DNA from: Methanomassiliicoccus sp.
Lineage (GTDB): Archaea > Thermoplasmatota > Thermoplasmata > Methanomassiliicoccales > Methanomassiliicoccaceae
Length of the DNA: 64,000 nucleotides
Direction: 5' to 3'
Assembly: GCA_033485155.1 (NCBI GenBank)
Contig: JAWQJJ010000001.1
Coordinates: forward strand, 248,001-312,000
Shown here: positions 1-64,000 of the stretch, in pieces
Layout of the letters: each line of letters opens with the position of its first letter
How positions within the stretch are numbered: the first letter of the stretch is position 1
The notes under the pieces: generated by a model
What the model was told of the DNA's origin: nothing
What the model saw: only the letters and a program-made list of their open reading frames with translations
Databases searched by the model: none
Position numbers and translations under genes: made by a program

Positions 1-2
1 CG

Positions 3-365
3 ATCGGAAACTATACCCGGACCATCCTGAAGAACCTTGACAACAGCTCCTCGGAGTTCACCGATTACGAGGCCAAGGTGATGGCCAACGTGGTGTCGCA
101 GGAATCTAATGTGAACAACGTCGTGACCAAGGTGGCCTTAGGGGAGGCTGATGCTGGATTTGTTTACACCACTGACGCTGCTGGAGCCGGATCGAACGTG
201 TCCCTGATCAGCATACCAGACGAGTACAACGTGATTGCGGTGTACCCCATCGGAGCGCTGCTGTCTACCACCCACTCTGCCGAGGCGATAAGCTTCATCG
301 AGTACGTGCTGTCGACTGAGGGTCAAGCAATACTGTCCAAGTATGGCTTCATAACAGTGATCTGA
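3..365 (+). CDS. Molybdate/tungstate ABC transporter, substrate-binding protein (3' part)
   Basis: C-terminal 120 residues of a periplasmic-type oxyanion-binding protein; the frame is open from base 3, so the gene starts outside the window. The visible part reads like the second lobe of ModA/WtpA proteins, with the 'GEADAGFVYTTDA' segment around residues 53-65 and a C-terminal helix that closes the fold (SAEAISFIEYVLS). Proteins of this family capture molybdate or tungstate outside the cell and deliver it to a membrane permease. The permease starts 22 bases downstream and the ATPase overlaps that, so this is the first visible gene of a three-gene importer operon. Which oxyanion is bound cannot be read from this fragment. 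Confidence 0.85.
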   Translation: MGNYTRTILKNLDNSSSEFTDYEAKVMANVVSQESNVNNVVTKVALGEADAGFVYTTDAAGAGSNVSLISIPDEYNVIAVYPIGALLSTTHSAEAISFIEYVLSTEGQAILSKYGFITVI

Positions 366-387
366 TCCCGTCGGAGGAAACGGGAGA

Positions 388-1230
388 ATGTTCGATCAGC
401 GCGTGGGAACGATCAAGGCCAAGGGGTGGAGATACGATCTGGAGCGCTATGCGCTGCGCTTCGCCCTAGGAGGCATGGTCATCGTGGCCATTGCCTTCAT
501 CTCCATTCCTATAGCCTCTTTATTTTTGAGGATCGACCTCCAGGACTTCCTAGCCTCACTCAGTGATCCGGCGGTCATCGACGCCCTTTGGCTGAGCCTT
601 CTGACCGCCACGGCCAGCACGGCCATAGTCCTGGCTTTCGGTACGCCGATTGCATATCTTAACGCCCATAACAACTACTGGGGGCGGGCTATCGTGGACA
701 CCATCACCGACATACCAGCGGTCCTCCCTCCGGCAGTGGCGGGTCTAGCTTTGCTGATGGCATTCGGCCGGCGAGGGGTGCTAGGACAATACTTCCACTT
801 GTTCGGGATCGACATCGCATTCACCACCACCGCTGTGGTGCTAGCTCAGGTGTTCGTGGCCTCACCCTTTTACATTCGGCAGGCGCGCATAAGCTTCCAG
901 TCGGTCGACTCCCAGTTCGAGGATGCCGCCCGCACCATGGGCTCGTCCAGGTTGCGGACCTTTTCCCGCATCTCCCTACCATTGGCATCTGCCGGCCTGT
1001 TGTCCGGGGCCATAATGGCCTGGGCGAGGGCACTGGGAGAGTTCGGGGCCACCATAATGTTCGCCGGCAATATGCCCGGGAAGACCCAGACCATGCCTCT
1101 AGCGATCTACACCTCCCTCGAGGGGGACTTAACTCCCGCCCTGTCGATATCCATAATCCTGGTGGCAATTTCTTTCGGGGTCATCCTAGCGGTCAAATTT
1201 CTGGGAAGGAGGATGCCTAATGCCAGTTGA
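388..1230 (+). CDS. Molybdate/tungstate ABC transporter permease
   Basis: Inner-membrane permease of 280 residues with about six hydrophobic segments. The ABC-permease coupling loop is visible around residues 174-208 (EDAARTMGSSRLRTFSRISLP), followed by EFGATIMFAGNMPGKTQT, a stretch typical of ModB/WtpB permeases. It forms the channel through which the binding protein delivers oxyanion. The N-terminus has about 25 extra charged residues before the first membrane segment. The start is ATG 388 behind GGAGGAAACGGGAGA. It overlaps the ATPase gene by 11 bases, so the two are translated together. ModB and WtpB cannot be told apart from sequence alone. Confidence 0.9.
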   Translation: MFDQRVGTIKAKGWRYDLERYALRFALGGMVIVAIAFISIPIASLFLRIDLQDFLASLSDPAVIDALWLSLLTATASTAIVLAFGTPIAYLNAHNNYWGRAIVDTITDIPAVLPPAVAGLALLMAFGRRGVLGQYFHLFGIDIAFTTTAVVLAQVFVASPFYIRQARISFQSVDSQFEDAARTMGSSRLRTFSRISLPLASAGLLSGAIMAWARALGEFGATIMFAGNMPGKTQTMPLAIYTSLEGDLTPALSISIILVAISFGVILAVKFLGRRMPNAS

Positions 1231-1981
1231 GGTTCGCATAACCAGGAGGCTCCGAGACTATGTCCTGAATGTCGACATGAGCGTAGGGGATGATGGAATC
1301 CATGTGCTCGTGGGAAGGAACGGCTCAGGTAAGACCACCATCCTCAGGATGATCGCTGGCCTTATGACTCCCGACAGCGGGCGGATCGTGGTCAACGGCG
1401 AGGTCTTCTTCGACTCCGAGGCCGGTATCGACCTTCCGGTCGAGGAACGAAGGACCGGGTTCGTGTTCCAGAACTATGCCGTGTTCCCGCACATGACCGT
1501 CCTCGAGAACCTAATCTTCGGTCTGAACGTGACCAGGAAGGAAAGGAGAGGAGCGACGGAGACCATCCGCCCGATGATGGAAGAATACTCTCTGTGGGAC
1601 CTGAGGGATGTCCGTGCGGCCAACTTGTCCGGGGGGCAGAGGCAGAGAGTAGCGTTGTTGCGGACCCTGATCCTGCGCCCGAGGATCTACCTGCTCGACG
1701 AGCCCTTGAGCGCTCTTGACGCTGCGACCCAGAATGTGGTGCGCAAGGACATCAGGAACCTGATAAGGGGCACGGGCACGCCTTGCATGATCGTCACCCA
1801 TGATGTGGTGGATGCCGTGGAGATGGGGGACACCGCCTGCCTGTTGGACAGGGGCAAGATCGTGAGCTCGGGAAGACCGAGGGAGGTCGTTCCGACCGGT
1901 GGGATGGAGGAGAGTAACCCCTTCCAGTCCTGGAACCCCGCCTCGGTCATGTCGACCACTGGACGGACAGTGTTGCTATGA
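1220..1981 (+). CDS. Molybdate/tungstate ABC transporter ATP-binding protein
   Basis: ABC ATPase that powers the importer. Walker A is GRNGSGKTT (residues about 33-41), the signature is LSGGQRQRV (about 139-147), Walker B is IYLLDEP (about 156-162) and the switch histidine is in MIVTHD. At 253 residues it is about 100 shorter than ModC/WtpC proteins that carry a C-terminal TOBE oxyanion-sensing domain; the tail after residue 230 shows no TOBE motif. A separate TOBE/molbindin-like reading frame follows 36 bases later but is broken. Either this ATPase lost its regulatory domain or it always worked with a separate molbindin. Confidence 0.9.
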   Translation: MPVEVRITRRLRDYVLNVDMSVGDDGIHVLVGRNGSGKTTILRMIAGLMTPDSGRIVVNGEVFFDSEAGIDLPVEERRTGFVFQNYAVFPHMTVLENLIFGLNVTRKERRGATETIRPMMEEYSLWDLRDVRAANLSGGQRQRVALLRTLILRPRIYLLDEPLSALDAATQNVVRKDIRNLIRGTGTPCMIVTHDVVDAVEMGDTACLLDRGKIVSSGRPREVVPTGGMEESNPFQSWNPASVMSTTGRTVLL

Positions 1982-2017
1982 ATGGACGGGCGGACATGAG
2001 GATTGAGAGGAACGAAC

Positions 2018-2213
2018 ATGGAACTAAACGCAAGGAACCAGGTGAATGGAATGATCGAGACCGTGGCTTATGAACTCGTGACCTCCAAGATCAAGATTGT
2101 ATCCATCGATCATCAACGCGGCCATCAGGGGCGCGGTGGACGGCCAAAAGTCAAGTCCAGGGAACTATGAGCGATCATCACAAATCGACCGACAGATGAT
2201 CGGCCAATCCTAG
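2018..2213 (+). pseudogene. Frameshifted molbindin (TOBE/Mop domain) remnant
   Basis: ATG 2018 opens a 50-codon frame beginning MELNARNQVNGMIE, which matches the start of Mop/TOBE molybdate-binding proteins (family pattern M-L-SARNQ-L-G-I). The similarity runs to about residue 28 (TSKIKIV). The expected continuation then appears in another frame from base 2100 (SIINAAIRGAVD, compare family VTAIITNEAV) and runs to a stop at 2211. A single-base deletion or insertion near 2097-2100 would explain this. It follows the transporter genes directly, on the same strand, where a molybdate or tungstate storage/sensor protein is expected. The intergenic bases 2214-2328 hold only the promoter of the next gene (CTTTTTAA near 2285). 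Confidence 0.6.
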
Positions 2214-2328
2214 CACCCTCGTCGGTCCGCCCTATGCTGAGCGCTCCTGAGGTCGATTGTCTGATCGGAGCCCAGAGAACCAACCTTTTTAACTCGCACA
2301 CAATCTCCATGCTGAGGTTCATGGACAA

Positions 2329-3123
2329 ATGAACGACCAGTTAGCATTCGGCATGCCTGCGCTCATCGAGATGCCCGACCTGCCCCGCCTGGTCGGCCTG
2401 TGCCAGGAGCTGGAGCTTTCGTTCATCGAGCTGAACATGAACATGCCGGACAACTGCCCGGAAGCGCTCGACCCCCTGGAGCTAAGGGACATCACTAAGA
2501 GTACCGGCATCGAGTTCACCCTGCACTCTCCGGACGAGCTTGACCTCGGTTCGCTGCACCCGACGGTGCGGCAGGGGTATCTCGACCGAATGCGGGAGGC
2601 CCTCGGGTGGTGCGCCCAGGCCGGGGTCAAGGTGCTCAACATGCACGTCAGCCCGGGCATATACTTCACCCTCCCCGACCGCAAGGTGTGGATATACGAC
2701 CGGTACCTCGACGAGTTCACCGCCAACTTATGGACGGCGTACAAGGAGATGCTCCCCTTGGCGTCGGCATCAGGGGTGGACATCTGCACCGAGAACGTCA
2801 ACAATTTCGACCTGCCGTTCATCGCTCAGGCCATCGATGAGCTGTGCTACCTGGACTCGTTCCACCTGACCTGGGACGTAGGCCATGACGCCCGCAGTGG
2901 GTTCCGGGAGCGGGAAGTGCTGCTCCGGCACGAGGACCGCATCCGCCACATGCACCTCCACGATTACAACGGTCGCAGCGATCACCAGGTCCCCGGCACC
3001 GGCATGATCGATATCCCCGGGATGCTGGACTTTGCCAGAAAGCGGGGGATCAGGGTACTGGTGGAGGTCAAGACCGCGGCGTCCCTCCGCGAGTCAGTGA
3101 AGGCCGTGCGCGGCATGTTGTGA
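2329..3123 (+). CDS. Sugar phosphate isomerase/epimerase (TIM-barrel, AP endonuclease 2-like)
   Basis: 264-residue xylose-isomerase-like TIM-barrel protein. The recognisable metal-ligand strands are FTLHSP (Glu/His region about residues 64-69), CTENVNN (about 153-159), WDVGHD (about 182-187), HMHLHDYNG (about 207-215) and LVEVK near the C-terminus. Members of the family isomerise or epimerise sugars or act as metal-dependent endonucleases; the substrate here cannot be inferred. It stands alone, with a TATA-like CTTTTTAA about 40 bases upstream of ATG 2329. It has no operon partner on either side. Confidence 0.75.
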   Translation: MNDQLAFGMPALIEMPDLPRLVGLCQELELSFIELNMNMPDNCPEALDPLELRDITKSTGIEFTLHSPDELDLGSLHPTVRQGYLDRMREALGWCAQAGVKVLNMHVSPGIYFTLPDRKVWIYDRYLDEFTANLWTAYKEMLPLASASGVDICTENVNNFDLPFIAQAIDELCYLDSFHLTWDVGHDARSGFREREVLLRHEDRIRHMHLHDYNGRSDHQVPGTGMIDIPGMLDFARKRGIRVLVEVKTAASLRESVKAVRGML

Positions 3124-3280
3124 GCATCGTCGCCACCAAGACCGCTGGGCCGTCGCACCGGGCCTGGTCCGAATGCCTCCCTGCTCGCAAGTGATATATA
3201 CGGCCATCACTTTGGTCCCTTTCGCATTCACGTTTAACCGATGAATGATGAGGATGTATACATCCGAATGAGGTGAAACA

Positions 3281-3652
3281 ATGGCTAAAGCAATGTTCGT
3301 TCGTTTCGAGATGCCCAAGGAGCTATCGGACAAGGCCTACGAGATCGTCGAGGCTGCCCGCGACACCGGAAAGATCCGCAAGGGGACCAACGAGGTCACC
3401 AAGCTGGTCGAGCGGGGAGACGCGGTCATGGTCGTCATGGCCGAGGATGTCCAGCCCCCAGAGATACTCGCTCACATGCCCCTCCTGTGCGAGGAGCGCA
3501 ACGTCATTTACGCCTACGTACCGTCCAAGGCCGAACTGGGACACGCCGTGGGCCTGGAGAAGCCGACCGCTTCGGTCGCCATCCTGGACGCTGGAAAGGC
3601 CAAGCCCCTGCTGGACGGGTTCGCCGAGCAGGTGAAGAAGCTGAAGCAGTGA
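3281..3652 (+). CDS. rpl7ae: Ribosomal protein L7Ae
   Basis: 123-residue L7Ae/eL8 protein. It binds kink-turns in 23S rRNA and, in archaea, is also a core part of C/D and H/ACA guide RNPs and RNase P. The RNA-binding segment [17 protein letters not shown] (about residues 31-47) and the following [21 protein letters not shown] are fully typical. AGGTGAAACA lies just before ATG 3281. It heads the leading part of the archaeal translation cluster, 16 bases before S28e. Confidence 0.97.
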
Positions 3653-3668
3653 GCGCGGAGGGAATGAC

Positions 3669-3884
3669 ATGCCTGAGGACGAGAGCAGCATACCTTCGGA
3701 AGTGGTGGAGATCATCGGTCGCACTGGTATGACCGGCGAAGCCACCCAGGTCAAGGTGCGTGTGCTCGAGGGCCGCGACAAGGGTCGCATCATCACCCGC
3801 AACATCATGGGCCCCGTGCGCATGGGAGACATACTGATGCTTAGGGAGACCTCTAGAGAGGCCCGCAAGCTTTCCATACGGTGA
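3669..3884 (+). CDS. rps28e: Ribosomal protein S28e
   Basis: 71-residue S28e, a small-subunit OB-fold protein near the mRNA exit. The family core [20 protein letters not shown] and the C-terminal [17 protein letters not shown] are both present. The length is normal for archaea. It lies 16 bases after L7Ae and 5 bases before L24e, so the genes are certainly co-transcribed. Confidence 0.97.
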
Positions 3885-3889
3885 TCTGA

Positions 3890-4201
3890 ATGGTCGAGAG
3901 AAGGGTCTGCTCCTTCTGCGGAGCGGAGATGGAACCGGGCACCGGCAAGCTGTTCGTTAAGAAGGACGGCACCGTGCTGACGTTCGACACCAACAAGTGT
4001 TACAAGAACATGATCGAGCTGGGTAGGATTCCGAGGAGGACCACCTGGACCCGCGCGGCCAAGCGTGAGAAGGAGATCGCCAAGGCCGCTGCTGCGCCCA
4101 AGGAAGAGGTCGCCGCCACCCCGGCCGACGAGAAGATCAAGAAGGTCACCGCCAGCAAGGCCCGCAAGGGCAAGGCTCCGGCACCCAAGAAGACGGAGTG
4201 A
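3890..4201 (+). CDS. rpl24e: Ribosomal protein L24e
   Basis: 103-residue L24e. The first about 60 residues form the ribosomal domain ([26 protein letters not shown]...). The C-terminal 40 residues are an Ala/Lys-rich tail, longer than in many archaeal L24e proteins. The first zinc pair CxxC (Cys6, Cys9) is intact. The second pair, usually in FCSSKC, reads FDTNKC here, so one of the four usual ligands is Asp instead of Cys. Zinc binding may be weakened or use Asp. The gene overlaps the upstream part of ndk. Confidence 0.95.
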
Positions 4202-4206
4202 GCGGC

Positions 4207-4659
4207 ATGATGGAGCGCACCTTCGTCATGCTCAAGCCCGATGCCGTCCAGCGCGGCCTCATGGGCGAGATCCTGGGGCGCATCGAGGCCAAGGGCCACA
4301 AGCCCGTGGCCATGAAGTTCATGCGCATACCCAAGGAACTGGCGGAGCGCCACTATGCCGAGCACAAGGGCAAGCCGTTCTTCCCCGGCCTCATCGAGTA
4401 CATGACCTCCGGTCCGGTGCTCGTGATGGTCTGGGAGGGCGAGAACGCCATCGCCTCGATGCGGGCGATGATGGGAGCCACCAACCCCCAGAACGCCGCC
4501 GTCGGCACCATCCGTGGTGACCTCGCGCAGCAGACTGGCCGGAACATCATCCACGGCTCCGACGGCCCCGAGTCGGCCAAGCGGGAGATCGAGCTGTTCT
4601 TCAACGACTACGAGATCCTGAGCTGGGCACGCACCTCGGACCCCTGGTACTTCGAGTAA
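4207..4659 (+). CDS. ndk: Nucleoside diphosphate kinase
   Basis: Transfers the gamma-phosphate of ATP to NDPs through a phospho-histidine. The family start [20 protein letters not shown] and the active-site segment [16 protein letters not shown] (catalytic His about residue 117) are intact. At about 150 residues the length is normal. I take ATG 4207 as the start; GTG 4198 overlaps the L24e stop and is also in frame. In archaea ndk usually stands between L24e and aIF5B. Here aIF5B begins only at 8261, after an opposite-strand block. Confidence 0.96.
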
Positions 4660-4698
4660 ACCCATTAGGGAGCTCCGCTCCCTCGTTACCTTTATTTA

Positions 4699-4893
4699 TC
4701 AATCATCGAACAGGAATAGCTCTTCGATCGTGGTGCCCAGGGCCTTCGCTATGTCATGCGCCAGCTGGAGCGACGGGTTATAGGCGTTCTTCTCGAGATA
4801 CACCACCGTCTCCCGGCAGATGCCGACCTTTTTGGCCAGCTGCTCCTGGGTCATGTCATAGCGGGCCCTGAACTCCTTGATCCGGTTCCTCAT
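4699..4893 (-). CDS. XRE-family helix-turn-helix regulator (small)
   Basis: 64-residue protein that is almost entirely a Cro/C1-type DNA-binding domain: [32 protein letters not shown] spans the helix-turn-helix (about residues 14-45). Small regulators of this type are commonly paired with a DUF2178 membrane protein, as here: the two genes overlap by 4 bases. It is the last gene of the leftward ABC/DUF2178/XRE operon. It may regulate the operon promoter near 7.0 kb, but this is inference. Confidence 0.9.
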
Positions 4894-5279
4894 CTTGGCT
4901 CTCCTCTATGTGACAGGTAGGTCTTCGCCGTCCAGTATGTGGCGAGCATGAGGAAGAACATCAGGGGCACGAAGTCGCTGAGATCCATCTCGAACACCTT
5001 GCCCAGGCTGAGCAGGTACACCGCTGCCAGCACGACGTAGGCGGCCCACCAGGATATCGCCAGCGCCGAGTTGTGAATCTTCTGCGTCCGCTCGTCCTTG
5101 TAGATCTCACCCTTCCGGACCAGATAGGCCCGGAAGATGGAGAAGAACAGCAGCCCCGATGCCACCGCCACCACGATCGAGATCACCTCGCCGTCAGTCG
5201 CCTCGGAGACGATGAGGACGATGGCCAGCATCAGGATGGCCATCCCTGCCCCCAAGGTCGCTCTGGTCAGTCGATCCAT
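4890..5279 (-). CDS. DUF2178-type membrane protein
   Basis: 129 residues, four predicted membrane segments (about 9-28, 33-50, 72-92, 101-118) with a central cytoplasmic motif [18 protein letters not shown] that is the hallmark of DUF2178. Function unknown. I chose ATG 5279 ([10 protein letters not shown]); the same frame remains open upstream but reads as non-protein there. It lies 2 bases after the ABC permease gene and overlaps the XRE gene, so the four genes form one unit. Confidence 0.8.
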
Positions 5280-5281
5280 GT

Positions 5282-5953
5282 TCACGCCTCGCTGGTCAGC
5301 ACTATCCGCTCCTTGCTCAGACGGTTGACCAGAAGGGCCGGCGACGTGAGCAGCAGGACGGCGGCGAGACCGATGATCGCAATCGCCTGCCAGGATATCA
5401 AGTTGCCCTCCTGGGGCAGGGAAAGGCTGGCCGTTAGCAGCGATATGATGAGGGCCAGGGCCGCTGTGCTGAGCAGGCGGGTCTGTCGGGCGCCGAAGTT
5501 CAGCTGGATGAAGCCCATGATGCCGATGAACGCCGCCACCAGGGCCGGCAGGATGGCGATTAAGTAGACGGCTACCGTCAGGCCGATGACGATCGGAGTG
5601 GAACGAACGAACGCCTCCGCGAGGACGATGCCCACGGCCGCGTATGCCACCACCAGGGCGGGGACGAGCGTGCCTATGATCTTGCCGAGCCACAGCTCCC
5701 GGAGCTCCACCGGCCCGCAGAACGTCGTCTCCAGGCTGCCCGACTGCTTCTCAGAGTTGAACGCCTGGCCGGAGATGCCGAACGCCGCGTACATCCCCAT
5801 CATGGTGGAGAGGAGGATCATCGAGAGGTCCGAACTGCCGGAGGGCGAAATGACGCAGAACACGATAGTGAACGCCGCGATCGACATTAGCACCCCTTTG
5901 TTGTACCGCAGCTCCAGCAGCTCCTTCCTGGCCATGCTGGCAACCACGCTCAT
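5282..5953 (-). CDS. ABC-2 type transporter permease
   Basis: 223-residue membrane protein with six hydrophobic stretches. An amphipathic N-terminus (MARKELLELRYNKGVLMSI) is typical of ABC-2 export permeases, and the segment NSEKQSGSLETTFCGPVELRELWLGK between TM2 and TM3 is the family's conserved cytoplasmic loop. It partners the ATPase encoded just upstream, whose stop overlaps this start (ATGA). Likely an export complex for an unknown substrate. Confidence 0.88.
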   Translation of the reverse strand: MSVVASMARKELLELRYNKGVLMSIAAFTIVFCVISPSGSSDLSMILLSTMMGMYAAFGISGQAFNSEKQSGSLETTFCGPVELRELWLGKIIGTLVPALVVAYAAVGIVLAEAFVRSTPIVIGLTVAVYLIAILPALVAAFIGIMGFIQLNFGARQTRLLSTAALALIISLLTASLSLPQEGNLISWQAIAIIGLAAVLLLTSPALLVNRLSKERIVLTSEA

Positions 5954-6864
5954 GCCGCCGCCCCCTTGCCCAGGACGTCGAAGTACACCTCGTCCAGTGA
6001 CCTCCGGCTGGAGCGATACTCATGAACGTCCAGGCCCCAACCCACCACCTCCCGGACGCTCAGTGGAGCGGACAGGACGACCTGCAGGACAGAGCCCCGG
6101 CGTTGGACGCTCTTCACCCGGCCGTCGGCGGAGAACAGCCCCTCGGCCTTCACCGCTTCGGCATCGGAGGCCAGCACGACCTCGGCCTCGGCGCTGCCGG
6201 GCGCCCGGACCTCATCCATGGTGCCGCTCAGAAGGATCCTCCCCCGGTCCAGGATGGCGACCCTGGTGCAGATCCTCTGGACCTCGTCGAGATTGTGGGT
6301 ATTGAGGAATACGGTCATTCCCTTGCTCTCCCTAAGCCTGGTGATGATGGTCCGGAAGTCCTTCTGGGCCTGAGGGTCCAGGCTGCTGGTCGGCTCGTCC
6401 AGGAACAGCACCTCCGGCTCGTTGAGCAGCGCCCGGGCCAGCCCGGCCCTCCTCTTCAGGCCGGTGGACAGGGCGGCCACCCGATCATCGGCCCGCTCCG
6501 ACAGTCCGACGGCCTCCAGGACATCGTCGATGCGATCCCGCCGGTCGCGCAGTGAGAACATCCGGGCGTAGTGGTCCAGGTTGTCCCTGACCGAGAGGCG
6601 CTCATACAGGCCGTGGCGTTCGAACAGCACCCCCACCCGAGACCTCATCTCCCTGGAAGTGGCGAGGTCCTCTCCCATCACCGTGGCCCTTCCCCCGCTC
6701 GCCTCAAGCGTGCCGAGGACGATGCGCATGGTGGTGGTCTTGCCGGCTCCGTTGGGGCCGAGGAAGGCGAACAGATCGCCCCTCTCGATCTGCAGGGAAA
6801 CGTCGTGAAGGACCTCCCTCTCATCGAAGGCCTTGCGCAGGTGATCGATCTCGATGGCCTTCAT
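5950..6864 (-). CDS. ABC transporter ATP-binding protein
   Basis: 304-residue ABC-2 exporter ATPase. Walker A GPNGAGKTT (about residues 38-46), a CcmA/DrrA-like signature region ALSTGLKRRAGLARALL with STG in place of the usual SGG, Walker B VLFLDEP and the H-loop FLNTHN are visible. The C-terminal 80 residues form the extra domain common in these exporters. The start is ATG 6864 with GGTGATCCC upstream; the longer frame to 6972 lacks family similarity and contains the promoter. First gene of the leftward operon ABC ATPase-permease-DUF2178-XRE. Confidence 0.9.
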   Translation of the reverse strand: MKAIEIDHLRKAFDEREVLHDVSLQIERGDLFAFLGPNGAGKTTTMRIVLGTLEASGGRATVMGEDLATSREMRSRVGVLFERHGLYERLSVRDNLDHYARMFSLRDRRDRIDDVLEAVGLSERADDRVAALSTGLKRRAGLARALLNEPEVLFLDEPTSSLDPQAQKDFRTIITRLRESKGMTVFLNTHNLDEVQRICTRVAILDRGRILLSGTMDEVRAPGSAEAEVVLASDAEAVKAEGLFSADGRVKSVQRRGSVLQVVLSAPLSVREVVGWGLDVHEYRSSRRSLDEVYFDVLGKGAAA

Positions 6865-6960
6865 GGGATCACCCCGGGACAATGGCCGGTGGAACGCCCC
6901 GGCAGCTCGTTCAAGACCCTGGCATCGAGATATCCAGCTGTGCTCATTCTTTAGCCTCAT

Positions 6961-7019
6961 GTGGTGTTGCATCCACTTTTTGTGATGTTCTTACCACAAA
7001 ATGTGGTATATTTTCCACA
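6961..7019 (-). promoter_or_regulatory. Promoter/operator region with five CCAC/GTGG half-sites
   Basis: Within 59 bases lie GTGG 6961, CCAC 6973, CCACA 6994, TGTGG 7002 and CCACA 7015. They pair as the dyad CCACAAAATGTGG (6994-7006) and as TGTGG-N8-CCACA (7002-7019). The intervening TATATTTT is a TATA-like box for the leftward ABC operon, so a protein binding these dyads would sit on the promoter. The XRE regulator encoded at the end of the operon is a natural candidate; this is inference. Confidence 0.5.
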
Positions 7020-7105
7020 TTAATTAAGATTGTGCCACCCTCACACCTAAGCGTTAGTATCCTTCCCGCAACTTGTCGGAAGGATCCCTCGGCGCTACTG
7101 GCCGA

Positions 7106-8098
7106 TCATGGGCCGAGGGGCCGGGCCATGCCGTTGGCCCTGTACCACTCGACCGTTTCCCTCAGGGCCTCCTTGATGGGAGTATAGGCCATTCCAAGCT
7201 CTCTTATCCCCTTGGAGTTGTCGACCATCATGCCGTCCCTCATCACCCTGACCAGGTCCTTCGGGATCTGGGGCGGCCTCTTGGTCCAGGACGCCTTGAT
7301 CATCTGCATGCTGGAAAGCATATCGACCATCGTCGGGGAAACGGTCTTTTTCAGGGGCGGCACTCCCGAGACCTCGGAGATCATATTGAAGAAGTCCCGT
7401 AGCTGGTAGTTGCCATTGGCCAGTATGTATCTCTGTCCGATCTCTCCCTTCTCGGCCGCCAGAACGTGACCTCTTGCCACGTCCTTCACGTAGGCATAGG
7501 CCATCACGCAATCGGGAAAGATCATTCCTGGCAGTTTTCCGTTCAGATAGTTGATGATGAACTGCCCGGTCGACTTGGTATCGCCTGGTCCGATGATCGC
7601 GCTGGGCAACACCGTGATCACCGGAGCACCTTCGGCCACCATCTTCCCGACCTCGCATAGTCCAAGGTATTTTGAGCGGTTATATTCGGCCGGGTAGTAG
7701 CCACAATGCTCGGTCTCTTCATCTCCAACGGCGCCGCTCTTTATTCCGATGGCCACCGTGCTGCTGGTATAGATGATCTTACCGACGCCGGCTGCCTTGG
7801 CCTCTTCCAGCAGCGACCTCGTTCCCTGAACGTTGACCTTATCAAGGACGGAGTTGTCCGGCAGCCAGAAATCATAGACGTTAGCTAGATGGTAGATGGT
7901 GTCGTACTTACCGAGCTTCCCCCGGAACGAAGCGGGCTCGGTCACATCCCCTTTGATTATCCCAATACCAAGCTTGCTCAGAGCTTCTGCCCTCTCCGGT
8001 CGACGGACCAGGGCATCGATGCTATCTCCCTTCTTCAGAAGCTCCTCGGTAAGATGGCTCCCCACGAAGCCGGTCGCTCCAGTTATTAGAACGGTCAT
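7106..8098 (-). CDS. NAD-dependent epimerase/dehydratase (extended SDR)
   Basis: 330-residue extended short-chain dehydrogenase. The nucleotide-binding motif is TGATGFVG (residues 6-13), the serine of the catalytic set lies in IIYTSSTVAIG, and YxxxK is YNRSK (about residues 139-143). The sequence resembles dihydroflavonol-4-reductase/sugar-epimerase-like proteins, which act on NDP-sugars, sterol-like or isoprenoid-like alcohols; the substrate is unknown. It is transcribed leftward from an AT-rich promoter at about 8110-8155 and is separated from the ABC operon, so probably a single gene. Confidence 0.85.
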   Translation of the reverse strand: MTVLITGATGFVGSHLTEELLKKGDSIDALVRRPERAEALSKLGIGIIKGDVTEPASFRGKLGKYDTIYHLANVYDFWLPDNSVLDKVNVQGTRSLLEEAKAAGVGKIIYTSSTVAIGIKSGAVGDEETEHCGYYPAEYNRSKYLGLCEVGKMVAEGAPVITVLPSAIIGPGDTKSTGQFIINYLNGKLPGMIFPDCVMAYAYVKDVARGHVLAAEKGEIGQRYILANGNYQLRDFFNMISEVSGVPPLKKTVSPTMVDMLSSMQMIKASWTKRPPQIPKDLVRVMRDGMMVDNSKGIRELGMAYTPIKEALRETVEWYRANGMARPLGP

Positions 8099-8260
8099 GA
8101 CCTATCTCCGACCCAATATTACTTATTAGATAATCTTAGTTATTAGAATAATTACACGCTCCGGAGCGTCGCCGACATGCAAACGGCATAGAGGCGACGG
8201 ACCGGCGGCTGGAAGGTGAGTTGGCAAAGGCTCTAATAGGCTGTCCATTATCGCATCACT

Positions 8261-10009
8261 ATGGCCACCAGGCAGCCGATTGTCAGCGTTCTAGGCCATG
8301 TTGACCATGGCAAGACCTCCTTGCTCGACCGCATAAGGGGAACAGCCGTTGTTCAGCGGGAGGCCGGCCTCATCACCCAGCACATCGGCGCGACCGAGGT
8401 GCCCATCGAGCACATCTACAAGGTCTGCCGGCCACTGATCGGGAACAAGAAGTTCAACGTGCCCGGTCTGCTGTTCATCGACACCCCCGGGCATCAGTCC
8501 TTCACCTCGCTCCGGGCCAGGGGCGGCGCCCTGGCTGACCTCGCAGTCCTGGTCATCGACATCAACGAGGGCCTTAAACCGCAGACCATCGAGTCCATCC
8601 AGATCCTCAAGCGGTTCAAGACCCCGTTCATCATCGCCATGAATAAGATCGACCTCATCGAGGGCTGGGAGACCAAGGCCAACATGCCCTTCATCCTCAA
8701 CTACAATGCCCAGTCGGAAGAGGTCAAGGCCCGACTGGACGAGAGGATGTACAAGATCATCGGCGACCTATACGAGCGCGGCTACTCCGCCGACCGCTAC
8801 GATCGCATCGAGGATTTCACCAAGGCCATCGCGGTCGTGCCGATCTCGGCCCGCAACGGAGAAGGTTTGCCGGACCTCCTGCTCATACTTATCGGCCTGG
8901 CCCAGAGGTTCCTGGAGCAGCAGCTCAAGACCGAAGAGGGGCCGGCCCAGGGGACCATCCTGGAGGTCAAAGAGGAGAAGGGCTTGGGCTCCACGCTCGA
9001 CGTCATCATCTTCGCCGGTACCCTGCACAAGGGCGACACCATCATCCTGGGAACCAAGGGGAAGCCGATAACCACCAAGATCAAGGCCATCCTCAAGCCC
9101 AAGCCCCTGGACGAGATCCGCGATCCCAAGGACCGCTTCGAATCGGTCAAGGAGGTCTCGGCCGCCATCGGCGTCAAGCTCATGTGCCAGAACATTGACG
9201 GCGTGGTGGCCGGCGGACCGCTGAGGGCCGCCACCGGCAACGTCAACGCGGCCATGGATGAGGTCGTCAACGAGACCAAGGTCAACATCGAGACCATCGA
9301 GGCTGGGATCTACATCAAGGCTGACGCCATCGGCTCGCTGGAAGCGCTGGCCTTCGAGTGCAAGGGCGCGGACATCCCAATCCGCAAGTACGATACCGGC
9401 ATGATCTCGCGCAAGGACATCATCGACGCCGCGGCGTACGGCGAGACATATCATCGCGTGATCCTGGGCTTCAATGTCGACCTGCTGCCGGAGGCCAAAG
9501 AGGCGCTGCCCAACTACCCGCTGAAAGTCTTCACCAACGATGTGGTCTACCGTCTCATCGAGGACTATCAGAAATGGGTGGAGGAGGAGAAGCGGCGGAT
9601 GGACATCGAGAAGCGGGCGGAGTTCGCCTTCCCCGGGAAGATCAAGTTGCTCCCCAACTGTGTATTCCGGGCATCCAAGCCGGCCATTGTAGGCGTTCGC
9701 GTGCTTGCCGGCCGCATCCGGCCGGGGCAGACACTGCTCAACACCGAGGGCGTGGACGTGGGAAAGATACGCTCCATCCGCACCGGGGAGGACGCGGTGA
9801 GGGAGGCGATCCAGGGCCAGGAGGTCGCGGTGGCCATCGAGGGGCCGACGGTCGGACGGCAGATCAACGTCGAGGACATTCTGTACGTGGATTTGCGGGA
9901 GATGGTTGTCAAGGAGATGGCCCAGATGGACCTCAATCCAGATGACCGCATGGTGCTTGAGGAGACGTTGGAAGTGAAGCGCAAGGTCGACAAGTTCTGG
10001 GGAATGTGA
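8261..10009 (+). CDS. infB: Translation initiation factor aIF5B
   Basis: 582-residue aIF5B, the GTPase that promotes subunit joining. The G1 motif is GHVDHGKTS (residues 12-20), G3 is DTPGHQSF, and G4 NKID and G5 SARNGEG follow. The eIF5B-specific insert ending TQHIGATEVP lies after G1. Domains II, III and IV follow in order (from about 230, 345 and 455). Length is normal for archaea, without the long eukaryotic N-terminus. In most archaeal genomes this gene follows ndk directly; here 3.6 kb of leftward genes separate them. Confidence 0.97.
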   Translation: MATRQPIVSVLGHVDHGKTSLLDRIRGTAVVQREAGLITQHIGATEVPIEHIYKVCRPLIGNKKFNVPGLLFIDTPGHQSFTSLRARGGALADLAVLVIDINEGLKPQTIESIQILKRFKTPFIIAMNKIDLIEGWETKANMPFILNYNAQSEEVKARLDERMYKIIGDLYERGYSADRYDRIEDFTKAIAVVPISARNGEGLPDLLLILIGLAQRFLEQQLKTEEGPAQGTILEVKEEKGLGSTLDVIIFAGTLHKGDTIILGTKGKPITTKIKAILKPKPLDEIRDPKDRFESVKEVSAAIGVKLMCQNIDGVVAGGPLRAATGNVNAAMDEVVNETKVNIETIEAGIYIKADAIGSLEALAFECKGADIPIRKYDTGMISRKDIIDAAAYGETYHRVILGFNVDLLPEAKEALPNYPLKVFTNDVVYRLIEDYQKWVEEEKRRMDIEKRAEFAFPGKIKLLPNCVFRASKPAIVGVRVLAGRIRPGQTLLNTEGVDVGKIRSIRTGEDAVREAIQGQEVAVAIEGPTVGRQINVEDILYVDLREMVVKEMAQMDLNPDDRMVLEETLEVKRKVDKFWGM

Positions 10010-10309
10010 GCGTTCTTCGGCCACCATATCGGCTTATCGTCAAATGGGCTTGATACCGAGATACCTGGACAGCCTCCTAAGAACGGTCGAAATTAGGGTT
10101 CGATCACTAGGCGAGCTGCAATGGATCTTATTCAATGGCAACATTATAAGGTACTATGCATGGACTGCATTGGTGAGAGATGATCCGTTGAATTGGATCC
10201 AGGATGATTATATCGGTAGGCCTATGAGCTACAATCAGCAGCATGGCTTCATGGGCAACATCTGCCTTTTAAACAATATTATGATTTAATAATAAGATCA
10301 TTCAATCTC

Positions 10310-11275
10310 ATGAAGGTCCTCATTGTTGGTGCAGGGATTATTGGTATTACATATGGCTGGGCGTTGGACAGGGCCGGCCATGACATCACGCACATAGTCC
10401 GAAAGGGTCGGATAGGTCGTTTGGATAATGGGATCGCCATCGACATGCTCGATACAAGACAAGGGCGTGATAAGAGGATCATTGATCGTTATGCGATTAG
10501 AGCGATCGATGAGCTGGACTCATCGATCCACTATGATATGGTCATCGTCCCCGTGCACCATTATGACCTGATCGAGACACTGGAACAATACGTTCCTTTC
10601 CTGAATGGGTCCCTTTTCATATTGCTGACTCAGAATTGGCATGGGACGTCGGAGATAGACCACATTCTTCCGAGGGACCGGTACGTTTTCGGTGATGCCA
10701 AGGCCGGAGGGTCCTTCATAAACGATGTGCTGGTCACAGCCATAAGGACGGTCGATATCGGGCGGGTTGGCAAAGGAAGCAGCAACTGCCTCGATAAGGC
10801 CACAGAGCTATTCGCCTCAGCCGATCTGGAACCAAAATCGCATGAGGACATTCTTCAATACCTCTGGATACAGTATGCGGTGGCCGCGGGCATGTGGCCG
10901 CCCGTGGTAAGAATGGGGTCGATAGAAGCGGTGACGAAAGATCTCCCGGAAAGCAAGCAGGCTTTCAAAGGGGCCAAGGAATGTTTGAACGTCGTCTCGA
11001 TGAGAGGGGTCGATCTCGATGGCTACCCCGAGACCAAGATGTTCGGTGGAAACATGGTGATGGATGATGGTGAGATATCCACAATGATGAGCAGCTTTGT
11101 CGATGACGAATACTCAAAACGCAGCTCGTCCCATGCATTGAACAACGTTCGCGAGGTAAGTACGTTCTATTACGATCTGCTGAACACGGGGAGAGAGCTT
11201 GGTGCCGACATGTCCACTATGGCCAGCTATGCCGATGATATCAAGAGGTTCTGTGAAGGCCAAAGAACGGTGTGA
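10310..11275 (+). CDS. Ketopantoate reductase-like protein (ApbA/PanE family)
   Basis: 321 residues with an N-terminal Rossmann fold: VGAGIIGITYGWALDRAGHDI (residues 5-25) is the NADP-binding loop of ApbA/PanE. The middle and C-terminal parts have the predicted helical domain of that family, but the classic lysine/asparagine region is divergent, so 2-dehydropantoate may not be the substrate. AT content is higher than in neighbouring genes. A TATA-like TTTAATAATAAG precedes ATG 10310 closely. The 300 bases between aIF5B and this gene hold no convincing gene. A decayed second copy of the 3' half lies at 14665-15137. Confidence 0.7.
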   Translation: MKVLIVGAGIIGITYGWALDRAGHDITHIVRKGRIGRLDNGIAIDMLDTRQGRDKRIIDRYAIRAIDELDSSIHYDMVIVPVHHYDLIETLEQYVPFLNGSLFILLTQNWHGTSEIDHILPRDRYVFGDAKAGGSFINDVLVTAIRTVDIGRVGKGSSNCLDKATELFASADLEPKSHEDILQYLWIQYAVAAGMWPPVVRMGSIEAVTKDLPESKQAFKGAKECLNVVSMRGVDLDGYPETKMFGGNMVMDDGEISTMMSSFVDDEYSKRSSSHALNNVREVSTFYYDLLNTGRELGADMSTMASYADDIKRFCEGQRTV

Positions 11276-11677
11276 GGGGCAGGAAGTAAGTTTCGTACTT
11301 TTTGGGACGAGTACGTCCTATCCGACTACAGTCGATTGCCCTGAGCGACCTCGGGGTTAGAAGTACGGCCAGGATCAATTAAGGGAAAGGGAAGATTCTC
11401 TCTCATCAGCTGCTGAGTTCAAGGATGAACGGCGAATGGAAAATGGGGTGAATAATGGTCCGAGCGGCATCAATTGAAAAAAGGGGCTTTCAGACTACGC
11501 TCGATAATAGGCCTGGGAGGATGAGAGGCTCTAAGCCGGTGCTCCCGATCTTTCGCCGATCAGTGGCATCATGATCAGGGTGCCCATAATATCCACCAAG
11601 GAGAAGGAACGAACTCGACCCCGGACCACCAGTCATCTTGAAATATGGATAATAATCTTCGGTAGGGCGGGAGAGCC
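11276..11677. other. 402-base stretch without a gene
   Basis: No convincing reading frame on either strand. Base composition is mixed and there is no strong stem-loop. It contains short AT-rich patches near 11650 (AATATGGATAATAATC) that could serve as promoter for the acetyltransferase gene. I see no link to the duplicated reductase on either side. Confidence 0.5.
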
Positions 11678-12166
11678 ATGAGTGTCCATCTAGAGAGCAT
11701 CAAGGAAGAGGACGGAAAACAGATCGTCGACATATTCAACCATTATATTGAGAACAGCTACGCCGCCTATCTTGAGAACAAGGTCGATGGCCGGTTCATC
11801 CCCCTTCTCCTGGGCGCTTCGAAGGGCTACCCCGCCTACACCGTCCACGACGGCGACCGGGTCCTTGGTTTCGGCATGCTCCGCCCGTTCCACCCGTTCC
11901 CGACGTTCAAGCGGACTGCCGAGGTCTCGTATTTCGTGGAGCCCGGCTCGACCGGTCAGGGCATCGGAGGTCTCCTCCTCGATCGTTTGACCGAGGACGC
12001 CAAATGCATGGGCATCGACACCCTTCTGGCGAATATATCCTCAAGGAACGAGGGGAGCATCAACTTCCACAAGAGACACGGCTTCATCGACTGCGGCAGG
12101 TTCCTCGGCGTGGGCAGGAAGTTCGGACAGGATATCGACCTCGTGTGGATGCAGAAGCGGATCTGA
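11678..12166 (+). CDS. GNAT-family N-acetyltransferase
   Basis: 162 residues. The acetyl-CoA loop is GQGIGGLLLDRLTEDA (about residues 93-108), preceded by the family's V-shaped strand ending EVSYFVEPG and followed by NEGSINFHKRHGF. This is the pattern of phosphinothricin-type (MnaT/Pat-like) GNAT enzymes, which acetylate amino acids, antibiotics or small amines; the true substrate is unknown. The gene starts at ATG 11678 behind GGGCGGGAGAGCC and is separated from the next by 69 bases. Confidence 0.85.
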   Translation: MSVHLESIKEEDGKQIVDIFNHYIENSYAAYLENKVDGRFIPLLLGASKGYPAYTVHDGDRVLGFGMLRPFHPFPTFKRTAEVSYFVEPGSTGQGIGGLLLDRLTEDAKCMGIDTLLANISSRNEGSINFHKRHGFIDCGRFLGVGRKFGQDIDLVWMQKRI

Positions 12167-12235
12167 CAGAGCGGGGGCGAAGGTGATGTTATCAGAACAT
12201 GAATCTATAGCGATGAGCGTTCGGAGGACCTAGCA

Positions 12236-12712
12236 ATGCAGATTTACTTCGCCGGGCCGTTGTTCTCGTTGGCGGAAAGGGAGTTCAATCAGAGGCTATC
12301 GAGCCTCGTGTGCCAAGGCCTCGAGGGGGCCAGCGCCATCCTGCCTCAGGACGAGACCCAGAGGTTGATGGCCGAAAGCGACCCGTGTGCCCGCATCTTC
12401 GACTTCTGCGTGGGCTCTATCGACAGAGCTGACGTGGTCGTGGCCATACTGGACGGGCCGGACGTAGATTCCGGGACGAGCTTCGAGATCGGTTACGCGT
12501 TCTCGAGGAAAAAGCCGATAATCGGGGTAAGGACCGACCCGAGACAGCTGGAGGATCAGGGAGTCAACCTGATGATCTCCCGGTCGGTGAACAGCATGAT
12601 CTGGCTTGATTCTAGCCATCTGTCCTTGGAAGAGCTCGCCGACAAGGTGATCAGAGTCCTCCGTTCAGCGAACCTCGCAACGGTCCCGTCCAGCGGTCCC
12701 GTTCAGGGCTGA
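12236..12712 (+). CDS. Nucleoside 2-deoxyribosyltransferase
   Basis: 158 residues. The family start YFAGPLFSLAEREFN (residues 3-17) and the active-site region ADVVVAILDGPDVDSGTSFEIGYA (about 64-87, catalytic Glu in SGTSFEIG) are both intact. Enzymes of this family exchange or hydrolyse the base of deoxynucleosides or deoxynucleotides in salvage. AGGACC is upstream of ATG 12236. Position after the GNAT gene suggests a short operon but no functional tie. Confidence 0.85.
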   Translation: MQIYFAGPLFSLAEREFNQRLSSLVCQGLEGASAILPQDETQRLMAESDPCARIFDFCVGSIDRADVVVAILDGPDVDSGTSFEIGYAFSRKKPIIGVRTDPRQLEDQGVNLMISRSVNSMIWLDSSHLSLEELADKVIRVLRSANLATVPSSGPVQG

Positions 12713-13098
12713 ACGATCTGCCCGTTGGAAGCCCTGCGCAAGACATGGGAGCCTGACGCCGCGCCCAATTTTTCTCCCTCCGTGATGGGTAATATTGAGA
12801 CCTCTCTAGCTACAGATGAGGTCACACACTGGGGAATGTGATTATTTCCCCATCAGTAAATCAATTTCTCTACTCAATCAGCGGGATTGAACGTTGGGGG
12901 TCCAACTTGTTCTATTATTGTTCAAATATACACCCACCGCACATTTGTTCATAAGTAGTAAATTCATTGGTTCACACTCATCTGCGTTCTGAAATCTCTA
13001 GATCGTAGATAAGATTCATCGAGGTCGATTCTAACAAGCACGAGTACAAAGATAATTAAATTTGGCCATCCACTTGAATCCATCAGGTGCATATCCAA
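12713..13098. other. Intergenic region with stem-loop and AT-rich promoter
   Basis: No gene. Bases 12830-12836 (TGGGGAA) pair with 12846-12852 (TTCCCCA) around a 9-base loop, a possible processing or termination hairpin for the upstream genes. The second half is AT-rich, with AATTAAATTT near 13053 as the probable TATA box of the radical SAM gene. Confidence 0.45.
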
Positions 13099-14652
13099 AT
13101 GTTAGCCAAGCCAAGCTCTCTACCGACAGGTCTCCCGAAGACTACCCAATCACTCTGCCCCGAGTGTTTGAATATCATCCAGGCAACTATTTTCGAGCAG
13201 GATGGCAAGGTCATGATGGAGAAGTACTGCCCCGACCATGGTAAGATCGTGGATGTCTATTGGTCGGACAAGGACATGTATCTGAGGGCAGAGAGGTTCG
13301 CTTATGATGGTGCCGGAATCGATAACCCGGCCATCCCCAACGCCACAGTATGCCCCAACGAATGCGGCCTCTGCCAACTTCACCTCACACATACTTGCCT
13401 GACCATGCTCGATTTAACTAATCGCTGCAACCTCAAGTGTCCCATATGCTTCGCGAATGCAAACGCAGCGGGGTACGTTTACGAGCCCTCCTACGATGAA
13501 GTCGTCAAGATGCTGCAGATGATGAGAGACGAGAGGCCGGTCCGATCCCCCGCGGTCCAGTTCTCAGGCGGGGAACCGACCATCTACCCCAATTTCATTG
13601 ATATAATAGCCAAAGCTAAGGAAATGGGGTTCCCCCAGATCATGGCAGCTACTAATGGCATCAAGTTTGCCAAGGACCCTGAGTTCCTCAAAGCCGCGGT
13701 GCAGGCAGGCATGAACACGATCTACCTTCAGTTCGATGGTCTACACGATGACATATATAAAGAGTCGAGAGGGGTGCCGCTCCTGGAAACGAAACTGAAG
13801 GTCGTGGAGAACGTTCGAAAAAATGAGAGGCCCCCCTCGATCGTCCTCGTTCCGACCGTGGTCAAGAATATAAACGATGACCAGGTGGGCGAGATAGTCA
13901 AGTACGCTTTGAAGAACGTTGATGTGGTCCGGGGCATCAATTTCCAACCCGTGGCCTTCACCGGCCGAATCGACCAGGAGGAGCGAAGCAAGCACCGCTA
14001 CACCCTGCCCGACCTAGTAAAAGACCTGGAGAGCCAAACCGATGGCCAGATCACCAGGGACGACTTCTACCCTGTCCCGGCGGTAGTACCTATCTCCACA
14101 TTGATATCCACCCTCCTGGAGCAAAGCAAGGTCACTTTAACCGCGCACCCTCACTGTGGCATGGCCACCTATGTGTTTGTCAAGGATGAAAACAACGTGG
14201 TACCCCTCACCCGGTTCGTCGAGGTCGAACCCCTCTTCAGGGAGCTGTACGAGCTGAGCGTGAAGGCGGAGAGGTCGAAGGTCAAGTTCCCGTCCAAGGT
14301 CAAAGCCCTCAATATCCTCAAGAAGCATATCATCAAGGATAAGGTCCCGGATGGCCTTTCCACCACTAAGTTCCTGCATATGATGGACATGATGTTCGAT
14401 GATTCCTCGAAGGAGAGTGTGGCCAAATTCTCCTGGAGCATGATGTTCATCGGCGGTATGCATTTCCTGGATAACTATAACTATGACATCGAGAGGGTCA
14501 AGCGCTGTGCCATCCATTACTCCACTCCAGACGGTCGCATTATCCCCTTCTGCGCCTACAACGGTGGCCCGACCTACCGCACCGAGATAGAGAAAAGGTT
14601 CTCGGTACCTATCGCCGAGTGGCGTAAGAAGCATGGCGAGGAGTACACCTGA
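13099..14652 (+). CDS. Radical SAM protein, tetraether lipid synthase (Tes)-like
   Basis: 517-residue radical SAM protein. The cluster-binding motif is CNLKCPIC (CxxxCxxC, about residues 111-118), followed by the family's GGEPT (FSGGEPTIYPN). Before it is a Cys-rich N-terminal region (CPEC, CPDH, CPNECGLCQLHLTHTC) and later single Cys residues (HPHCGM, RCAIHY). This layout matches the MJ0619/Tes group, shown to join two diether chains into tetraether lipids through carbon-carbon coupling; relatives may have other substrates. I prefer ATG 13099 (AGGTG upstream at 13085) over GTG 13087. The lipid-related function fits an archaeon that may make GDGTs, but this is inferred from family membership. 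Confidence 0.8.
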   Translation: MLAKPSSLPTGLPKTTQSLCPECLNIIQATIFEQDGKVMMEKYCPDHGKIVDVYWSDKDMYLRAERFAYDGAGIDNPAIPNATVCPNECGLCQLHLTHTCLTMLDLTNRCNLKCPICFANANAAGYVYEPSYDEVVKMLQMMRDERPVRSPAVQFSGGEPTIYPNFIDIIAKAKEMGFPQIMAATNGIKFAKDPEFLKAAVQAGMNTIYLQFDGLHDDIYKESRGVPLLETKLKVVENVRKNERPPSIVLVPTVVKNINDDQVGEIVKYALKNVDVVRGINFQPVAFTGRIDQEERSKHRYTLPDLVKDLESQTDGQITRDDFYPVPAVVPISTLISTLLEQSKVTLTAHPHCGMATYVFVKDENNVVPLTRFVEVEPLFRELYELSVKAERSKVKFPSKVKALNILKKHIIKDKVPDGLSTTKFLHMMDMMFDDSSKESVAKFSWSMMFIGGMHFLDNYNYDIERVKRCAIHYSTPDGRIIPFCAYNGGPTYRTEIEKRFSVPIAEWRKKHGEEYT

Positions 14653-14664
14653 ACGGCCAGGTGT

Positions 14665-15137
14665 ATGTGAACTTTTCCGGGCCCCAGGCCCAGAAGGTCC
14701 TTTATTGACAGCGCCTTGGTCTCGACCATTAGGAATGTCGGTATCTGGCAGGTCGGAATTGAGAGCAGCGATTGCCTCGACCGAGCCATGAAGCATTTGT
14801 GTCAGCCGATCCCGATCCGAAATCGCATGAACACAGTCTTCACTATCTCTGGATACAGTGTGCGACAGCTGCCGGCATGTGGCTGCTGCGATCCGAATGA
14901 GATTGATGGGGCGGTGGCAAAGGACCCTCGGGAAGCAGGCATGGGTTCAGAGAGGCCAGAGACTATTTGAACATCGTTTCGGGGGGGGGGGGGACGATCT
15001 AGGTAGCTATCCCGAGACGAGAATGTTCAGCGATTACTGGCGAACGGTCGACGGGGCGATATTCTCATGATGTTACACTCCGTCAAGGACGAATACTCAA
15101 AACGCAGCTCGTCCCATGTATTGAACAACGTTCGCGA
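14665..15137 (+). pseudogene. Decayed copy of the ketopantoate reductase-like gene
   Basis: This stretch aligns base by base with about 10681-11156 of the intact reductase gene on the same strand. Shared landmarks are GGTCCTT-AT, a run around GAGAGCAGCGATTGCCTCGA versus GGAAGCAGCAACTGCCTCGA, CTCTGGATACAGT, CTATCCCGAGACGAGAATGTTC, and near the end GAATACTCAAAACGCAGCTC followed by GTCCCATG. The reading frame is broken several times and the 5' half is missing. A 13-G run (14981-14993) replaces a mixed sequence in the intact gene. It begins about 12 bases after the Tes-like gene stop. Clearly the remnant of a duplication or of a former neighbour paralogue. Confidence 0.8.
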
Positions 15138-15200
15138 AAAAAGGAAATGGTTTTCCTCCGCCCGTGAGTGACATGCGTGGGGCCGGAGGTGCTTCTTCGT

Positions 15201-15746
15201 CTAGCTTCCCCTTATGGTCGGCATGGACAGCGCCTCACCGATCTGGACGAACAGCTCTGGGGTCAGAAGCCCTTGAGCTAGGACCGTGCCGTCGGAATCC
15301 CGCACCGCCTGCTTCAGGCCCTTGGCCCAGAGATGCTCGATGATGACGAATAAGGCCGAGCTGTTGCTGGGAAACGAGTCCAGGACATCATCGATGTCGT
15401 CTTGCGAGACGCCGTAGGTGACCTCGTTCTCCAGATCCTCCATCTCGTCCTCTTTGGCGATCTCCGCACCGATACTGGCTCCTTTCTCAGCTCCCTTCTC
15501 TCCGCCAGCCCCGAGGCCGATCAGGGCGCCGACGGCGGCTCCCAACCGTTCGACCTGGGCCGGTCCGAGGTCGGAGCCTTCGACCGACATCATATTGCCG
15601 TCCTCATCCTTCATTACGAACGCGTAATCGATCAGACGGATGAGGCCCTTGTCCCGCGCGCCTTCCAAGGCCGGAATGATCTCCCCGGAGAACTCGTTCC
15701 CGGGAAACCCAATGGCCAGGAATTGCATTGGTCCGTACATTACCAT
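15201..15746 (-). CDS. DUF1269/DUF6325-like protein
   Basis: 181 residues. The N-terminal pattern FLAIGFPGNEFSGEIIPALEGARDKGLIRLIDYAFVMKDEDGN is characteristic of a family of small proteins with unknown function, first described as DUF1269-type. A glycine-rich stretch (AAVGALIGLGAGGEKGAEKG) in the middle is hydrophobic but too short and charged at the ends for a secure membrane helix. The C-terminal third (SSALFVIIEHLWAKGLKQAVRD) is also typical. Function unknown. No operon partner. Confidence 0.65.
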   Translation of the reverse strand: MVMYGPMQFLAIGFPGNEFSGEIIPALEGARDKGLIRLIDYAFVMKDEDGNMMSVEGSDLGPAQVERLGAAVGALIGLGAGGEKGAEKGASIGAEIAKEDEMEDLENEVTYGVSQDDIDDVLDSFPSNSSALFVIIEHLWAKGLKQAVRDSDGTVLAQGLLTPELFVQIGEALSMPTIRGS

Positions 15747-15937
15747 CTTCCCTCCACCTGTACATCGCAGGCCTATCGGAACTTCAGGTGTTCAATGGGC
15801 GGTCCGGCACAACGGCCAAGGCCGTCCACCATGCAGACTGGTCCCAGAGGCCATTCCAGCCTCGATAGCTATTGTTCTTAAAACTTGCCTGACGAATCGA
15901 CGGTGGTTGGGCAGGTTCATGGCGGCCAAGGTCTGGC

Positions 15938-17380
15938 CTAGACCACCCGTGCCTTCACGGCCTTGCCTCTAAAGGTATGGCCGCAAAGGTTCTTGGTGAC
16001 CTTGCCAGCATCCTTACCTACGATCTCGACGTAGGTGAGCTTCTCACCCAAGGTTATTTTTCCCACATCTCGGGGGGACAACCCGGTGCCGTTCTTCATC
16101 AGCCGCGCGACCTCGGCCTTGCTGATCCCGTCAGCGTTCCCGAAGTTGAGCTCTATCGACCCTTTGTGGTCTTCCGGTCCGCTGGCTCTCACCAGCGGCC
16201 TTGTCGGCGCCCTATCCCGAGGCATATGGTGGGTAACGGCGACCCGTTCGGCATCAGGCTGAGGCCGAGGCACGATCTCGATGTCCATCGGCTCTATGGG
16301 CTTGCCGGTCCGGAACTCTATCTCCCTGATCCATTTGCGCTCCTCGGGCATGAACAGCGAGATCGCGGTGCCCTTCTCGCCGGCCCGTCCGGTCCTTCCG
16401 ATGCGGTGGACATAGGTGTCCGGGTCGCTGGGAGGATCGAAGTTGATCACGCAGTCCACTCCATCGATATCCAGCCCCCTGGCCGCCACGTCCGTGGCCA
16501 CCAGGATCTTGATGGAGCCCTCCTTGAAGCCGCCGATGACCTTCTCCCTCTTGTTCTGCGGTACATCGCCATGGATGGCCGCGGCATGATAATCGTACCT
16601 CGCCAGCCTCTTGGCCAGCCGGTCGGCCCGGTGCCTGGTGTGGCAGAACACGATGGTCTTCCGGTCGAACTTGTCGAGGAGGGTACAGAGGGCATCGTGC
16701 TTGGCCTCCCTCTCAGCTACGACATAGTGCTGCTTGGTCAGGTCCAGGACCGGTTCGTCCTTGGACACCAGGATCTCCTGGGGGTCGACCATCTGACGCA
16801 TGGCCAGCTGCTTGATGTCCTGGGACATGGTGGCGGAGAAGAGCAGCGACTGCCGCTTCTTGGGCACCTTCGACAATATGTAATTAAGGTCCTTGGCGAA
16901 GCCCATGTCCAGCATTCGGTCCGCCTCGTCCAGCACCACGATCGATATCTTCGAGAGGTTGAGATCGTTCCTGCCCAGGAGGTCCTTGGCCCTACCCGGC
17001 GTCGCCACCACGATGTCCGCGCCAGCCCTGAGCTTGTCCACCTGGGGCCCCATGCCCACCCCCCCGTAGATAGGAACACAAGTATGGCCGGTGAACCTGG
17101 AAAGCTTGTTCAGCTCCTCCGAGACCTGGTTGGCCAGCTCCCTCGTGGGAACGAGGACCAGCGCGGAGGCGGCCTTCGCCCTCGGCCCGATCCTCTCCAG
17201 GATTATTGTTCCGTAGGTGCCGGTCTTCCCCGTCCCGGTCTGGGCCTGGGCGAACATGTCGGCACCCTTCAGGCCGACCGGTATCGCCGCTATCTGAACG
17301 GGCGTGGGCTCGCTCCACCCCATGTCGTTCATCGCCCTGATGATGTCCTTGGAGATGTGTAGGTCAGTGAATGCTATCAT
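15938..17380 (-). CDS. DEAD-box RNA helicase with DbpA-type RNA-binding domain
   Basis: 480 residues. Q-motif region TPVQIAAIPV, motif I AQTGTGKT (about 46-53), motif Ia PTRELANQ, DEAD as VVLDEADRML (about 148-157), SAT (about 186) and motif VI HRIGRTGRAG (about 327-336) are all in place. The last 75 residues (IELNFGNADGISKAEVARLMKNG...) form a DbpA-type RRM that in bacteria targets 23S rRNA helix 92. Such helicases act in ribosome assembly, RNA decay or cold adaptation. ATG 17380 follows GTGATCATC, a good match to the 16S rRNA tail; GTG 17389 is in frame but weaker. Confidence 0.93.
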   Translation of the reverse strand: MIAFTDLHISKDIIRAMNDMGWSEPTPVQIAAIPVGLKGADMFAQAQTGTGKTGTYGTIILERIGPRAKAASALVLVPTRELANQVSEELNKLSRFTGHTCVPIYGGVGMGPQVDKLRAGADIVVATPGRAKDLLGRNDLNLSKISIVVLDEADRMLDMGFAKDLNYILSKVPKKRQSLLFSATMSQDIKQLAMRQMVDPQEILVSKDEPVLDLTKQHYVVAEREAKHDALCTLLDKFDRKTIVFCHTRHRADRLAKRLARYDYHAAAIHGDVPQNKREKVIGGFKEGSIKILVATDVAARGLDIDGVDCVINFDPPSDPDTYVHRIGRTGRAGEKGTAISLFMPEERKWIREIEFRTGKPIEPMDIEIVPRPQPDAERVAVTHHMPRDRAPTRPLVRASGPEDHKGSIELNFGNADGISKAEVARLMKNGTGLSPRDVGKITLGEKLTYVEIVGKDAGKVTKNLCGHTFRGKAVKARVV

Positions 17381-17607
17381 GATGATCACTCGATACTGAA
17401 AAGAAAAACGATCTGCCGATCGCAGACGAATTCGATTTCGGACCGTGTTCGTTATCCTCTTATTTAAACCTGCCCCCGTGACAATATATCGTACGATGCC
17501 GAGCTGAGAAAGGAACGGCCGTCCAGGAGCGATCTCTCGCGAGGATAGTGGACCTAGGATAATCTCTTTAACGGCAGATGGCTTGGGGCACTCCTCTGCG
17601 TGAGATA

Positions 17608-18174
17608 ATGGACCTGATCACGACCCTCCTCATCGCCGTCGGCCTGGCCATGGACGCGTTCGCCGTGTCGATAGCCAAGGGCATCTCCGTCGATCATGAT
17701 CGGCGGAGGACGGCGATAATGCTGGCATCGCTTTTCGGCATATTCCAGGCCCTCATGCCGGTGATCGGCTTCCTCGCTGGGGTCGGGTTCCAGGACATCA
17801 TCAGGGATGTGGACCACTGGATCGCCTTCGGCCTGCTGGCGTTCATCGGTGGGAAGATGATCTATGATGCGGCGAAGAGCGAGGAGGGGGCCGAGGGAGA
17901 CGAGGTAACGTTGGCCATGGCCCTCGTGCTGGCAGTGGCAACGAGCATCGACGCCCTCATGGTCGGTCTGGGGTTCGCTTTCCTGGAGACCTCCATCGTG
18001 GTCCCGGTCGTGATCATCGGGGTCGTGACCTTCGTCCTATCGCTAATCGGCTTCGAGTTCGGCTCCCGCCTGGGTGAATTGTTCGGGAAGCGAGTCCGGA
18101 TCGTCGGCGGCGCAATCCTGATCCTCATCGGCCTGCGCATTCTTTTAGACCATCTGTTCTTCGGTGCAGGTTAA
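17608..18174 (+). CDS. mntP: MntP-type manganese efflux pump
   Basis: 188-residue membrane protein with six predicted helices in two repeats. The repeat hallmarks are GLAMDAFAVSIAKG (residues 12-25) and ATSIDALMVGLGFA (about 112-125), each containing the Asp thought to bind Mn2+. Exports manganese. ATG 17608 gives the family start MDLITTLLIAVG; upstream codons lack similarity. I see no yybP-ykoY-type Mn riboswitch in the 200 bases upstream, unlike many bacterial mntP genes. Confidence 0.9.
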   Translation: MDLITTLLIAVGLAMDAFAVSIAKGISVDHDRRRTAIMLASLFGIFQALMPVIGFLAGVGFQDIIRDVDHWIAFGLLAFIGGKMIYDAAKSEEGAEGDEVTLAMALVLAVATSIDALMVGLGFAFLETSIVVPVVIIGVVTFVLSLIGFEFGSRLGELFGKRVRIVGGAILILIGLRILLDHLFFGAG

Positions 18175-18178
18175 GGCC

Positions 18179-19243
18179 CTATCGCACCGACAGTTCGACC
18201 CGCTGTCCGAGGAACCTCGCGTAGCGCTCCGCGGCCTCTTTCACTAACTTCAATTCCTCGCCGCTCACCGGGGAGAACGGCCGGGCCTCGACCCTCATAC
18301 CCCTGCTCCTTGTACCTTTCCACGTGCCGCGGGCCTGTCCATCGATGACGATGGAGGGATAGAAGATGCCATTGCTCGACAGCACCTTAGCGGTGTGCCT
18401 GCCGTCCAGCACCGCCCCGCGGTCCCGGTAGCCAATGATGTATTCATCGAAGGCCGGCAGCAGGTGAGCCCTCCCCTCCCGTCCTCCTCGACCATAGGGA
18501 GCGGACCAGTAGCTAACCCCGCCGACCACCGCCTCGTCAAGCTGGGGCCGTGCGCTCTCCAGCGCCCTCCTTGCCTCGGTGACGGTGATGCCCGCCCACC
18601 ATACCAGGTCCTGGACGGTGGCCGGCCCGTGACCCGTGAAATAGCGTCGCGCCAGCTCGGTCAGCGTCTCCTCGCGCGACATAACCTCGGTCCGCGGGAC
18701 CCATTCGTCGAGGAGGACGATGCTAGCCTCCTTGCCTATCATGGGGCCGAAGCAGATGAGCCCCTCGAGGGCGAGGCGCCGCAGGATGTGATAACCGCGC
18801 TGCCCGGCGATCGATATGCCGGCGCTCTCCAGCGTGCTCATCACCTTGCTGCGAGCCAGCGGCCCGGCTTCGAGCGTCCGGGTAAGGACCTCCCTGCTCC
18901 GTCCGTAGACCTCCTCGTCGAGATGGAGTTCGGCGTCCCTTCTTTTACTGCCGGAAATGATCTTGGGACCCACCAGAGCCAGCATCCACCGCACGTCCTC
19001 GGCCGCGGTAAAGTGCAGTGTGCCTCGCATCAGCCAGGTGCGGACTATGCGCTTCGCCTCCACCGTCCTCTCGACCTCCTGGATCGTCGAACCCACCGAA
19101 CGGAGCCCGATGGCCCACAGCGCGCTGGTCCGGTCCTGGGCCTGGATCGCCGTCAGGCCGGCGACCGTCTCGTGGGGATCAAGGTAGTTACAGACGACCC
19201 CCTGCGCGCACAGGCGGTACGAAGCGAGGTCTGCGGCGGCCAT
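18179..19243 (-). CDS. AlkZ/YcaQ-like winged-helix protein (HTH_42)
   Basis: 354 residues. AIQAQDRTSALWAIGLR (about 33-49) and RTWLMRGTLHFTAAEDVRWML (about 68-88) are the AlkZ/YcaQ family signature, with the QxQ-like catalytic region present as QAQD. The C-terminal part has FDEYIIGYRDR and VIDGQARGTWK, also conserved in the family. Characterised bacterial members are DNA glycosylases that unhook interstrand crosslinks or remove alkylated bases; archaeal members are untested. It converges with mntP 5 bases away. Confidence 0.8.
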   Translation of the reverse strand: MAAADLASYRLCAQGVVCNYLDPHETVAGLTAIQAQDRTSALWAIGLRSVGSTIQEVERTVEAKRIVRTWLMRGTLHFTAAEDVRWMLALVGPKIISGSKRRDAELHLDEEVYGRSREVLTRTLEAGPLARSKVMSTLESAGISIAGQRGYHILRRLALEGLICFGPMIGKEASIVLLDEWVPRTEVMSREETLTELARRYFTGHGPATVQDLVWWAGITVTEARRALESARPQLDEAVVGGVSYWSAPYGRGGREGRAHLLPAFDEYIIGYRDRGAVLDGRHTAKVLSSNGIFYPSIVIDGQARGTWKGTRSRGMRVEARPFSPVSGEELKLVKEAAERYARFLGQRVELSVR

Positions 19244-19308
19244 GGTACCGAGAGGGCGACAGGGCCTATATCCCGTTCACGGTTGCCTTCTGGAACTCTC
19301 TCGGCGGT

Positions 19309-19671
19309 TCAGCCCAGTCGCGCCCCGTTGGGCATCGTACGCTCGGGGATGGCCAGGGCGGGAAGGATGCCGTCAGAGTAGCCGATATCGAAGACCATGC
19401 CCTCCGACGCCTCGCCCATCATCTTTCTCGGCGCGAGGTTCACCACGAACAGCGTCTGCTTGCCCACCAGCTCCTGGCAGTCCTGGCGCTCTTTCTTCAT
19501 CCCCGAGAAGATGGTCCGGGTATGGTCGCCGAAGTTGACCCTCATCCGGATAAGCTTGTCCGATCCCTCCACGTCCCGCACCTCCTCGATCGTCCCGATC
19601 CGGATGTCGATCATGTCGAGCACGTCTATCTTGATGGTCGGTTTGATCGGGGCAGGGTTAATGTCGTCCAT
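19309..19671 (-). CDS. tRNA-binding OB-fold protein (EMAP/CsaA-like)
   Basis: 120 residues forming a single tRNA-binding OB fold: KIDVLDMIDIRIGTIEEVRDVEGSDKLIRMRVNFG (about 13-47) and FVVNLAPRKMMGEASEGMVF (about 75-94). The fold also occurs as the C-terminal domain of methionyl-tRNA synthetase and in CsaA. In many archaea it is a separate subunit that raises the affinity of MetRS for tRNA; whether it does so here is unknown because MetRS is not in view. Confidence 0.85.
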   Translation of the reverse strand: MDDINPAPIKPTIKIDVLDMIDIRIGTIEEVRDVEGSDKLIRMRVNFGDHTRTIFSGMKKERQDCQELVGKQTLFVVNLAPRKMMGEASEGMVFDIGYSDGILPALAIPERTMPNGARLG

Positions 19672-19820
19672 GCTCCTGGCGATAGGGACCGGAGGATATT
19701 AGTGCGATGCTGGAGGCATACCTGACCCCCGATCATTATGGCAAATAGTATTTGCCAGGGGCCTGCATTAGGAGAATAAACGAGGTCGGAGTTCCAGCCT
19801 CGCAGAGGACGGGGTACAAG

Positions 19821-20063
19821 ATGAAGATCGAGGTCTATGTCATCGGCTGCGCCAAGTGCAAACGGCTTGAGCGCAACCTCGAGCAGGCCCTGCGCGAGCT
19901 GGGCAGGGAGGATGAGATCGTCAGGCTCGAGGATATCGAGGAGATCAAGCGGCGGGGCGTGATGAGGGCGCCCGTCCTGTTCATCGACGGAGAGGTCAAG
20001 TGCGTGGGAGTGGTGCCCGGTGTGGAAGACCTGAAGGCCATGCTCACCGGAGGCCAGGCCTGA
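19821..20063 (+). CDS. Small redox-active thioredoxin-like protein
   Basis: 80 residues. The thioredoxin-like start MKIEVYVIGCAKCKRLERNL has the CxxC pair as CAKC (residues 10-13), and the second half has the cis-Pro site as RAPVLFIDG (about 55-63). Matches the MTH895-type family of small archaeal disulfide proteins. It probably reduces protein disulfides, perhaps downstream of a thioredoxin reductase not in this window. ATG 19821 chosen because the longer frame has no family similarity. Confidence 0.85.
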   Translation: MKIEVYVIGCAKCKRLERNLEQALRELGREDEIVRLEDIEEIKRRGVMRAPVLFIDGEVKCVGVVPGVEDLKAMLTGGQA

Positions 20064-20136
20064 GAGGTGAAGCCCGCTCTAAGCGTGGCTGGATCACCCG
20101 ATGCACGGGACGATCGAGGTGTAGGCGAGACGATGA

Positions 20137-20682
20137 TCAGGCCATCTGGGTTAGGCCTGCCTCCAGCCGTATCTTGTTGGCGTCGATGATCTCATCCCTG
20201 TTGAGCACGGAGATCGCCGCCATGCTCCCCAGTACCTCGACGGCAATGACCTTCTGAGGATGCTTCAGATCGACCCTTCCCTTCTGGATGCTATCGGTGA
20301 GGGTCAGCATGAGCTCCTCGGAGTGCTTGGGGTGGTGACGCTTGTGCACGTGCATCATCCAGCTCTCGTTCTCCCCTATGCTTTCAGCCGCTTCGTTGAC
20401 CGCGTCGATCATCTTGTCCTCGTCGGCCTCGACCCACACGTCCACCGGTACCCAGTGATAGGTATGGCTCAGCATTTCGGGGTAATCGTGGAGTTCTTTC
20501 CTGATGTCCGCCACCGTCTCCTTGGCGTTCCCGCTCACTTTGACGCAGAACACCCCATCGACGTTCGAGCGCTCGATATCCTCCACCTTCCCGCCGACCT
20601 CTTCGATCCGTCCCCGTACCTCCCTTTCGGCCAACCCCGATTGGTTGGGGTGGAAGGTAACAAGCAGATTGTAGTTCTCCAT
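20137..20682 (-). CDS. THUMP-domain RNA-binding protein
   Basis: 181 residues. The first about 70 form an N-terminal ferredoxin-like part (LLVTFHPNQSGLAEREVRGRIEEVGG), and residues about 90-170 form a THUMP domain (YHWVPVDVWVEAD...MMHVHKRHH, IAVEVLGSMAAISVLNRDEI). Similar to Tan1-type proteins, the RNA-binding partner in N4-acetylcytidine formation of tRNA, and to other stand-alone THUMP proteins. The enzyme it would work with is not seen here. ATG 20682 has GGTGGA upstream; GTG 20691 is possible. Confidence 0.75.
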   Translation of the reverse strand: MENYNLLVTFHPNQSGLAEREVRGRIEEVGGKVEDIERSNVDGVFCVKVSGNAKETVADIRKELHDYPEMLSHTYHWVPVDVWVEADEDKMIDAVNEAAESIGENESWMMHVHKRHHPKHSEELMLTLTDSIQKGRVDLKHPQKVIAVEVLGSMAAISVLNRDEIIDANKIRLEAGLTQMA

Positions 20683-20887
20683 CGGTTCCACCGAGGATTC
20701 TACTGGAGCGGAACGCTATTGATGTTTTTGGTGGCATCATCGGTCCACCCCCATCGACCGCCCTCAATCCTGTGGATTAGGTCCCAGACGGAGAACCGCC
20801 GGGTCATCGGAGGCTTCCACCGCAGGGATTATCACCGATGCGGTCGATGACCACACGCATGCCCCGCGACCGCAGGGGATGTGAGTG

Positions 20888-21796
20888 ATGAGCATGATGC
20901 GCCTGACGCTAACGCAGCAGATGGAGAGGTCGGGGTTCCAGGCCCGCACGGTCTCGGTGGACCATCTTGAGGACCTCCGCAAGGACATCGAGACATTAAG
21001 GGAGAGCATGGACCCTTTGTTCTACGAGGAGTACATCCCCGCCTTCCATTTTGAGCTGCCGAGGAGCATGCCGGATGCCCAGAGCTTGATTGTGCTGGCC
21101 AGGCCCCAACCCTCGCTTATGGTAACCCTCAGGCACGACGGACAGATGTGGCCCCTCACCATCCCGCCGACCTACGCCGATGCGTCAAAGGCGGACGAGG
21201 ATGCGGTGGAAGCGCTCAACGCCGCGCTCAGCCCCCAGACCTATCGCTTCATCAAGGCTCGGCTCCCCCTCAAGGCTCTGGCCGCCAGGAGCGGGTTGGC
21301 CAAGTATGGCCGGAACAACATCACCTACATCCCTAGGTTCGGGAGCTTCCACCGCCTGACTGCGTTCTACAGTGACCTCCCGTGCACCGAGGACCAGTGG
21401 CAGGACCCTGAGGTGCTTCCGGGCTGCGAGGGATGCTATGCCTGCATGCGGGGATGCCCCACCGGTGCGATACCCGAGGACCGCTTCCTCGTCCGCGCGG
21501 AGAGGTGCCTGACCTACATGAACGAGAAAGACACCAGCGTTCCGTTCCCCTCCTGGGTCGATCCCCAGGCGCATAACGCCCTGGTGGGGTGCATGCGCTG
21601 TCAACGGCTGTGCCCATACAACAAGGCGGCCCTGGACTTCGTCGCGGCCCGCGGTGAACTCTCCGAGGAGGAGACCGCTCTGCTGCTGAGCGGGAAGAGG
21701 GAGGGCGAGTCCGCGTTCGCGCTCGACGAGAAGCTCAGAGGCATGGGATTGGATCCGGCGCTCTTCCCCCGCAACCTCGAGGTTCTTCTGCGATAA
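20888..21796 (+). CDS. Epoxyqueuosine reductase-like iron-sulfur protein
   Basis: 302 residues. Two ferredoxin-type clusters are predicted: CEGCYACMRGCPTGAI (about 180-195) and CMRCQRLCPYNKA (about 236-248), with an extra Cys between (ERCLTYMN). N-terminal segments resemble QueG-like or vinyl chloride reductive dehalogenase-like flavin/corrinoid domains (ARSGLAKYGRNNITYIPRFGSFHRL). QueG itself reduces epoxyqueuosine in tRNA with cobalamin; archaea use archaeosine rather than queuosine, so another substrate is likely. Several Met codons cluster at the start and the exact start is uncertain. Confidence 0.7.
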   Translation: MSMMRLTLTQQMERSGFQARTVSVDHLEDLRKDIETLRESMDPLFYEEYIPAFHFELPRSMPDAQSLIVLARPQPSLMVTLRHDGQMWPLTIPPTYADASKADEDAVEALNAALSPQTYRFIKARLPLKALAARSGLAKYGRNNITYIPRFGSFHRLTAFYSDLPCTEDQWQDPEVLPGCEGCYACMRGCPTGAIPEDRFLVRAERCLTYMNEKDTSVPFPSWVDPQAHNALVGCMRCQRLCPYNKAALDFVAARGELSEEETALLLSGKREGESAFALDEKLRGMGLDPALFPRNLEVLLR

Positions 21797-21842
21797 GCCT
21801 CGGTTCGAGAGCGAAAATCAACTTCGTCAGCTGACGATAAAA

Positions 21843-23027
21843 ATGGCCAGTATCGAACAGCAACCTTATCTAGTACGGAGCTGGTTAGCCAAGCCGGGGG
21901 TCGGCTTGAGAAAGGGAAGTCTAATCGGCATCGGGATTGTATCGGCTATCATCGTAGTCGCCGTTATCGTCGCTTCGTCCTATGGGTCGGGGGGTCCCCG
22001 GCTGTCCGCGGCCCAGGATGGATCGGGAGACGACCACCTCGCCGACAATGATACCAAGGCGACCAGTGCTGGTGCGATACGCCAGGTCATGACGCTTCGC
22101 ACCGATCTGAGCGGCAGCGTAATCGTCTCCGATCGCCCGTTCTTCCTGCAGCTCAGGGACTCCATCGATCCAGGAAACGGCTCCGTCGTCGCCACCGAGG
22201 TCGTGAAGGTGACGGGCGGGGTGCTGGGAGATGTCGATGTGCGGACCTTCGAGGCCGGGAGCACCACGACTTCGTGGTCGCCGGTCAACGCCACCGACGG
22301 GGTGGAGGGAGCTCTCACCCGCGCCGAGGGCATATACTTCCCGATAGTTGGCAACGTCACCACTCTGATGATGATCACCATCGGCGTTCCCGGAACGTAC
22401 ACCGTCAGCGTGAACGCCACCGACGCGGTCAACGGTACCTCGCTGGCCCCTCCGGTGACCATGAGCATCGTGGTCCAGGGCGCCGCGGCCTCGTACCTTT
22501 TCGACCGCCCCTCGGTGTCCCCCGGATACATGAGTGAGTGGAGCCTTCGGATGAGCAACGGCTCATCAATGTCCTTCACCGTCGCTTCCAACACTACTCC
22601 TCTGTGGAAGAGCACCGAGGTCTATCCGGCGATGTACAACTGGACGGTCACGGTGATAAACCCCGACGGCATGATCGCCTACGATAACCTCTCCGAGTAC
22701 AATGCTGGCAATCCGACTTTGGACCCCGCTAACCTGATAAACACCTCGGTCGATTCGACATGGAGCTGGGGCGTAGGGAGCCCCTTGCATGTGATATGGG
22801 ACCACACCCATGGCGCAAGGATGGAGGGCAGCGCGGTGACTACTCCCACCACCAAGGAGCTGTACCAGGGGGGTACCCAGGCGGCGTGGGCGGACGGGAC
22901 CTGGGAGCCATATGGGGACGGGGACGTAACCTTCCACCAGACCGGCCACTACATCTTCATGTTCACCCTGACCAAGAACGGCCAGGCGGTGTCGGAACCC
23001 CTTGTCCTGGAGACCATCGTTTCCTGA
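21843..23027 (+). CDS. Membrane-anchored extracellular protein of unknown function
   Basis: 394 residues. One N-terminal membrane helix (SLIGIGIVSAIIVVAVIVAS, about residues 27-46) is followed by an extracellular part rich in Thr, Ser and beta-strand pattern. There are 11 N-glycosylation sequons (such as NAT, NVT, NGT, NWT, NTS) and only one strongly hydrophobic segment after the anchor. No known domain recognised. The first 85 residues include an acidic, low-complexity linker (AQDGSGDDHLADNDTKATSAG). Likely a surface-exposed protein held in the membrane by its N-terminus. It is transcribed alone, 46 bases after the previous gene. Confidence 0.75.
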   Translation: MASIEQQPYLVRSWLAKPGVGLRKGSLIGIGIVSAIIVVAVIVASSYGSGGPRLSAAQDGSGDDHLADNDTKATSAGAIRQVMTLRTDLSGSVIVSDRPFFLQLRDSIDPGNGSVVATEVVKVTGGVLGDVDVRTFEAGSTTTSWSPVNATDGVEGALTRAEGIYFPIVGNVTTLMMITIGVPGTYTVSVNATDAVNGTSLAPPVTMSIVVQGAAASYLFDRPSVSPGYMSEWSLRMSNGSSMSFTVASNTTPLWKSTEVYPAMYNWTVTVINPDGMIAYDNLSEYNAGNPTLDPANLINTSVDSTWSWGVGSPLHVIWDHTHGARMEGSAVTTPTTKELYQGGTQAAWADGTWEPYGDGDVTFHQTGHYIFMFTLTKNGQAVSEPLVLETIVS

Positions 23028-23181
23028 GGTCACCCCGTCTAGGCTTACGTGAGAAGGCAGAGCAACTGTCTACGATCCTGGAAAATGATGCCCTCGAGCA
23101 GCATATGATTATACGTTTCCAGGACTAAATTTCTATATCACGTCGCAATTAAGTTGAGTAGTTTGGAGAGCAGGTGCACAG

Positions 23182-24339
23182 ATGGTCGCTACCGAGAACA
23201 AGGGCCTCAGGGGGATAGTGGCCGCCACCACCCACATCAGCAACGTGGATGGTGCGGCAGGCAAGTTGACCTATCGAGGCTACAGCATAGAGGACCTGGC
23301 CCGGGAGTCCACGTTCGAGGAGGTGGCCTATCTCCTCATCCACGGCACCCTCCCTACAGCCGACCAGCTAGCGGATTTCTCTCGCGACCTTGCCGCACAC
23401 CGAAAGCTCCCCAGCGCCTTCATCGCCTCCCTGGACATGTTGCCGATGAACACCCCGCCGATGGCCATATTGCAGGCTGGGGTATCGCTCCTCGCCGGCT
23501 ATGACCCGGACATCTACGATGAGTCGATGGAGGCCAACCAACGGAAGGCCATGCGGGTCATCGGACTGATGCCCACCATCATCGCCGCGTGGAAGCGGCT
23601 GAAGAACAACCAGGGCTCGGTGGAGCCAGACGAGTCTCTTCCCCATGCCACTAACTTCCTGCACATGATCAAGGGCCGCAGGCCGTCGGAGGAGATGGCC
23701 CGGTTCATGGACGTGTCCATGATCTTGCACGCCGAGCACACTTTCAATGCCTCCACCTTCACCGCGAGGGTGGTCGCGTCCACCGGGGCGGACATGTACG
23801 CCTCGCTGGCCGCGGGCATAGGGGCGCTCTCGGGCCCGTTGCACGGCGGGGCCAACGCCCAGGTCATGAGGAACCTGCTGGATACAAAGGACCCAGAGAA
23901 CGTGGAGGCCTGGGTTGAGGACCAGTTCAAGCGAGGGAAGAGGGTCTCGGGTATGGGGCACGCGGTGTACAAGACCATCGATCCCCGGGCCAGGATCCTC
24001 CAGAACATGGCCCAGTCAGTGGTCAAGGACCACCCCGAGTACCGGTGGTACGAGATGACCGAGCGGATGGCCCTGGCCACTCAGGACGTCCTCAGGAAGA
24101 AGAAGGGCAAGGAGATCTACCCCAACGTCGATCTATACAGCGCTTCGGTATACCACGCCATGGGCATCCACCACGAGTTCTTCCCCGCGGTCTTCGCCAT
24201 GTCTCGCTCGGCCGGATGGTGCGCCCACATCCTTGAGGAAAAGTTCCCCCACCGGCCGGTGAAGCCCACCCTCTACCGCCCGGAGAGCACCTATGTCGGC
24301 CCGTGTGAGCGGGAGTGGGTGCCCATTGACGAGCGGTGA
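23182..24339 (+). CDS. gltA: Citrate synthase
   Basis: 385-residue type-I archaeal/bacterial citrate synthase. Visible are the oxaloacetate and CoA segments YRGYSIEDLA (about 32-41), HAEHTFNASTFTARV (about 191-205), SGPLHGGANAQVM (about 217-229, catalytic His in PLHGG) and GMGHAVYKTIDPRARIL (about 257-273, second His in GHAVY). The active-site Asp is in NVDLYSASVYHAMG. Condenses acetyl-CoA with oxaloacetate to citrate, feeding glutamate synthesis. GGAGAGCAGGTG lies before ATG 23182, with an AT-rich promoter at 23110-23150. It stands alone. Confidence 0.95.
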   Translation: MVATENKGLRGIVAATTHISNVDGAAGKLTYRGYSIEDLARESTFEEVAYLLIHGTLPTADQLADFSRDLAAHRKLPSAFIASLDMLPMNTPPMAILQAGVSLLAGYDPDIYDESMEANQRKAMRVIGLMPTIIAAWKRLKNNQGSVEPDESLPHATNFLHMIKGRRPSEEMARFMDVSMILHAEHTFNASTFTARVVASTGADMYASLAAGIGALSGPLHGGANAQVMRNLLDTKDPENVEAWVEDQFKRGKRVSGMGHAVYKTIDPRARILQNMAQSVVKDHPEYRWYEMTERMALATQDVLRKKKGKEIYPNVDLYSASVYHAMGIHHEFFPAVFAMSRSAGWCAHILEEKFPHRPVKPTLYRPESTYVGPCEREWVPIDER

Positions 24340-24371
24340 GCCCGTCAACGGTTCTGAATAGTAAAAAAAGT

Positions 24372-24731
24372 TCACTGGCCCCAGAGGCCGGTGCGGAAGC
24401 GCTCGACCTGCCAGGCCAGCCAAGCTTCGCCTCCCTCGGTCCTCTCTACCGTGGCGGCGATGTCGTCGAGACCCTGCTCACGGAGCCATCGCTTGACATT
24501 CTGGGGGGTCATCATGCGCTGGACCTTGGGAAACATCCTGGTCCACTGGCGGACCTCCCGGGGACCGCGGACCCCCTCGCTCGCGGCGTTCTCCGTCCAC
24601 AGGTGGTACAGGTCGATGTTGTTGGCGATGGCCTCGCGCAGGTTGTTGCATTGCGGTCCAGAGTATTTTTCCAGATAGTTGCAGAGGATCCCTGACACGA
24701 TGCTCTCGCTGACGCCGGAGAACAAGCCCAT
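24372..24731 (-). CDS. Small protein of unknown function
   Basis: 119 residues, no known domain recognised. Predicted mostly helical with a Trp-rich C-terminal half (TVERTEGGEAWLAWQVERFRTGLWGQ). The sequence between residues 20 and 60 (EKYSGPQCNNLREAIANNIDLYHLW) has ordinary protein composition, and no frame on the opposite strand is better. Its length and codon use suggest a real gene. It converges with citrate synthase, whose stop is 32 bases away. Confidence 0.6.
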   Translation of the reverse strand: MGLFSGVSESIVSGILCNYLEKYSGPQCNNLREAIANNIDLYHLWTENAASEGVRGPREVRQWTRMFPKVQRMMTPQNVKRWLREQGLDDIAATVERTEGGEAWLAWQVERFRTGLWGQ

Positions 24732-24991
24732 GTCAAAGGCCTCCAGTCACGCTAGGCCCGTAAGGCCGTATGTTCGATGGTACATCATCCCCTGATCGAG
24801 GGATGGTGTTGTTGCTCATGTATTCGAGCAGCGCCGATCAGTTCATAAGTTCTTGGAGACTGGAATCATCAACGATAATAGTTTGTCCTCCTGATGTGAG
24901 CGACGTCCTTATGGTGACGTCCGCCGGCCCAGGTCAGGGCAGCCCATGCCCAGGTTTTTTATCGGGCCCGACCATCCCTCGTTCGATCGAG

Positions 24992-26764
24992 ATGTCGGAG
25001 ATGAATTGGGACCTGTCGGTGCTGGTCGAGAGCACTCAGCCGGAGCGGATCAGGGAATTGCTCGCGGCGATGGTCGCGGACTACGCGCGGTTCGCCCATA
25101 GTTACCGTGGCCGGATCGAGGAGTTGAATCCTGTGGGCCTGGCGGAGATGCTCAGGGCCAAGGACGAACTCTTCCTAAGGCACGAGGGCGTCATGACCTA
25201 TTGCATGCTGACCTTCACCGCCGACCAGTCCGACCCGGTGGCCAACGCCCTCAATCATGCCAGCTCCCGGGCGGCGACCGAGGCCGACCAGCACACCGCT
25301 TTCCTGTCGGTGGAGCTGGGCCGCCTGCTGGCCGCCCGCCCCCAGCTGATCGACGAACCTTCCCTGCGAGACCATCGTCACTACCTCGAGCGCTACCTCC
25401 GCATCGCGCCGCACCTGCTGTCGGAGCAGGAGGAGAAGCTGGTCTCGGCCAAGGACCGCACGGGCGTATCCGCATGGTCGAAACTGCAGAGCAAATGGCT
25501 CAGCTCCCGCCGATTCCGCATGACGATCAAGGGGGAGGAGAAGGTCCTGTCCATGGGGGAGATGGTGCCCTACATCTACGACCCGGATCGCGAGACCAGG
25601 AAGGCCGCCTATCTGGCCATGGGAACCACCTTGAGCGAGGACCGTCTGCTGTGGTCCGATGCCCTCGCCGCCATCTGGACCGATCACATCGAGATGGGGA
25701 AGCTGCGATCGTACCCTTCGCCCCTCACCTCCAGTCTCATTGCCAACGATGTCGAGGAGAGGACCATCACCACCCTGATGGAGGTAGTGAGGAAGAACGC
25801 CCCGGTGTGCCAGCGGTACTTCGCGATCAAGGCGGGTCTGCTCGGCCTGGATCGACTGGGCAACTGGGACCTGCGCGCCCCCCTCCCCGGCATGGTGGAC
25901 GCCGAGAGGACCTGGGAGGAGGCCCGGGAGCTGTTGATCGCAGTATATGCGCACTTCGATCCCCAGTTCGGAGAGTGGGTCGAGGATATGTTCGACCGTC
26001 GCCGTCTTGACGGTCAGGTCCGTAAAGGGAAGAGGACCGGAGCGTTCTGCGACACCTGGGTGGGCGGCAAATCGGCATTCATTCTGTCGAGCTACAACGG
26101 CCGGGTGAACGACATGTACACCCTCGCCCACGAGCTGGGGCACGCGGTGCACGCATATCTCTATACCAGGGAGCAGAACCCGAGCAACTGCAGCGTCAGC
26201 CTGTGCGTGGCCGAGTGCGGCAGCATGTTCGGGGAACTGCTCCTGACCGAGCGCCTGCTGGCCGAGGCGGCATCGGATGAGGAGAAGCGCTCTGTACTGG
26301 TGAGGGTGATGAACAGCTTCGCCCAGACCGTGTATCAGGAAGGCTTCCGGTACTTCTTCGAGATGGATATGGCCAAGGCGGTCGCGGAGGGCAGGTTCCT
26401 CGACGGGGATGCCATAGCCGACCTGTGGATGAAGGCTCAAAGGTCCCTGTACGGTGACATCGAGTACCTGCCGGAGACGCGGTGGGACTGGGCCAGATTC
26501 CCCCATCACTACTTCGCCGACATCCGATTCTACGAATATCCCTACGTCTTCGCCCAGCTGTTCGTGTTCGCCCTGTTCCGGCTGTATCGGGAGCAGGGGG
26601 CGGCATTCGTGCCGAAGTTCAAGGCCCTGCTCTCCGCCGGGTCCAGCCAGTCGCCCCTCCAGCTCGCCTCCGAGCTCGGGTTCGACATCGGTCAGGAGGA
26701 GTTCTGGCAGAAGGGAATCGACCAGGCCAAGGAGTACCTGGCGGAGCTGGAGCGGCTAGGCTGA
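24992..26764 (+). CDS. pepF: M3-family oligoendopeptidase F
   Basis: 590-residue zinc peptidase. The metal site is HELGH (HExxH at about bases 26130-26144, residue about 380), with the third ligand in CGSMFGELLL about 27 residues on. Homologous to PepF, which cuts peptides of about 6-20 residues in the cytoplasm. The PepF N-terminal domain (WDLSVLVES...) and the C-terminal segment (PHHYFADIRFYEYPYVFAQLFVFALF) are intact. ATG 24992 is preferred; the frame continues 74 codons further upstream without similarity. Confidence 0.92.
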   Translation: MSEMNWDLSVLVESTQPERIRELLAAMVADYARFAHSYRGRIEELNPVGLAEMLRAKDELFLRHEGVMTYCMLTFTADQSDPVANALNHASSRAATEADQHTAFLSVELGRLLAARPQLIDEPSLRDHRHYLERYLRIAPHLLSEQEEKLVSAKDRTGVSAWSKLQSKWLSSRRFRMTIKGEEKVLSMGEMVPYIYDPDRETRKAAYLAMGTTLSEDRLLWSDALAAIWTDHIEMGKLRSYPSPLTSSLIANDVEERTITTLMEVVRKNAPVCQRYFAIKAGLLGLDRLGNWDLRAPLPGMVDAERTWEEARELLIAVYAHFDPQFGEWVEDMFDRRRLDGQVRKGKRTGAFCDTWVGGKSAFILSSYNGRVNDMYTLAHELGHAVHAYLYTREQNPSNCSVSLCVAECGSMFGELLLTERLLAEAASDEEKRSVLVRVMNSFAQTVYQEGFRYFFEMDMAKAVAEGRFLDGDAIADLWMKAQRSLYGDIEYLPETRWDWARFPHHYFADIRFYEYPYVFAQLFVFALFRLYREQGAAFVPKFKALLSAGSSQSPLQLASELGFDIGQEEFWQKGIDQAKEYLAELERLG

Positions 26765-26792
26765 GGATGTCGGTGATCTAATTATTTGAGTA

Positions 26793-26816
26793 TTGAATCA
26801 ATTATTAATAATTCAA
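26793..26816. promoter_or_regulatory. Dyad upstream of the aquaporin gene
   Basis: TTGAAT (26793-26798) and ATTCAA (26811-26816) form a perfect inverted repeat around an AT-only 12-base centre that includes ATTATTAATAAT. It lies 31 bases before ATG 26848, on the probable TATA box, so it may be an operator or just an AT-rich promoter with chance symmetry. Confidence 0.35.
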
Positions 26817-26847
26817 ACACATTGGGTCCTGGCTAGGTGAAGGTCAA

Positions 26848-27588
26848 ATGCCCACGCTGAAGCAGAACCTACTAGCCGAGTTCATCGGATCGCTGTTCCT
26901 GGTCGTTGTGGCCATTGCGTCCACAATCCTGCCCTTCAACGTCCTGGGCGGCGACATGGCCCTATCAGTATTCGTCAATGCCTTCGCTGTAGCACTAGTC
27001 TTATTCGCATTGATCGAGACTTTTGCCTCCATCTCTGGTGCACATTTCAACCCTGCTGTCACCATCGCTCTCCTCGTCTCCAAGGACGTGCGGCCTCGTG
27101 TGGCCGCGTGTTACATCGCGGCCCAGTTCGCGGGAGGCTTTATCGGGCTTCTCACCGCCCACCTCATGTTCTACGATACCACGAGTACTCTCCTGGTCCT
27201 GTCGGACAACGTAAAGAGCCCGGCCACTTTCTTCTCAGAGTTCGTGGGAACCTTCATGCTGGTCGGAGTCATTATCGGATGTGTCCGTGGTGGCTCCAGC
27301 AAGACATCCCTGGCCGTGGCTTTCCTGGTCGGCGGACTGCTGGTAACGACTTCCAGTACTATGTTCGCCAACCCCATGGTTACCTTCAATCGCATGTTCA
27401 CGTATGCTATCTGTGGGATCGCCCCGCAGAGCGCGGTGTTCTTCATAATCGCTGAGATCCTCGGGGCCCTAGCCGCATCACTGACCTTCTGCTACATATT
27501 CCCCTCCCGAGTCCAGGATAAATGTGACCCATATGATTGTAGGAAACCGTCCCTGATCAGGTTGCCGCCCACCAATGGGAGGACTTGA
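26848..27588 (+). CDS. MIP-family channel (aquaporin-like) with NPM second motif
   Basis: 246 residues, six predicted helices with two half-helix motifs. The first is normal: GAHFNPAVT (residues about 63-71). The second is FANPMVTFNRMFT (about 173-185): NPA has become NPM and the usual directly following Arg is Val, with an Arg five residues after the motif instead. Second motifs of the form NPAVTxxR occur in a subgroup of MIP channels, so the Ala-to-Met change is the truly odd feature. Conducts water or small neutral solutes; specificity unknown. A Cys-rich tail (DKCDPYDCRK) ends the protein. Confidence 0.85.
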   Translation: MPTLKQNLLAEFIGSLFLVVVAIASTILPFNVLGGDMALSVFVNAFAVALVLFALIETFASISGAHFNPAVTIALLVSKDVRPRVAACYIAAQFAGGFIGLLTAHLMFYDTTSTLLVLSDNVKSPATFFSEFVGTFMLVGVIIGCVRGGSSKTSLAVAFLVGGLLVTTSSTMFANPMVTFNRMFTYAICGIAPQSAVFFIIAEILGALAASLTFCYIFPSRVQDKCDPYDCRKPSLIRLPPTNGRT

Positions 27589-27706
27589 AAAAAAGGGTCA
27601 ATCTGTAGCTCCGAACACTTCTCTGAGGGACCCGGGGTCGCCCCCGGGGAAAGGGTTTGGAAGCGGTTTACGGGTGTCGGTTTCGCTTTGCTAGGTCATC
27701 GCTAGA
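27589..27706. terminator. GC-rich hairpin after the aquaporin gene
   Basis: The stretch CCGGGGTCGCCCCCGGGG near 27630-27647 can fold into a stable hairpin between the convergent aquaporin and ABC genes. No T-run follows immediately, so its role as a terminator is uncertain. Confidence 0.3.
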
Positions 27707-28441
27707 TTACTCCTCATCCTCCTCGTCCTCCGGTCCGGGGAGGGTCTGCACAGACTGCTTCTTGTTCGACCGCACGGTGCCATCCTTGATGAACACCACC
27801 CGCCCCATCATCGAGGCCACCCGATTGTCGTGGGTGACCATGATGGTGGTCATCCCGTGCTCCTGATTCAGTTTACGCAGGAGGCGGACGATTTCCATCT
27901 TGTTCTTCGAGTCCAGGTTTCCGGTTGGCTCGTCCGCCAGGAGGATCGCCGGGTCGTTGGCCAGGGCCCGGGCGATGGCCACCCGCTGCTGTTCCCCGGC
28001 GCTGAGCTTGTTCGGCCGGTGCTCGCCGCGGTCGGCCAGGCCTACCGTTGCCAGCAGCGCCTTGGCCTTATCCCGCCGTTCCTGCTTGGTCAGACCGGTC
28101 AGCTCCATGGGGAGCTCGACGTTCTCCTGGGCGTTCAGGAATGGCATTAGGTTGAAGCTCTGGAACACGAAGCCGATCTTCTTGCTCCGGATCTCCGACA
28201 ACTGCCCCTCGGATAGGTCGGTGACGTCCAGGCCGTCTATGGCCAGCCGGCCCTCGGTCGGTCGATCCAGGCATCCCAGGATGGTAAGGAGCGTAGTCTT
28301 GCCGGAACCGGAGGGGCCCTTGATGGCGATGGATTCGCCCCTCTCGACCTCGAGGTTCACCCCCCTGATCCCGATGACGTTGCGCTCTCCCATCTCGAAC
28401 ACCCTGGTCAGGCTATCGGCCTTCAGCACGTTCTCACTCAT
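27707..28441 (-). CDS. MacB/LolD-type ABC exporter ATPase
   Basis: 244 residues. Walker [10 protein letters not shown] (about residues 39-47), Q-loop [12 protein letters not shown] region, signature LSAGEQQRV (about 141-149), Walker B ILLADEP and H-loop MVTHD match the MacB/LolD group, which power transporters that work by mechanotransmission rather than by classical transport. The start ATG 28441 overlaps the permease stop by 8 bases. The C-terminus is acidic (EDEEDEE). Second gene of an operon apparently controlled by the BlaI-type repressor upstream. Confidence 0.92.
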
Positions 28442-29870
28442 TCTTAAGCGCCTCCACAGGTCTGGTTCTGGACGCCCTCCAGGCGGGATACATGCTCCCC
28501 ACCGCTCCCATGGCCACCACCAGCAGGAAGGCGATGGCCACCCACGTGAGATCCGGTTGAATGGCCAGGCTGGAGGCCTGCTGCACGCCGCGCCCCGCCT
28601 GTTCGGTCGTGGACGAGGGCAGGAGGAGGGAGGAGAGAGTGGATGAGCTGATCCATCCAATTGCCGCTCCCACCGCCCCGGCAATGGCCGCCACGATTGT
28701 CCCCTCGAGCACGAACTGGGCGATCACCGCTCTCTTGCTGAACCCCAAGGTCTTGAGGACCCCGATCTCCTTGGTCCGTTCCTTGACAGTGTACAGCATG
28801 ACGAACAGGATGATGAGCCCGGTGGCGACCACGGCGATGATCATCAGCTGGGTCGCGGTGTTCTGGGTCTGCTGCAATGTCGTCTCAGCGTTGCTCAGGG
28901 TCTTCTCGCTCATCTCTTGGAGCGCGGTGAGCTGGGCCAGCCTATCGGCCATGGTGGAGACGGTCACATCGCTGTAGGCCAGCTTGATGGCCGAGGCGAT
29001 GGTGCTCACATCATCGCTGTTCTCCGCATACACGTACAGGTAGGAGACCGATGTGCCCATTGCGTAGATCTCTTGGGCATCGGCGATGCTCATGAATACG
29101 GTGCGGTTGCCCATGGTGGAGGTGTTCTGGTAGATGCCGACCACGGTGAAGGTCTGGTTCTGGATAGTAACGGTGCCGCCCAGCTCGGTATCGTAGTAGG
29201 CGGTCAGGTTCTCGGTCAGGAGGACCGACCCGGTCTCGTTGGCATAGAGGTTCCTTCCCTCCAGGATGGTGGTGGGCAGCACGCTGTAGTTACTGATGGC
29301 GTTCTCGGTGAGGGTCACGCCCAGCACCTTGACCACGTCGGACAGCATGTTTCTCATGCTGGTCATGTCCGGCATGGTGCCGTTCATGCCTGATGGGGGA
29401 ACGCCTCCGCTCGGCATGGTGCCGTTACCGCCTCCGAAGAAGTCGTCCCTGGACGGCATGCCCTCGGTCATGCTGACGTAGGGAATGACCGACTCCACCC
29501 CGTCCAGCGCTTCTACGGTCTCCATGACCGTCTCGTTGATCTCCGAAGAGCTCCCGGAACTGGACCGCGACATCTCCCCGCCCTGCTGACTGGTCGAGCT
29601 GCCGGTGTTGCCGACCTCGATAAGGGACGATGTGTTCTCTATCTCCGCGGCCTGCGTGGCGTAATCCACTCCCATCTGATCGTTCAACTGCTCCACCGCC
29701 GACTGGCTCGCGTTCAAGCCCGCCGGTATGGACACCATGATGGCCATCGAGACGCTGATGGCCACAACAGCGAGGAGGACGCGTACCTTCCGGCGCGCGA
29801 TGTTCCTCACGGCCCTGCTGGCTATTCCCAAAGTGATGCACCTCGCAAAGGGCCTCATCGGCCCATGCAT
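28434..29870 (-). CDS. MacB/FtsX-type ABC permease
   Basis: 478 residues: one N-terminal membrane helix ([22 protein letters not shown]), a large extracellular MacB-like domain (about 50-340), and three C-terminal helices including the FtsX motif region [25 protein letters not shown]. The extracellular part has a Gly/Ser/Met-rich insert around residues 115-165 ([22 protein letters not shown]) of unusual composition. It likely forms an export or lipid/protein-extraction machine with the ATPase. Start choice: ATG 29870 has GGTGG only 2 bases away; ATG 29858 is also possible. The promoter carries a 17-bp dyad. Confidence 0.9.
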
Positions 29871-29901
29871 TCCACCAATTACTACGAGCCTATAATAATG
29901 T

Positions 29902-29918
29902 TACTATTAGAGATAGTA
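29902..29918. promoter_or_regulatory. Predicted BlaI-type operator at the ABC promoter
   Basis: TACTATTAGAGATAGTA: perfect 6-bp arms TACTAT/ATAGTA around 5 bases. It lies 32 bases upstream of the permease start, directly downstream of a leftward TATA-like box (CTATATG, near 29920-29927), where a repressor would block transcription. The same arm pattern occurs at three more sites in this locus. MecI/BlaI operators contain TACTA/TACA-type dyads, which supports BlaI as the binder. Confidence 0.65.
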
Positions 29919-30024
29919 GCATATAGAGGAGACCTCCGCCCCAAGCTGTTCGGACTGGGTGGGGGAAACAAATGGAGAGGCCGAAGGTCTCCGTTTCATC
30001 GATGGGTGCGGGCGTATAAAAATA

Positions 30025-31284
30025 TTACTTCGAGTGATAGTAACTACTATGACAAATAGTGGTATTTTGCCGGGCCCATTGGTCGAAGTGTGGACGATCG
30101 CCATGGATCAGGGGGTGATGGCCTCCCTCGTCCCACGATGCATGGTATGCCAACTCCCGGGGTCCCAGGTCCGGCAGGACCTCGGTCGGGACATGGGGAG
30201 ATAGCACGCTGTCAAGTATGTCTGCCCTGACCTCTCCCATGCTGACAACAAGGGCGATCCCTGCCAGGACAACCGCCAGGGAAAGGAGTAGGCAGGCGGT
30301 GGGACCGAGCCTTCGGCGGATGCACTCATCGCTGAACTGCCTGGTGCGGTCGGCGAGGGAGGGATGGTCGGACATCAGGGATCCCCGCTCCAGGAGCGAT
30401 AGGGTCATGCTCAGGCCGAACCGGGAAGCCAGCGACGGTCGGGAGGTGTCCCGCTCGCATATCGTAGTCACCTTTTCGATTGCCCGTATCAGCGATGCCC
30501 TCTCTCCCATGACTGATCCCGCGGTCTCGTCCGCCAGACGCTCCCGTTCCCGATGAGCGGCCCTGGCCGCCAGGTGGGCTGCGGGATGGAAGAAGAACAT
30601 CCAGGCCAGCGCTTTGGTCGACGCCTTGAACCACAGGTCGCGGTTCTTGATGTGCGCTAGCTCGTGGGCGGCTACCGCTTGGAGCTCCAGCCGATCGAGC
30701 ACGGTGAGCACGCCCAGAGAGAATACCACAGTGGCCCCCCTTCCGGTGCCGAAGGTGAAGGCATTAGGGCGGAGGTCCTCTACCAGTCCGATCCGCGGTA
30801 CGGGAACACCCAGCCGTCCTGCGATCTCCTCCACGTCCGAGGTGAGCTCGGGAAAATCCGTCCGCTGCAGGTCCACGACCTGAAGCAGTCTTCGAGTCAG
30901 ACGGGCGGAGAAAGTGAGGGAGACCGCCACGGAGAGCGCCCCAAGGATCAGGCCCACGACCCCCAATGTCCCGGTGATCGAGAGGACGCTACGCACCGCC
31001 GTCCCGGTGGCGGGGACGAACGCCACGCCCGGCGGAGCCTGTGCGTCGACCAGCTGATGGGGCAGGAACTCCATCGCTGACGGTACGGTGATCGAAGGAG
31101 GAAAGAGAAGCAGGGTCAGGAGGGCGGCGCCCATGGGCGCGACCAGGAGAACGCTCTTCCGCCCCGCTCCCCACGTTCCGTTGATCCTTATCAGTAGGAC
31201 CGAGATGACCATGACTATGGCCATCATGGCCGTGGAGTAGTAGAAGGACGGTTGCATCAGCTGCAGAACAATCTGGTCCACCAA
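30025..31284 (-). CDS. Membrane zinc metallopeptidase (BlaR1/M48-like)
   Basis: 419 residues. Two or three N-terminal membrane helices (FYYSTAMMAIVMVISVLLI, VLLVAPMGAALLTLLLF, GTLGVVGLILGALSVAVSLTF), then the zinc site HELAHIKNRD (HExxH about residue 210) with a downstream ERERLADETA that supplies the third ligand, and a further membrane helix (TACLLLSLAVVLAGIALVVSM). Encoded 15 bases after the BlaI-type repressor, the arrangement of BlaI/BlaR1 or MecI/MecR1, in which the peptidase receives a signal and inactivates the repressor. It has no penicillin-sensing domain, so the signal is different. Starts with TTG 31284 or GTG 31281. The last codons contain the tandem operator sites. Confidence 0.8.
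   Translation of the reverse strand: MVDQIVLQLMQPSFYYSTAMMAIVMVISVLLIRINGTWGAGRKSVLLVAPMGAALLTLLLFPPSITVPSAMEFLPHQLVDAQAPPGVAFVPATGTAVRSVLSITGTLGVVGLILGALSVAVSLTFSARLTRRLLQVVDLQRTDFPELTSDVEEIAGRLGVPVPRIGLVEDLRPNAFTFGTGRGATVVFSLGVLTVLDRLELQAVAAHELAHIKNRDLWFKASTKALAWMFFFHPAAHLAARAAHRERERLADETAGSVMGERASLIRAIEKVTTICERDTSRPSLASRFGLSMTLSLLERGSLMSDHPSLADRTRQFSDECIRRRLGPTACLLLSLAVVLAGIALVVSMGEVRADILDSVLSPHVPTEVLPDLGPRELAYHASWDEGGHHPLIHGDRPHFDQWARQNTTICHSSYYHSK
30026..30061. promoter_or_regulatory. Tandem predicted BlaI-type operators
   Basis: Two copies of the 6-5-6 dyad 19 bases apart: TACTTCGAGTGATAGTA (30026-30042, two mismatches in the left arm) and TACTATGACAAATAGTG (30045-30061, one mismatch in the right arm). 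Together they also contain ATAGTA-AC-TACTAT (30037-30050). They overlap the stop codon of the metallopeptidase and lie just upstream of a leftward TATA-like TTTTTATAC (30012-30020), about 160-190 bases before the ABC permease start. Confidence 0.55.
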
Positions 31285-31299
31285 CTCCAGGCAATCACC

Positions 31300-31746
31300 T
31301 CATCGCTCTTCCTCGATCCTGCCCAACTCTCTCTTCAACCGCTTGAGTCCCTCTTTATCCATCGAGACCCTCTCCACGAAGCAGTCGGTCACCTTCTCCC
31401 CGAACTTGTCGATCAGGCTGTCCAGGACCCCTTGGATGGCGGTCCGTTCGAAGGCCTCCTTCTCCAGCTTCGGCCAGTAGGCGTAGTGTAGTCCACCCTT
31501 GCCGCTCTTCACCTCACGGTCCAGCAGTCCCTTCTCGTAGAGGCGGTTCATGGTGGTCATGATGGTGGTATACGCAAGGTTGCTGTCCTTGCCCATTGAT
31601 TGGTGTACCTCTCTGACAGTGAGGGGTCGCTTGCCCGATGACCAAATGGTGTCCAGTATCTTGGACTCCAGAGGCCCCAGGAAGGAATCGGTGCTTATCC
31701 CTTCCAGGCTGTACTGGGGGAGGATGCATTTCTCCTTGGCGCACAT
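31300..31746 (-). CDS. BlaI/MecI-family transcriptional repressor
   Basis: 148 residues. The winged-helix domain PLESKILDTIWSSGKRPLTVREVHQSM...AYTTIMTTMNRLYEKGLLDREVKSG (about residues 25-85) and the helical dimerisation tail (EAFERTAIQGVLDSLIDKFGEKVTD) are clear BlaI/MecI/CopY features. The first 20 residues are extra and include two Cys (MCAKEKC), perhaps a redox or metal site. In bacteria these repressors control antibiotic-resistance genes or membrane-stress responses, with a metallopeptidase partner. Here the partner lies 15 bases downstream. A matching 17-bp dyad is only 11 bases upstream of the start, so autoregulation is expected. Confidence 0.88.
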   Translation of the reverse strand: MCAKEKCILPQYSLEGISTDSFLGPLESKILDTIWSSGKRPLTVREVHQSMGKDSNLAYTTIMTTMNRLYEKGLLDREVKSGKGGLHYAYWPKLEKEAFERTAIQGVLDSLIDKFGEKVTDCFVERVSMDKEGLKRLKRELGRIEEER

Positions 31747-31756
31747 CTTGTTCAGC

Positions 31757-31773
31757 TATTATATTGCGTAGTA
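31757..31773. promoter_or_regulatory. Predicted BlaI-type operator at its own promoter
   Basis: TATTATATTGCGTAGTA: the same 6-5-6 dyad with one change in each arm (TATTAT/GTAGTA), and with one more matching pair outside (C...G at 31756/31774). It ends 11 bases before the repressor start, overlapping the likely transcription start. Binding here would shut off the repressor and peptidase genes together. Confidence 0.5.
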
Positions 31774-31795
31774 GCTATTGAATGTTGCGCATCTA

Positions 31796-32275
31796 CTAGC
31801 GATCGAGGACCGTTTGTTCGTTGATCTCACGAAGGACCCTGAGGGCCTCGGAGATGTGCTTCCGGGGCTGCATCTGGGACGAAAAAACCATCCGGATGAT
31901 GCCCTGCTTGTCGATCAGGTAAGTGACCCGGCCGGGCGTTCTAGCAGCCCCCCACGCCCCATACATATCCCTTACTTTGTCCTCGGGATCGCTGAGCAGG
32001 GTGAAGGGCAGATCATGCTCCTCGGCGAACTTCTTATGCGACTCCACCGGGTCCGCGGAGATCCCGATGACCTCCGCTCCGTTCTTCAGGAACTGCTCGT
32101 GCATCTCTCGGAACTCATGGGCTTCCATGGTGCAGCCGGCGGTGAAGTCCTTGGGATAGAAGTACACCACCAGGGCCTTCCTGCCGATCAGTGCTCCGAC
32201 GTCGATTTCCTTTCCGTTCTGGTCCCGGAGGGTGAACACCGGGGCGGCGGTCCCGACCTTAAGGTTCTTCGACAT
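31796..32275 (-). CDS. Peroxiredoxin (Bcp/PrxQ type) with a single cysteine
   Basis: 159 residues. The thioredoxin-fold core and the active-site segment FYPKDFTAGCTMEAHEFREM (peroxidatic Cys about residue 48, with the Thr and Arg of the catalytic set) are present. The resolving Cys usually found five residues later in PrxQ is His here, and there is no other Cys in the protein, so it must work as a 1-Cys enzyme that depends on an external thiol. Reduces H2O2 and organic peroxides. Not in the BlaI operon: it ends 22 bases beyond the BlaI operator on the same strand. Confidence 0.9.
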   Translation of the reverse strand: MSKNLKVGTAAPVFTLRDQNGKEIDVGALIGRKALVVYFYPKDFTAGCTMEAHEFREMHEQFLKNGAEVIGISADPVESHKKFAEEHDLPFTLLSDPEDKVRDMYGAWGAARTPGRVTYLIDKQGIIRMVFSSQMQPRKHISEALRVLREINEQTVLDR

Positions 32276-32327
32276 GGTGATCGGAATGCTATCCGACCGC
32301 CGGGCTCATAAAATAGGCCCCGATTGC

Positions 32328-33188
32328 TCAGTCCTTGACGAAGGTACCTGCCTCCAGTTCGTTGAACGCCTGCCGCAGCTCATCCTCGTTGTTCATGACC
32401 ACCGGCCCCCTCCAGGCGATGGGCTCCTTGATCGGCTCACCCGACACCAGGAGGAAACGGACCCCCTGGTCGGAGGCGGTGATCCGGACCTGCCCCCCGT
32501 CGCCGTAGACCACCAGGTTCTCCGATCCGGCTATACCTCCGCCCTCGCTGAACGACCCCCGTCCCTGGAACACATAGGCGAACGCCGAGCGGCCTTCGGG
32601 GATGGCATGCTCCAATCCACCGCCCGGTTCGATTTTGATATCCAGGTACTCGACCGGCACCACCAGCTCCCGGACCGGGCCCTCCACTCCGTTGAACGAG
32701 CCGGCGATGACCCTCACCTCGACCTCATCGGAGGGCTTGGCTATCGGGATCATCTCCCGGCGTATGTCCTGGTAGCGAGGCCGCATCATCTTCTTCGACC
32801 GCGGGAGGTTGATCCATAGCTGGAACCCTTGCATCGCTCCGCCATCACCGTGGGGCATCTCCCCATGGATGATGCCGCTCCCGGCAGTCATCCACTGCAC
32901 CTCCCCCGGGCCGATGGTGCCTCGGTTTCCCAAGCTGTCCTGGTGGTCCGCCGATCCCCTTATCATGTAGGTGACCGTCTCCATCCCCCGGTGGGGGTGG
33001 GACGGAAAACCGGCCCGGTAGTCGGCTGGGTCGTTGGAATGGAAGTCATCGAGCATGAGGAAGGGGTCCAGTCCAGGTAGCTCCTGGGCGTGGAACGCCC
33101 TCACCAAGTTAACGCCGGCGCCCTCCACAGTGGGCCTGGCTCGGCGGACCAGCTTTACCGTCCTTAGTTCTCCAGCAATTGTGCGCAT
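32328..33188 (-). CDS. Pirin-family protein
   Basis: 286-residue bicupin. The metal-binding HPHRGMETVTYMIRGSADHQDS (about 62-83) and the second His/Glu set (IIHGEMPHG, about 105-114) are conserved. Pirins bind iron or another metal; bacterial members have quercetin dioxygenase or regulatory activity, but the physiological substrate is unclear. The C-terminal cupin has lost obvious metal ligands, as is common. Single gene on the minus strand, 52 bases from the peroxiredoxin gene. Confidence 0.9.
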   Translation of the reverse strand: MRTIAGELRTVKLVRRARPTVEGAGVNLVRAFHAQELPGLDPFLMLDDFHSNDPADYRAGFPSHPHRGMETVTYMIRGSADHQDSLGNRGTIGPGEVQWMTAGSGIIHGEMPHGDGGAMQGFQLWINLPRSKKMMRPRYQDIRREMIPIAKPSDEVEVRVIAGSFNGVEGPVRELVVPVEYLDIKIEPGGGLEHAIPEGRSAFAYVFQGRGSFSEGGGIAGSENLVVYGDGGQVRITASDQGVRFLLVSGEPIKEPIAWRGPVVMNNEDELRQAFNELEAGTFVKD

Positions 33189-33274
33189 GAAGAAAAGAGG
33201 TCAATAACCGGTATTAAAGAGCTGATAAAAAATGAGGAGAGCCTAGGCCTGTGAGGGCAAGGCTCCAGCGGACA

Positions 33275-33727
33275 TTACTCCAACGGCCAGACGAGCCTGG
33301 TCATCAACTTCTCCGGCGGTACCTCGTCCGGGCTGTTGAGATATTCCTCCCACATGTAGCTCGCTGGCTTCCTGCCGTTGGCCTTCATCCACTCCAGGAC
33401 CGCGTTGTACGATTCCATCAGCTTATCATATGGGCCGATGTGCACGGCCGTCGCCGCCTGGACCGCCGGCAGCTGGAACGGCTGTATGCGCCCCTTGGTA
33501 ATGCCCTCCCCGGCTATGGGGAACCCGACCTCCATGTCCGTTCCCTCTTCCGACCACGAATGGTAGTAGGCGAACGGCGGTCCGACGCACCGCACCTCTT
33601 TCTGCAGGACCGGCGCTAGCTCCTGAAACATCCTCCCGAACGCCTGCGGTATCTCATCTGTCTTCACCTTCTCCCGGATGGCGATGGCCGCTTGAGGCAT
33701 CGTCATCATCACCTTGACCTCGATCAT
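33275..33727 (-). CDS. GyrI-like small-molecule-binding protein
   Basis: 150 residues made of the SHS2-type repeat typical of the effector-binding domain of AraC/BmrR-type regulators (PQAAIAIREKVKTDEIPQAFGRMFQEL; GPPFAYYHSWSEEGTDMEVGFPI; AATAVHIGPYDKLMESYNAVLEWMKANG). No DNA-binding domain is attached. Stand-alone members may bind or hydrolyse small aromatic compounds. The central Glu of the binding pocket (EVGFP) is retained. Next to pirin on the same strand, but 86 bases separate them. Confidence 0.85.
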   Translation of the reverse strand: MIEVKVMMTMPQAAIAIREKVKTDEIPQAFGRMFQELAPVLQKEVRCVGPPFAYYHSWSEEGTDMEVGFPIAGEGITKGRIQPFQLPAVQAATAVHIGPYDKLMESYNAVLEWMKANGRKPASYMWEEYLNSPDEVPPEKLMTRLVWPLE

Positions 33728-34064
33728 AGTCCTCGAAATTAGTATAATCTTCAGGTAATCAAAACATTTGGGGAGAGGTGTCCGAAATCATGGTCGCCTT
33801 CGGCTCGCTGGGCGTTCCGTCCGTCATCGAATGTGCGTGGTTGCCTCCTCTCATACGGGTCAGTACCATATTAGATGCGGAACGGCATCAGGAGAGTTAC
33901 GAATAGAGAGTAACGAGATTGGACGGATCGCAGGAGACCGAGGACCGACCATGTCGTTACCGCCCTACCCAACGGTTGAGGGAGGTGCAGGACTGGTAGC
34001 AGGACTGGTATCTACAACGACAAGTGGATGAAGACGAACGGGTTCTTGGACGGAGGGAGATAAG
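33728..34064. other. 337-base intergenic stretch
   Basis: No gene recognised. It separates two divergent genes and should hold both promoters: an AT-rich patch at 33735-33765 for the leftward GyrI-like gene, and GGAGGGAGATAAG just before ATG 34065. Short direct repeat GCAGGACTGGTA at 33988-33999 and 34000-34011 (two copies with one mismatch or none). Confidence 0.5.
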
Positions 34065-35219
34065 ATGAGGTTCGAGACCAGGGCAGTGCACGCCGGAGAG
34101 GAGCCCGAGAGACATGCCAACGGGGATGTGGTCGCCCCCATCCACATGAGCTCCACCTTCGCTCGCAACAAGGTGAGCGACCCTCCCAACGGATACGAGT
34201 ATTCCCGCGCCGCTAATCCGACTAGGAGCGCGCTCGAGAACCGTTTAGCTGCTATCGAGGACGGGGCCGGGGCGCTGGCTTTCGCTTCGGGTCTGGCGGC
34301 CGAGGCCATGATCATGTTCCTGCTGCGGCCGGGGGACCGCACGGTAGCATGCGACGACATCTACGGGGGTACCTTCCGGCTGTTCCGACAGTGTTTTTCC
34401 AACTTTGGCATGGGCTTCGACTTCGTCGATCTTTCCGATCCAGGTCTGGTGGACTCGGCCCTCGAGGAGAGGACATCGATGCTGTGGATCGAGAGCCCGA
34501 CCAATCCCCTGTTGAAGGTCTACGACATAAGGGCGCTAGCTCGGAAGGCCCATGAGGCCAACCCCGAATCCCTGGTGGTCGTGGACAACACCTTTGCCAG
34601 CCCCTACTTCCAGCGACCGCTGGAGCTGGGGGCAGACCTGGTGGTCCACTCCACCACCAAGTACATCGGAGGGCACTCCGACGTCATCGGAGGCTGCCTG
34701 GTGGGGCGGGACCCCGAGCTGGTGGAAAAGCTGAGGTTCTACCAAAAGTCTATCGGCGCGGTGCCCGGCCCCCAGGAATGCTTCCTCACGCTCCGGGGGA
34801 TTAAGACCCTTCACCTCAGGATGAGGAGCCACGCGGAGAACGCCATGGCCGTGGCGAGGTTCCTGGAAGAGCACGAGCTCGTGGAAAAGGTCAACTATCC
34901 GGGGCTGGAAAGCCATCCCCAGCACGAGCTTGCCCGGAGACAGATGAGCGGCTTCTCAGGCATGGTATCCTTCGAGTTGAAGGAGGGACTGGACCCCCGC
35001 AGAGTCGTGGAGGCGACCAAGGTCTTTTCGCTGGCCGAGAGCCTGGGCGGGGTAGAATCGCTAATAGAGTATCCCAGCCTCATGTCCCATGCCTCCATCC
35101 CCCTGGAGGAGAGACGGAGGTCGGGGCTCCGGGACGGACTGATTCGCCTCTCCGTTGGTATCGAGGCGGTCGATGACCTCATCGAGGACTTGGACCAGGC
35201 ACTTGCGCAAGCGAAGTGA
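34065..35219 (+). CDS. Cystathionine gamma-synthase/lyase-type PLP enzyme
   Basis: 384 residues of the Cys/Met metabolism PLP family. The family start RFETRAVHAGEEP, the substrate-binding YSRAANPTRSALENRLAAIEDGAGALAFASGLAA and the PLP lysine in HSTTKYIGGHSDVIGG (Lys about residue 202) are intact. The C-terminal arginine region LIRLSVGIE is present. Such enzymes perform gamma-synthase, gamma-lyase or beta-lyase reactions in transsulfuration or methionine degradation; which one cannot be decided. Strong ribosome-binding sequence GGAGGGAG before ATG 34065. Single gene. Confidence 0.93.
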   Translation: MRFETRAVHAGEEPERHANGDVVAPIHMSSTFARNKVSDPPNGYEYSRAANPTRSALENRLAAIEDGAGALAFASGLAAEAMIMFLLRPGDRTVACDDIYGGTFRLFRQCFSNFGMGFDFVDLSDPGLVDSALEERTSMLWIESPTNPLLKVYDIRALARKAHEANPESLVVVDNTFASPYFQRPLELGADLVVHSTTKYIGGHSDVIGGCLVGRDPELVEKLRFYQKSIGAVPGPQECFLTLRGIKTLHLRMRSHAENAMAVARFLEEHELVEKVNYPGLESHPQHELARRQMSGFSGMVSFELKEGLDPRRVVEATKVFSLAESLGGVESLIEYPSLMSHASIPLEERRRSGLRDGLIRLSVGIEAVDDLIEDLDQALAQAK

Positions 35220-35317
35220 CTGGTCGAAGGTCGATCGCTCCTTTTTGAAGTTCAGCATCGCAAATCATCGGTCGATGTAGACGTATCCTTTTATTTCGTC
35301 CTCCGTTTGCTATCATC

Positions 35318-35713
35318 GTGGCACAACGTGATCGGCCAAGGATCGAGGGTCAGCATGGCTGGCTGATGGTCGATGGGACCAGATACGAGCATGACATCGT
35401 CATTCACATCGACGGTGCGATCTCCGAAAGGAACTGCGGGTGCTCACCGGAGCTCCGGAGCCAACTTTCCAATGTATATCTCAAGGACTTCTTCCACGCG
35501 CCCCTGACGGAGTGGGAGCTTGATTTCCTCCAGGACGAGAGACCGGAGGTCGTGATCATCGGGGCAGGATTCAAGGGAATGCTGCCGCTGACGCCGAAGG
35601 CCAAGGACATACTGGCGAGATACGAGCACAGGGTGCTGTCGACCCCCCAGGCCATAGAGGTGTTGAACGCCGAGGGACGCAGGTTCGTCGCCATCCTCCA
35701 TTCGACCTGCTGA
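35318..35713 (+). CDS. Mth938/DUF498-like domain protein
   Basis: 131 residues. The pattern IEGQHGWLMVDGTRYEHDIVIHIDG, the centre PEVVIIGAGFKGMLPLTPKAKDIL and the end TPQAIEVLNAEGRRFVAILHSTC match the Mth938/NDUFAF3 family. Eukaryotic members are complex I assembly factors; archaeal function unknown. Starts with GTG 35318, about 28 bases after TATA-like TTTTATTT, so translation is probably leaderless. Confidence 0.8.
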   Translation: MAQRDRPRIEGQHGWLMVDGTRYEHDIVIHIDGAISERNCGCSPELRSQLSNVYLKDFFHAPLTEWELDFLQDERPEVVIIGAGFKGMLPLTPKAKDILARYEHRVLSTPQAIEVLNAEGRRFVAILHSTC

Positions 35714-36063
35714 TTCCATGGCCCCACGCATCGTTCACGGTCCGGGCTGACCTTGTACGGGTGGCGAGCGGGTCCGAAAGGGGATGACCGACCCCAGCCT
35801 CATGGATCCCTCGCCACCGTATTTGCGGAGCTGATGGAGAAAAAGGCGTGGCGCGCTTGGTTACCGCTGGAAAGGATCAAGGCATCCTCATCTCGCTCGT
35901 CCCTTCGCCGATGGTCGTTAGTAGCTCAGATCTTGAGAAAAGGCGCTGCCAGATCGGCAGCCACATGATCATCTCTAATAAATTAACGGAGTACTTGTTC
36001 TACATTCTAGTCAGTATGTCCCATTTTATTATTTCTTACCATTGATGTAATTAGGACAACGCT
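35714..36063. other. 350-base stretch without a convincing gene
   Basis: Contains a 71-codon frame (35753-35968) of low-complexity, Arg/Ser-rich composition that looks like chance. The last 100 bases are AT-rich with TAATAAATTAACGG and TTATTATTTC and probably contain the promoter of the hypothetical gene at 36064. Confidence 0.4.
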
Positions 36064-36591
36064 ATGGCCCGCCGCGACATGGTCATGCAGGAAAGTTGTG
36101 GTGGCATCATGGCGACGCTTGGCACGAGGAGGAATCTGAGTGTAGAGGCAGGAGCTGACTGCGTCAAGGAACGTATAAGGGGTAGGATCGAGGATGGTGA
36201 CGCATGGTTCGAAGATCGCTTCTATGATCCAGATCACCCGATAGACAGCGACTGGCTTGAGGACGCCGAGGCTGGCAGGTTGTTCGTGAAGGACATGGTC
36301 AGAGGGAACCTTGGAACGAAGCGTCTGTCTGTAAACGAGGCGATGATACGCGAGGCGAACCAGTACATGGACTCCAAAGGTCTCGCTCCCCAGTACCGCC
36401 TCAGGATCATCGAGCTGTACGAGCACGTCTACGCCGTGCGGCCCGACGGAGACGCCATCAGGCTGGACCATTCATTGTACTGGGAAGAGGATACCGGTTT
36501 CGCCAGGATGGTGGACGGTCAGCTCAGGACCATGTGCTCCGAACTGTATGTGCCTGCAAGCAGGTGCATACCTCCGATGACAGACCTCTAA
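36064..36591 (+). CDS. Protein of unknown function
   Basis: 175 residues, no domain recognised. Acidic middle section with a run of Asp/Glu (EDGDAWFEDRFYDPDHPIDSDWLEDAEAG, about 42-70), then an amphipathic helical part (RLSVNEAMIREANQYMDSKGLAPQYRLRIIELYEHVY) and a more variable C-terminus. Composition is protein-like. The start is unclear: ATG 36064, or ATG 36109 with GGTGG five bases upstream. It is the first of two orphan genes at the edge of the gene-poor stretch; codon use is slightly less GC-biased than in housekeeping genes. Confidence 0.55.
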   Translation: MARRDMVMQESCGGIMATLGTRRNLSVEAGADCVKERIRGRIEDGDAWFEDRFYDPDHPIDSDWLEDAEAGRLFVKDMVRGNLGTKRLSVNEAMIREANQYMDSKGLAPQYRLRIIELYEHVYAVRPDGDAIRLDHSLYWEEDTGFARMVDGQLRTMCSELYVPASRCIPPMTDL

Positions 36592-36675
36592 GACCGAACC
36601 AGACATGCACTCTCATTGCCCTTCGATCTTTCTATGTTCTCCTTTGGACGGTTCGACGTCCTTCCAGGCATCTGA

Positions 36676-37077
36676 GGATCCAGCAACATAAATGGTCGGG
36701 CGGACGATGGCACCGAGCCCGAAAGGCCTGAAGGTGAGAGCTGGGCGTTTGAGTACGATGGACGGGAATGGCAGCAATGGGAGGAAGTGGGATGGGCGGT
36801 GCGAAGAACCGAGCTTGGCGATGTTCCGCAAGGCCACGCATTATGCCAAATCTCAGGCCTTACCTGGGATTTCATGCCCGAGCTCCGCAGCGAGAATGGG
36901 GTCATGCATGCGATACGACCAAGCGGTAAGAAGCTGAGGCTGGAGGACACAACGGGATGGGAACAGCTAAGCGGGTATGCGAAGCTGGTCGATGAACTGG
37001 CTGCGGCGATGCGGAATCAGCGCCCCCCTTCCGGGATGGAGCCGCACTGCCATTTCAAAGAAGCGGTCAAGGCCTAG
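36676..37077 (+). pseudogene. Gene remnant with missing start
   Basis: A frame open from 36676 reads as normal protein (GESWAFEYDGREWQQWEEVGWAV, then RRTELGDVPQGHALCQISGLTWDF) but has no ATG; the first possible start is GTG 36787, in the middle of the protein-like sequence. An ATG at 36692 lies in another frame, so one frameshift near 36700-36730 or loss of the 5' end is likely. Family unknown; no similarity to the gene just upstream that I can see. The C-terminus ends normally with a basic tail (HCHFKEAVKA). Confidence 0.45.
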
Positions 37078-38116
37078 GTCATCAAGTCACTCGCCCCACA
37101 CCACTCACGCAGCGGTGACAGCCTTCGTTCTCTACTCCTGCGCGTCATCAATGTCGTAGAACAGCGTCCAGTAATTCCTTGATAAACTCGCAGATCCTAA
37201 AGGTTATTCATCGATCTGTTCTTACTCCCAGCCATAGAAATATTTCCGTGCCGTCGAGCGTCTAGGGGATCGAACGGCGAACAGGTTCTTACGTGCATTG
37301 ACAGAATTATTGCTGATCGTGACTGTACTTTTACTTCCTTATCTCCAATGACCAATTGAGCCGTTTGCCGCAACAAGGAACAAATAAAAAGAGACACTGG
37401 GGCCGGGATGGAAGGAACCGATTGTGCTGCCTGAGCCTACGAACTACCGGACTTCCCGGCCCATCGAACCCATTCCTAAGGCGGCCCTAATAGGTTGGCT
37501 TCTTGTTTTTTGTAGAGCATGTTCTGGACAGTAGAGGAAGTGCTGTCATTTGGTATCCGAACCATGGCATCACTAGTTCGCTAGATGATTGGGGCTCGTC
37601 CCTCGACCGGCCGGACCAGGACAGGCATTCCGTCCTTGCTGCCGGTGATCCTCAGACCTTACTGGGTGCGGTGGAGGACATCTTTCATCAGGCATATTTC
37701 AGCAACAACACCCCGACACCTTAATGACGTGTTCAAAAATGATGTGGGCCGATTCGGGAAGGGACTTTCTTAATCAATGGTCGAGTGTTCCGTCAATCCG
37801 TGCTGGCTAAGCGCTATGGTTTGGTATGCGCAATGGCAGTTATCGCTGTCAAACCATGCACAGTCCAGTCCTGCGCAAGTCATAGTCATGAACGGACAGA
37901 ACGGCGCTGATATGTTCTTCATTCTTCACCTCGTTCATATTAGGGGGCCTACATGTTTATTGGCATTGCCCAAATAGAATAAGGAAAGTACATATCGGCG
38001 TTCATTTCGGCCACCTGGAGTTAGACGAGCGCTTCGCTCCATAAGATCGGACAGTACTCATCCCAGAGGAGAAAGGTCACACACGATCGCCGCAAAATGA
38101 GAGAGGAGTCATGAGA

Positions 38117-38192
38117 TAAAACAGCGGCTAACACCTCGAAAGCCCCGTTTGCCGTTCAGGCAGCCCCGCAACCGGGACACAAGGCTTTCAGA
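38117..38192 (-). ncRNA. Candidate structured small RNA
   Basis: Read on the minus strand, GAAAGCC (38189-38183) pairs perfectly with GGCTTTC (38144-38138). This outer stem encloses two perfect hairpins, CCCG-GTTG-CGGG (38176-38165) and TGCC-TGAAC-GGCA (38162-38150). A TATA-like TATTTAAG (about 38226-38217 on the minus strand) lies about 25 bases upstream of the stem, as expected for an archaeal transcription start, and GTTTTAT follows near 38120 as a possible end. The reading direction is inferred from that promoter. Not a tRNA: it has only two inner arms and no anticodon or T-loop. Family unknown. Confidence 0.4.
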
Positions 38193-38554
38193 TGCAATCC
38201 CTCTACTCTCGCCCTCCCTTAAATACTCTTCGCCTTTTTGACGATTGAGAATCTGACAAAGCCCATCTCCGGATGTTTTGAGGCATATCGAGCATGATGG
38301 TTAGTTTTACCCAAGAGCGCGTATTCAATTGATGGGCCGGAACATCAAAGCACATCGAGTAGTAAAGCTTTGATCAGGATTTTCATATCCAGATGGTTAG
38401 GGCCTCCCTGCCAGCAATTTGGATTTGAGGGAATCTATGGGCAGCAAGGATGAGCGTCCTTGTTGTGGCATTGCCGGCAGAGAGACCTAACGGCAATTTT
38501 TTAGGGGTGTTAATAAAACTATTGCCGAAATGTAGCAACCGCCGCCTAGATTGC

Positions 38555-38580
38555 CGTTCGGGGCGCAGGACTGCCGAACG
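38555..38580. repeat. Inverted repeat
   Basis: CGTTCGG (38555-38561) and CCGAACG (38574-38580) form a perfect 7-bp dyad with a 12-base loop. It overlaps another possible hairpin AGGAC/GTCCT just to the right, so alternative structures are possible. No gene begins or ends here. Confidence 0.35.
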
Positions 38581-38779
38581 ACGTCCTCTGATGGTTTTAA
38601 GAGGCTCCGCTCCAGTGTAGCAAGATCGATCTGCACCGATAAGTTACGATGCGGCAGCCATCGAACCGTGGGTAAAAAAAATGCAAGCACCAGTTAAAAA
38701 TGTATTATGAAAAAGTTTACAACCTTGCATGATGCAACACGCGAGTGGCGCTCCCACCTAAACATTCCCGTCAAGATTG

Positions 38780-39421
38780 TTACACAATGGCCTTTACTTT
38801 CTCCACTGCTTCCTGGGCATTTAGGGCATGGAGTTCGGCGCCGATCTCGTCTGCGAACTCTGGAGATGTGGGCGAACCGCCGATTATGATTTTCACTCCT
38901 GCCCTGAGGCCCGCTTCTGTCAGCGCATCTATGGTCCTCTGCATTTGATCGATCGTCTGCGTTGTCAGAGTGCTCATCGCCACCATCTGGGCCTGATATT
39001 TTATCACAGCATTGACAAAATTCTCAGGCGGCTGATCGCGGCCTATATCGAATACATTGTATCCAGAAGCAACAAGCATGGTCTTAACAATATTTTTCCC
39101 CAGGTCATGGACGTCTCCTTCTACCACGCCGATCACTATATTGATCTTCTTTGAGACGTACTCTCCATAGACATGCGGCAGTAGAACATCCAATGCAGAA
39201 TACATTGAGTCCGCGGAACGCAGCATTTGTGGCAAGAATATCTGATGGGTCGAGTAATTCTCACCGACTGTCATCATTCCTTTGATGCAGCTATTGTCGA
39301 TGGCATCGATCGGTTTTATGCCCTCCCTGATCGCATCTTGTGCATATAGTGTTGATTCCCTCCGTCTTCCAACCACGATCGCAGTTTCCAAACCCGCCAA
39401 TATCTGTGATCGACTGCCCAT
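38780..39421 (-). CDS. Corrinoid protein (methyltransferase cognate type)
   Basis: 213 residues: N-terminal helical cap (LETAIVVGRRRESTLYAQDAIREGIKPIDAI...GENYSTHQIFLPQMLRSADSMYSALDVL, about 9-80) and a C-terminal B12-binding Rossmann fold with EGDVHDLGKNIV (cobalt-ligand His in DxHxxG, about residue 105), MSTLTTQT and GGSPTSPEFADEIGA. Such proteins carry the methyl group from a substrate-specific methyltransferase to a CoM methylase during methanogenesis from methylamines or methanol. No methyltransferase gene is adjacent, so the partner and substrate are unknown. GAGGGGAATAAAT precedes the ATG. It reads into the gene-poor stretch. Confidence 0.9.
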   Translation of the reverse strand: MGSRSQILAGLETAIVVGRRRESTLYAQDAIREGIKPIDAIDNSCIKGMMTVGENYSTHQIFLPQMLRSADSMYSALDVLLPHVYGEYVSKKINIVIGVVEGDVHDLGKNIVKTMLVASGYNVFDIGRDQPPENFVNAVIKYQAQMVAMSTLTTQTIDQMQRTIDALTEAGLRAGVKIIIGGSPTSPEFADEIGAELHALNAQEAVEKVKAIV

Positions 39422-40022
39422 ATTTATTCCCCTCTAGCAATCCACTTTTTAGATACGATGGTGAGTTAACGCCGTATAGGACAATGCTATTAACACATAA
39501 TAGTTTACCGCTTCTACCGGCGGGGTGTGCTTAGCGCAAAAAGTCGAGCTTGTGACTTGCGCTGCAGCTTCAAATGGGAAGGTATCCATTGGGCAGATCG
39601 GAATCTAGATCTCTCCTGGCTTAGGCATCGGGATGTTGATAGAATAGAGATATATGCCCGGTAGGGGCCATTGACCAGGGGTCCTATCCGAAAAGCCAAC
39701 CGAGTTGGCCTCTAGAGTGGTGGTTTCGGGGTGCCTAGGCGACAATGTGCGTTGTCTAGCCATATGTCTCGTTACACCGTGGGATCGATATGCAGAACAA
39801 AACGGTCGTCTCTGTAAAGAACCGGACACGAGGCCGGCGAGTGGAAACGGGATGAGCACGACGTCCAAGGCAATCTAAATAATTGATAAAAATGGGAACG
39901 AGGTTTGGTCGCTAGTCAGGCGCCTTCTGGGAAGAAACAAAACGATTAATCAGAGCCCACCGAGGCGCCAATAGTTATTTATTCTAAGCTACATTAAGCC
40001 GTTTACCTAAAAAGGTGTTTAG
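39422..40022. other. 600-base intergenic stretch
   Basis: No convincing gene; frames at 39514-39699 and 39605-39868 on the minus strand have random composition. The left end holds the corrinoid-protein promoter. The right end is AT-rich (ATAGTTATTTATTCTAAGC near 39975) and should hold the promoter of the S6e-aIF2gamma-PIN operon, which here needs its own because it is separated from aIF5B. Confidence 0.45.
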
Positions 40023-40418
40023 ATGGTAGAGTTCAAAGCTGTCATCAATGATGTAAAGACCGGAAAGTCGTACCAGGTCGCGGTCGCCGGGCATCACGCT
40101 AACTCCCTTATCGGCAAGAAGATCGGGGATGTCGTGGACGGCATCTTCGTGAGCCTCCCAGGATACAAGCTGACCATCGCTGGTGGAAGCGACAAGGACG
40201 GCGTGCCCATGCGTGCCGACCTCCCTGGCGTCAGGCGCAAAAACATCCTTCTTTCCAAGAGCATCGGCTTCACCTCCAAGGAGCAGGGATTGAGACGCCG
40301 CAAGCTGGTCCGTGGGAACACCGTGTCTCCTGACACCACCCAGATAAATATGACCATCTCCGCCGCTGGCTCCAAGTCCGTGGAGGATCTCCTTCCTAAG
40401 AAAGAGGAGAAGAAATGA
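40023..40418 (+). CDS. rps6e: Ribosomal protein S6e
   Basis: 131 residues, the normal archaeal length. Core signatures [30 protein letters not shown] and [21 protein letters not shown], followed by [19 protein letters not shown], are intact. Small-subunit protein. AGGTGTTT is just upstream of ATG 40023. Overlaps aIF2-gamma by 4 bases. In many archaea S6e follows aIF5B immediately; here they are 30 kb apart. Confidence 0.97.
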
Positions 40419-41638
40419 AGGTCAGCCAGCAGCCCGAGGTCAACATCGGAATGATCGGTCACGTCGACCACGGCAAGACGACCCTTACCAGGGCGTTGAG
40501 CGAGGAGTGGACCGACCGGCACTCCGAGGAGATCAAGAGAGGCATCTCCATTCGACTGGGCTATGCTGACACCGCGTTCTATCGTTGCCCCAAGTGCAAC
40601 AAGTACACGACCAAAGACTTCTGCCCGGAGTGTGACGAGCAAGCCGAGTTCCTGAGGGCCATCTCCTTCGTGGATGCCCCTGGACACGAGACGCTGATGG
40701 CCACAATGCTCTCCGGAGCAGCGATGATGCAGGGCGCCCTCCTGCTGGTGGCGGCTAACGAGCACTGCCCCCAGCCGCAGACCAAGGAGCACCTCATGGC
40801 CTTATCCATCATCGGCGTGGACAGGATCATCATCGTGCAGAACAAGATCGACATCGTGACCAAGGAAGAGGCTTTGGAGAACTACCGCGAGATCAAACGC
40901 TTCGTCAAGGGGACCATCGCCGAGAACGCCCCCATCATTCCGGTGTCCGCGCATCACGACGTCAACATCGATAAGCTCATCGAGACCATCGAGAAGTACA
41001 TCCCGACCCCGCCGGCGGACAGGGATAACCCGCCCATGATGTACGTGGCGAGGTCTTTCGACATCAACACTCCTGGCTCCAGCCCCGACTCGCTCAAGGG
41101 CGGGGTGCTGGGCGGTTCCCTGACCCAGGGTACTCTGCGCGTCGGGGATGAGATCGAGGTGCTTCCCGGCCGTAAGGTCGAGGTTAGCGGAAAGACGAGC
41201 TGGGAAAAGATCACCACCACGGTGCAGTCGCTGCATACCGGCAACACCACCCTGGAAGAGGCCCGCCCCGGAGGCTTGATCGCCATCGGGACCAAACTGG
41301 ACCCTGCGCTGACCAAATCGGACGGCCTCACTGGCCGGGTGGTAGGTAAGCCGGGCACGCTGCCTCCGGTGCTGCACAAGTTCGTAATGACCACCCATCT
41401 GCTGGAGAGAGTGGTCGGTGCCGCCGAGGATCTTATCGTCGACAACATCAAGACCAACGAGCCCCTGATGCTCAGCATCGGCACCGCTACCACTGTTGGA
41501 GTGGTCACCAGCGCAAGGGGTAATCAGTCCGAGGTAGCGCTCAAGATCCCGGTGTGTGCGCTCAAGGAACAGCGCGTCGCTATATCCAGGCGCATATCCG
41601 GCAAGTGGCGTCTCATCGGGTACGGTATCATCCAGTAG
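40415..41638 (+). CDS. eif2g: Translation initiation factor aIF2 subunit gamma
   Basis: 407 residues. G1 GHVDHGKTT (residues 12-20), G3 DAPGHE (about 86-91), G4 NKID (about 146-149) and G5 SAHHD. The zinc knuckle typical of aIF2-gamma is visible as [18 protein letters not shown] (about 54-71), between G2 and G3. Carries initiator Met-tRNA to the small subunit together with alpha and beta subunits encoded elsewhere. ATG 40415 overlaps the S6e stop; the PIN gene follows 6 bases after its stop. Confidence 0.97.
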
Positions 41639-41644
41639 GTGTCC

Positions 41645-42001
41645 ATGCCCCGCGTGGTACTGGACACCAACGCCCTTCTTTTACCGTTCGAGCGTTCGAT
41701 CAACATCGACGCCCAGCTCCGTTCGCTGCTGGGCGAATGTCAGGTCTTCGTCCCCGGACCGATCGTGGGCGAGCTTAAAAGATCATCCAGCAAGCATGCC
41801 TCGGCGGCATTACGTTTGCTGTCCAGGTACACGATTGAGGACACCGAGGCCTCCGGAGACCGGGCGGTCATAGAGCTCGCGGAACGGCTGGGCGCGTACG
41901 TGGTCACCAATGATCGCGCCCTTATCGCCAAGCTCCGCCAAAAGAGGATTAAAGTGATTTTGATGAGGGGAGGCAGCCACCTTGCCCTCGATGACGCCTA
42001 G
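41645..42001 (+). CDS. PIN-domain protein (Fcf1/Nob1-like)
   Basis: 118-residue PIN domain. Acidic residues of the nuclease site are in VVLDTNALL (Asp6), GPIVGELKR (Glu), SGDRAVIELAE and VVTNDRALIAKL (Asp), so all four usual acids are in place. In archaea this small PIN protein regularly follows aIF2-gamma; eukaryotic relatives (Fcf1/Utp24) cut pre-18S rRNA. It probably acts in rRNA processing, inferred from neighbourhood. ATG 41645 is 6 bases after the aIF2-gamma stop. Converges with the marker 8 gene (4-base overlap). Confidence 0.85.
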   Translation: MPRVVLDTNALLLPFERSINIDAQLRSLLGECQVFVPGPIVGELKRSSSKHASAALRLLSRYTIEDTEASGDRAVIELAERLGAYVVTNDRALIAKLRQKRIKVILMRGGSHLALDDA

Positions 42002-42816
42002 ATCAGCGGCCTTGGGGGGTCCTCGGGTGAGGTCACATTAGAATGCTTGGTCAGCTCTAGCCTGGTCTTCAGCAACGTCTCGCCCCATAGCGAGGCGGCG
42101 TAGACCGGGACCTTGTTGCCGACCTGGAACAGCGCCCTTTCCGTTGCCCGTGCCCTTACCGTGCTGGACGCACAGGCCGTGACTATGTCGCAGACATCGA
42201 AGAACGAGTCCGCCTCCTCGGCGGTGCGGCCGGAGGTGTGCACCGCGAAGATCGCCACCCGCTGTCCGAACTCCTCCCGGATGCGCCGGGCATCAGAGGC
42301 GGTGGCCACGCTAACCCCCACCCGCTTGAAACCCTTGACGAACGCCAGCATGGTACCGGCAAACTGATCGATCTTCGCGCTCTTTGGATCCAGCACCATG
42401 TCCCGGCCGATGGCCTCGATGACCTCGGGGATGGGGGTCGTTTCGATCAGGCCCGAGACCCTCCCGCCAATGCCCTGGATGAGTTCAGGGTCGGAAACCA
42501 CGACCGTACCGGCGCCCTCGCACACGATGACCGCGGCGTCCAGCATTCCCTGGGATACGGCCATGCCCAGGAGCTCGGACACGCCGAAGGACAGGTAGTC
42601 TTTCATGCGCAACTTGCGATGCGGAGTGCACATCCCGAAGTCCCGGATGCGGAACTCGATGTTCTCCCTCACCGCCTCCGGGCTTATGACCTGGATATTG
42701 CGGACCTTGGCGAAAAGGGGGCAGTACTCGACCTCCGGTACTCCGACCTCCACGACCTTGCCGTCCCTTATCACTACCCTGGTCCTGCCCAGTGCCTCGA
42801 TGACGTGCCTGTCCAT
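41998..42816 (-). CDS. Methanogenesis marker protein 8 (DUF2099)
   Basis: 272 residues of the DUF2099 family, found in nearly all methanogens and hardly elsewhere. Conserved segments are EYCPLFAKVRNI, VRENIEFRIRDFGMCTPHRKLRMKDYLSFGVSELL (about 50-84), AVIVCEGAGTVVV and VTACASSTVRARA. Several Cys could bind metal or a cluster. Biochemical role unproven. It is transcribed leftward from a promoter (TTTAATAT at 42860-42853) back to back with that of ribK. Its presence is the best single pointer to a methanogen. Confidence 0.9.
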   Translation of the reverse strand: MDRHVIEALGRTRVVIRDGKVVEVGVPEVEYCPLFAKVRNIQVISPEAVRENIEFRIRDFGMCTPHRKLRMKDYLSFGVSELLGMAVSQGMLDAAVIVCEGAGTVVVSDPELIQGIGGRVSGLIETTPIPEVIEAIGRDMVLDPKSAKIDQFAGTMLAFVKGFKRVGVSVATASDARRIREEFGQRVAIFAVHTSGRTAEEADSFFDVCDIVTACASSTVRARATERALFQVGNKVPVYAASLWGETLLKTRLELTKHSNVTSPEDPPRPLI

Positions 42817-42861
42817 GATGTTACCTTCGCCCCTTGGTTATGGTCAGCGACGATATTAAAG

Positions 42862-42918
42862 TATAAATAGGCTGGTCGGAATGGAACGTATGTCGAAAAC
42901 TGGTAGCTACCAGTTTTC
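42862..42918 (+). promoter_or_regulatory. ribK promoter with perfect 24-bp palindrome
   Basis: A TATA box TATAAATA lies at 42862-42869. Downstream, GAAAACTGGTAG (42895-42906) is followed directly by its exact complement CTACCAGTTTTC (42907-42918). The palindrome covers the expected transcription start, about 25 bases after the TATA box and 19 bases before ATG 42937. The encoded protein begins with a winged-helix domain and is therefore the natural binder. In other archaea the RbkR subgroup is known to control riboflavin genes including itself. Confidence 0.8.
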
Positions 42919-42936
42919 ACACATGGTGTGGAACGC

Positions 42937-43596
42937 ATGAACGAGAAGTTCGCCATTGCCCTGAAGCAGATCGCCCTCCTGGGCGGGATCAACGATCACA
43001 TTGCCATCTCCTCCCGAGAGCTGGGGGACCGGCTGCATATTAGCCAGCAATCGGCTTCCAAGCGCATATTGGAACTGCTGGAGGAAGGATACATCCAGAG
43101 GGACCTGGGGGCCAGGAAGCAGCGCATCCGCATCACCAAGAAAGGCCTCGACGCGCTGAGGGCCGAGTATTCGGAATACCAGAAGATCTTCGAGCAGCGG
43201 GACCACCTGCTCATCCGTGGGACGGTGACCACGGGCATGGGCGAGGGACAGTACTACGTCAACCAGCCAGGGTACCAGGAGCAGTTCAAGGAGAAGTTGA
43301 ACTTCATTCCTTTCGAAGGAACGCTCAACCTCAAGATGAGCGCCGCCGACGTCGGCAAGCTGGACGTCCTGCGCAAGAGCGAGGGCGTGGTGATCAACGG
43401 CTTCCAACGCAACGGCAGAACGTTCGGTGAAGTGCGATGCTTCCCCGCCACCATCCAGAATATCGAGTGCGCTGTCATCCTGCCATCCCGCTCGCACTAC
43501 AGCGACATCATGGAGGTCCTGTGCAAGTATAACCTGCGGCGAACGCTGGGGCTGTTCGACGGGGACACGGTGGAGATACGGATCAGGGTGGAGTGA
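42937..43596 (+). CDS. ribK: CTP-dependent riboflavin kinase with N-terminal HTH (RbkR type)
   Basis: 219 residues. Residues about 1-85 are a winged helix (ISSRELGDRLHISQQSASKRILELLEEGYIQRDLGARKQRIRITKKG), and residues about 90-215 are the RibK kinase barrel: GTVTTGMGEGQYYV, FIPFEGTLNLKM and GEVRCFPATI are conserved in the CTP-dependent enzymes of the MJ0056 type. Makes FMN from riboflavin and CTP, and probably represses its own promoter in response to flavin. I use ATG 42937; GTG 42928 is also in frame. Divergent from the marker 8 gene, convergent with purQ. Confidence 0.93.
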   Translation: MNEKFAIALKQIALLGGINDHIAISSRELGDRLHISQQSASKRILELLEEGYIQRDLGARKQRIRITKKGLDALRAEYSEYQKIFEQRDHLLIRGTVTTGMGEGQYYVNQPGYQEQFKEKLNFIPFEGTLNLKMSAADVGKLDVLRKSEGVVINGFQRNGRTFGEVRCFPATIQNIECAVILPSRSHYSDIMEVLCKYNLRRTLGLFDGDTVEIRIRVE

Positions 43597-44436
43597 TCAG
43601 TACCTCTTGCTCACGTGATCGAGCACGGAGCGGAATATGACCTGCCCGTCGCCGCGGTCGTCCGGCTTCCCGGCGGTGCGGGTCCAATCAGGGTGCTGGT
43701 ACCGGAACATCGCCCGCTCGGGGTGGGGCATGAGGCCCAGGACGTTGCCTTCGGGGTTGCATATGCCGGCCAGGTTGCTCACGGCGCCGTTGGGGCACCA
43801 TGGGTACTCGTCATAATCGCCTTCCGGGTTGACGTACCGGAACACCACCTGGTCGTTGTCCTCGAGGCGCTGAACGAACTCCTGTTCCTGATCCGCGGGG
43901 AACCTGAGGTTGCCCTCGGCATGGGCGCACGGGAACATGACAACCTCTCCGCGGGGCAATAGAGATGTGAACGCGCACCGACCGTGGTTCTCGTGCTTCA
44001 GGTAGCTGGGACGGCACTCGAAGCGGCCGGAGACGTTGGTGTATAGAGCAGCCTGCGGTTCCTCGCTCATGACCTCGTCGAAGGAAGGCAGGACGCCAAG
44101 CTCCACCAGGATCTGGAACCCGTTGCAGACGCCCAGCACCGGCCGGCCGGAGGAAATGAAGTTCTCCAGGTCCGCGGCCAAGTGGCTCTTGATGCGGGCA
44201 GCGAAAATCGCTCCGGCTCTCACGTAGTCCCCGGCGGAGAAGCCGCCCGGAAACATGAGGATGTGGTAGTCATCCAGTTCCCTCCGCAGCTCCGCCGGGC
44301 TCCGGCCGATGAGCTGCTTCAGGTGCACCTTCTCGGGCGAAGCCCCCAGGGTCTTGAAGGCCTCGTACGCCTCCTGCTCGCAGTTCGTCCCCTCTATCCG
44401 GAGGACGCAGACCTTGATCTCGTCGACCTTCATCAT
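43597..44436 (-). CDS. purQ: Phosphoribosylformylglycinamidine synthase, glutaminase subunit
   Basis: 279 residues, class I glutamine amidotransferase. Start VCVLRIEGTNCEQEAYEAF, oxyanion loop FPGGFSAGDYVRAG (about 62-75), nucleophile in VLGVCNGFQIL (Cys about residue 101) and catalytic His in FPCAHAEGNLRF (about 176) and the LMPHPERAMF region are all present. Supplies ammonia to PurL for the fourth step of purine synthesis. ATG 44436 lies one base after the purL stop; ATG 44433 has better spacing to GGGGTGAT. Confidence 0.95.
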   Translation of the reverse strand: MMKVDEIKVCVLRIEGTNCEQEAYEAFKTLGASPEKVHLKQLIGRSPAELRRELDDYHILMFPGGFSAGDYVRAGAIFAARIKSHLAADLENFISSGRPVLGVCNGFQILVELGVLPSFDEVMSEEPQAALYTNVSGRFECRPSYLKHENHGRCAFTSLLPRGEVVMFPCAHAEGNLRFPADQEQEFVQRLEDNDQVVFRYVNPEGDYDEYPWCPNGAVSNLAGICNPEGNVLGLMPHPERAMFRYQHPDWTRTAGKPDDRGDGQVIFRSVLDHVSKRY

Positions 44437-44437
44437 A

Positions 44438-46762
44438 TCACCCCAGCAGTCTCCAAAGGGGTTCGGACCACGCCTTCCGCATAGCCGGGACCTTGACGTC
44501 CACGATCGAGCGGCGACCGTCGCGGATGGTCATCCGTCCCCTGCCGACCATGCCGATCGGAGTAGCCAGCTCCCCGGCCAAGGACTCGAACTCCCCGCGT
44601 CTCTGGTCATCGACCTCCACCACGAAGCGGGAACTGGTCTCCGAGAACAGCTTGACCTCGGCGGGCAGGTCATCCATGGCCGAGAGGTCCCCTTCGAAGC
44701 CTAGATCGCCGCCTAAGCACATTTCGGCCAGAGTGACGACCAGGCCGCCGTCGGAGCAGTCATGGCAGCTGCGGACCAGACTCTTGGCCATGGCGCCGAG
44801 GAGCATTTCGGAGCGGGCGGACAGCGCCGCGCTGTCGACCGCTGGTACCTGCCCCCCTCGCCCACTGTACCGGCGGTAGAGTGCCGAGGCCCCCATTTCC
44901 TCTCTGGTCTCGCCGACGATGTAGACGGGGTTGCGCTCGTTCTTGAAATCGGTGGTCACGCACTTGCGGATATCCTCCACGATACCGACCCCCAGAACGG
45001 TGGGCGTTGGCAATGTGGGTCCGTTGGCGGTCTCGTTATAGAATGAGACGTTGCCGGAGGGCACCGCCAGGTGCAGGTCCGTGGCCATCTCCCCGATGCC
45101 CCTGACCGCCTCCTTGAACTCGAAGAGGCGCTCCGGCTTCTCGGGGTTGCCGAAGTTGAGGCAATCGGTGAGGGCATGCGGTCGCCCCCCTACCGCCACG
45201 ATGTTACGGCAGGCCTCGTCCACCGAGTTGCGTCCACCGTTGAATGGATCTAGGGAAGTGAACCAGGGGTTGACCCCGACGGCTATGGCCAGACCACGGT
45301 ACGAGTCTGGCAGGGGCTTGAGGACGGTGGCATCGGCAGGTCCGCGGTGGCCCGGCTTGCCCTGCAACGGCTTTATGACCGTGGACGCCCGCACCTCGTG
45401 ATCGTACTGCGAGATCATCCAGTCCTTGCAGGCGATATTGGGGTCTGCCAGCGTCGAAAGGACCACCGAGTTCCATCCGTCCGGCAGCTGGGGGGCGCGA
45501 TGCTCCTCCCTGGCCCCGCCCGAGGTCGCGGTCGGCCGGCAGTACTCCGGCCCCTTGGTCAGGAACTCCAAGTCCAGGTCGAAGACCTGCTCGCCCTCGA
45601 ACAGCAGCTTGACCCGCTTCTCCTTCGCCACCTTGCCGATGACCGTGGCCGGCACGTCCCAAAGATCGAAGATCTCCAGGATTCTGGGGACGTTGGCCTC
45701 CGGGGCGGCGAGCATCATGCGCTCCTGCGACTCCGATACCCAGATCTCCCAGGGCGCCAGCCCCGCCTCCTTTAACGGCACCTTATCCAGCTGGACGACG
45801 GCCCCGCACCCGCCGGCCAGGGTGATCTCTCCGACCACGCAGGACAGTCCGCCGCCCCCGAGGTCCTTGATGCCGCTGACCAGGCCTTTCTCGTTGACCT
45901 CGAGGCAGGCGTGAATGGTCGGCTCCTTCGTGATGGGATCGCCGAGCTGCACTGCCCCCCGCGACTCGTCCTCCGACCTGGAGCTGAGCTCGGCGGAGGC
46001 GAAGGTCACTCCATGGATGCCGTCCCTGCCCGTGCGTCCGCCCACCAGGATAAGAACGTCCCCGGTACCGCGGACAGCATTATTGAGCAGCCGGTCCTTG
46101 CGCAGGAAGCCGATGCAGCCAACGTTCACAAGGCAGTTGCCGGTGTAGGACGGATCGAAGAACACTCCGCCGGCGATGGTGGGGATGCCGATGCGGTTTC
46201 CGTAGTCCCGAATGCCGGAGACCACCCCGCCCACGAGGTACTTTGGAAGCTTCACCCCAGCAGGCACCTCCCTGAGCTCCAGGGGACCGAAGAACAGCGG
46301 GTCCACCAGAGCGATGGGCTGCGCGCCCATGGCCAGGACATCGCGTACGATGCCGCCGATACCAGTTGCCGCTCCGCCATAGGGTTCGATGGCCGAAGGA
46401 TGGTTGTGGCTCTCGATCCTCAGCGCGTACGCATGCTCGTCGTCGAAGGACATCACACCGGCATCGCCCTTGGACAGGACATCAGGATGCTTGAGGCCGA
46501 AGATATGCTCCCGGAGGAAGCACTTGGAGGACTTGTAGCAGCAGTGCTCGCTCCACGCCTGGGCAATGGACTGCAGCTCAACATCAGTGGGTAGGCGCTT
46601 CTCCTTCGAGAAGTAGGTCTTGACCGCCTCCAGCTCCTCCAGACTGAGGTTAAGTCCCATGGTCTTGGACATCTCCTTCAGCTGGTCGGGGGACGCGGAG
46701 AACAGGTCGACATCGTACAGGGGGAAGGGCACCGGCCGCTTCCGGGTGAGCTCTGTGGACAT
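44438..46762 (-). CDS. purL: Phosphoribosylformylglycinamidine synthase, large subunit
   Basis: 774 residues of the short PurL class, which needs separate PurQ and PurS. The family's WSEHCCYKSSK (about 49-59) with the catalytic His, the GGAATGIGGIVRDVLAMGAQPIAL stretch, NRIGIPTIAGGVFFD, and the second-domain mirror ALTDCLNFGNPEKPE are in place. Converts FGAR to FGAM using ATP and ammonia from PurQ. ATG 46762 with AGGGAGAG region upstream is supported by a family-typical start; the frame continues 22 codons upstream into purS. Confidence 0.96.
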   Translation of the reverse strand: MSTELTRKRPVPFPLYDVDLFSASPDQLKEMSKTMGLNLSLEELEAVKTYFSKEKRLPTDVELQSIAQAWSEHCCYKSSKCFLREHIFGLKHPDVLSKGDAGVMSFDDEHAYALRIESHNHPSAIEPYGGAATGIGGIVRDVLAMGAQPIALVDPLFFGPLELREVPAGVKLPKYLVGGVVSGIRDYGNRIGIPTIAGGVFFDPSYTGNCLVNVGCIGFLRKDRLLNNAVRGTGDVLILVGGRTGRDGIHGVTFASAELSSRSEDESRGAVQLGDPITKEPTIHACLEVNEKGLVSGIKDLGGGGLSCVVGEITLAGGCGAVVQLDKVPLKEAGLAPWEIWVSESQERMMLAAPEANVPRILEIFDLWDVPATVIGKVAKEKRVKLLFEGEQVFDLDLEFLTKGPEYCRPTATSGGAREEHRAPQLPDGWNSVVLSTLADPNIACKDWMISQYDHEVRASTVIKPLQGKPGHRGPADATVLKPLPDSYRGLAIAVGVNPWFTSLDPFNGGRNSVDEACRNIVAVGGRPHALTDCLNFGNPEKPERLFEFKEAVRGIGEMATDLHLAVPSGNVSFYNETANGPTLPTPTVLGVGIVEDIRKCVTTDFKNERNPVYIVGETREEMGASALYRRYSGRGGQVPAVDSAALSARSEMLLGAMAKSLVRSCHDCSDGGLVVTLAEMCLGGDLGFEGDLSAMDDLPAEVKLFSETSSRFVVEVDDQRRGEFESLAGELATPIGMVGRGRMTIRDGRRSIVDVKVPAMRKAWSEPLWRLLG

Positions 46763-46770
46763 GCTCTCCC

Positions 46771-47019
46771 TCACTTCAGTTCGATGCTGTACGTCTGAAT
46801 GACGGGATTGGCCAAGAGCTTGCGGCACATCTCGTCGCAGGCCGCACGGGCCTCGTCGGCGCCCATCTTCAGCTCCATCTCGAAGACCTTGATCGTCTTG
46901 ACGCTCTCCACACCCTTGAAGCCAAGAAGTTCCAAGGCCTTCCTGGTGTTCTCGCCCTCGGGGTCGGCGACCCCGTGCTTAAGCCCAATGCGGATCTCGG
47001 CCTTCACCACGGTCAGCAC
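46771..47019 (-). CDS. purS: Phosphoribosylformylglycinamidine synthase, small subunit
   Basis: 82 residues. EIRIGLKHGVADPEGENTRKALELLGFKGVESVKTIKVFEMEL is the PurS signature. Bridges PurQ and PurL in the complex. 8 bases before purL, so purS-purL-purQ is one operon on the minus strand in the order of step assembly. The promoter must be within 47020-47120. Confidence 0.94.
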   Translation of the reverse strand: MLTVVKAEIRIGLKHGVADPEGENTRKALELLGFKGVESVKTIKVFEMELKMGADEARAACDEMCRKLLANPVIQTYSIELK

Positions 47020-47121
47020 CGCTTCTGAAATGACCTCGCATACTTAACAGTTTATCCGGCGGGCCCAGCAAGCTATTACGTGAGGCCGTTTCAGTTCCCC
47101 AGGGCGACAGGATCGGTGAAC

Positions 47122-47772
47122 TCACGGCAGGATGCCATACATCGGTATGGCCTGGGCGATGCCCCGCAGAACGAAATTGATGGCCACCGCTGCAAGCAGC
47201 AGGCCCATGATGCGGGAGAAGGCCATCGCCCCGGATTTGCCCATGAGGTTGAAGATGCGCTCCGAGTGCACCAGCGTCTCGTAGGAGATGATGACCGTGA
47301 GGATAACTGCCCCGGCGATGGCCGCCAGACGCACCACCGCATCCGCCGTGATGGTGGCATCGGAAACCAGGATCATGACCGTGGTAATGGCACCGGGGCC
47401 GGCGAACATCGGGATGCCTAGGGGCACGATCCCCACCGAGTCCTTCTGCATGGCCTCCTCCCGCTCCTCCTCGGTGATCTTGGTCTTGGACTTCTGGCCC
47501 TGCAACATGGAGAAGGCTATGCTGAACAGCAGGATGCCGCCGGCGATTCGGAACGACGGTATAGTTATGCCGTAGATGCTGAAGATCCATTGCCCGAACA
47601 GAGCGAAGGTGAACAGAACGGCCGCCGTCACGATGCAGGTCTTCGCCGCCACCCTCTTCTTGTCCTCGGGAGTGTATCCTTCGGTCACGGCAAAAAAGAA
47701 CGGGATGTTGCCCACGGGGTTGACGATGGCGAACACCGTGGCAAAGGCCGACACCGCGAACTCCAGGTCCAC
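47122..47772 (-). CDS. MarC-family membrane protein
   Basis: About 216 residues, six membrane helices. Family motifs FAIVNPVGNIPFFFAVTEGYTPEDKKRVA near the start, SFRIAGGILLFSIAFSML and IVPLGIPMFAGPGAITTVMIL in the middle. Role in the cell not known; early claims of a link to multiple antibiotic resistance were withdrawn for the E. coli protein. I propose GTG 47772 as the start because it matches the family start and lies about 25 bases after a TATA-like TTAAATAT (47801-47793), giving a leaderless message; the frame continues to 47820. Confidence 0.82.
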   Translation of the reverse strand: MDLEFAVSAFATVFAIVNPVGNIPFFFAVTEGYTPEDKKRVAAKTCIVTAAVLFTFALFGQWIFSIYGITIPSFRIAGGILLFSIAFSMLQGQKSKTKITEEEREEAMQKDSVGIVPLGIPMFAGPGAITTVMILVSDATITADAVVRLAAIAGAVILTVIISYETLVHSERIFNLMGKSGAMAFSRIMGLLLAAVAINFVLRGIAQAIPMYGILP

Positions 47773-47816
47773 GAGCGGCCGAGCGGCCTGAGGATATTTA
47801 ATCCCTTGCGGCCATT

Positions 47817-48581
47817 TCACGACCTAGCCGGTCTCCGCCCGAAGACCAGGTACCCGGTGTGGGCGAGGTTCTCGTACGACGGGCGCACCCCTCCGGGATG
47901 GACCTCGATCGACCGCTGGATGTTTTCGAATGCCCGGACCTCAAGATACCCGCGGTCGCGGAGGCCGTTGACCACCCCCTCGACCTGGTTGGTGTTGGGA
48001 ACGAACCCGGCGAAGCGGCCACCGGGACGGAGGAAGCGGTCGACGTTGTCCAATGCTAGCCAGGGGTCCGGCATGTCCAGGGCCACGGCGTCCACGGTCG
48101 CGTCCAGCTCGACGGTCTTGACGTCCCCCACCCGGAGCTCCCAGTATGGCGCCAGCCCTGCCCGCTCCACGTTCCTCCTGGCCCGCTGCGCGAAGTCGTC
48201 GCGCACCTCTACCGAGATGACCCTGCCGGAAGGCATCACGGCATTGAGCAAGGCCATGGTAAGGCCGGCGGACCCTACTCCGGCCTCCAGGACAGTCTCC
48301 CCGGCCCTCAGGCCAAGCTGGAAGACGATGGTAGCGGCGTCCTTAGGGGTGATGATCTGCGGTCCGCGCTCCAGCGATTCCATCAACTGGACCACCGTTG
48401 CCCGAAACGCCCGGAAGTCCTTGCCCGCCAGTCTCACCAGCGAACCGTCCTCCTGGCCGACGATCTTGTTGCCGTCCACGACCCCCAGGCCTTGGACCCT
48501 GACCATGTCCTTCTGAAGCTGAAGCCAGTAGCGGCGGTCACTGTTGTCGAGCAGGTATACGAGGTCGCCCTCCGAGAGCAT
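47817..48581 (-). CDS. trmI: tRNA (adenine-N1)-methyltransferase TrmI
   Basis: 254 residues from ATG 48581, matching the usual archaeal length. SAM-binding motif VLEAGVGSAGLTMALL (about 98-113), acidic motif ISVEVRDDFAQRARRN (about 126-141), and DAVALDMPDPWLALDN (DxPxP region about 165-180). The N-terminal small domain begins LSEGDLVYLLD. Methylates A57/A58 in the tRNA T-loop as a tetramer. The frame remains open to 48686 without similarity. Promoter region upstream has no clear TATA box. Confidence 0.92.
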   Translation of the reverse strand: MLSEGDLVYLLDNSDRRYWLQLQKDMVRVQGLGVVDGNKIVGQEDGSLVRLAGKDFRAFRATVVQLMESLERGPQIITPKDAATIVFQLGLRAGETVLEAGVGSAGLTMALLNAVMPSGRVISVEVRDDFAQRARRNVERAGLAPYWELRVGDVKTVELDATVDAVALDMPDPWLALDNVDRFLRPGGRFAGFVPNTNQVEGVVNGLRDRGYLEVRAFENIQRSIEVHPGGVRPSYENLAHTGYLVFGRRPARS

Positions 48582-49020
48582 GACGCTGCAATGATGGAAG
48601 TGGGCTAAAGGTTTGCCGTCGGCGCCGCCGTCAAAGGCCGGTCGCTTTGCTTGCATCATTCGAGCGGGATCAAACACCGTTTTCATCGTATGCTCGAGGC
48701 CTGAGCATACAGACCCAGTGGCACTATTGCTACTAAGGCATGGCCGACGGGCATCGTTCCTACCCTACGGCGTAGGAAAGTCAAATCCTCTGCATCGACC
48801 CGGGCGGTCAACCCTCGCTCAACGACCTAGCTGTCACCGCCTGTTCCTAACCCTCTGTAAATATCTCGATAGTCCTCCTATATCGAGGCTGCATGACTGG
48901 TCATGCGAGCGAATGTTGTGATATCAGTGGGATTCGATCCATCGGCCGCCGCTAGTACGGACATAGCTTCAAATTCAAAGCGCGGTCAAGGAGCAACTCT
49001 AAGCAGCGAGGTGGGTCAAT
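48582..49020. other. 439-base intergenic stretch
   Basis: Separates divergent genes. CCTAC/GTAGG at about 48758-48776 can form a small hairpin. AT-rich GTAAATATCTCGATAG around 48857 is a possible promoter for the sugar porter gene, whose ribosome-binding sequence GAGGTGGGTC is just before ATG 49021. No gene seen. Confidence 0.45.
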
Positions 49021-50454
49021 ATGGACTCGAAAGGGAGGAAAGAGCCACGCTCGAGATACCCGATGATCGTGTTCGTGGCCGCCGCGGTCGCCGCCGTTGG
49101 CGGGATCCTGTTTGGCTATGATACCGGGGTGATCTCCGGGGCAATCCTCTTCATCGTCAAAGATTTTGATCTGTCCTCATCACAGGAATCGGTGGCCGTG
49201 TCCATAGTCCTGGTTGGCGCGATCATTGGCGCCGCTTCCGGCGGCTACATGGCCGATCACCTGGGGCGCCGGAGGTCCATCATCCTCGCATCCCTCATGT
49301 TTCTCCTGGGAACCATCATTGTGGTGGCGTCCCAGGGTCTCGACCCGTTCCTGGTGGGGAGGCTGTTCATCGGGGCGGCCATCGGCATCGCCTCGTTCAT
49401 CTGTCCGATGTACATATCGGAGGTCTCGCCAAAGGGTATCCGGGGATCGATGGTCTCCCTCAACCAGCTCATGGTAACTGTGGGCATCCTACTGGCGTAC
49501 TTCGTTTCCCTCTTTTTTGCATCCTCCTCCGATTGGCAGGCAATGTTCCTGGTGGGAATGGTCCCGGCAGCCGTCCTCCTCGTAGGCATCTTCGTTATGC
49601 CGAACAGCCCACGCTGGCTTGTTCTCAAGAGCCGGCACGATGATGCCGTTAAGGTCATCAAGCGCTTTCATAGTCCCCAGGACCCCGACTCGGAGATAAC
49701 CGACACCATCAACGAGATGGAGGCGGCGGTCAGGAAGGAAAGAGGGGCTAAGATCAAGGACCTATTCACCGATAAGTTGAGGCTGGCGACCATGATCGGC
49801 GTCGGCCTCGCCATTTTGCAGCAAGCGACAGGCATCAATACCGTCATCTACTATGCGCCGACCATCTTCCAGCTTGCTGGTTTCCAGGGAGCCAGCGCGT
49901 CTATTTCCGCGAGCATATGGGTGGGGGTCACGAACGTGGCATTGACGGTCGTATCCATCTTTCTGGTCGATCGCATAGGGCGAAGGCCGCTGCTGCTCAT
50001 CAGCCTTACAGGGATGGTCATCGCGCTTCTGGGACTGGGCATCTCTTTCCAAATGATATCCGGGGGCGGAGATGTAGGGACGATAACCGTCGCCCTGCTG
50101 ATGCTCTATGTCGCTTCCTTCGCGATAGGCCTGGGCCCGGTGTTCTGGCTCCTCATCTCAGAGATTTATCCATTAAGGGCGAGGGGACAGGCTATGAGCC
50201 TGGCTACGGTGGCGAACTGGATGGCAAACTTCGTCATCTCATTGACCTTCCTGGGCCTGATCGACCTCCTGACTACCGGGGGCGTCTTCCTGCTATACGC
50301 GATCATAGGCATACTGGCCTTCGTGTTCATATGGAAGTTGGTCCCCGAGACCAAAGGTCTGTCTTTAGAGGAGATAGAGAAGAAGATAGAGGCTCACGAA
50401 CACCATGTTCCCAAGGAGGCGCTCCATCCTAAGCGGATCGAAGGAGGCAAGTGA
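49021..50454 (+). CDS. Sugar porter (MFS, SP family)
   Basis: 477 residues with 12 predicted membrane helices. Sugar-porter hallmarks are GGILFGYDTGVISGA (about 22-36), ADHLGRRRSI (about 78-87), QQATGINTVIYYAPTIF (about 265-281), the second-half RIGRRPLLLI, and PETKGLSLEEIEK at the end of helix 12. Imports sugars with protons or cations. The C-terminus is charged and cytoplasmic. The GH15 gene follows after 42 bases on the same strand, so the pair probably takes up and cleaves one sugar. Confidence 0.93.
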   Translation: MDSKGRKEPRSRYPMIVFVAAAVAAVGGILFGYDTGVISGAILFIVKDFDLSSSQESVAVSIVLVGAIIGAASGGYMADHLGRRRSIILASLMFLLGTIIVVASQGLDPFLVGRLFIGAAIGIASFICPMYISEVSPKGIRGSMVSLNQLMVTVGILLAYFVSLFFASSSDWQAMFLVGMVPAAVLLVGIFVMPNSPRWLVLKSRHDDAVKVIKRFHSPQDPDSEITDTINEMEAAVRKERGAKIKDLFTDKLRLATMIGVGLAILQQATGINTVIYYAPTIFQLAGFQGASASISASIWVGVTNVALTVVSIFLVDRIGRRPLLLISLTGMVIALLGLGISFQMISGGGDVGTITVALLMLYVASFAIGLGPVFWLLISEIYPLRARGQAMSLATVANWMANFVISLTFLGLIDLLTTGGVFLLYAIIGILAFVFIWKLVPETKGLSLEEIEKKIEAHEHHVPKEALHPKRIEGGK

Positions 50455-50496
50455 GGCGCAATTGCATGGTCAGGGTCCAACGGTCGAGGGAAGGAA

Positions 50497-52359
50497 GTGA
50501 GTGATCGCACAGGATATGAGCCGATAGCAGATTACGGTCTGATCGGGAATAGGTACTCCGCTGCCCTCATCAACAGTAAAGGTTCCATCGACTGGCTATG
50601 CATGCCGAGATTCGATTCTCCCTCTGTCTTCGCGAGGATGCTCGACCCTGAGAAAGGAGGTTTCTGGAGCATCTCGCCGATAGGGCAGTTCGAGAGCTCC
50701 CATAGATATATCGAAGACACCAATGTCCTGGAGACCACCTTCATAACGGCGGATGGAAAGGCGGTCATGATGGACTTTGGGGAGATCGATACCGGGCTTA
50801 GCGCAATGCATTTCTCGGTCCCCGGGCGATATATCCGCATACTGAAGGGACTCACCGGGACGGTTCGGTTCAGGAACGAATGCGCCCCCAGGCTAGAGTA
50901 CGCCACCAAGATGCCTCGGTTCCGAGTGGATAGGAGAAATGCGGACTTTGATATCTTTCGCCTTACGGGGCCTGGCAGCTGGAAGGCGGATAACGAAGAT
51001 GGGATGCTGACCTATGATCTTGACCTGAAGGGAGGTGAGAGCATCCCCTTCACCTTGCAGATACGGGGCGAGCCTCAACCTGAACGAGGCTCCCCGGACG
51101 AAGCTCTCCGCACAACATCCCATTTCTGGGAGGTCGCGAGCCAAAATTGCTTTTACCAGGGACCATATCGCAACATGGTGGTCAGGAGCGTGCTGACTTT
51201 GGCTCTTCTCTTCTATTCTCCCACCGGCGCTCTGGTCGCCGCGCCCACCACCTCTTTGCCCGAGGAGATGGGCGGGGAGAGGAACTGGGACTACCGCTAT
51301 TCATGGCTTCGGGACTCCTCTTACTCTCTATACTCGCTCCTGTCCGTCGGATATGGATGGGGGTCTCATGTGATACCTGCGCACCGATGGATGCAGAACG
51401 TCATCTCCAGTTCCGGCAAGAACATCAAAATACTGTATCCGATCACGCCCGGCGGGTCCACGGAAGAGATGGAGCTGGGACATCTTCGGGGCTATCGTGA
51501 CTCCCGGCCGGTGAGGATCGGTAACGGCGCCGTCGACCAGGTCCAGCTCGATGTCTTCGGGGAGCTGGCGCTGACCCAACGTCTGGCATCAGAGTCAGGC
51601 AAGTACAACATCGTTCCAGGCTGGTACTATACGCGGAGTTTGGCCGACTGGATTGCGGATAACTGGAGGGAGCCGGATGCAGGGCTATGGGAGAGCCGTG
51701 GCGGGGTCAAGCATTTCGTCTACGGGAAGGCGATGCTATGGGCCGCCCTGCAGGCAGCGGTGGAATCCGCAGGGAAGTGGGAGCTGGACGGCGATATCGA
51801 AAGGTGGCGAAGGGAGATGGACGAGTGCGGGAACGAGGTCCTTACGAAAGGATGGAGCGAGGATCTGGGAGCGTTCAAGCAGTCATACGAGGATGACGTT
51901 CTAGACGCCTCCAACCTACTGCTCTCGTTCATCGGGATCGTGGACGGCGAGGACCCGAGGATGATCGGGACGATAGACGCCACCCTTCGGCACCTGGTCA
52001 AGGACGGAATGTGCTATCGGTACGATACATCGAAGTTCGATGACGGGCTAAAGGGTAGCGAATCGTCGTTCGTTCTTTGCACCTTTTGGCTCGTGGAGGC
52101 ACTGACCAGGGCCGGAAGGATCGAAGAGGCCCGAGAAATATACGAAGGGATCTTGGCCAAGGCCAGCTCCCTCGGGCTCTTCGCGGAGGAGCTGGACTCG
52201 AAAACGGGGGAGCACATCGGCAACTTCCCTCAGGCCTTTTCCCAACTGGGAGTCATCGGAGGGGCCGTGGCCCTGGCCAAGTACGGAGGGATGGGCAACA
52301 TCGTCGAAAAGGTACCGCACCATCTTTCTGCAAAGAGGCACAACTCTCGATCCCATTAG
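50497..52359 (+). CDS. GH15-family glucoside hydrolase (trehalase/glucoamylase type)
   Basis: 620 residues. N-terminal beta domain (IADYGLIGNRYSAALINSKGSIDWLCMPRFDSPSVFARMLD, about 8-48), then the (alpha/alpha)6 catalytic domain with GGERNWDYRYSWLRDSSYSLYSLL (about 260-283), DRPLWESRGG-like segment DAGLWESRGGVKHFVYGKAMLW (about 385-405; general acid Glu in LWESRGG) and the C-terminal second Glu in LFAEELDSKTGEHIGNFPQAFSQ. Archaeal relatives cleave trehalose or short maltodextrins inside the cell; no signal peptide is seen here. GTG 50497 follows GGAAGGA. Downstream of a sugar porter. Confidence 0.9.
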   Translation: MSDRTGYEPIADYGLIGNRYSAALINSKGSIDWLCMPRFDSPSVFARMLDPEKGGFWSISPIGQFESSHRYIEDTNVLETTFITADGKAVMMDFGEIDTGLSAMHFSVPGRYIRILKGLTGTVRFRNECAPRLEYATKMPRFRVDRRNADFDIFRLTGPGSWKADNEDGMLTYDLDLKGGESIPFTLQIRGEPQPERGSPDEALRTTSHFWEVASQNCFYQGPYRNMVVRSVLTLALLFYSPTGALVAAPTTSLPEEMGGERNWDYRYSWLRDSSYSLYSLLSVGYGWGSHVIPAHRWMQNVISSSGKNIKILYPITPGGSTEEMELGHLRGYRDSRPVRIGNGAVDQVQLDVFGELALTQRLASESGKYNIVPGWYYTRSLADWIADNWREPDAGLWESRGGVKHFVYGKAMLWAALQAAVESAGKWELDGDIERWRREMDECGNEVLTKGWSEDLGAFKQSYEDDVLDASNLLLSFIGIVDGEDPRMIGTIDATLRHLVKDGMCYRYDTSKFDDGLKGSESSFVLCTFWLVEALTRAGRIEEAREIYEGILAKASSLGLFAEELDSKTGEHIGNFPQAFSQLGVIGGAVALAKYGGMGNIVEKVPHHLSAKRHNSRSH

Positions 52360-52795
52360 GCGGTGGAGAGAACAAAGATGATCTTGGGCGAGATGGATCG
52401 TCTCGCCGGGACGAGGTCGAAAGAGGGGCCATACTCCACTGCTCCGAGGAGGTAGGGCTCGGTCGGAGTGGCTCCTGTGCCGACTGGTACTCAGGTTTCA
52501 GGGGGTCCGCCATCCTCGAGGGTCCGATAGCTCTTGCATTCCGATCAAAGGAGAAGTCAACAGGACGATGAGGACCAAGACGCTCATAAAGGAGGGGATA
52601 TGGCGACATGAGGCTCGTCGTAGAGGAAGCCCGGCAAGACCTCTAGCAAGGGTCGGGAGGCCATTGCTTCGAACTTCAGAAGCCTCTCTCAATATCAAAG
52701 GAGCGCCTTTGCACGCTCGGTCTGGTCCCCCGAACCCTCGCCAGTGTAATCCGAGCTGGAAACCATTTTATAGAGTTAAACCGTTGGCCGCAACA
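52360..52795. other. 436-base stretch without a gene, with hairpin
   Basis: GGCGAGA (52387-52393) pairs with TCTCGCC (52401-52407) shortly after the GH15 stop, a possible terminator or mRNA end. The rest shows no convincing frame. TTTTATAG at about 52767-52774 is the TATA box of the next small gene. Confidence 0.45.
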
Positions 52796-53002
52796 ATGGC
52801 AGAGGTCGCCTTTCCTGAGAAAGCCCAGAAGGTTCTATCCATCCTCCTTATACTCGGAGGTCTGGTGATGTACGTCGGGTGGGGGATCGCTTACGGGAGC
52901 TGGAACTTCTTCGAGCCACGCTTCATTCCCGTGTACGCCATCGTCGTCGTCCTGTTGCTCTTCGGTGGCCTGGGGCTGCTCCTTCTGAAGCATAAACAGT
53001 GA
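52796..53002 (+). CDS. Small membrane protein of unknown function
   Basis: 68 residues, two predicted membrane helices (VLSILLILGGLVMYVGWGIAYG, about 13-34; FIPVYAIVVVLLLFGGLGLLLL, about 43-64) joined by a short loop with aromatic residues. ATG 52796 lies about 22 bases after TATA-like TTTTATAG, so the message is likely leaderless. The frame upstream of this ATG has no membrane-protein character. No family recognised. Confidence 0.65.
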   Translation: MAEVAFPEKAQKVLSILLILGGLVMYVGWGIAYGSWNFFEPRFIPVYAIVVVLLLFGGLGLLLLKHKQ

Positions 53003-53049
53003 GCGGGAACCGATAACTAGAGGGGCGCCCATTACGGGCCCTGATAATT

Positions 53050-53520
53050 ATGGACGATCAGGAAGTGATGGCCAAGGCCCTGGCCTTCGAGAAGTCCTTC
53101 AACTACCGCTTCAACGAGCTTGAGCTGCTGACGAGCGCGCTGGTGAGCAGCGGCTATCCCAACGAGCACAAGGATTTCAAACCTAAGGTCCGCCACGCGG
53201 TCCTGGCCAACCTCGGCGACGTTGTCATCGATCTGCTGGCCACCGAGCACTTGATCAGGGAGAAGCTCATGGAGGATGCCGGCCAGATCACGCTCATGCG
53301 GAGCAGGATGGTCAACGGAGGCAGCCTGAACGAGCTGGCCGGCCCGATCGTCCAGCTGCTGGTCATGACCAGCGGGGAGCGTAACGATCTGGAGCACAGC
53401 GCCATCCCGTGTGAGGCGCTGGAAGCGCTGGTCGGCGCCATCTACCTGGACGGAGGGCTGGCCCCCGCCAAGCGGTTGCTGGAGATGCTCGGGTTCTTCG
53501 ACAGGGATTACGGAGAGTGA
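53050..53520 (+). CDS. RNase III-like domain protein with altered active site
   Basis: 156 residues forming one RNase III endonuclease-like fold. The first signature, ERLEFLGDxVL in RNase III, reads VLANLGDVVID (about 50-60): the Asp is kept but the Glu is Ala. The second signature is EALEALVGAIYLDGG (about 121-135), with the key Glu kept and the Asp three residues before replaced by Glu. No dsRNA-binding domain. It may be a Mini-III-like or non-catalytic RNA-binding protein. Convergent with proS. Confidence 0.7.
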   Translation: MDDQEVMAKALAFEKSFNYRFNELELLTSALVSSGYPNEHKDFKPKVRHAVLANLGDVVIDLLATEHLIREKLMEDAGQITLMRSRMVNGGSLNELAGPIVQLLVMTSGERNDLEHSAIPCEALEALVGAIYLDGGLAPAKRLLEMLGFFDRDYGE

Positions 53521-53522
53521 GC

Positions 53523-54929
53523 TCACATCGCCCGTGCCGCGTAGACTACCGTATCGGTCTCCTTACTGCAGCCCAAACACTTGCCGTGATACTCCTCTTT
53601 GATATATGGTGAGCCGAGGATCTTCAGCTCGGTGCGCTCCTCGATCTTCCGGCCGCACTCCTGCTCGCCGCACCAACCGAAGCGCAGCCACTTCTCCGGA
53701 ACCTCCTTGAAGTCGAGCGAATCGACGTTGATGATGGAGTCGTCCAGGAACTTCTGGGCCTTCGAGCGCATGTCCTTGGCGATCTGGTCGAGCAGGGAGC
53801 GCACCTCCGTGGCGACATCTGCGCGACCGAAGCTTCCCTTCTTCCCATCGTCACGCCTGGCGTAGGCGACCACGCCCTTCTCGATATCCCTTGCCCCAAG
53901 CTCCAAGCGCAGGGGGACGCCCTTGAGCTCCCACTTGAAGAACTTGGCTCCCGGACGCTCGTCGCTGTCGTCCAGCACCACCCGGACGCCGGCGGCCTTC
54001 AGCTCGTCGCGCAGTGCCTTGGCCTTATCGCTGACATCCTGCACGTTGCCCTTGGCCAGGATGGGCACGATGACCACCTGGAAGGGAGCGATGGCCGGCG
54101 GGAGCACGAGGCCCTTGTCGTCACCGTGGACGCCCACGACCGAGCCGAGCAGCCGCTCGGACATGCCGTAGGTCGTCTGATGGACGTACTTGGTGCTGCC
54201 GTCGACATCCTCGTACTTGATATCGAACGGCCGGGAGAAGTTCTCCCGGTAGTGATGAATGGACCCCAGTTGCAGGCTTCGGCCCCGCATCATGGCGGTG
54301 TCGATGCCCACCGTGTAGTATGCGCCAGGGAACTTGTCCCACTCCGTCCGGCGGAGCAGCATGTATGGCAGGCATAGATTCTGCATGAGGTTCTCGAGGA
54401 TGACGAAATCCTCCTCAACCTGACGCTGGGCATCGGCCTCATCGACGTGGCAGGTGTGCGACTCGAAGAAGTGGATCTCCCGCACCCGAATGAACGCCCG
54501 GGTCTGCTTGGTCTCATATCTGAAGGTGTTGACGATCTGGTAGATCTTGAGGGGAAGGTCGCCATGAGAACGCACCCAGATGGCGAACATAGGGTACATC
54601 GCCGTCTCCGACGTCGGGCGGAGCAACAGGGGTATGTCCAGCTCGTTCAGCCCAGCGTGGGTGACCCAGTACACCTCGGCATCGAAGCCCTTGATGTGGT
54701 CCTTCTCCTTCTGAAACTCTGTCTTGGGGATAAGCAGGGGGAAGCACACCTCATCGTGGCTGGTGGCGTCGAGTTCCTGGCGGATGAACGTATCGATGTA
54801 CTGCATGATCTTCCAACCGTATGCCGGCCATACGTTCATGCCCTTGATGGGATAGCGCTTGTCAGTGAGACCAGCCTGTTCCACCAGGTCGTTGTACCAT
54901 TCGCTGAAGTTGTCTTCCTTCTTCATCAC
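53523..54929 (-). CDS. proS: Prolyl-tRNA synthetase (archaeal/eukaryotic type)
   Basis: 468 residues, class II. Motif 2 region TFRYETKQTRAFIRVREIHFFE (about 132-153) and motif 1/3 parts (RPTSETAMYPMFAIWVRSHGDLPLKIYQI) are intact. The anticodon-binding domain follows (about 275-380), and a C-terminal zinc domain has WCGEQECG and GKCLGCSKETD, four Cys. Charges tRNA-Pro. Lacks the bacterial editing domain insert, as expected for this type. ATG 54929. Confidence 0.96.
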   Translation of the reverse strand: MMKKEDNFSEWYNDLVEQAGLTDKRYPIKGMNVWPAYGWKIMQYIDTFIRQELDATSHDEVCFPLLIPKTEFQKEKDHIKGFDAEVYWVTHAGLNELDIPLLLRPTSETAMYPMFAIWVRSHGDLPLKIYQIVNTFRYETKQTRAFIRVREIHFFESHTCHVDEADAQRQVEEDFVILENLMQNLCLPYMLLRRTEWDKFPGAYYTVGIDTAMMRGRSLQLGSIHHYRENFSRPFDIKYEDVDGSTKYVHQTTYGMSERLLGSVVGVHGDDKGLVLPPAIAPFQVVIVPILAKGNVQDVSDKAKALRDELKAAGVRVVLDDSDERPGAKFFKWELKGVPLRLELGARDIEKGVVAYARRDDGKKGSFGRADVATEVRSLLDQIAKDMRSKAQKFLDDSIINVDSLDFKEVPEKWLRFGWCGEQECGRKIEERTELKILGSPYIKEEYHGKCLGCSKETDTVVYAARAM

Positions 54930-54997
54930 TCACACCTGACCTAGCTGCACGGAATAAGGTTCCACATTAAAAAGGTTCGACGCGGCGTCTGGTGGCA

Positions 54998-55846
54998 TCA
55001 CCGCAGCGCCTTGGCGATCTGCGGCGCGACGGAGATGACCGACACCTCGTTCTCGATGGTGTTGGTCGAGTACACCGCATTGCAGCACTTACGCAGGCGG
55101 TCCAGCGCGCCCTTGGCGAACAGTCCGTGGGTGCACACCGCGGTAACACTCTTCGCGCCGAGGATCTTAAGCTGGTTGGCGGCCGCCTCAATCGTCCCGC
55201 CGGTGGAGATGATGTCGTCGACGATGAGGGCGTTCTTGTCCTTGGCGTCGACGTTCTTGGGTGCCATGCGCACCACCTCGCCGGACAGCCTGGTCTTCTC
55301 CAGGTGATCCCACTCCGCGCCGATGACCCGCGCGACCTCGCTCGCCCTCTGCAATGCTCCCTCATCCGGCGCAAGCACCAGATCGACCCCGTGGCCTTTG
55401 AAGAACTCCCCAATGCAGGGGGCGGCGTGCACGTCGTAGGCGTCGCCGCAGAACCAGTCGAGGACGATGGGCTTATGGATGTCCACGCTGACAAACTTCT
55501 TAGAGGTCAGCTCCATCAGCCGGACCATGACCTTGGCGCTGAGGGCCTCCCCCTTCTTGAAACGCTCATCCTGACGAGCGTAGCCGAAGTAGGGGACCAC
55601 GGTGGTGACCTGCCTGGCGCCCAGCCCCACCGCAGCGTCCTGGAGCAACAACAGCTCGACCAGATTGCTGTCGGGGTGGGAGCTCTGTACGACGACCACC
55701 TCGTCGTCGAGGTCCTCCGCCTCGATGCGGACGTAACATTCCCCATCGGGGAAACGGGAGGTGTGGGCCTGCATGTACTTGCACCCCAGTTCCGTGGCCA
55801 GGTCCTGGGCCAGCATCTTGGAAGAGGAGCCACCGATGACTATCAT
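54998..55846 (-). CDS. prs: Ribose-phosphate pyrophosphokinase (archaeal class)
   Basis: 282 residues from ATG 55846 (MIVIGGSSSKMLAQDLATELG). SRFPDGECYVRI, TTVVPYFGYARQDERF, VDIHKP and the PRPP loop NALIVDDIISTGGTIEAAANQL are present. Makes PRPP for purine, pyrimidine and histidine synthesis, and so supports the PurSLQ step encoded nearby. Archaeal-type length, without the bacterial regulatory flag. The frame stays open to 55939 without similarity. Confidence 0.95.
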   Translation of the reverse strand: MIVIGGSSSKMLAQDLATELGCKYMQAHTSRFPDGECYVRIEAEDLDDEVVVVQSSHPDSNLVELLLLQDAAVGLGARQVTTVVPYFGYARQDERFKKGEALSAKVMVRLMELTSKKFVSVDIHKPIVLDWFCGDAYDVHAAPCIGEFFKGHGVDLVLAPDEGALQRASEVARVIGAEWDHLEKTRLSGEVVRMAPKNVDAKDKNALIVDDIISTGGTIEAAANQLKILGAKSVTAVCTHGLFAKGALDRLRKCCNAVYSTNTIENEVSVISVAPQIAKALR

Positions 55847-55935
55847 TACCAGGGGCATAAGCATGACCGCTTTAACCTTTTGCGAACGGGGAATCCACTC
55901 CGCGACCATGAGAAGATGGCCAGAATAAATGCGCT

Positions 55936-56265
55936 TCAAATCAGTTCAACATCCATCGAGATCACCTGGAAGGCATGGTTGAACGTGATCGGAGCACTGG
56001 AGATATAGATGGTCAAGATGGCCGATATGTTATCTGCCTCGAGCGCGCGGTACACAGATCTATCGCTGTCCGCCACCGCGCACAACTCTCCGCGAGCGGC
56101 GGAGCAGACGATCGAGAGGATGCCTACTGTGCACTTCTCATTGTACCTGATATCAGGGTCCTGAGATAAGCACGTCCAGTGAGCAAGAGGTGGTCTTCGC
56201 CCCCAAGAGGGGAGCGAGGGATGACGGACATAGGCGAATCCTGAATGGAGGTCAGTATCTGTCAA
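55936..56265 (-). CDS. Questionable reading frame, possibly Pcc1-like
   Basis: 109-residue frame whose second half (CTVGILSIVCSAARGELCAVADSDRSVYRALEADN...) looks protein-like, including YRALEADN, a pattern seen in KEOPS subunit Pcc1 before the second strand. The usual strand of about ten residues after this is missing, and the first 40 residues look random. No suitable start codon lies close to the protein-like part. Either a chance frame, a decayed gene, or a very short Pcc1. Confidence 0.3.
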   Translation of the reverse strand: MTDTDLHSGFAYVRHPSLPSWGRRPPLAHWTCLSQDPDIRYNEKCTVGILSIVCSAARGELCAVADSDRSVYRALEADNISAILTIYISSAPITFNHAFQVISMDVELI

Positions 56266-56324
56266 TGAGACTCAGATGGAAGACAGTATCTACACGAAGG
56301 GGACTTTTTCCCTCAAGGTGGAAG

Positions 56325-56528
56325 ATGGCAGCGGATGAACAGAAAGTGGAACCGCCAATGGAGGTCGAGCACAGGGGCAAGGTCTGGAAGGGCGCCCCTA
56401 ATGTGTTGCAGAGATGCTCTTTCTGTAACCTGCACAAGGAGTGCAAGGAAGCGCACGTTAAAAGGGGATCGCGCGCCTGCGCCGAGGCCCGCTATGCTGC
56501 GGGTTCCAGCGCTCGCGGGATAAGGTGA
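56325..56528 (+). CDS. Small four-cysteine protein
   Basis: 67 residues. Two Cys pairs, CSFC and CKEAHVKRGSRAC (about residues 31-56), suggest a zinc-binding finger. Preceded by acidic N-terminus (ADEQKVEPPMEVEHRGKVWKGAPN). Ribosome-binding AAGGTGGAAG just before ATG 56325. It stands alone between prs and the HerA-like gene. Function unknown; the DNA upstream back to the questionable frame has no other gene. Confidence 0.6.
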   Translation: MAADEQKVEPPMEVEHRGKVWKGAPNVLQRCSFCNLHKECKEAHVKRGSRACAEARYAAGSSARGIR

Positions 56529-56642
56529 GACACTCACCGAGTTGGATGCTCTCCGGACCCGGACCGGTGACTGAAAATGGCCTGCGGCCCGGGATTCTCT
56601 ATTGAAAACCTATTTATTCGCTACTTTCAATACATCGACGGG

Positions 56643-58262
56643 ATGCATATGGATACTGAGGCGGAGGCACCGCCCTCTTCGGACGTTCAGCGCAGCGAGG
56701 CCCCTATCATAGTACCGTCCATGCCGTCGCCAGCGCCTGCGCCGGAGGTCACGGCCCCCGTGGCGGTGAACGCGACCTCCGCGCTCCCATCCTTCGGGGA
56801 GGGCAGGGACGCGGTGGGAATTATCTACGGGGACGTGGGCACGGCGGCCTATAACGTCAGCGTCATCGCCAACCTGGAGAAGATGGAATATGTGATGGCC
56901 CAGCACGAGCAGGCCGGATGGGTGCTGGGGCAGGTCATGGACATGCAGCGCAAGACCGACCTTTCCCTCGATCGGGCCAAGATGATATCCTTGGGCGAGG
57001 AGATCATGATCCACGAGAGGGTGGCGGCACAGATCACGGTCATAGGCTATCGCGACGAGCGGGGGTTGCTGCAGGTGCCCCGCACTCCGTTCAAGGCCGG
57101 CCAGCCGGTGTTCAAGGCGACCGACGATCTCATCAGGAAGGTCATCGGGCTCAAGGAGAACACCCCCACCGGCGCGTACATCGGATTGCTGTTCGGGCAC
57201 GACATCAGAGTGGAGATGGACATCAACTCCATGGTCCAGAAGCATGTGAGCATCCTGGCCAAGACCGGTGGAGGCAAATCGTTCCTGTGCGGCGATCTCA
57301 TAGAGGAGCTGATGAAGCACGATGTCACGGTCATGGTGCTAGATCCCCACGGCGAGTACGGGGCCATGCGGGAGGTCGGGCATGTGGGCAAGGGCCACCG
57401 GGACTTCAAGGTGACTGAGCGGGGGTTCGAGGAGCATATCATCGAGTTCGCCAGCGACACCGACGTCAACAAGAAGGCGAAGCCGTTGCGGTTCACCCTG
57501 GCCAACATAGAGGCCCATGACCTGCTCTCCCTGACGAGCATCAAGAACGGAAAGGCCTACCTCACCGCTCTGAGGAAGGCGATCGACGCTATCAAGAGCG
57601 TTAAGAAGGAGTATACCCTCCGAGATATAATCAAGGTCCTGGAGAGCGATGAGGAGGGTAACAACGCTGCCCTCATCAACGAGCTTCAGTTCCTTGAGGA
57701 CTGCAAGATCTTCGCACCTTCGGGGACGCGCATCGACGAGCTTGTCGTGAAAGGGAAAATGACCATAATCAATCTCAAGGGCACCGAGCCGGAGATCGCT
57801 GAGCTCATCGTCAATCGCATCTGCACCGCCCTGTTCGAGCTGCGTAAGCTCGGCAAGGTGCCGCCGATGATGCTGGTGGTCGAGGAGGCGCACAACTATT
57901 GCCCGCAGCAAGGCCTGGCGGCCTCGTCCAAGATCTTCCGCACCATCGCCGCCGAGGGCCGAAAGTTCGGTCTCGGTCTGACCATTATCAGCCAGAGGGC
58001 GGCCAAGATCGATAAGAACGTCCTCAGCCAATGCAATACCCAGATGATACTCAAGGTCACCAATCCTAACGACCTCAAGGCCATCACCGCTTCCGTGGAA
58101 GGCCTCACCGCAGGCATGGCCGACGAGATACAGCGCCTGCCCATAGGTGTAGCGCTATGTGTCGGTGGCAACATCCAGATGCCGCTGTTCGTCGAGGTGC
58201 GCCCGAGGGAGAGCCGCCACGGTGGGGAGAGCGTGGAAATAATTCCGACCAAGGATGATTGA
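56643..58262 (+). CDS. HerA-like DNA-translocating ATPase (DUF87)
   Basis: 539 residues. N-terminal HAS-barrel-like part (GIIYGDVGTAAYNVSV... about 55-150). Walker A ILAKTGGGKSFLCGDLIEELM (about 204-224), Walker B/hydrophobic VMVLDPHGEYG (about 232-242), and the second acidic set MLVVEEAHNYCPQQG (about 409-423), with downstream arginine finger region IISQRAAKIDKNV. HerA acts with NurA nuclease in DNA end resection; NurA is not adjacent here, so this may be another member of the family. ATG 56643 is about 30 bases after TATA-like CTATTTATT. Followed directly by a DUF357 gene. Confidence 0.85.
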   Translation: MHMDTEAEAPPSSDVQRSEAPIIVPSMPSPAPAPEVTAPVAVNATSALPSFGEGRDAVGIIYGDVGTAAYNVSVIANLEKMEYVMAQHEQAGWVLGQVMDMQRKTDLSLDRAKMISLGEEIMIHERVAAQITVIGYRDERGLLQVPRTPFKAGQPVFKATDDLIRKVIGLKENTPTGAYIGLLFGHDIRVEMDINSMVQKHVSILAKTGGGKSFLCGDLIEELMKHDVTVMVLDPHGEYGAMREVGHVGKGHRDFKVTERGFEEHIIEFASDTDVNKKAKPLRFTLANIEAHDLLSLTSIKNGKAYLTALRKAIDAIKSVKKEYTLRDIIKVLESDEEGNNAALINELQFLEDCKIFAPSGTRIDELVVKGKMTIINLKGTEPEIAELIVNRICTALFELRKLGKVPPMMLVVEEAHNYCPQQGLAASSKIFRTIAAEGRKFGLGLTIISQRAAKIDKNVLSQCNTQMILKVTNPNDLKAITASVEGLTAGMADEIQRLPIGVALCVGGNIQMPLFVEVRPRESRHGGESVEIIPTKDD

Positions 58263-58264
58263 GC

Positions 58265-58558
58265 ATGCAAGACACAATATCCAGTGAAAAACTGGACAAG
58301 TACCTAGATACCACCAAACGGGCGCTGGATAAGCTCAAGATCGCCGCCCCACCCCGCTCCTTCGGTAGGCGGTTGGCTGAGGACTTCTTGACGATGGCGA
58401 CGTCTTACTACAACGATGCGCTGCACTTCCGATCGATCGGCGACTTCATCAACGCTTTCGCCAGCGTGAACTACGCCCATGGTTGGCTGGACTGCGGCGC
58501 CCGTATCGGCCTCTTCGACGTGGGGGAGGACGACAAGCTGTTTACCCTCTACGAGTGA
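58265..58558 (+). CDS. DUF357-family protein
   Basis: 97 residues, helical: LDKYLDTTKRALDKLKIAAPP (about 11-31), then AEDFLTMATSYYNDALHFRSIGDFINAFASVNYAHGWLDCGARIGLFDV, the DUF357 signature with the conserved Tyr/Asp-rich helix hairpin. Unknown function, possibly a partner of the HerA-like ATPase because it starts 2 bases after that stop (TTG 58259 would overlap it). Convergent with pantoate kinase. Confidence 0.85.
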   Translation: MQDTISSEKLDKYLDTTKRALDKLKIAAPPRSFGRRLAEDFLTMATSYYNDALHFRSIGDFINAFASVNYAHGWLDCGARIGLFDVGEDDKLFTLYE

Positions 58559-59428
58559 TCAAACCTGGTGGACGAGGACCCGGGGACCGATATAGTCGAT
58601 GGATAGCCGGAAGGTGGGACCGAAGAATGCCCATCGCTCCTGGATCGCGTCCAGATCCCCGCAGGCGAACACCGAGTTGCCGAGCATTATCATCGATGCC
58701 TGGCCCAGGCCCTTCACGGCATCCAGGGCCTCCCGGACTCCGGCTCCGGCCAGTCCGCAACGGTCGGTGAACTCCCGGCTCAGGCGGAAGAACGATTGCG
58801 CCGTGGGGTCCATGCTCAGCTCACGGCTGCACGCCCTCCCCGCCTCGACGATCTCACCTCTTCTCGCCGCTTCGTTGAGCACGTCGGCGGTGCGCATGTT
58901 ATCCCCGACCACCGCCGCCACGATCTCCCCGGTAAAATCAAGACGGTCCACCTGGCCATAGGGCGGAAGGCCCTCCCGCCGCCGGAAAGTCATCCCCCCG
59001 CGGGTCAGGGCGGCGACGTCGCCCAGACCGGTGCGGTGTTTCAGCTCCGCCAGATGGGCGGCGGCGAAGGCATCCTCAGGCGGCCGCTCTAGGATCTCAG
59101 CCAGGGCGAAGGTGGTGGACAGCGCCCCCGCCGCGCTCATTCCGAAGCCAGCACCCCCCGGAAGGTCAAGGAAGGAATCGACAGTGATGTCCAGCAGCTC
59201 GTCCCCCAGGAGCAGGGCCGCTGCGCTGCGGGTGACCTCGGCGTCCTGGCGTCTGCCGTCGATCGAGATCTCTATCCTCCCCGTCCCCGGCCTTGAGGTC
59301 ACCGAGGTGGTGACCCCGCGGTTGACGCATAGGCCCGCCCCTCGGGACCCGGTGAGAAGGGGCTCCTCATGCTCGCACGGCTGGAAGAAGCCGGTGATGT
59401 GCCCCGGGCAAAACGCCGTCGCCTTCAT
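58559..59428 (-). CDS. Pantoate kinase
   Basis: 289-residue GHMP-type kinase of the archaeal pantoate kinase group. The ATP loop is DLPGGAGFGMSAAGALSTTFAL (about 87-108), with the substrate part SRGAGLCVNRGVTT, and a C-terminal motif GLGQASMIMLGNSVFACG. Phosphorylates pantoate to 4-phosphopantoate, the archaeal replacement for the bacterial pantothenate route to CoA. Overlaps coaBC by 4 bases, so the two CoA genes are co-transcribed on the minus strand. Confidence 0.9.
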   Translation of the reverse strand: MKATAFCPGHITGFFQPCEHEEPLLTGSRGAGLCVNRGVTTSVTSRPGTGRIEISIDGRRQDAEVTRSAAALLLGDELLDITVDSFLDLPGGAGFGMSAAGALSTTFALAEILERPPEDAFAAAHLAELKHRTGLGDVAALTRGGMTFRRREGLPPYGQVDRLDFTGEIVAAVVGDNMRTADVLNEAARRGEIVEAGRACSRELSMDPTAQSFFRLSREFTDRCGLAGAGVREALDAVKGLGQASMIMLGNSVFACGDLDAIQERWAFFGPTFRLSIDYIGPRVLVHQV

Positions 59429-60621
59429 CGAAGGACCTTGGCCACGACGTCCAGGATGCGATCGGCCAGCTGTGCCTTGGAACCTTCGAACGGGATCTCC
59501 TCGCTGCGTGTTACGAGCACCGCCTTGGTCCTTCCCGACCTCACGTCCCGCAGGTCGTTGGCCACGATGAGGTCCAGTCCATGATCCTCCAGCCGTGCCC
59601 TCGCTCGGCGCATCAGCTCATCGGGGGTCACGTCGATCTCGGCCTTGAAGCCCACCAAGACCTTGGTCCGGGGACGCAGCGTCGGGAGGACCTTGGGGAG
59701 CGGGCGCATGGTGATCTTTAATTCCTTCTTGCCCGAGGAGATCTTACCCTCCTTGGCGGGGGGAGCGTAGTCGGACAGAGAGGCGGGAACGATGACCGCG
59801 TCGTGGTCGACCTCATCGACCATGTCCAGGATTTCCTGTACCGTGCGGAAGGTGCGCCGCGCCACGGTCGCCGGTACCGGGACGCTCATCCGCCCGGCCC
59901 ACAACTCCACGGAGGCGCCTCGCCGGGACGCGGCCAGGGCGATCTGCACGGCGCTCTCCCCGGTGCCGGTGTTGGAGATAATCCTCACCTGGTCGATGGG
60001 CTCCTCGGTCGAGCCGCCGATCACCAGCACCCTCTTGCCCCTTAGATCATTGGGACCGAGGTCGGCGAGCACCCGTTCCACAATCTCGTCGATGGTCGCC
60101 ACCCTTGCCTTCTTGTCCCTGACCACTGGGCCCACGAACCCCACGCCCATGTCCTCCAGCCGCTTGACGTTCTCCTTGACCGCGGGGTGCTCGTACATCG
60201 CCAGGTGCATGGCCGGAGCCACCAGGACCGGGGCCCTAGAACCGATGGCCACCGTGGCCATGGTCGTTACCGGAGTATCGTCGATCCCCAGGGCCATCTT
60301 GGAGATGGTGTTGGCGGTGCACGGCGCGACCAGTAGCATGTCTGCCTTGCCTGGGTAGTCGCCGAACAGGCTCACGTGTTCGACCTTGCCGGTCAGCTCG
60401 GTGATCACCGGCCGACCGCTGGCGAACTCCATGGCCCACGGCGTGACCAGCTTGGCCCCCTCGGGGGACATGACCACGGTGACCTCAGCCCCATGCCGCA
60501 TGAGCTCCCGGACCAGCTCGAACGACTCCACCGCAGCGATGCTCCCGGTAATCCCCAGGACGATGCGCCGGCCCTCGAGCTCCCGTCCCTTGGTGCACCG
60601 GATGGCCTCTGAAGGATGCAT
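59425..60621 (-). CDS. coaBC: Bifunctional phosphopantothenate-cysteine ligase/decarboxylase
   Basis: 398 residues. N-terminal flavodoxin-like CoaC half: VLGITGSIAAVESFELVREL (about 21-40), PCTANTISKMALGIDDT (about 99-115) and PAMHLAMYEHP (catalytic His region, about 136-146). C-terminal CoaB half from about 190: LVIGGSTEEPIDQVRIISNTGTGESAVQIALAASRRGASVELW. Makes 4'-phosphopantetheine from phosphopantothenate and cysteine. Upstream of pantoate kinase. Completes two steps of CoA synthesis in this operon. Confidence 0.94.
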   Translation of the reverse strand: MHPSEAIRCTKGRELEGRRIVLGITGSIAAVESFELVRELMRHGAEVTVVMSPEGAKLVTPWAMEFASGRPVITELTGKVEHVSLFGDYPGKADMLLVAPCTANTISKMALGIDDTPVTTMATVAIGSRAPVLVAPAMHLAMYEHPAVKENVKRLEDMGVGFVGPVVRDKKARVATIDEIVERVLADLGPNDLRGKRVLVIGGSTEEPIDQVRIISNTGTGESAVQIALAASRRGASVELWAGRMSVPVPATVARRTFRTVQEILDMVDEVDHDAVIVPASLSDYAPPAKEGKISSGKKELKITMRPLPKVLPTLRPRTKVLVGFKAEIDVTPDELMRRARARLEDHGLDLIVANDLRDVRSGRTKAVLVTRSEEIPFEGSKAQLADRILDVVAKVLR

Positions 60622-60717
60622 GATGGCGCAACCAGTGGTGAATGATAAATAATTAGTGCCCGCACCGGGGATAGGGGCGCCTCATGCCGGATCGCCCATT
60701 AGCCGAGCACCCCTCGA

Positions 60718-61329
60718 TCATCGAGGCTGGAGGGCCCAAACGGTGTCCACGACCTCTTCCAGGCCCTTGGAGGCGTCGATGATTATGTACGAGAGGTCCT
60801 CCACCGCCAGCCGGTCATACATGGACGACACCTTGCGAAGGAAATCGATCTTCTCGAACTTCTCCGTCTCCCCCCGCGTGGACACCCGCTGCATGGCGCT
60901 CTCCGGGTCGATGCGCAATAGGAAGGTAGCGTCGGGATGGAGGACAAAGGGGGCGTTGACCGTCCTCAGCCACTCCAGGGCCTTGGGTCCCAGATGGGGG
61001 CGGAGGGTCACCGACTGGTAGGCTAGGGTGCTGCCCTCGTAGCGGTCGCACACCACGTCCCGGCCGTCCTCTAGCCAAGCCCGGATCTGGGCGCTGTGCT
61101 CGGCGCGGTCGGCGATGTACAACAAAGTCTCGGCGAAATCGCTATGGGCCTCCTTGTTCGCCCTCCTCACCTGCTGGCCGATCCAACCGGAGGTCGGCTC
61201 GGCGGTCCACTCCACTGCCCTTCCCGTCCTTGCCAGGCGCTCGGCGAACAGCTTGGACACTGTGCTCTTGCCGGAGCCGTCGATGCCTTCGAAGACGTAG
61301 AGCCGGCCGGTCTGTCCAGTCACCGTCAT
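60718..61329 (-). CDS. tmk: Thymidylate kinase
   Basis: 203 residues. P-loop YVFEGIDGSGKST (about 9-21), DR-loop DVVCDRYEGSTLAYQSV (about 88-104), and the lid region. Phosphorylates dTMP. I chose ATG 61329 because the family start matches MTVTGQTGRLYVFEG; ATG 61344 and 61362 are in frame too. The gene follows gcvPB on the minus strand, with its upstream frame overlapping it. Confidence 0.9.
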   Translation of the reverse strand: MTVTGQTGRLYVFEGIDGSGKSTVSKLFAERLARTGRAVEWTAEPTSGWIGQQVRRANKEAHSDFAETLLYIADRAEHSAQIRAWLEDGRDVVCDRYEGSTLAYQSVTLRPHLGPKALEWLRTVNAPFVLHPDATFLLRIDPESAMQRVSTRGETEKFEKIDFLRKVSSMYDRLAVEDLSYIIIDASKGLEEVVDTVWALQPR

Positions 61330-61391
61330 GCTGCAGCTCAGTGCCATAGTTCGCGATATCATCGGGGTCCTCGTCTCGTCCATGTCCACCC

Positions 61392-62921
61392 TCACTTGTT
61401 CTCCAAAATCAGCGAGCAGGACTCGCATTTGCGTCCCGCGGAATTCGCCCTCAGCCCGTCCAGGCTTCCGCTGAGCTTCCGTTTAAGGCCGAGGTAGCTG
61501 AGCACCAGCTCCTTGGCCGCGTAGACCTCGTCGATACGGCGGGCCGAGGTATTGTGCGGGGCCTCCCTCACGACCTGGGGGTCCTCCTTGGCTATGCTCA
61601 GCATGGCCTCGGCGAACCGGTCCAGGGTCTCCTTCGTCTCCGTCTCCGTGGGCTCGATCATAAGCGCCTCCTCGACCAGCGACGGGAAGTACACCGTGGG
61701 GGACATCATCCCGTGGTCCAGCAGGCGCTTGGCGACGTCCAGCGCGCGGACGCCGCGCTCCTCCTTGAGCTTCTTGGCCGAAAGAACGAACTCGTGCTTG
61801 CGCAGCGGCTTGAACGGCATGTGATAGGTCGGGGTGAGCTTGGTGTGCAGGTAGTTGGAGTTCAGAACCGCCCGGTCCGACGCTTCCCGGAGCCCGTTCC
61901 CGCCCATCCTGAGGATGTAGGCGTAGGCGCGGACCAGGACCGCGAAGTTGCCGTAGAACGACCTCACCTTGCCGATGCTCAGCGGCCGATCCCAGTCCAA
62001 CAGGTATCTGTCCTCCTCGCGGACGATCCGGGGCACCGGCAGGTACGGCTCCAGCTCTTTCCTGACGCCCACCGGCCCGGCCCCCGGGCCGCCGCCCCCA
62101 TGTGGGGTGGCAAAGGTCTTGTGGAGGTTGAGGTGCACGATGTCGAAGTCCATGGCCCCCGGGCTCGTGTGACCCATCACCGCATTGAGGTTCGCACCGT
62201 CGTAGTACATCAGCGCGCCGGCCCCGTGGACGATGCGCACGATGCGCACGATGTCCTCCTCGAAGATGCCCAAGGTGTTGGGGTTGGTGATCATGAAGGC
62301 TGCGGTGCGGTCGGACACCACGCTCTTGAGCGCCTCCACGTCCACGCATCCGCTGGGCGAGGTGGGCACTACCACGACGTCGAAGCCCGCCATCGCCGCC
62401 GAGGCCGGATTGGTCCCGTGGGCGCTGTCCGGGACGACGACCTCTCCGCGGTCCTCGCCGTTGGCGTCGTGGAGAGCGCGGGTGATCAGCATTCCGGTGA
62501 ACTCACCCTGGGCTCCCGCTGCCGGCTGCAGGCTCATGGCATCCATCCCTGAAACGGCGCACAGCGCCCGCTCCAGCTCGTAGAGCAGGCGCAGCGATCC
62601 CTGCACCCCTTCCTCGTCCTCGAGGGGGTGGACCTCCCCCACCGAGGGTAGCGCGGCCAGGAGGTCGGCGTACTTGGGGTTGTACTTCATGGTACAGCTG
62701 CCCAGGGGATAGAGACCGTTGTCCACCCCGAAGTTCATCTGGGACAGATCGGTGTAGTGGCGGACGACCTCGTTCTCCGGCAGGTCAGGGATGTCCAGTT
62801 CGGTCCTCAGCAGGTTGGGGGGAACCTCGATCTCCCGCTTGGGCGGCGGCAGGTCGAGACCACCGACGCCGCTCATCTCCTGGATGAGGCGCACGTCGAA
62901 GGTTGCTTGGCGATAAGTCAT
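61392..62921 (-). CDS. gcvPB: Glycine dehydrogenase (decarboxylating) subunit 2
   Basis: 509 residues. PLP lysine in HLNLHKTFATPHGGGGPGAGPVGV (about residue 270) and the substrate parts MKYNPKYADLLAALP and DSAHGTNPASAAMAGFDVVVVPT are intact. Forms the P-protein of the glycine cleavage system together with subunit 1. The C-terminus is longer than usual (last 40 residues contain two Cys, GRKCESCSLILENK). ATGA overlap with subunit 1; no gcvT, gcvH or lpd in the window. Confidence 0.94.
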   Translation of the reverse strand: MTYRQATFDVRLIQEMSGVGGLDLPPPKREIEVPPNLLRTELDIPDLPENEVVRHYTDLSQMNFGVDNGLYPLGSCTMKYNPKYADLLAALPSVGEVHPLEDEEGVQGSLRLLYELERALCAVSGMDAMSLQPAAGAQGEFTGMLITRALHDANGEDRGEVVVPDSAHGTNPASAAMAGFDVVVVPTSPSGCVDVEALKSVVSDRTAAFMITNPNTLGIFEEDIVRIVRIVHGAGALMYYDGANLNAVMGHTSPGAMDFDIVHLNLHKTFATPHGGGGPGAGPVGVRKELEPYLPVPRIVREEDRYLLDWDRPLSIGKVRSFYGNFAVLVRAYAYILRMGGNGLREASDRAVLNSNYLHTKLTPTYHMPFKPLRKHEFVLSAKKLKEERGVRALDVAKRLLDHGMMSPTVYFPSLVEEALMIEPTETETKETLDRFAEAMLSIAKEDPQVVREAPHNTSARRIDEVYAAKELVLSYLGLKRKLSGSLDGLRANSAGRKCESCSLILENK

Positions 62922-64000
62922 AGCACTCCCTCCAGGGCCGAGACCAATGTTACGATATCCTCGTCAGTGGTCATCTCGGTGGCGGCGAAGAGCATGCAAT
63001 CGCCCAAGCTTGGTACGTGCCGAGCCAGCGGTAGGCCGCCGATAATGCCCTTGCGCATGAGCACCCGGGCCAGTTTCTCCGGCTTGATCGGCGGGCGGAC
63101 CACGAACTCGTTGAAGTGGTAGGACTTTAGTGCCGGGCACTCGAACCCCTTGAGCTGGCAGAGAGCGTCCATGGTCGCCCGGGCCCTCTCCATGTTGATC
63201 ATGGCCAGCGCTCTCAGTCCAGACCGCCCGACGACGCCCAGGTACACCGCGGCGGCGACTGCCATCAGCGCCTCGTTGGTGCAGATGTTGGACGTGGCCC
63301 TCTCCCGCCGGATGTGCTGCTCCCGGGTCTGCAGGGTCATGGCGAACGCCCGGCGACCGGCGAGGTCGCGGGTCATTCCGATCACTCGGCCTGGCATCTT
63401 GCGTATGTGCTCCTGCCGGCACCCGAACAGGCCGAGCAGGGGACCGCCGAAGTTCATCGGGGAGCCCAGCGACTGCCCCTCGCCGATAACGATGTCCGCG
63501 CCGTAGTCCCCCGGCGCCTTCAGTATGCCCAGAGATATGGGGTCCGCCCCCACCACCAGCAGGACATTGGGAAAATCCTTTTTCACCTCGGTAGCCTGAC
63601 GGTCGATGACTCCCAGGAAGTTCGGGACCTCGACATAGATGCCAGATACCTCGCCGTCGACCTTGGAGCGCAGGTCCTCGAGGTCCATCTCCCCGGTGAG
63701 AGGGTCGAACCCGTACTCCACTATCTGCATGCCAGACCCTTTCATGTAGTTCTGAAGGACCCCCCGCTTCCCCGCGCTGAGCGCCTCGGGGACCAGGAAC
63801 TTGCTCCGTTCGTTGATACGTCCGCACATGACTGCCGCCTCGCCCAGGGCGGTGGAGGCATCGTAGTTCGAGGAGTTCACCGCTTCCATGCCGGTCAGCT
63901 CGGCGATGTAGCTCTGGTACTCGAACAAGGCCTGCAGCATGCCCTGGCTGATCTCCGCTTGATACGGAGTGTAAGCGGTCTGGAACTCCGAGCGGGAGAC
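62918..64000 (-). CDS. gcvPA: Glycine dehydrogenase (decarboxylating) subunit 1 (3' part)
   Basis: 360 residues visible; the gene runs off the right edge, where the frame continues as QTAYTPYQAEISQG before LQALFEYQSYIAELTGME. Segments ANSSNYDASTALGEAAVMC-like (VNSSNYDASTALGEAAVM), GEGQSLGSPMNFGGPLLGLF and RRERATSNICTNEALMAVAAAVY are characteristic. Subunit 1 binds subunit 2 and the lipoyl protein. Overlaps gcvPB by 4 bases. Confidence 0.95.
   Translation of the reverse strand, partial: VSRSEFQTAYTPYQAEISQGMLQALFEYQSYIAELTGMEAVNSSNYDASTALGEAAVMCGRINERSKFLVPEALSAGKRGVLQNYMKGSGMQIVEYGFDPLTGEMDLEDLRSKVDGEVSGIYVEVPNFLGVIDRQATEVKKDFPNVLLVVGADPISLGILKAPGDYGADIVIGEGQSLGSPMNFGGPLLGLFGCRQEHIRKMPGRVIGMTRDLAGRRAFAMTLQTREQHIRRERATSNICTNEALMAVAAAVYLGVVGRSGLRALAMINMERARATMDALCQLKGFECPALKSYHFNEFVVRPPIKPEKLARVLMRKGIIGGLPLARHVPSLGDCMLFAATEMTTDEDIVTLVSALEGVL

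Follow-up and report, generated by a model that had tools for sequence, protein, structure and literature searches.

A BlaI-family repressor gene, a membrane metallopeptidase gene and the genes of an ABC exporter in Methanomassiliicoccus sp. were found to be tied together by copies of a 17-bp dyad. We consider it likely that they form a self-contained inducible switch, in which BlaI would act as the repressor, the peptidase would relieve repression once it senses an extracytoplasmic signal that is not a beta-lactam, and the exporter would be the output. The window, the whole 64,000-nucleotide stretch of DNA analysed from this genome (G000), carries the genes on its minus strand in the order blaI, membrane metallopeptidase, permease and ABC ATPase (Table 1). 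To our knowledge, the ways in which archaea detect extracytoplasmic disturbances have been little described. The circuit is compact and testable, with operators predicted to the base, and it recurs in uncultured archaeal lineages and in methanogens whose order has gut species among its members.

Table 1. Genes and candidate regulatory elements of the blaI cluster, in positions of the window.
Feature	Position	Strand	Basis or placement
ABC exporter ATPase, LolD/MacB/DevA-like	27707-28441	-	Pfam ABC_tran 118.8 bits; LolD model 230.9 bits, under cut-off
MacB/FtsX-type ABC exporter permease	28434-29870	-	Pfam FtsX 68.6 bits, MacB_PCD 38.4 bits
TATA-like element, proximal exporter promoter	29891-29899	-	about 25 bp from permease ATG
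Candidate operator, proximal exporter promoter, TACTATTAGAGATAGTA, perfect dyad	29902-29918		directly upstream of TATA-like element
TATA-like element, distal exporter promoter	30015-30025	-	sequence
Membrane metallopeptidase, M48/M56 gluzincin	30025-31284	-	HExxH at 207, ExxxD at 248, four predicted TM segments
Candidate operator, second of pair, TACTTCGAGTGATAGTA	30026-30042		directly upstream of distal TATA-like element
Candidate operator, first of pair, TACTATGACAAATAGTG	30045-30061		over last codons of peptidase gene
blaI, BlaI-family winged-helix repressor, 148 aa	31300-31746	-	Pfam PF03965 77.3 bits; archaeal clade member, 100/100 support
Candidate operator, blaI promoter, TATTATATTGCGTAGTA	31757-31773		between TATA-like element and start codon, 10 bp before ATG
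TATA-like element of blaI promoter, TTCAATAG on minus strand	31775-31782	-	sequence

The gene calls of the initial annotation were matched by Pfam, with Penicillinase_R in the repressor, M48/M56 in the peptidase, MacB_PCD and FtsX in the permease, and ABC_tran in the ATPase. The winged-helix domain of BlaI (PF03965) spans residues 23-141 and scored 77.3 bits against a cut-off of 22.6. CopY copper repressors possess a C-terminal CxCxxxxCxC metal site; this site was absent from the window BlaI translation, and the CopY equivalog TIGR02698 reached 36.3 bits against a cut-off of 121.95. It was noted that the archaeal BlaI clade has a conserved N-terminal extension (QYNIEG...FLGPLE) outside the MecI match (A2; L051-L064, L077-L080), which resembles that of WS1/Zipacnadia and Chloroflexi relatives. 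The closest solved structure to the window BlaI by sequence was 2g9w (52.5 bits), which we take to be M. tuberculosis BlaI Rv1846c and which, unlike the archaeal clade, is without this extension. The exporter had been called MacB-like, and this stands for domain content only: MacB_PCD and FtsX are both present in the permease, placing it in the MacB/FtsX-type ABC transporter superfamily (Pfam), but the scores lie well under the MacB and LolCE cut-offs. The permease reached 41.8 bits against 966 for the MacB equivalog PRK10535 and 70.3 against 362.45 for the LolC/E equivalog, and the ATPase reached 230.9 against 307.75 for that of LolD. The ATPase and permease are also separate proteins, unlike the fusion described by PRK10535.

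We then characterized the peptidase, which matched PF05569 (M56) at 40.5 bits (cut-off 31) and scored higher with M48. Its H207 and E248 are spaced by 41 residues, equal to H201 and E242 of BlaR1. Hydropathy gave the order TM1-TM2-TM3, catalytic domain and TM4, and the protein ends approximately 70 residues past this last segment. The AlphaFold2 model was moderate in quality (mean pLDDT 65, with values under 50 in the loop 64-101 and the tail 361-419), with M48 peptidases, ZMPSTE24 and BlaR1 as the best fold matches. As had been claimed from the letters alone, the domain search of the peptidase returned M48/M56 only and no penicillin-binding sensor domain. Archaea are without murein. Because the peptidase has no sensor domain, the cue may be the state of the membrane or of a partner protein rather than a beta-lactam. 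Its short extracytoplasmic loop and its tail were not conserved among relatives. Metal sensing by the tail, which holds eight His residues in the window protein, was considered and rejected on account of this lack of conservation.

Dyads with at most two mismatches were encountered five times in the 64 kb, compared to 0.21 expected from dinucleotide shuffles, and none of 100 shuffles reached five. Four of the five fall inside the blaI-peptidase-exporter cluster. The four dyads listed in the initial annotation were recovered at 29902, 30026, 30045 and 31757, and the tabulation of 33 archaeal sites gave TACTA-N7-TAGTA as a better core. Their proposed placement at promoters was also borne out, as the exporter, the second site and blaI each have an archaeal TATA-like element directly next to the dyad. 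There appeared to be two arrangements: the dyad lies between the TATA-like element and the start codon at blaI, HtrA and surface-protein genes (7-24 bp before the start codon in most), and directly upstream of the TATA box at the Methanomassiliicoccus exporter. Both positions would hinder the recruitment of TFB or polymerase. The spacing between the proximal TATA-like element and the ATG of the permease points to a leaderless transcript. In both the window species and G002, the exporter is also preceded by a distal promoter, again a dyad with a TATA-like element, which overlaps or adjoins the peptidase gene at its end.

Conservation of the dyad in relatives, on which the initial annotation had staked its proposal, was observed in the genus, the order, a second archaeal phylum and bacteria. 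Among the close relatives of the window genome, both in the genus Methanomassiliicoccus, G002 has retained the complete cluster, including dyads at blaI, the peptidase end and the permease. In G006, the exporter is lost and was not found elsewhere in that genome, but blaI, the peptidase and the promoter with dyad and TATA box remain. In the window as in G002, exactly 31 bp separate the proximal exporter dyad from the permease ATG, and one perfect dyad of G002 occupies the place equivalent to 30045-30061. In G006 (L037 6145-6314), the dyad and TATA box of the exporter survive inside the 3' end of the peptidase gene, a natural deletion. Of the cluster, G003 of the same genus keeps only blaI and its dyad, with no long peptidase or exporter found elsewhere in the genome; the pairing of blaI with the peptidase and exporter is therefore not obligatory. 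At the blaI promoter, the dyad was found at the matching position, 10-11 bp before the ATG, in G002, G003 and G006, with the equivalent TATA-like element (CTATATAG or TTCAATAG) at the same place. It was also noted that a Bcp-type peroxiredoxin gene (31796-32275, minus strand) lies directly upstream of blaI in the window. Such a gene stands beside blaI in all four blaI-bearing Methanomassiliicoccus genomes (G000, G002, G003 and G006), and no match adjoining blaI was found in G040 or G054.

These latter two genomes belong to another family of the order. G040 carries the whole cluster and G054 the blaI-peptidase pair, each with perfect dyads. Across 61 genomes of the order, 16 perfect TACTA-N7-TAGTA sites were found in the six genomes with a clade BlaI and 14 in the other 55 (Mann-Whitney; p ~2e-6), and the long peptidase was confined to genomes with a clade BlaI among the 15 searched. 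G010, of the same family as the window genome and without a clade BlaI, possesses four perfect sites (C38, C83, C107). Additional perfect dyads were encountered in both. That of G040 (L128 3122-3138) precedes a gene for a small zinc-ribbon protein, with a TATA-like element next to the dyad on the side of this gene, and that of G054 (L130 2368-2384) directly adjoins what appears to be the start (MSNAVVALGGNAI...) of a carbamate-kinase-like protein; the latter may be chance or a further target.

Beyond the order, a Brockarchaeota contig and 15 further genomes of this second phylum were found to carry a BlaI of the same clade (100/100 support). Wherever the examined stretch was long enough to show it, this BlaI adjoins the same kind of peptidase. 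The divergent neighbours in most cases were NEW3-domain proteins with ABC-2 exporters, or a MacB/FtsX-type exporter. The 16 stretches contained 29 perfect dyads compared to 0.31 expected from base composition. Six genomes of Brockarchaeota and their kin place a dyad 7-8 bp before the ATG of a gene for a membrane-anchored trypsin/PDZ (HtrA-type) protease. G726 combines the exporter type of the window with HtrA: two dyads, one on either side of a TATA box, precede a row of permease, ATPase and HtrA genes that is divergent from blaI-peptidase. Over the clade in the two phyla, 21 of 22 blaI genes have an upstream dyad with at most one mismatch (0.3 expected) and 14 of 22 a perfect one (0.01 expected), so that the trait of a BlaI-family repressor having the dyad at its own promoter was present by comparison (21/22). 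More distant archaeal BlaI-family genes had no perfect upstream dyad in 29 cases and one with a single mismatch. By sequence, the candidate operators were thus shown to track the archaeal BlaI clade and to mark exporter, HtrA and blaI promoters.

Bacterial relatives of this BlaI carried a perfect dyad upstream of blaI in 20 of 39 cases (0.005 expected), with none in Nitriliruptorales, Melainabacteria-like and several other bacterial relatives. Loci of Myxococcota, Deltaproteobacteria and one further bacterial group carry another perfect dyad where the M56 peptidase gene ends or just past that point, giving the order operator-blaI-peptidase-operator-exporter. In the three bacterial loci examined, the downstream genes encode RND efflux parts (an outer-membrane efflux protein, a CusB/HlyD adaptor and an ACR_tran pump). 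Judged from gene order and motif, these loci are the architecture of the window with a different exporter. In Myxococcota and relatives (L056-L073), the core dyad upstream of blaI was mostly TACTATTGACNNTAGTA, overlapping a TTGAC -35-like hexamer.

We also searched for regulon members outside the cluster. In the window genome (G000 C5:45593), a dyad lies 18 bp before a gene for an fn3/transglutaminase-like membrane protein, and the G002 orthologue (54% identity) has a dyad in the same context, TTTAATAGCTACTAT. In G054, a dyad lies 17 bp before the ATG of a secreted beta-helix protein gene. A further perfect dyad of the window genome (G000 C2:486835) was rejected as a target, with no convincing gene or promoter adjoining, and is probably due to chance.

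The initial annotation had expected a TACA/TACTA-type BlaI operator. The 17-bp geometry is that of C. thermocellum BlaI_0696, which recognises GTCTAT-N5-ATAGAC by DAP-seq (PMC8457756), and for this reason binding of the dyads by the archaeal BlaI is strongly implied; the TACTA-N7-TAGTA operators of the window are, however, not classical TACA-N2-TGTA-type sites. Because the classical operator, such as OP1 of B. licheniformis (TTACATATGTAA; PMC3305447), differs, the dyads appear to represent a distinct operator class within the BlaI family. In the proposed switch, a BlaI dimer would bind the dyads. At the blaI promoter it would sit past the TATA box and ahead of the start codon, and at the exporter promoter it would cover the expected TFB-recognition element, immediately before the TATA box. 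Bound at these positions, BlaI would thereby repress its own operon (blaI-peptidase) and the exporter, along with at least one unlinked gene, that for the transglutaminase-like membrane protein. The metallopeptidase would sense an extracytoplasmic disturbance and cut BlaI in its C-terminal region, or trigger that cut, and the exporter would thus be derepressed. BlaR1 of S. aureus cleaves BlaI directly (PMC9834060). The Asn-Phe scissile bond of S. aureus MecI/BlaI aligns to Cys-Phe in the window BlaI and varies among archaeal relatives. We infer both BlaI repression and peptidase-dependent BlaI cleavage. The complete sensing and response system of the earlier description is likewise presumed.

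The short motif and AT-rich half sites raise the thought of chance dyads in AT-rich intergenic DNA, which the dinucleotide shuffles and the conservation at similar spacing in many genomes refute, leaving this a negligible prospect. It also appears very unlikely that another regulator recognises the dyads with the BlaI homologue as a bystander. The four perfect dyads of G010 would suit such a regulator, but the dyad follows the BlaI clade over two archaeal phyla and bacterial relatives with differing other neighbours, and BlaI_0696 shows the same 17-bp geometry by DAP-seq. The role of the peptidase could likewise be different if it were a quality-control protease similar to HtpX and left BlaI untouched, with a ligand or dilution relieving repression. 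Its M48 score is above its M56 score, HtpX is a close solved relative, and a peptidoglycan fragment proposed as BlaI coactivator in B. licheniformis (PMC3305447) counts for relief by a ligand. However, the HtpX (M48B) NCBIfam equivalogs stay far under cut-off (best 85.5 against 355 bits), the zinc-motif spacing equals that of BlaR1, and the gene lies directly behind blaI and only in genomes with a clade BlaI in the sets searched; we consider this explanation improbable.

An intriguing question is what the cue would be. The same repressor-peptidase switch could respond to a specific toxic compound (a drug, antimicrobial peptide, bile-type amphiphile or metal) that is pumped out by the exporter, a reading that we find possible rather than probable. 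All full clusters have an exporter as the partner, and drug and peptide exporters are among the members of the FtsX/MacB class. The RND tripartite pumps with CusB/HlyD-type partners in the bacterial loci examined also fit toxic-compound or metal sensing. Yet the archaeal regulons, or the genes next to them, also comprise HtrA-PDZ proteases and secreted repeat, beta-propeller or transglutaminase-like proteins, none of which is a component of a pump, and the peptidase loop and tail vary among relatives. Because related archaeal regulons hold HtrA-type PDZ serine proteases and secreted proteins, we speculate that the cue is envelope or secretion stress; no HtrA was found in the window genome, so this reading rests on relatives. 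We tentatively suggest, with close to even confidence, that a BlaI-type repressor relieved by proteolysis serves archaea as an envelope-stress system, in which one 17-bp operator links sensor protease, HtrA, exporter and surface proteins, and that the operator module is cross-domain, with one exporter family swapped for another between archaea (ABC) and bacteria (RND). Since the same dyad recurs at matching systems in distant archaea and bacteria, the switch for exporters and, in some archaea, for a protease for secreted proteins is probably widespread.

No prior report of an archaeal BlaI-peptidase-exporter system was found in the literature searched, whose coverage leaves out many journals, and no earlier published account of the bacterial BlaI-M56-RND loci was found there. 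The bacterial loci (among L056-L073, mostly Myxococcota and Deltaproteobacteria) share gene and operator order and an identical core dyad with the window, and differ in having an RND tripartite pump as exporter and a TTGAC -35-like hexamer overlapping the dyad. The shared operator links them with the archaeal loci, which suggests that the exporter switch may be the more general case and beta-lactam sensing one specialised application of it. Cpx, sigma-E and CssRS are bacterial envelope-stress regulons in which HtrA/DegP is induced; similar to these, the output in related archaea comprises an extracytoplasmic HtrA protease and membrane proteins, but here a repressor and metallopeptidase stand in place of a two-component system or ECF sigma factor. 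The C. thermocellum BlaI_0696 regulon (PMC8457756) likewise has a 17-bp dyad, whose CTAT and ATAG halves are 5 bp apart, and its promoters carry two dyads each, with partners of the BlaR1 type; unlike the window, its outer bases are GT/AC rather than TA/TA, it is bacterial, and its output gene is hypothetical. In the staphylococcal and Bacillus bla and mec systems (BlaI/MecI with BlaR1/MecR1), a Penicillinase_R winged-helix repressor also adjoins a membrane gluzincin (HExxH...E, 41-residue spacing) and the system is self-regulated with several operators. The archaeal loci differ from these in the missing penicillin-binding sensor domain, in the TACTA-N7-TAGTA rather than TTACATATGTAA-type operator, in their archaeal promoters, and in an output of exporter and surface proteins.
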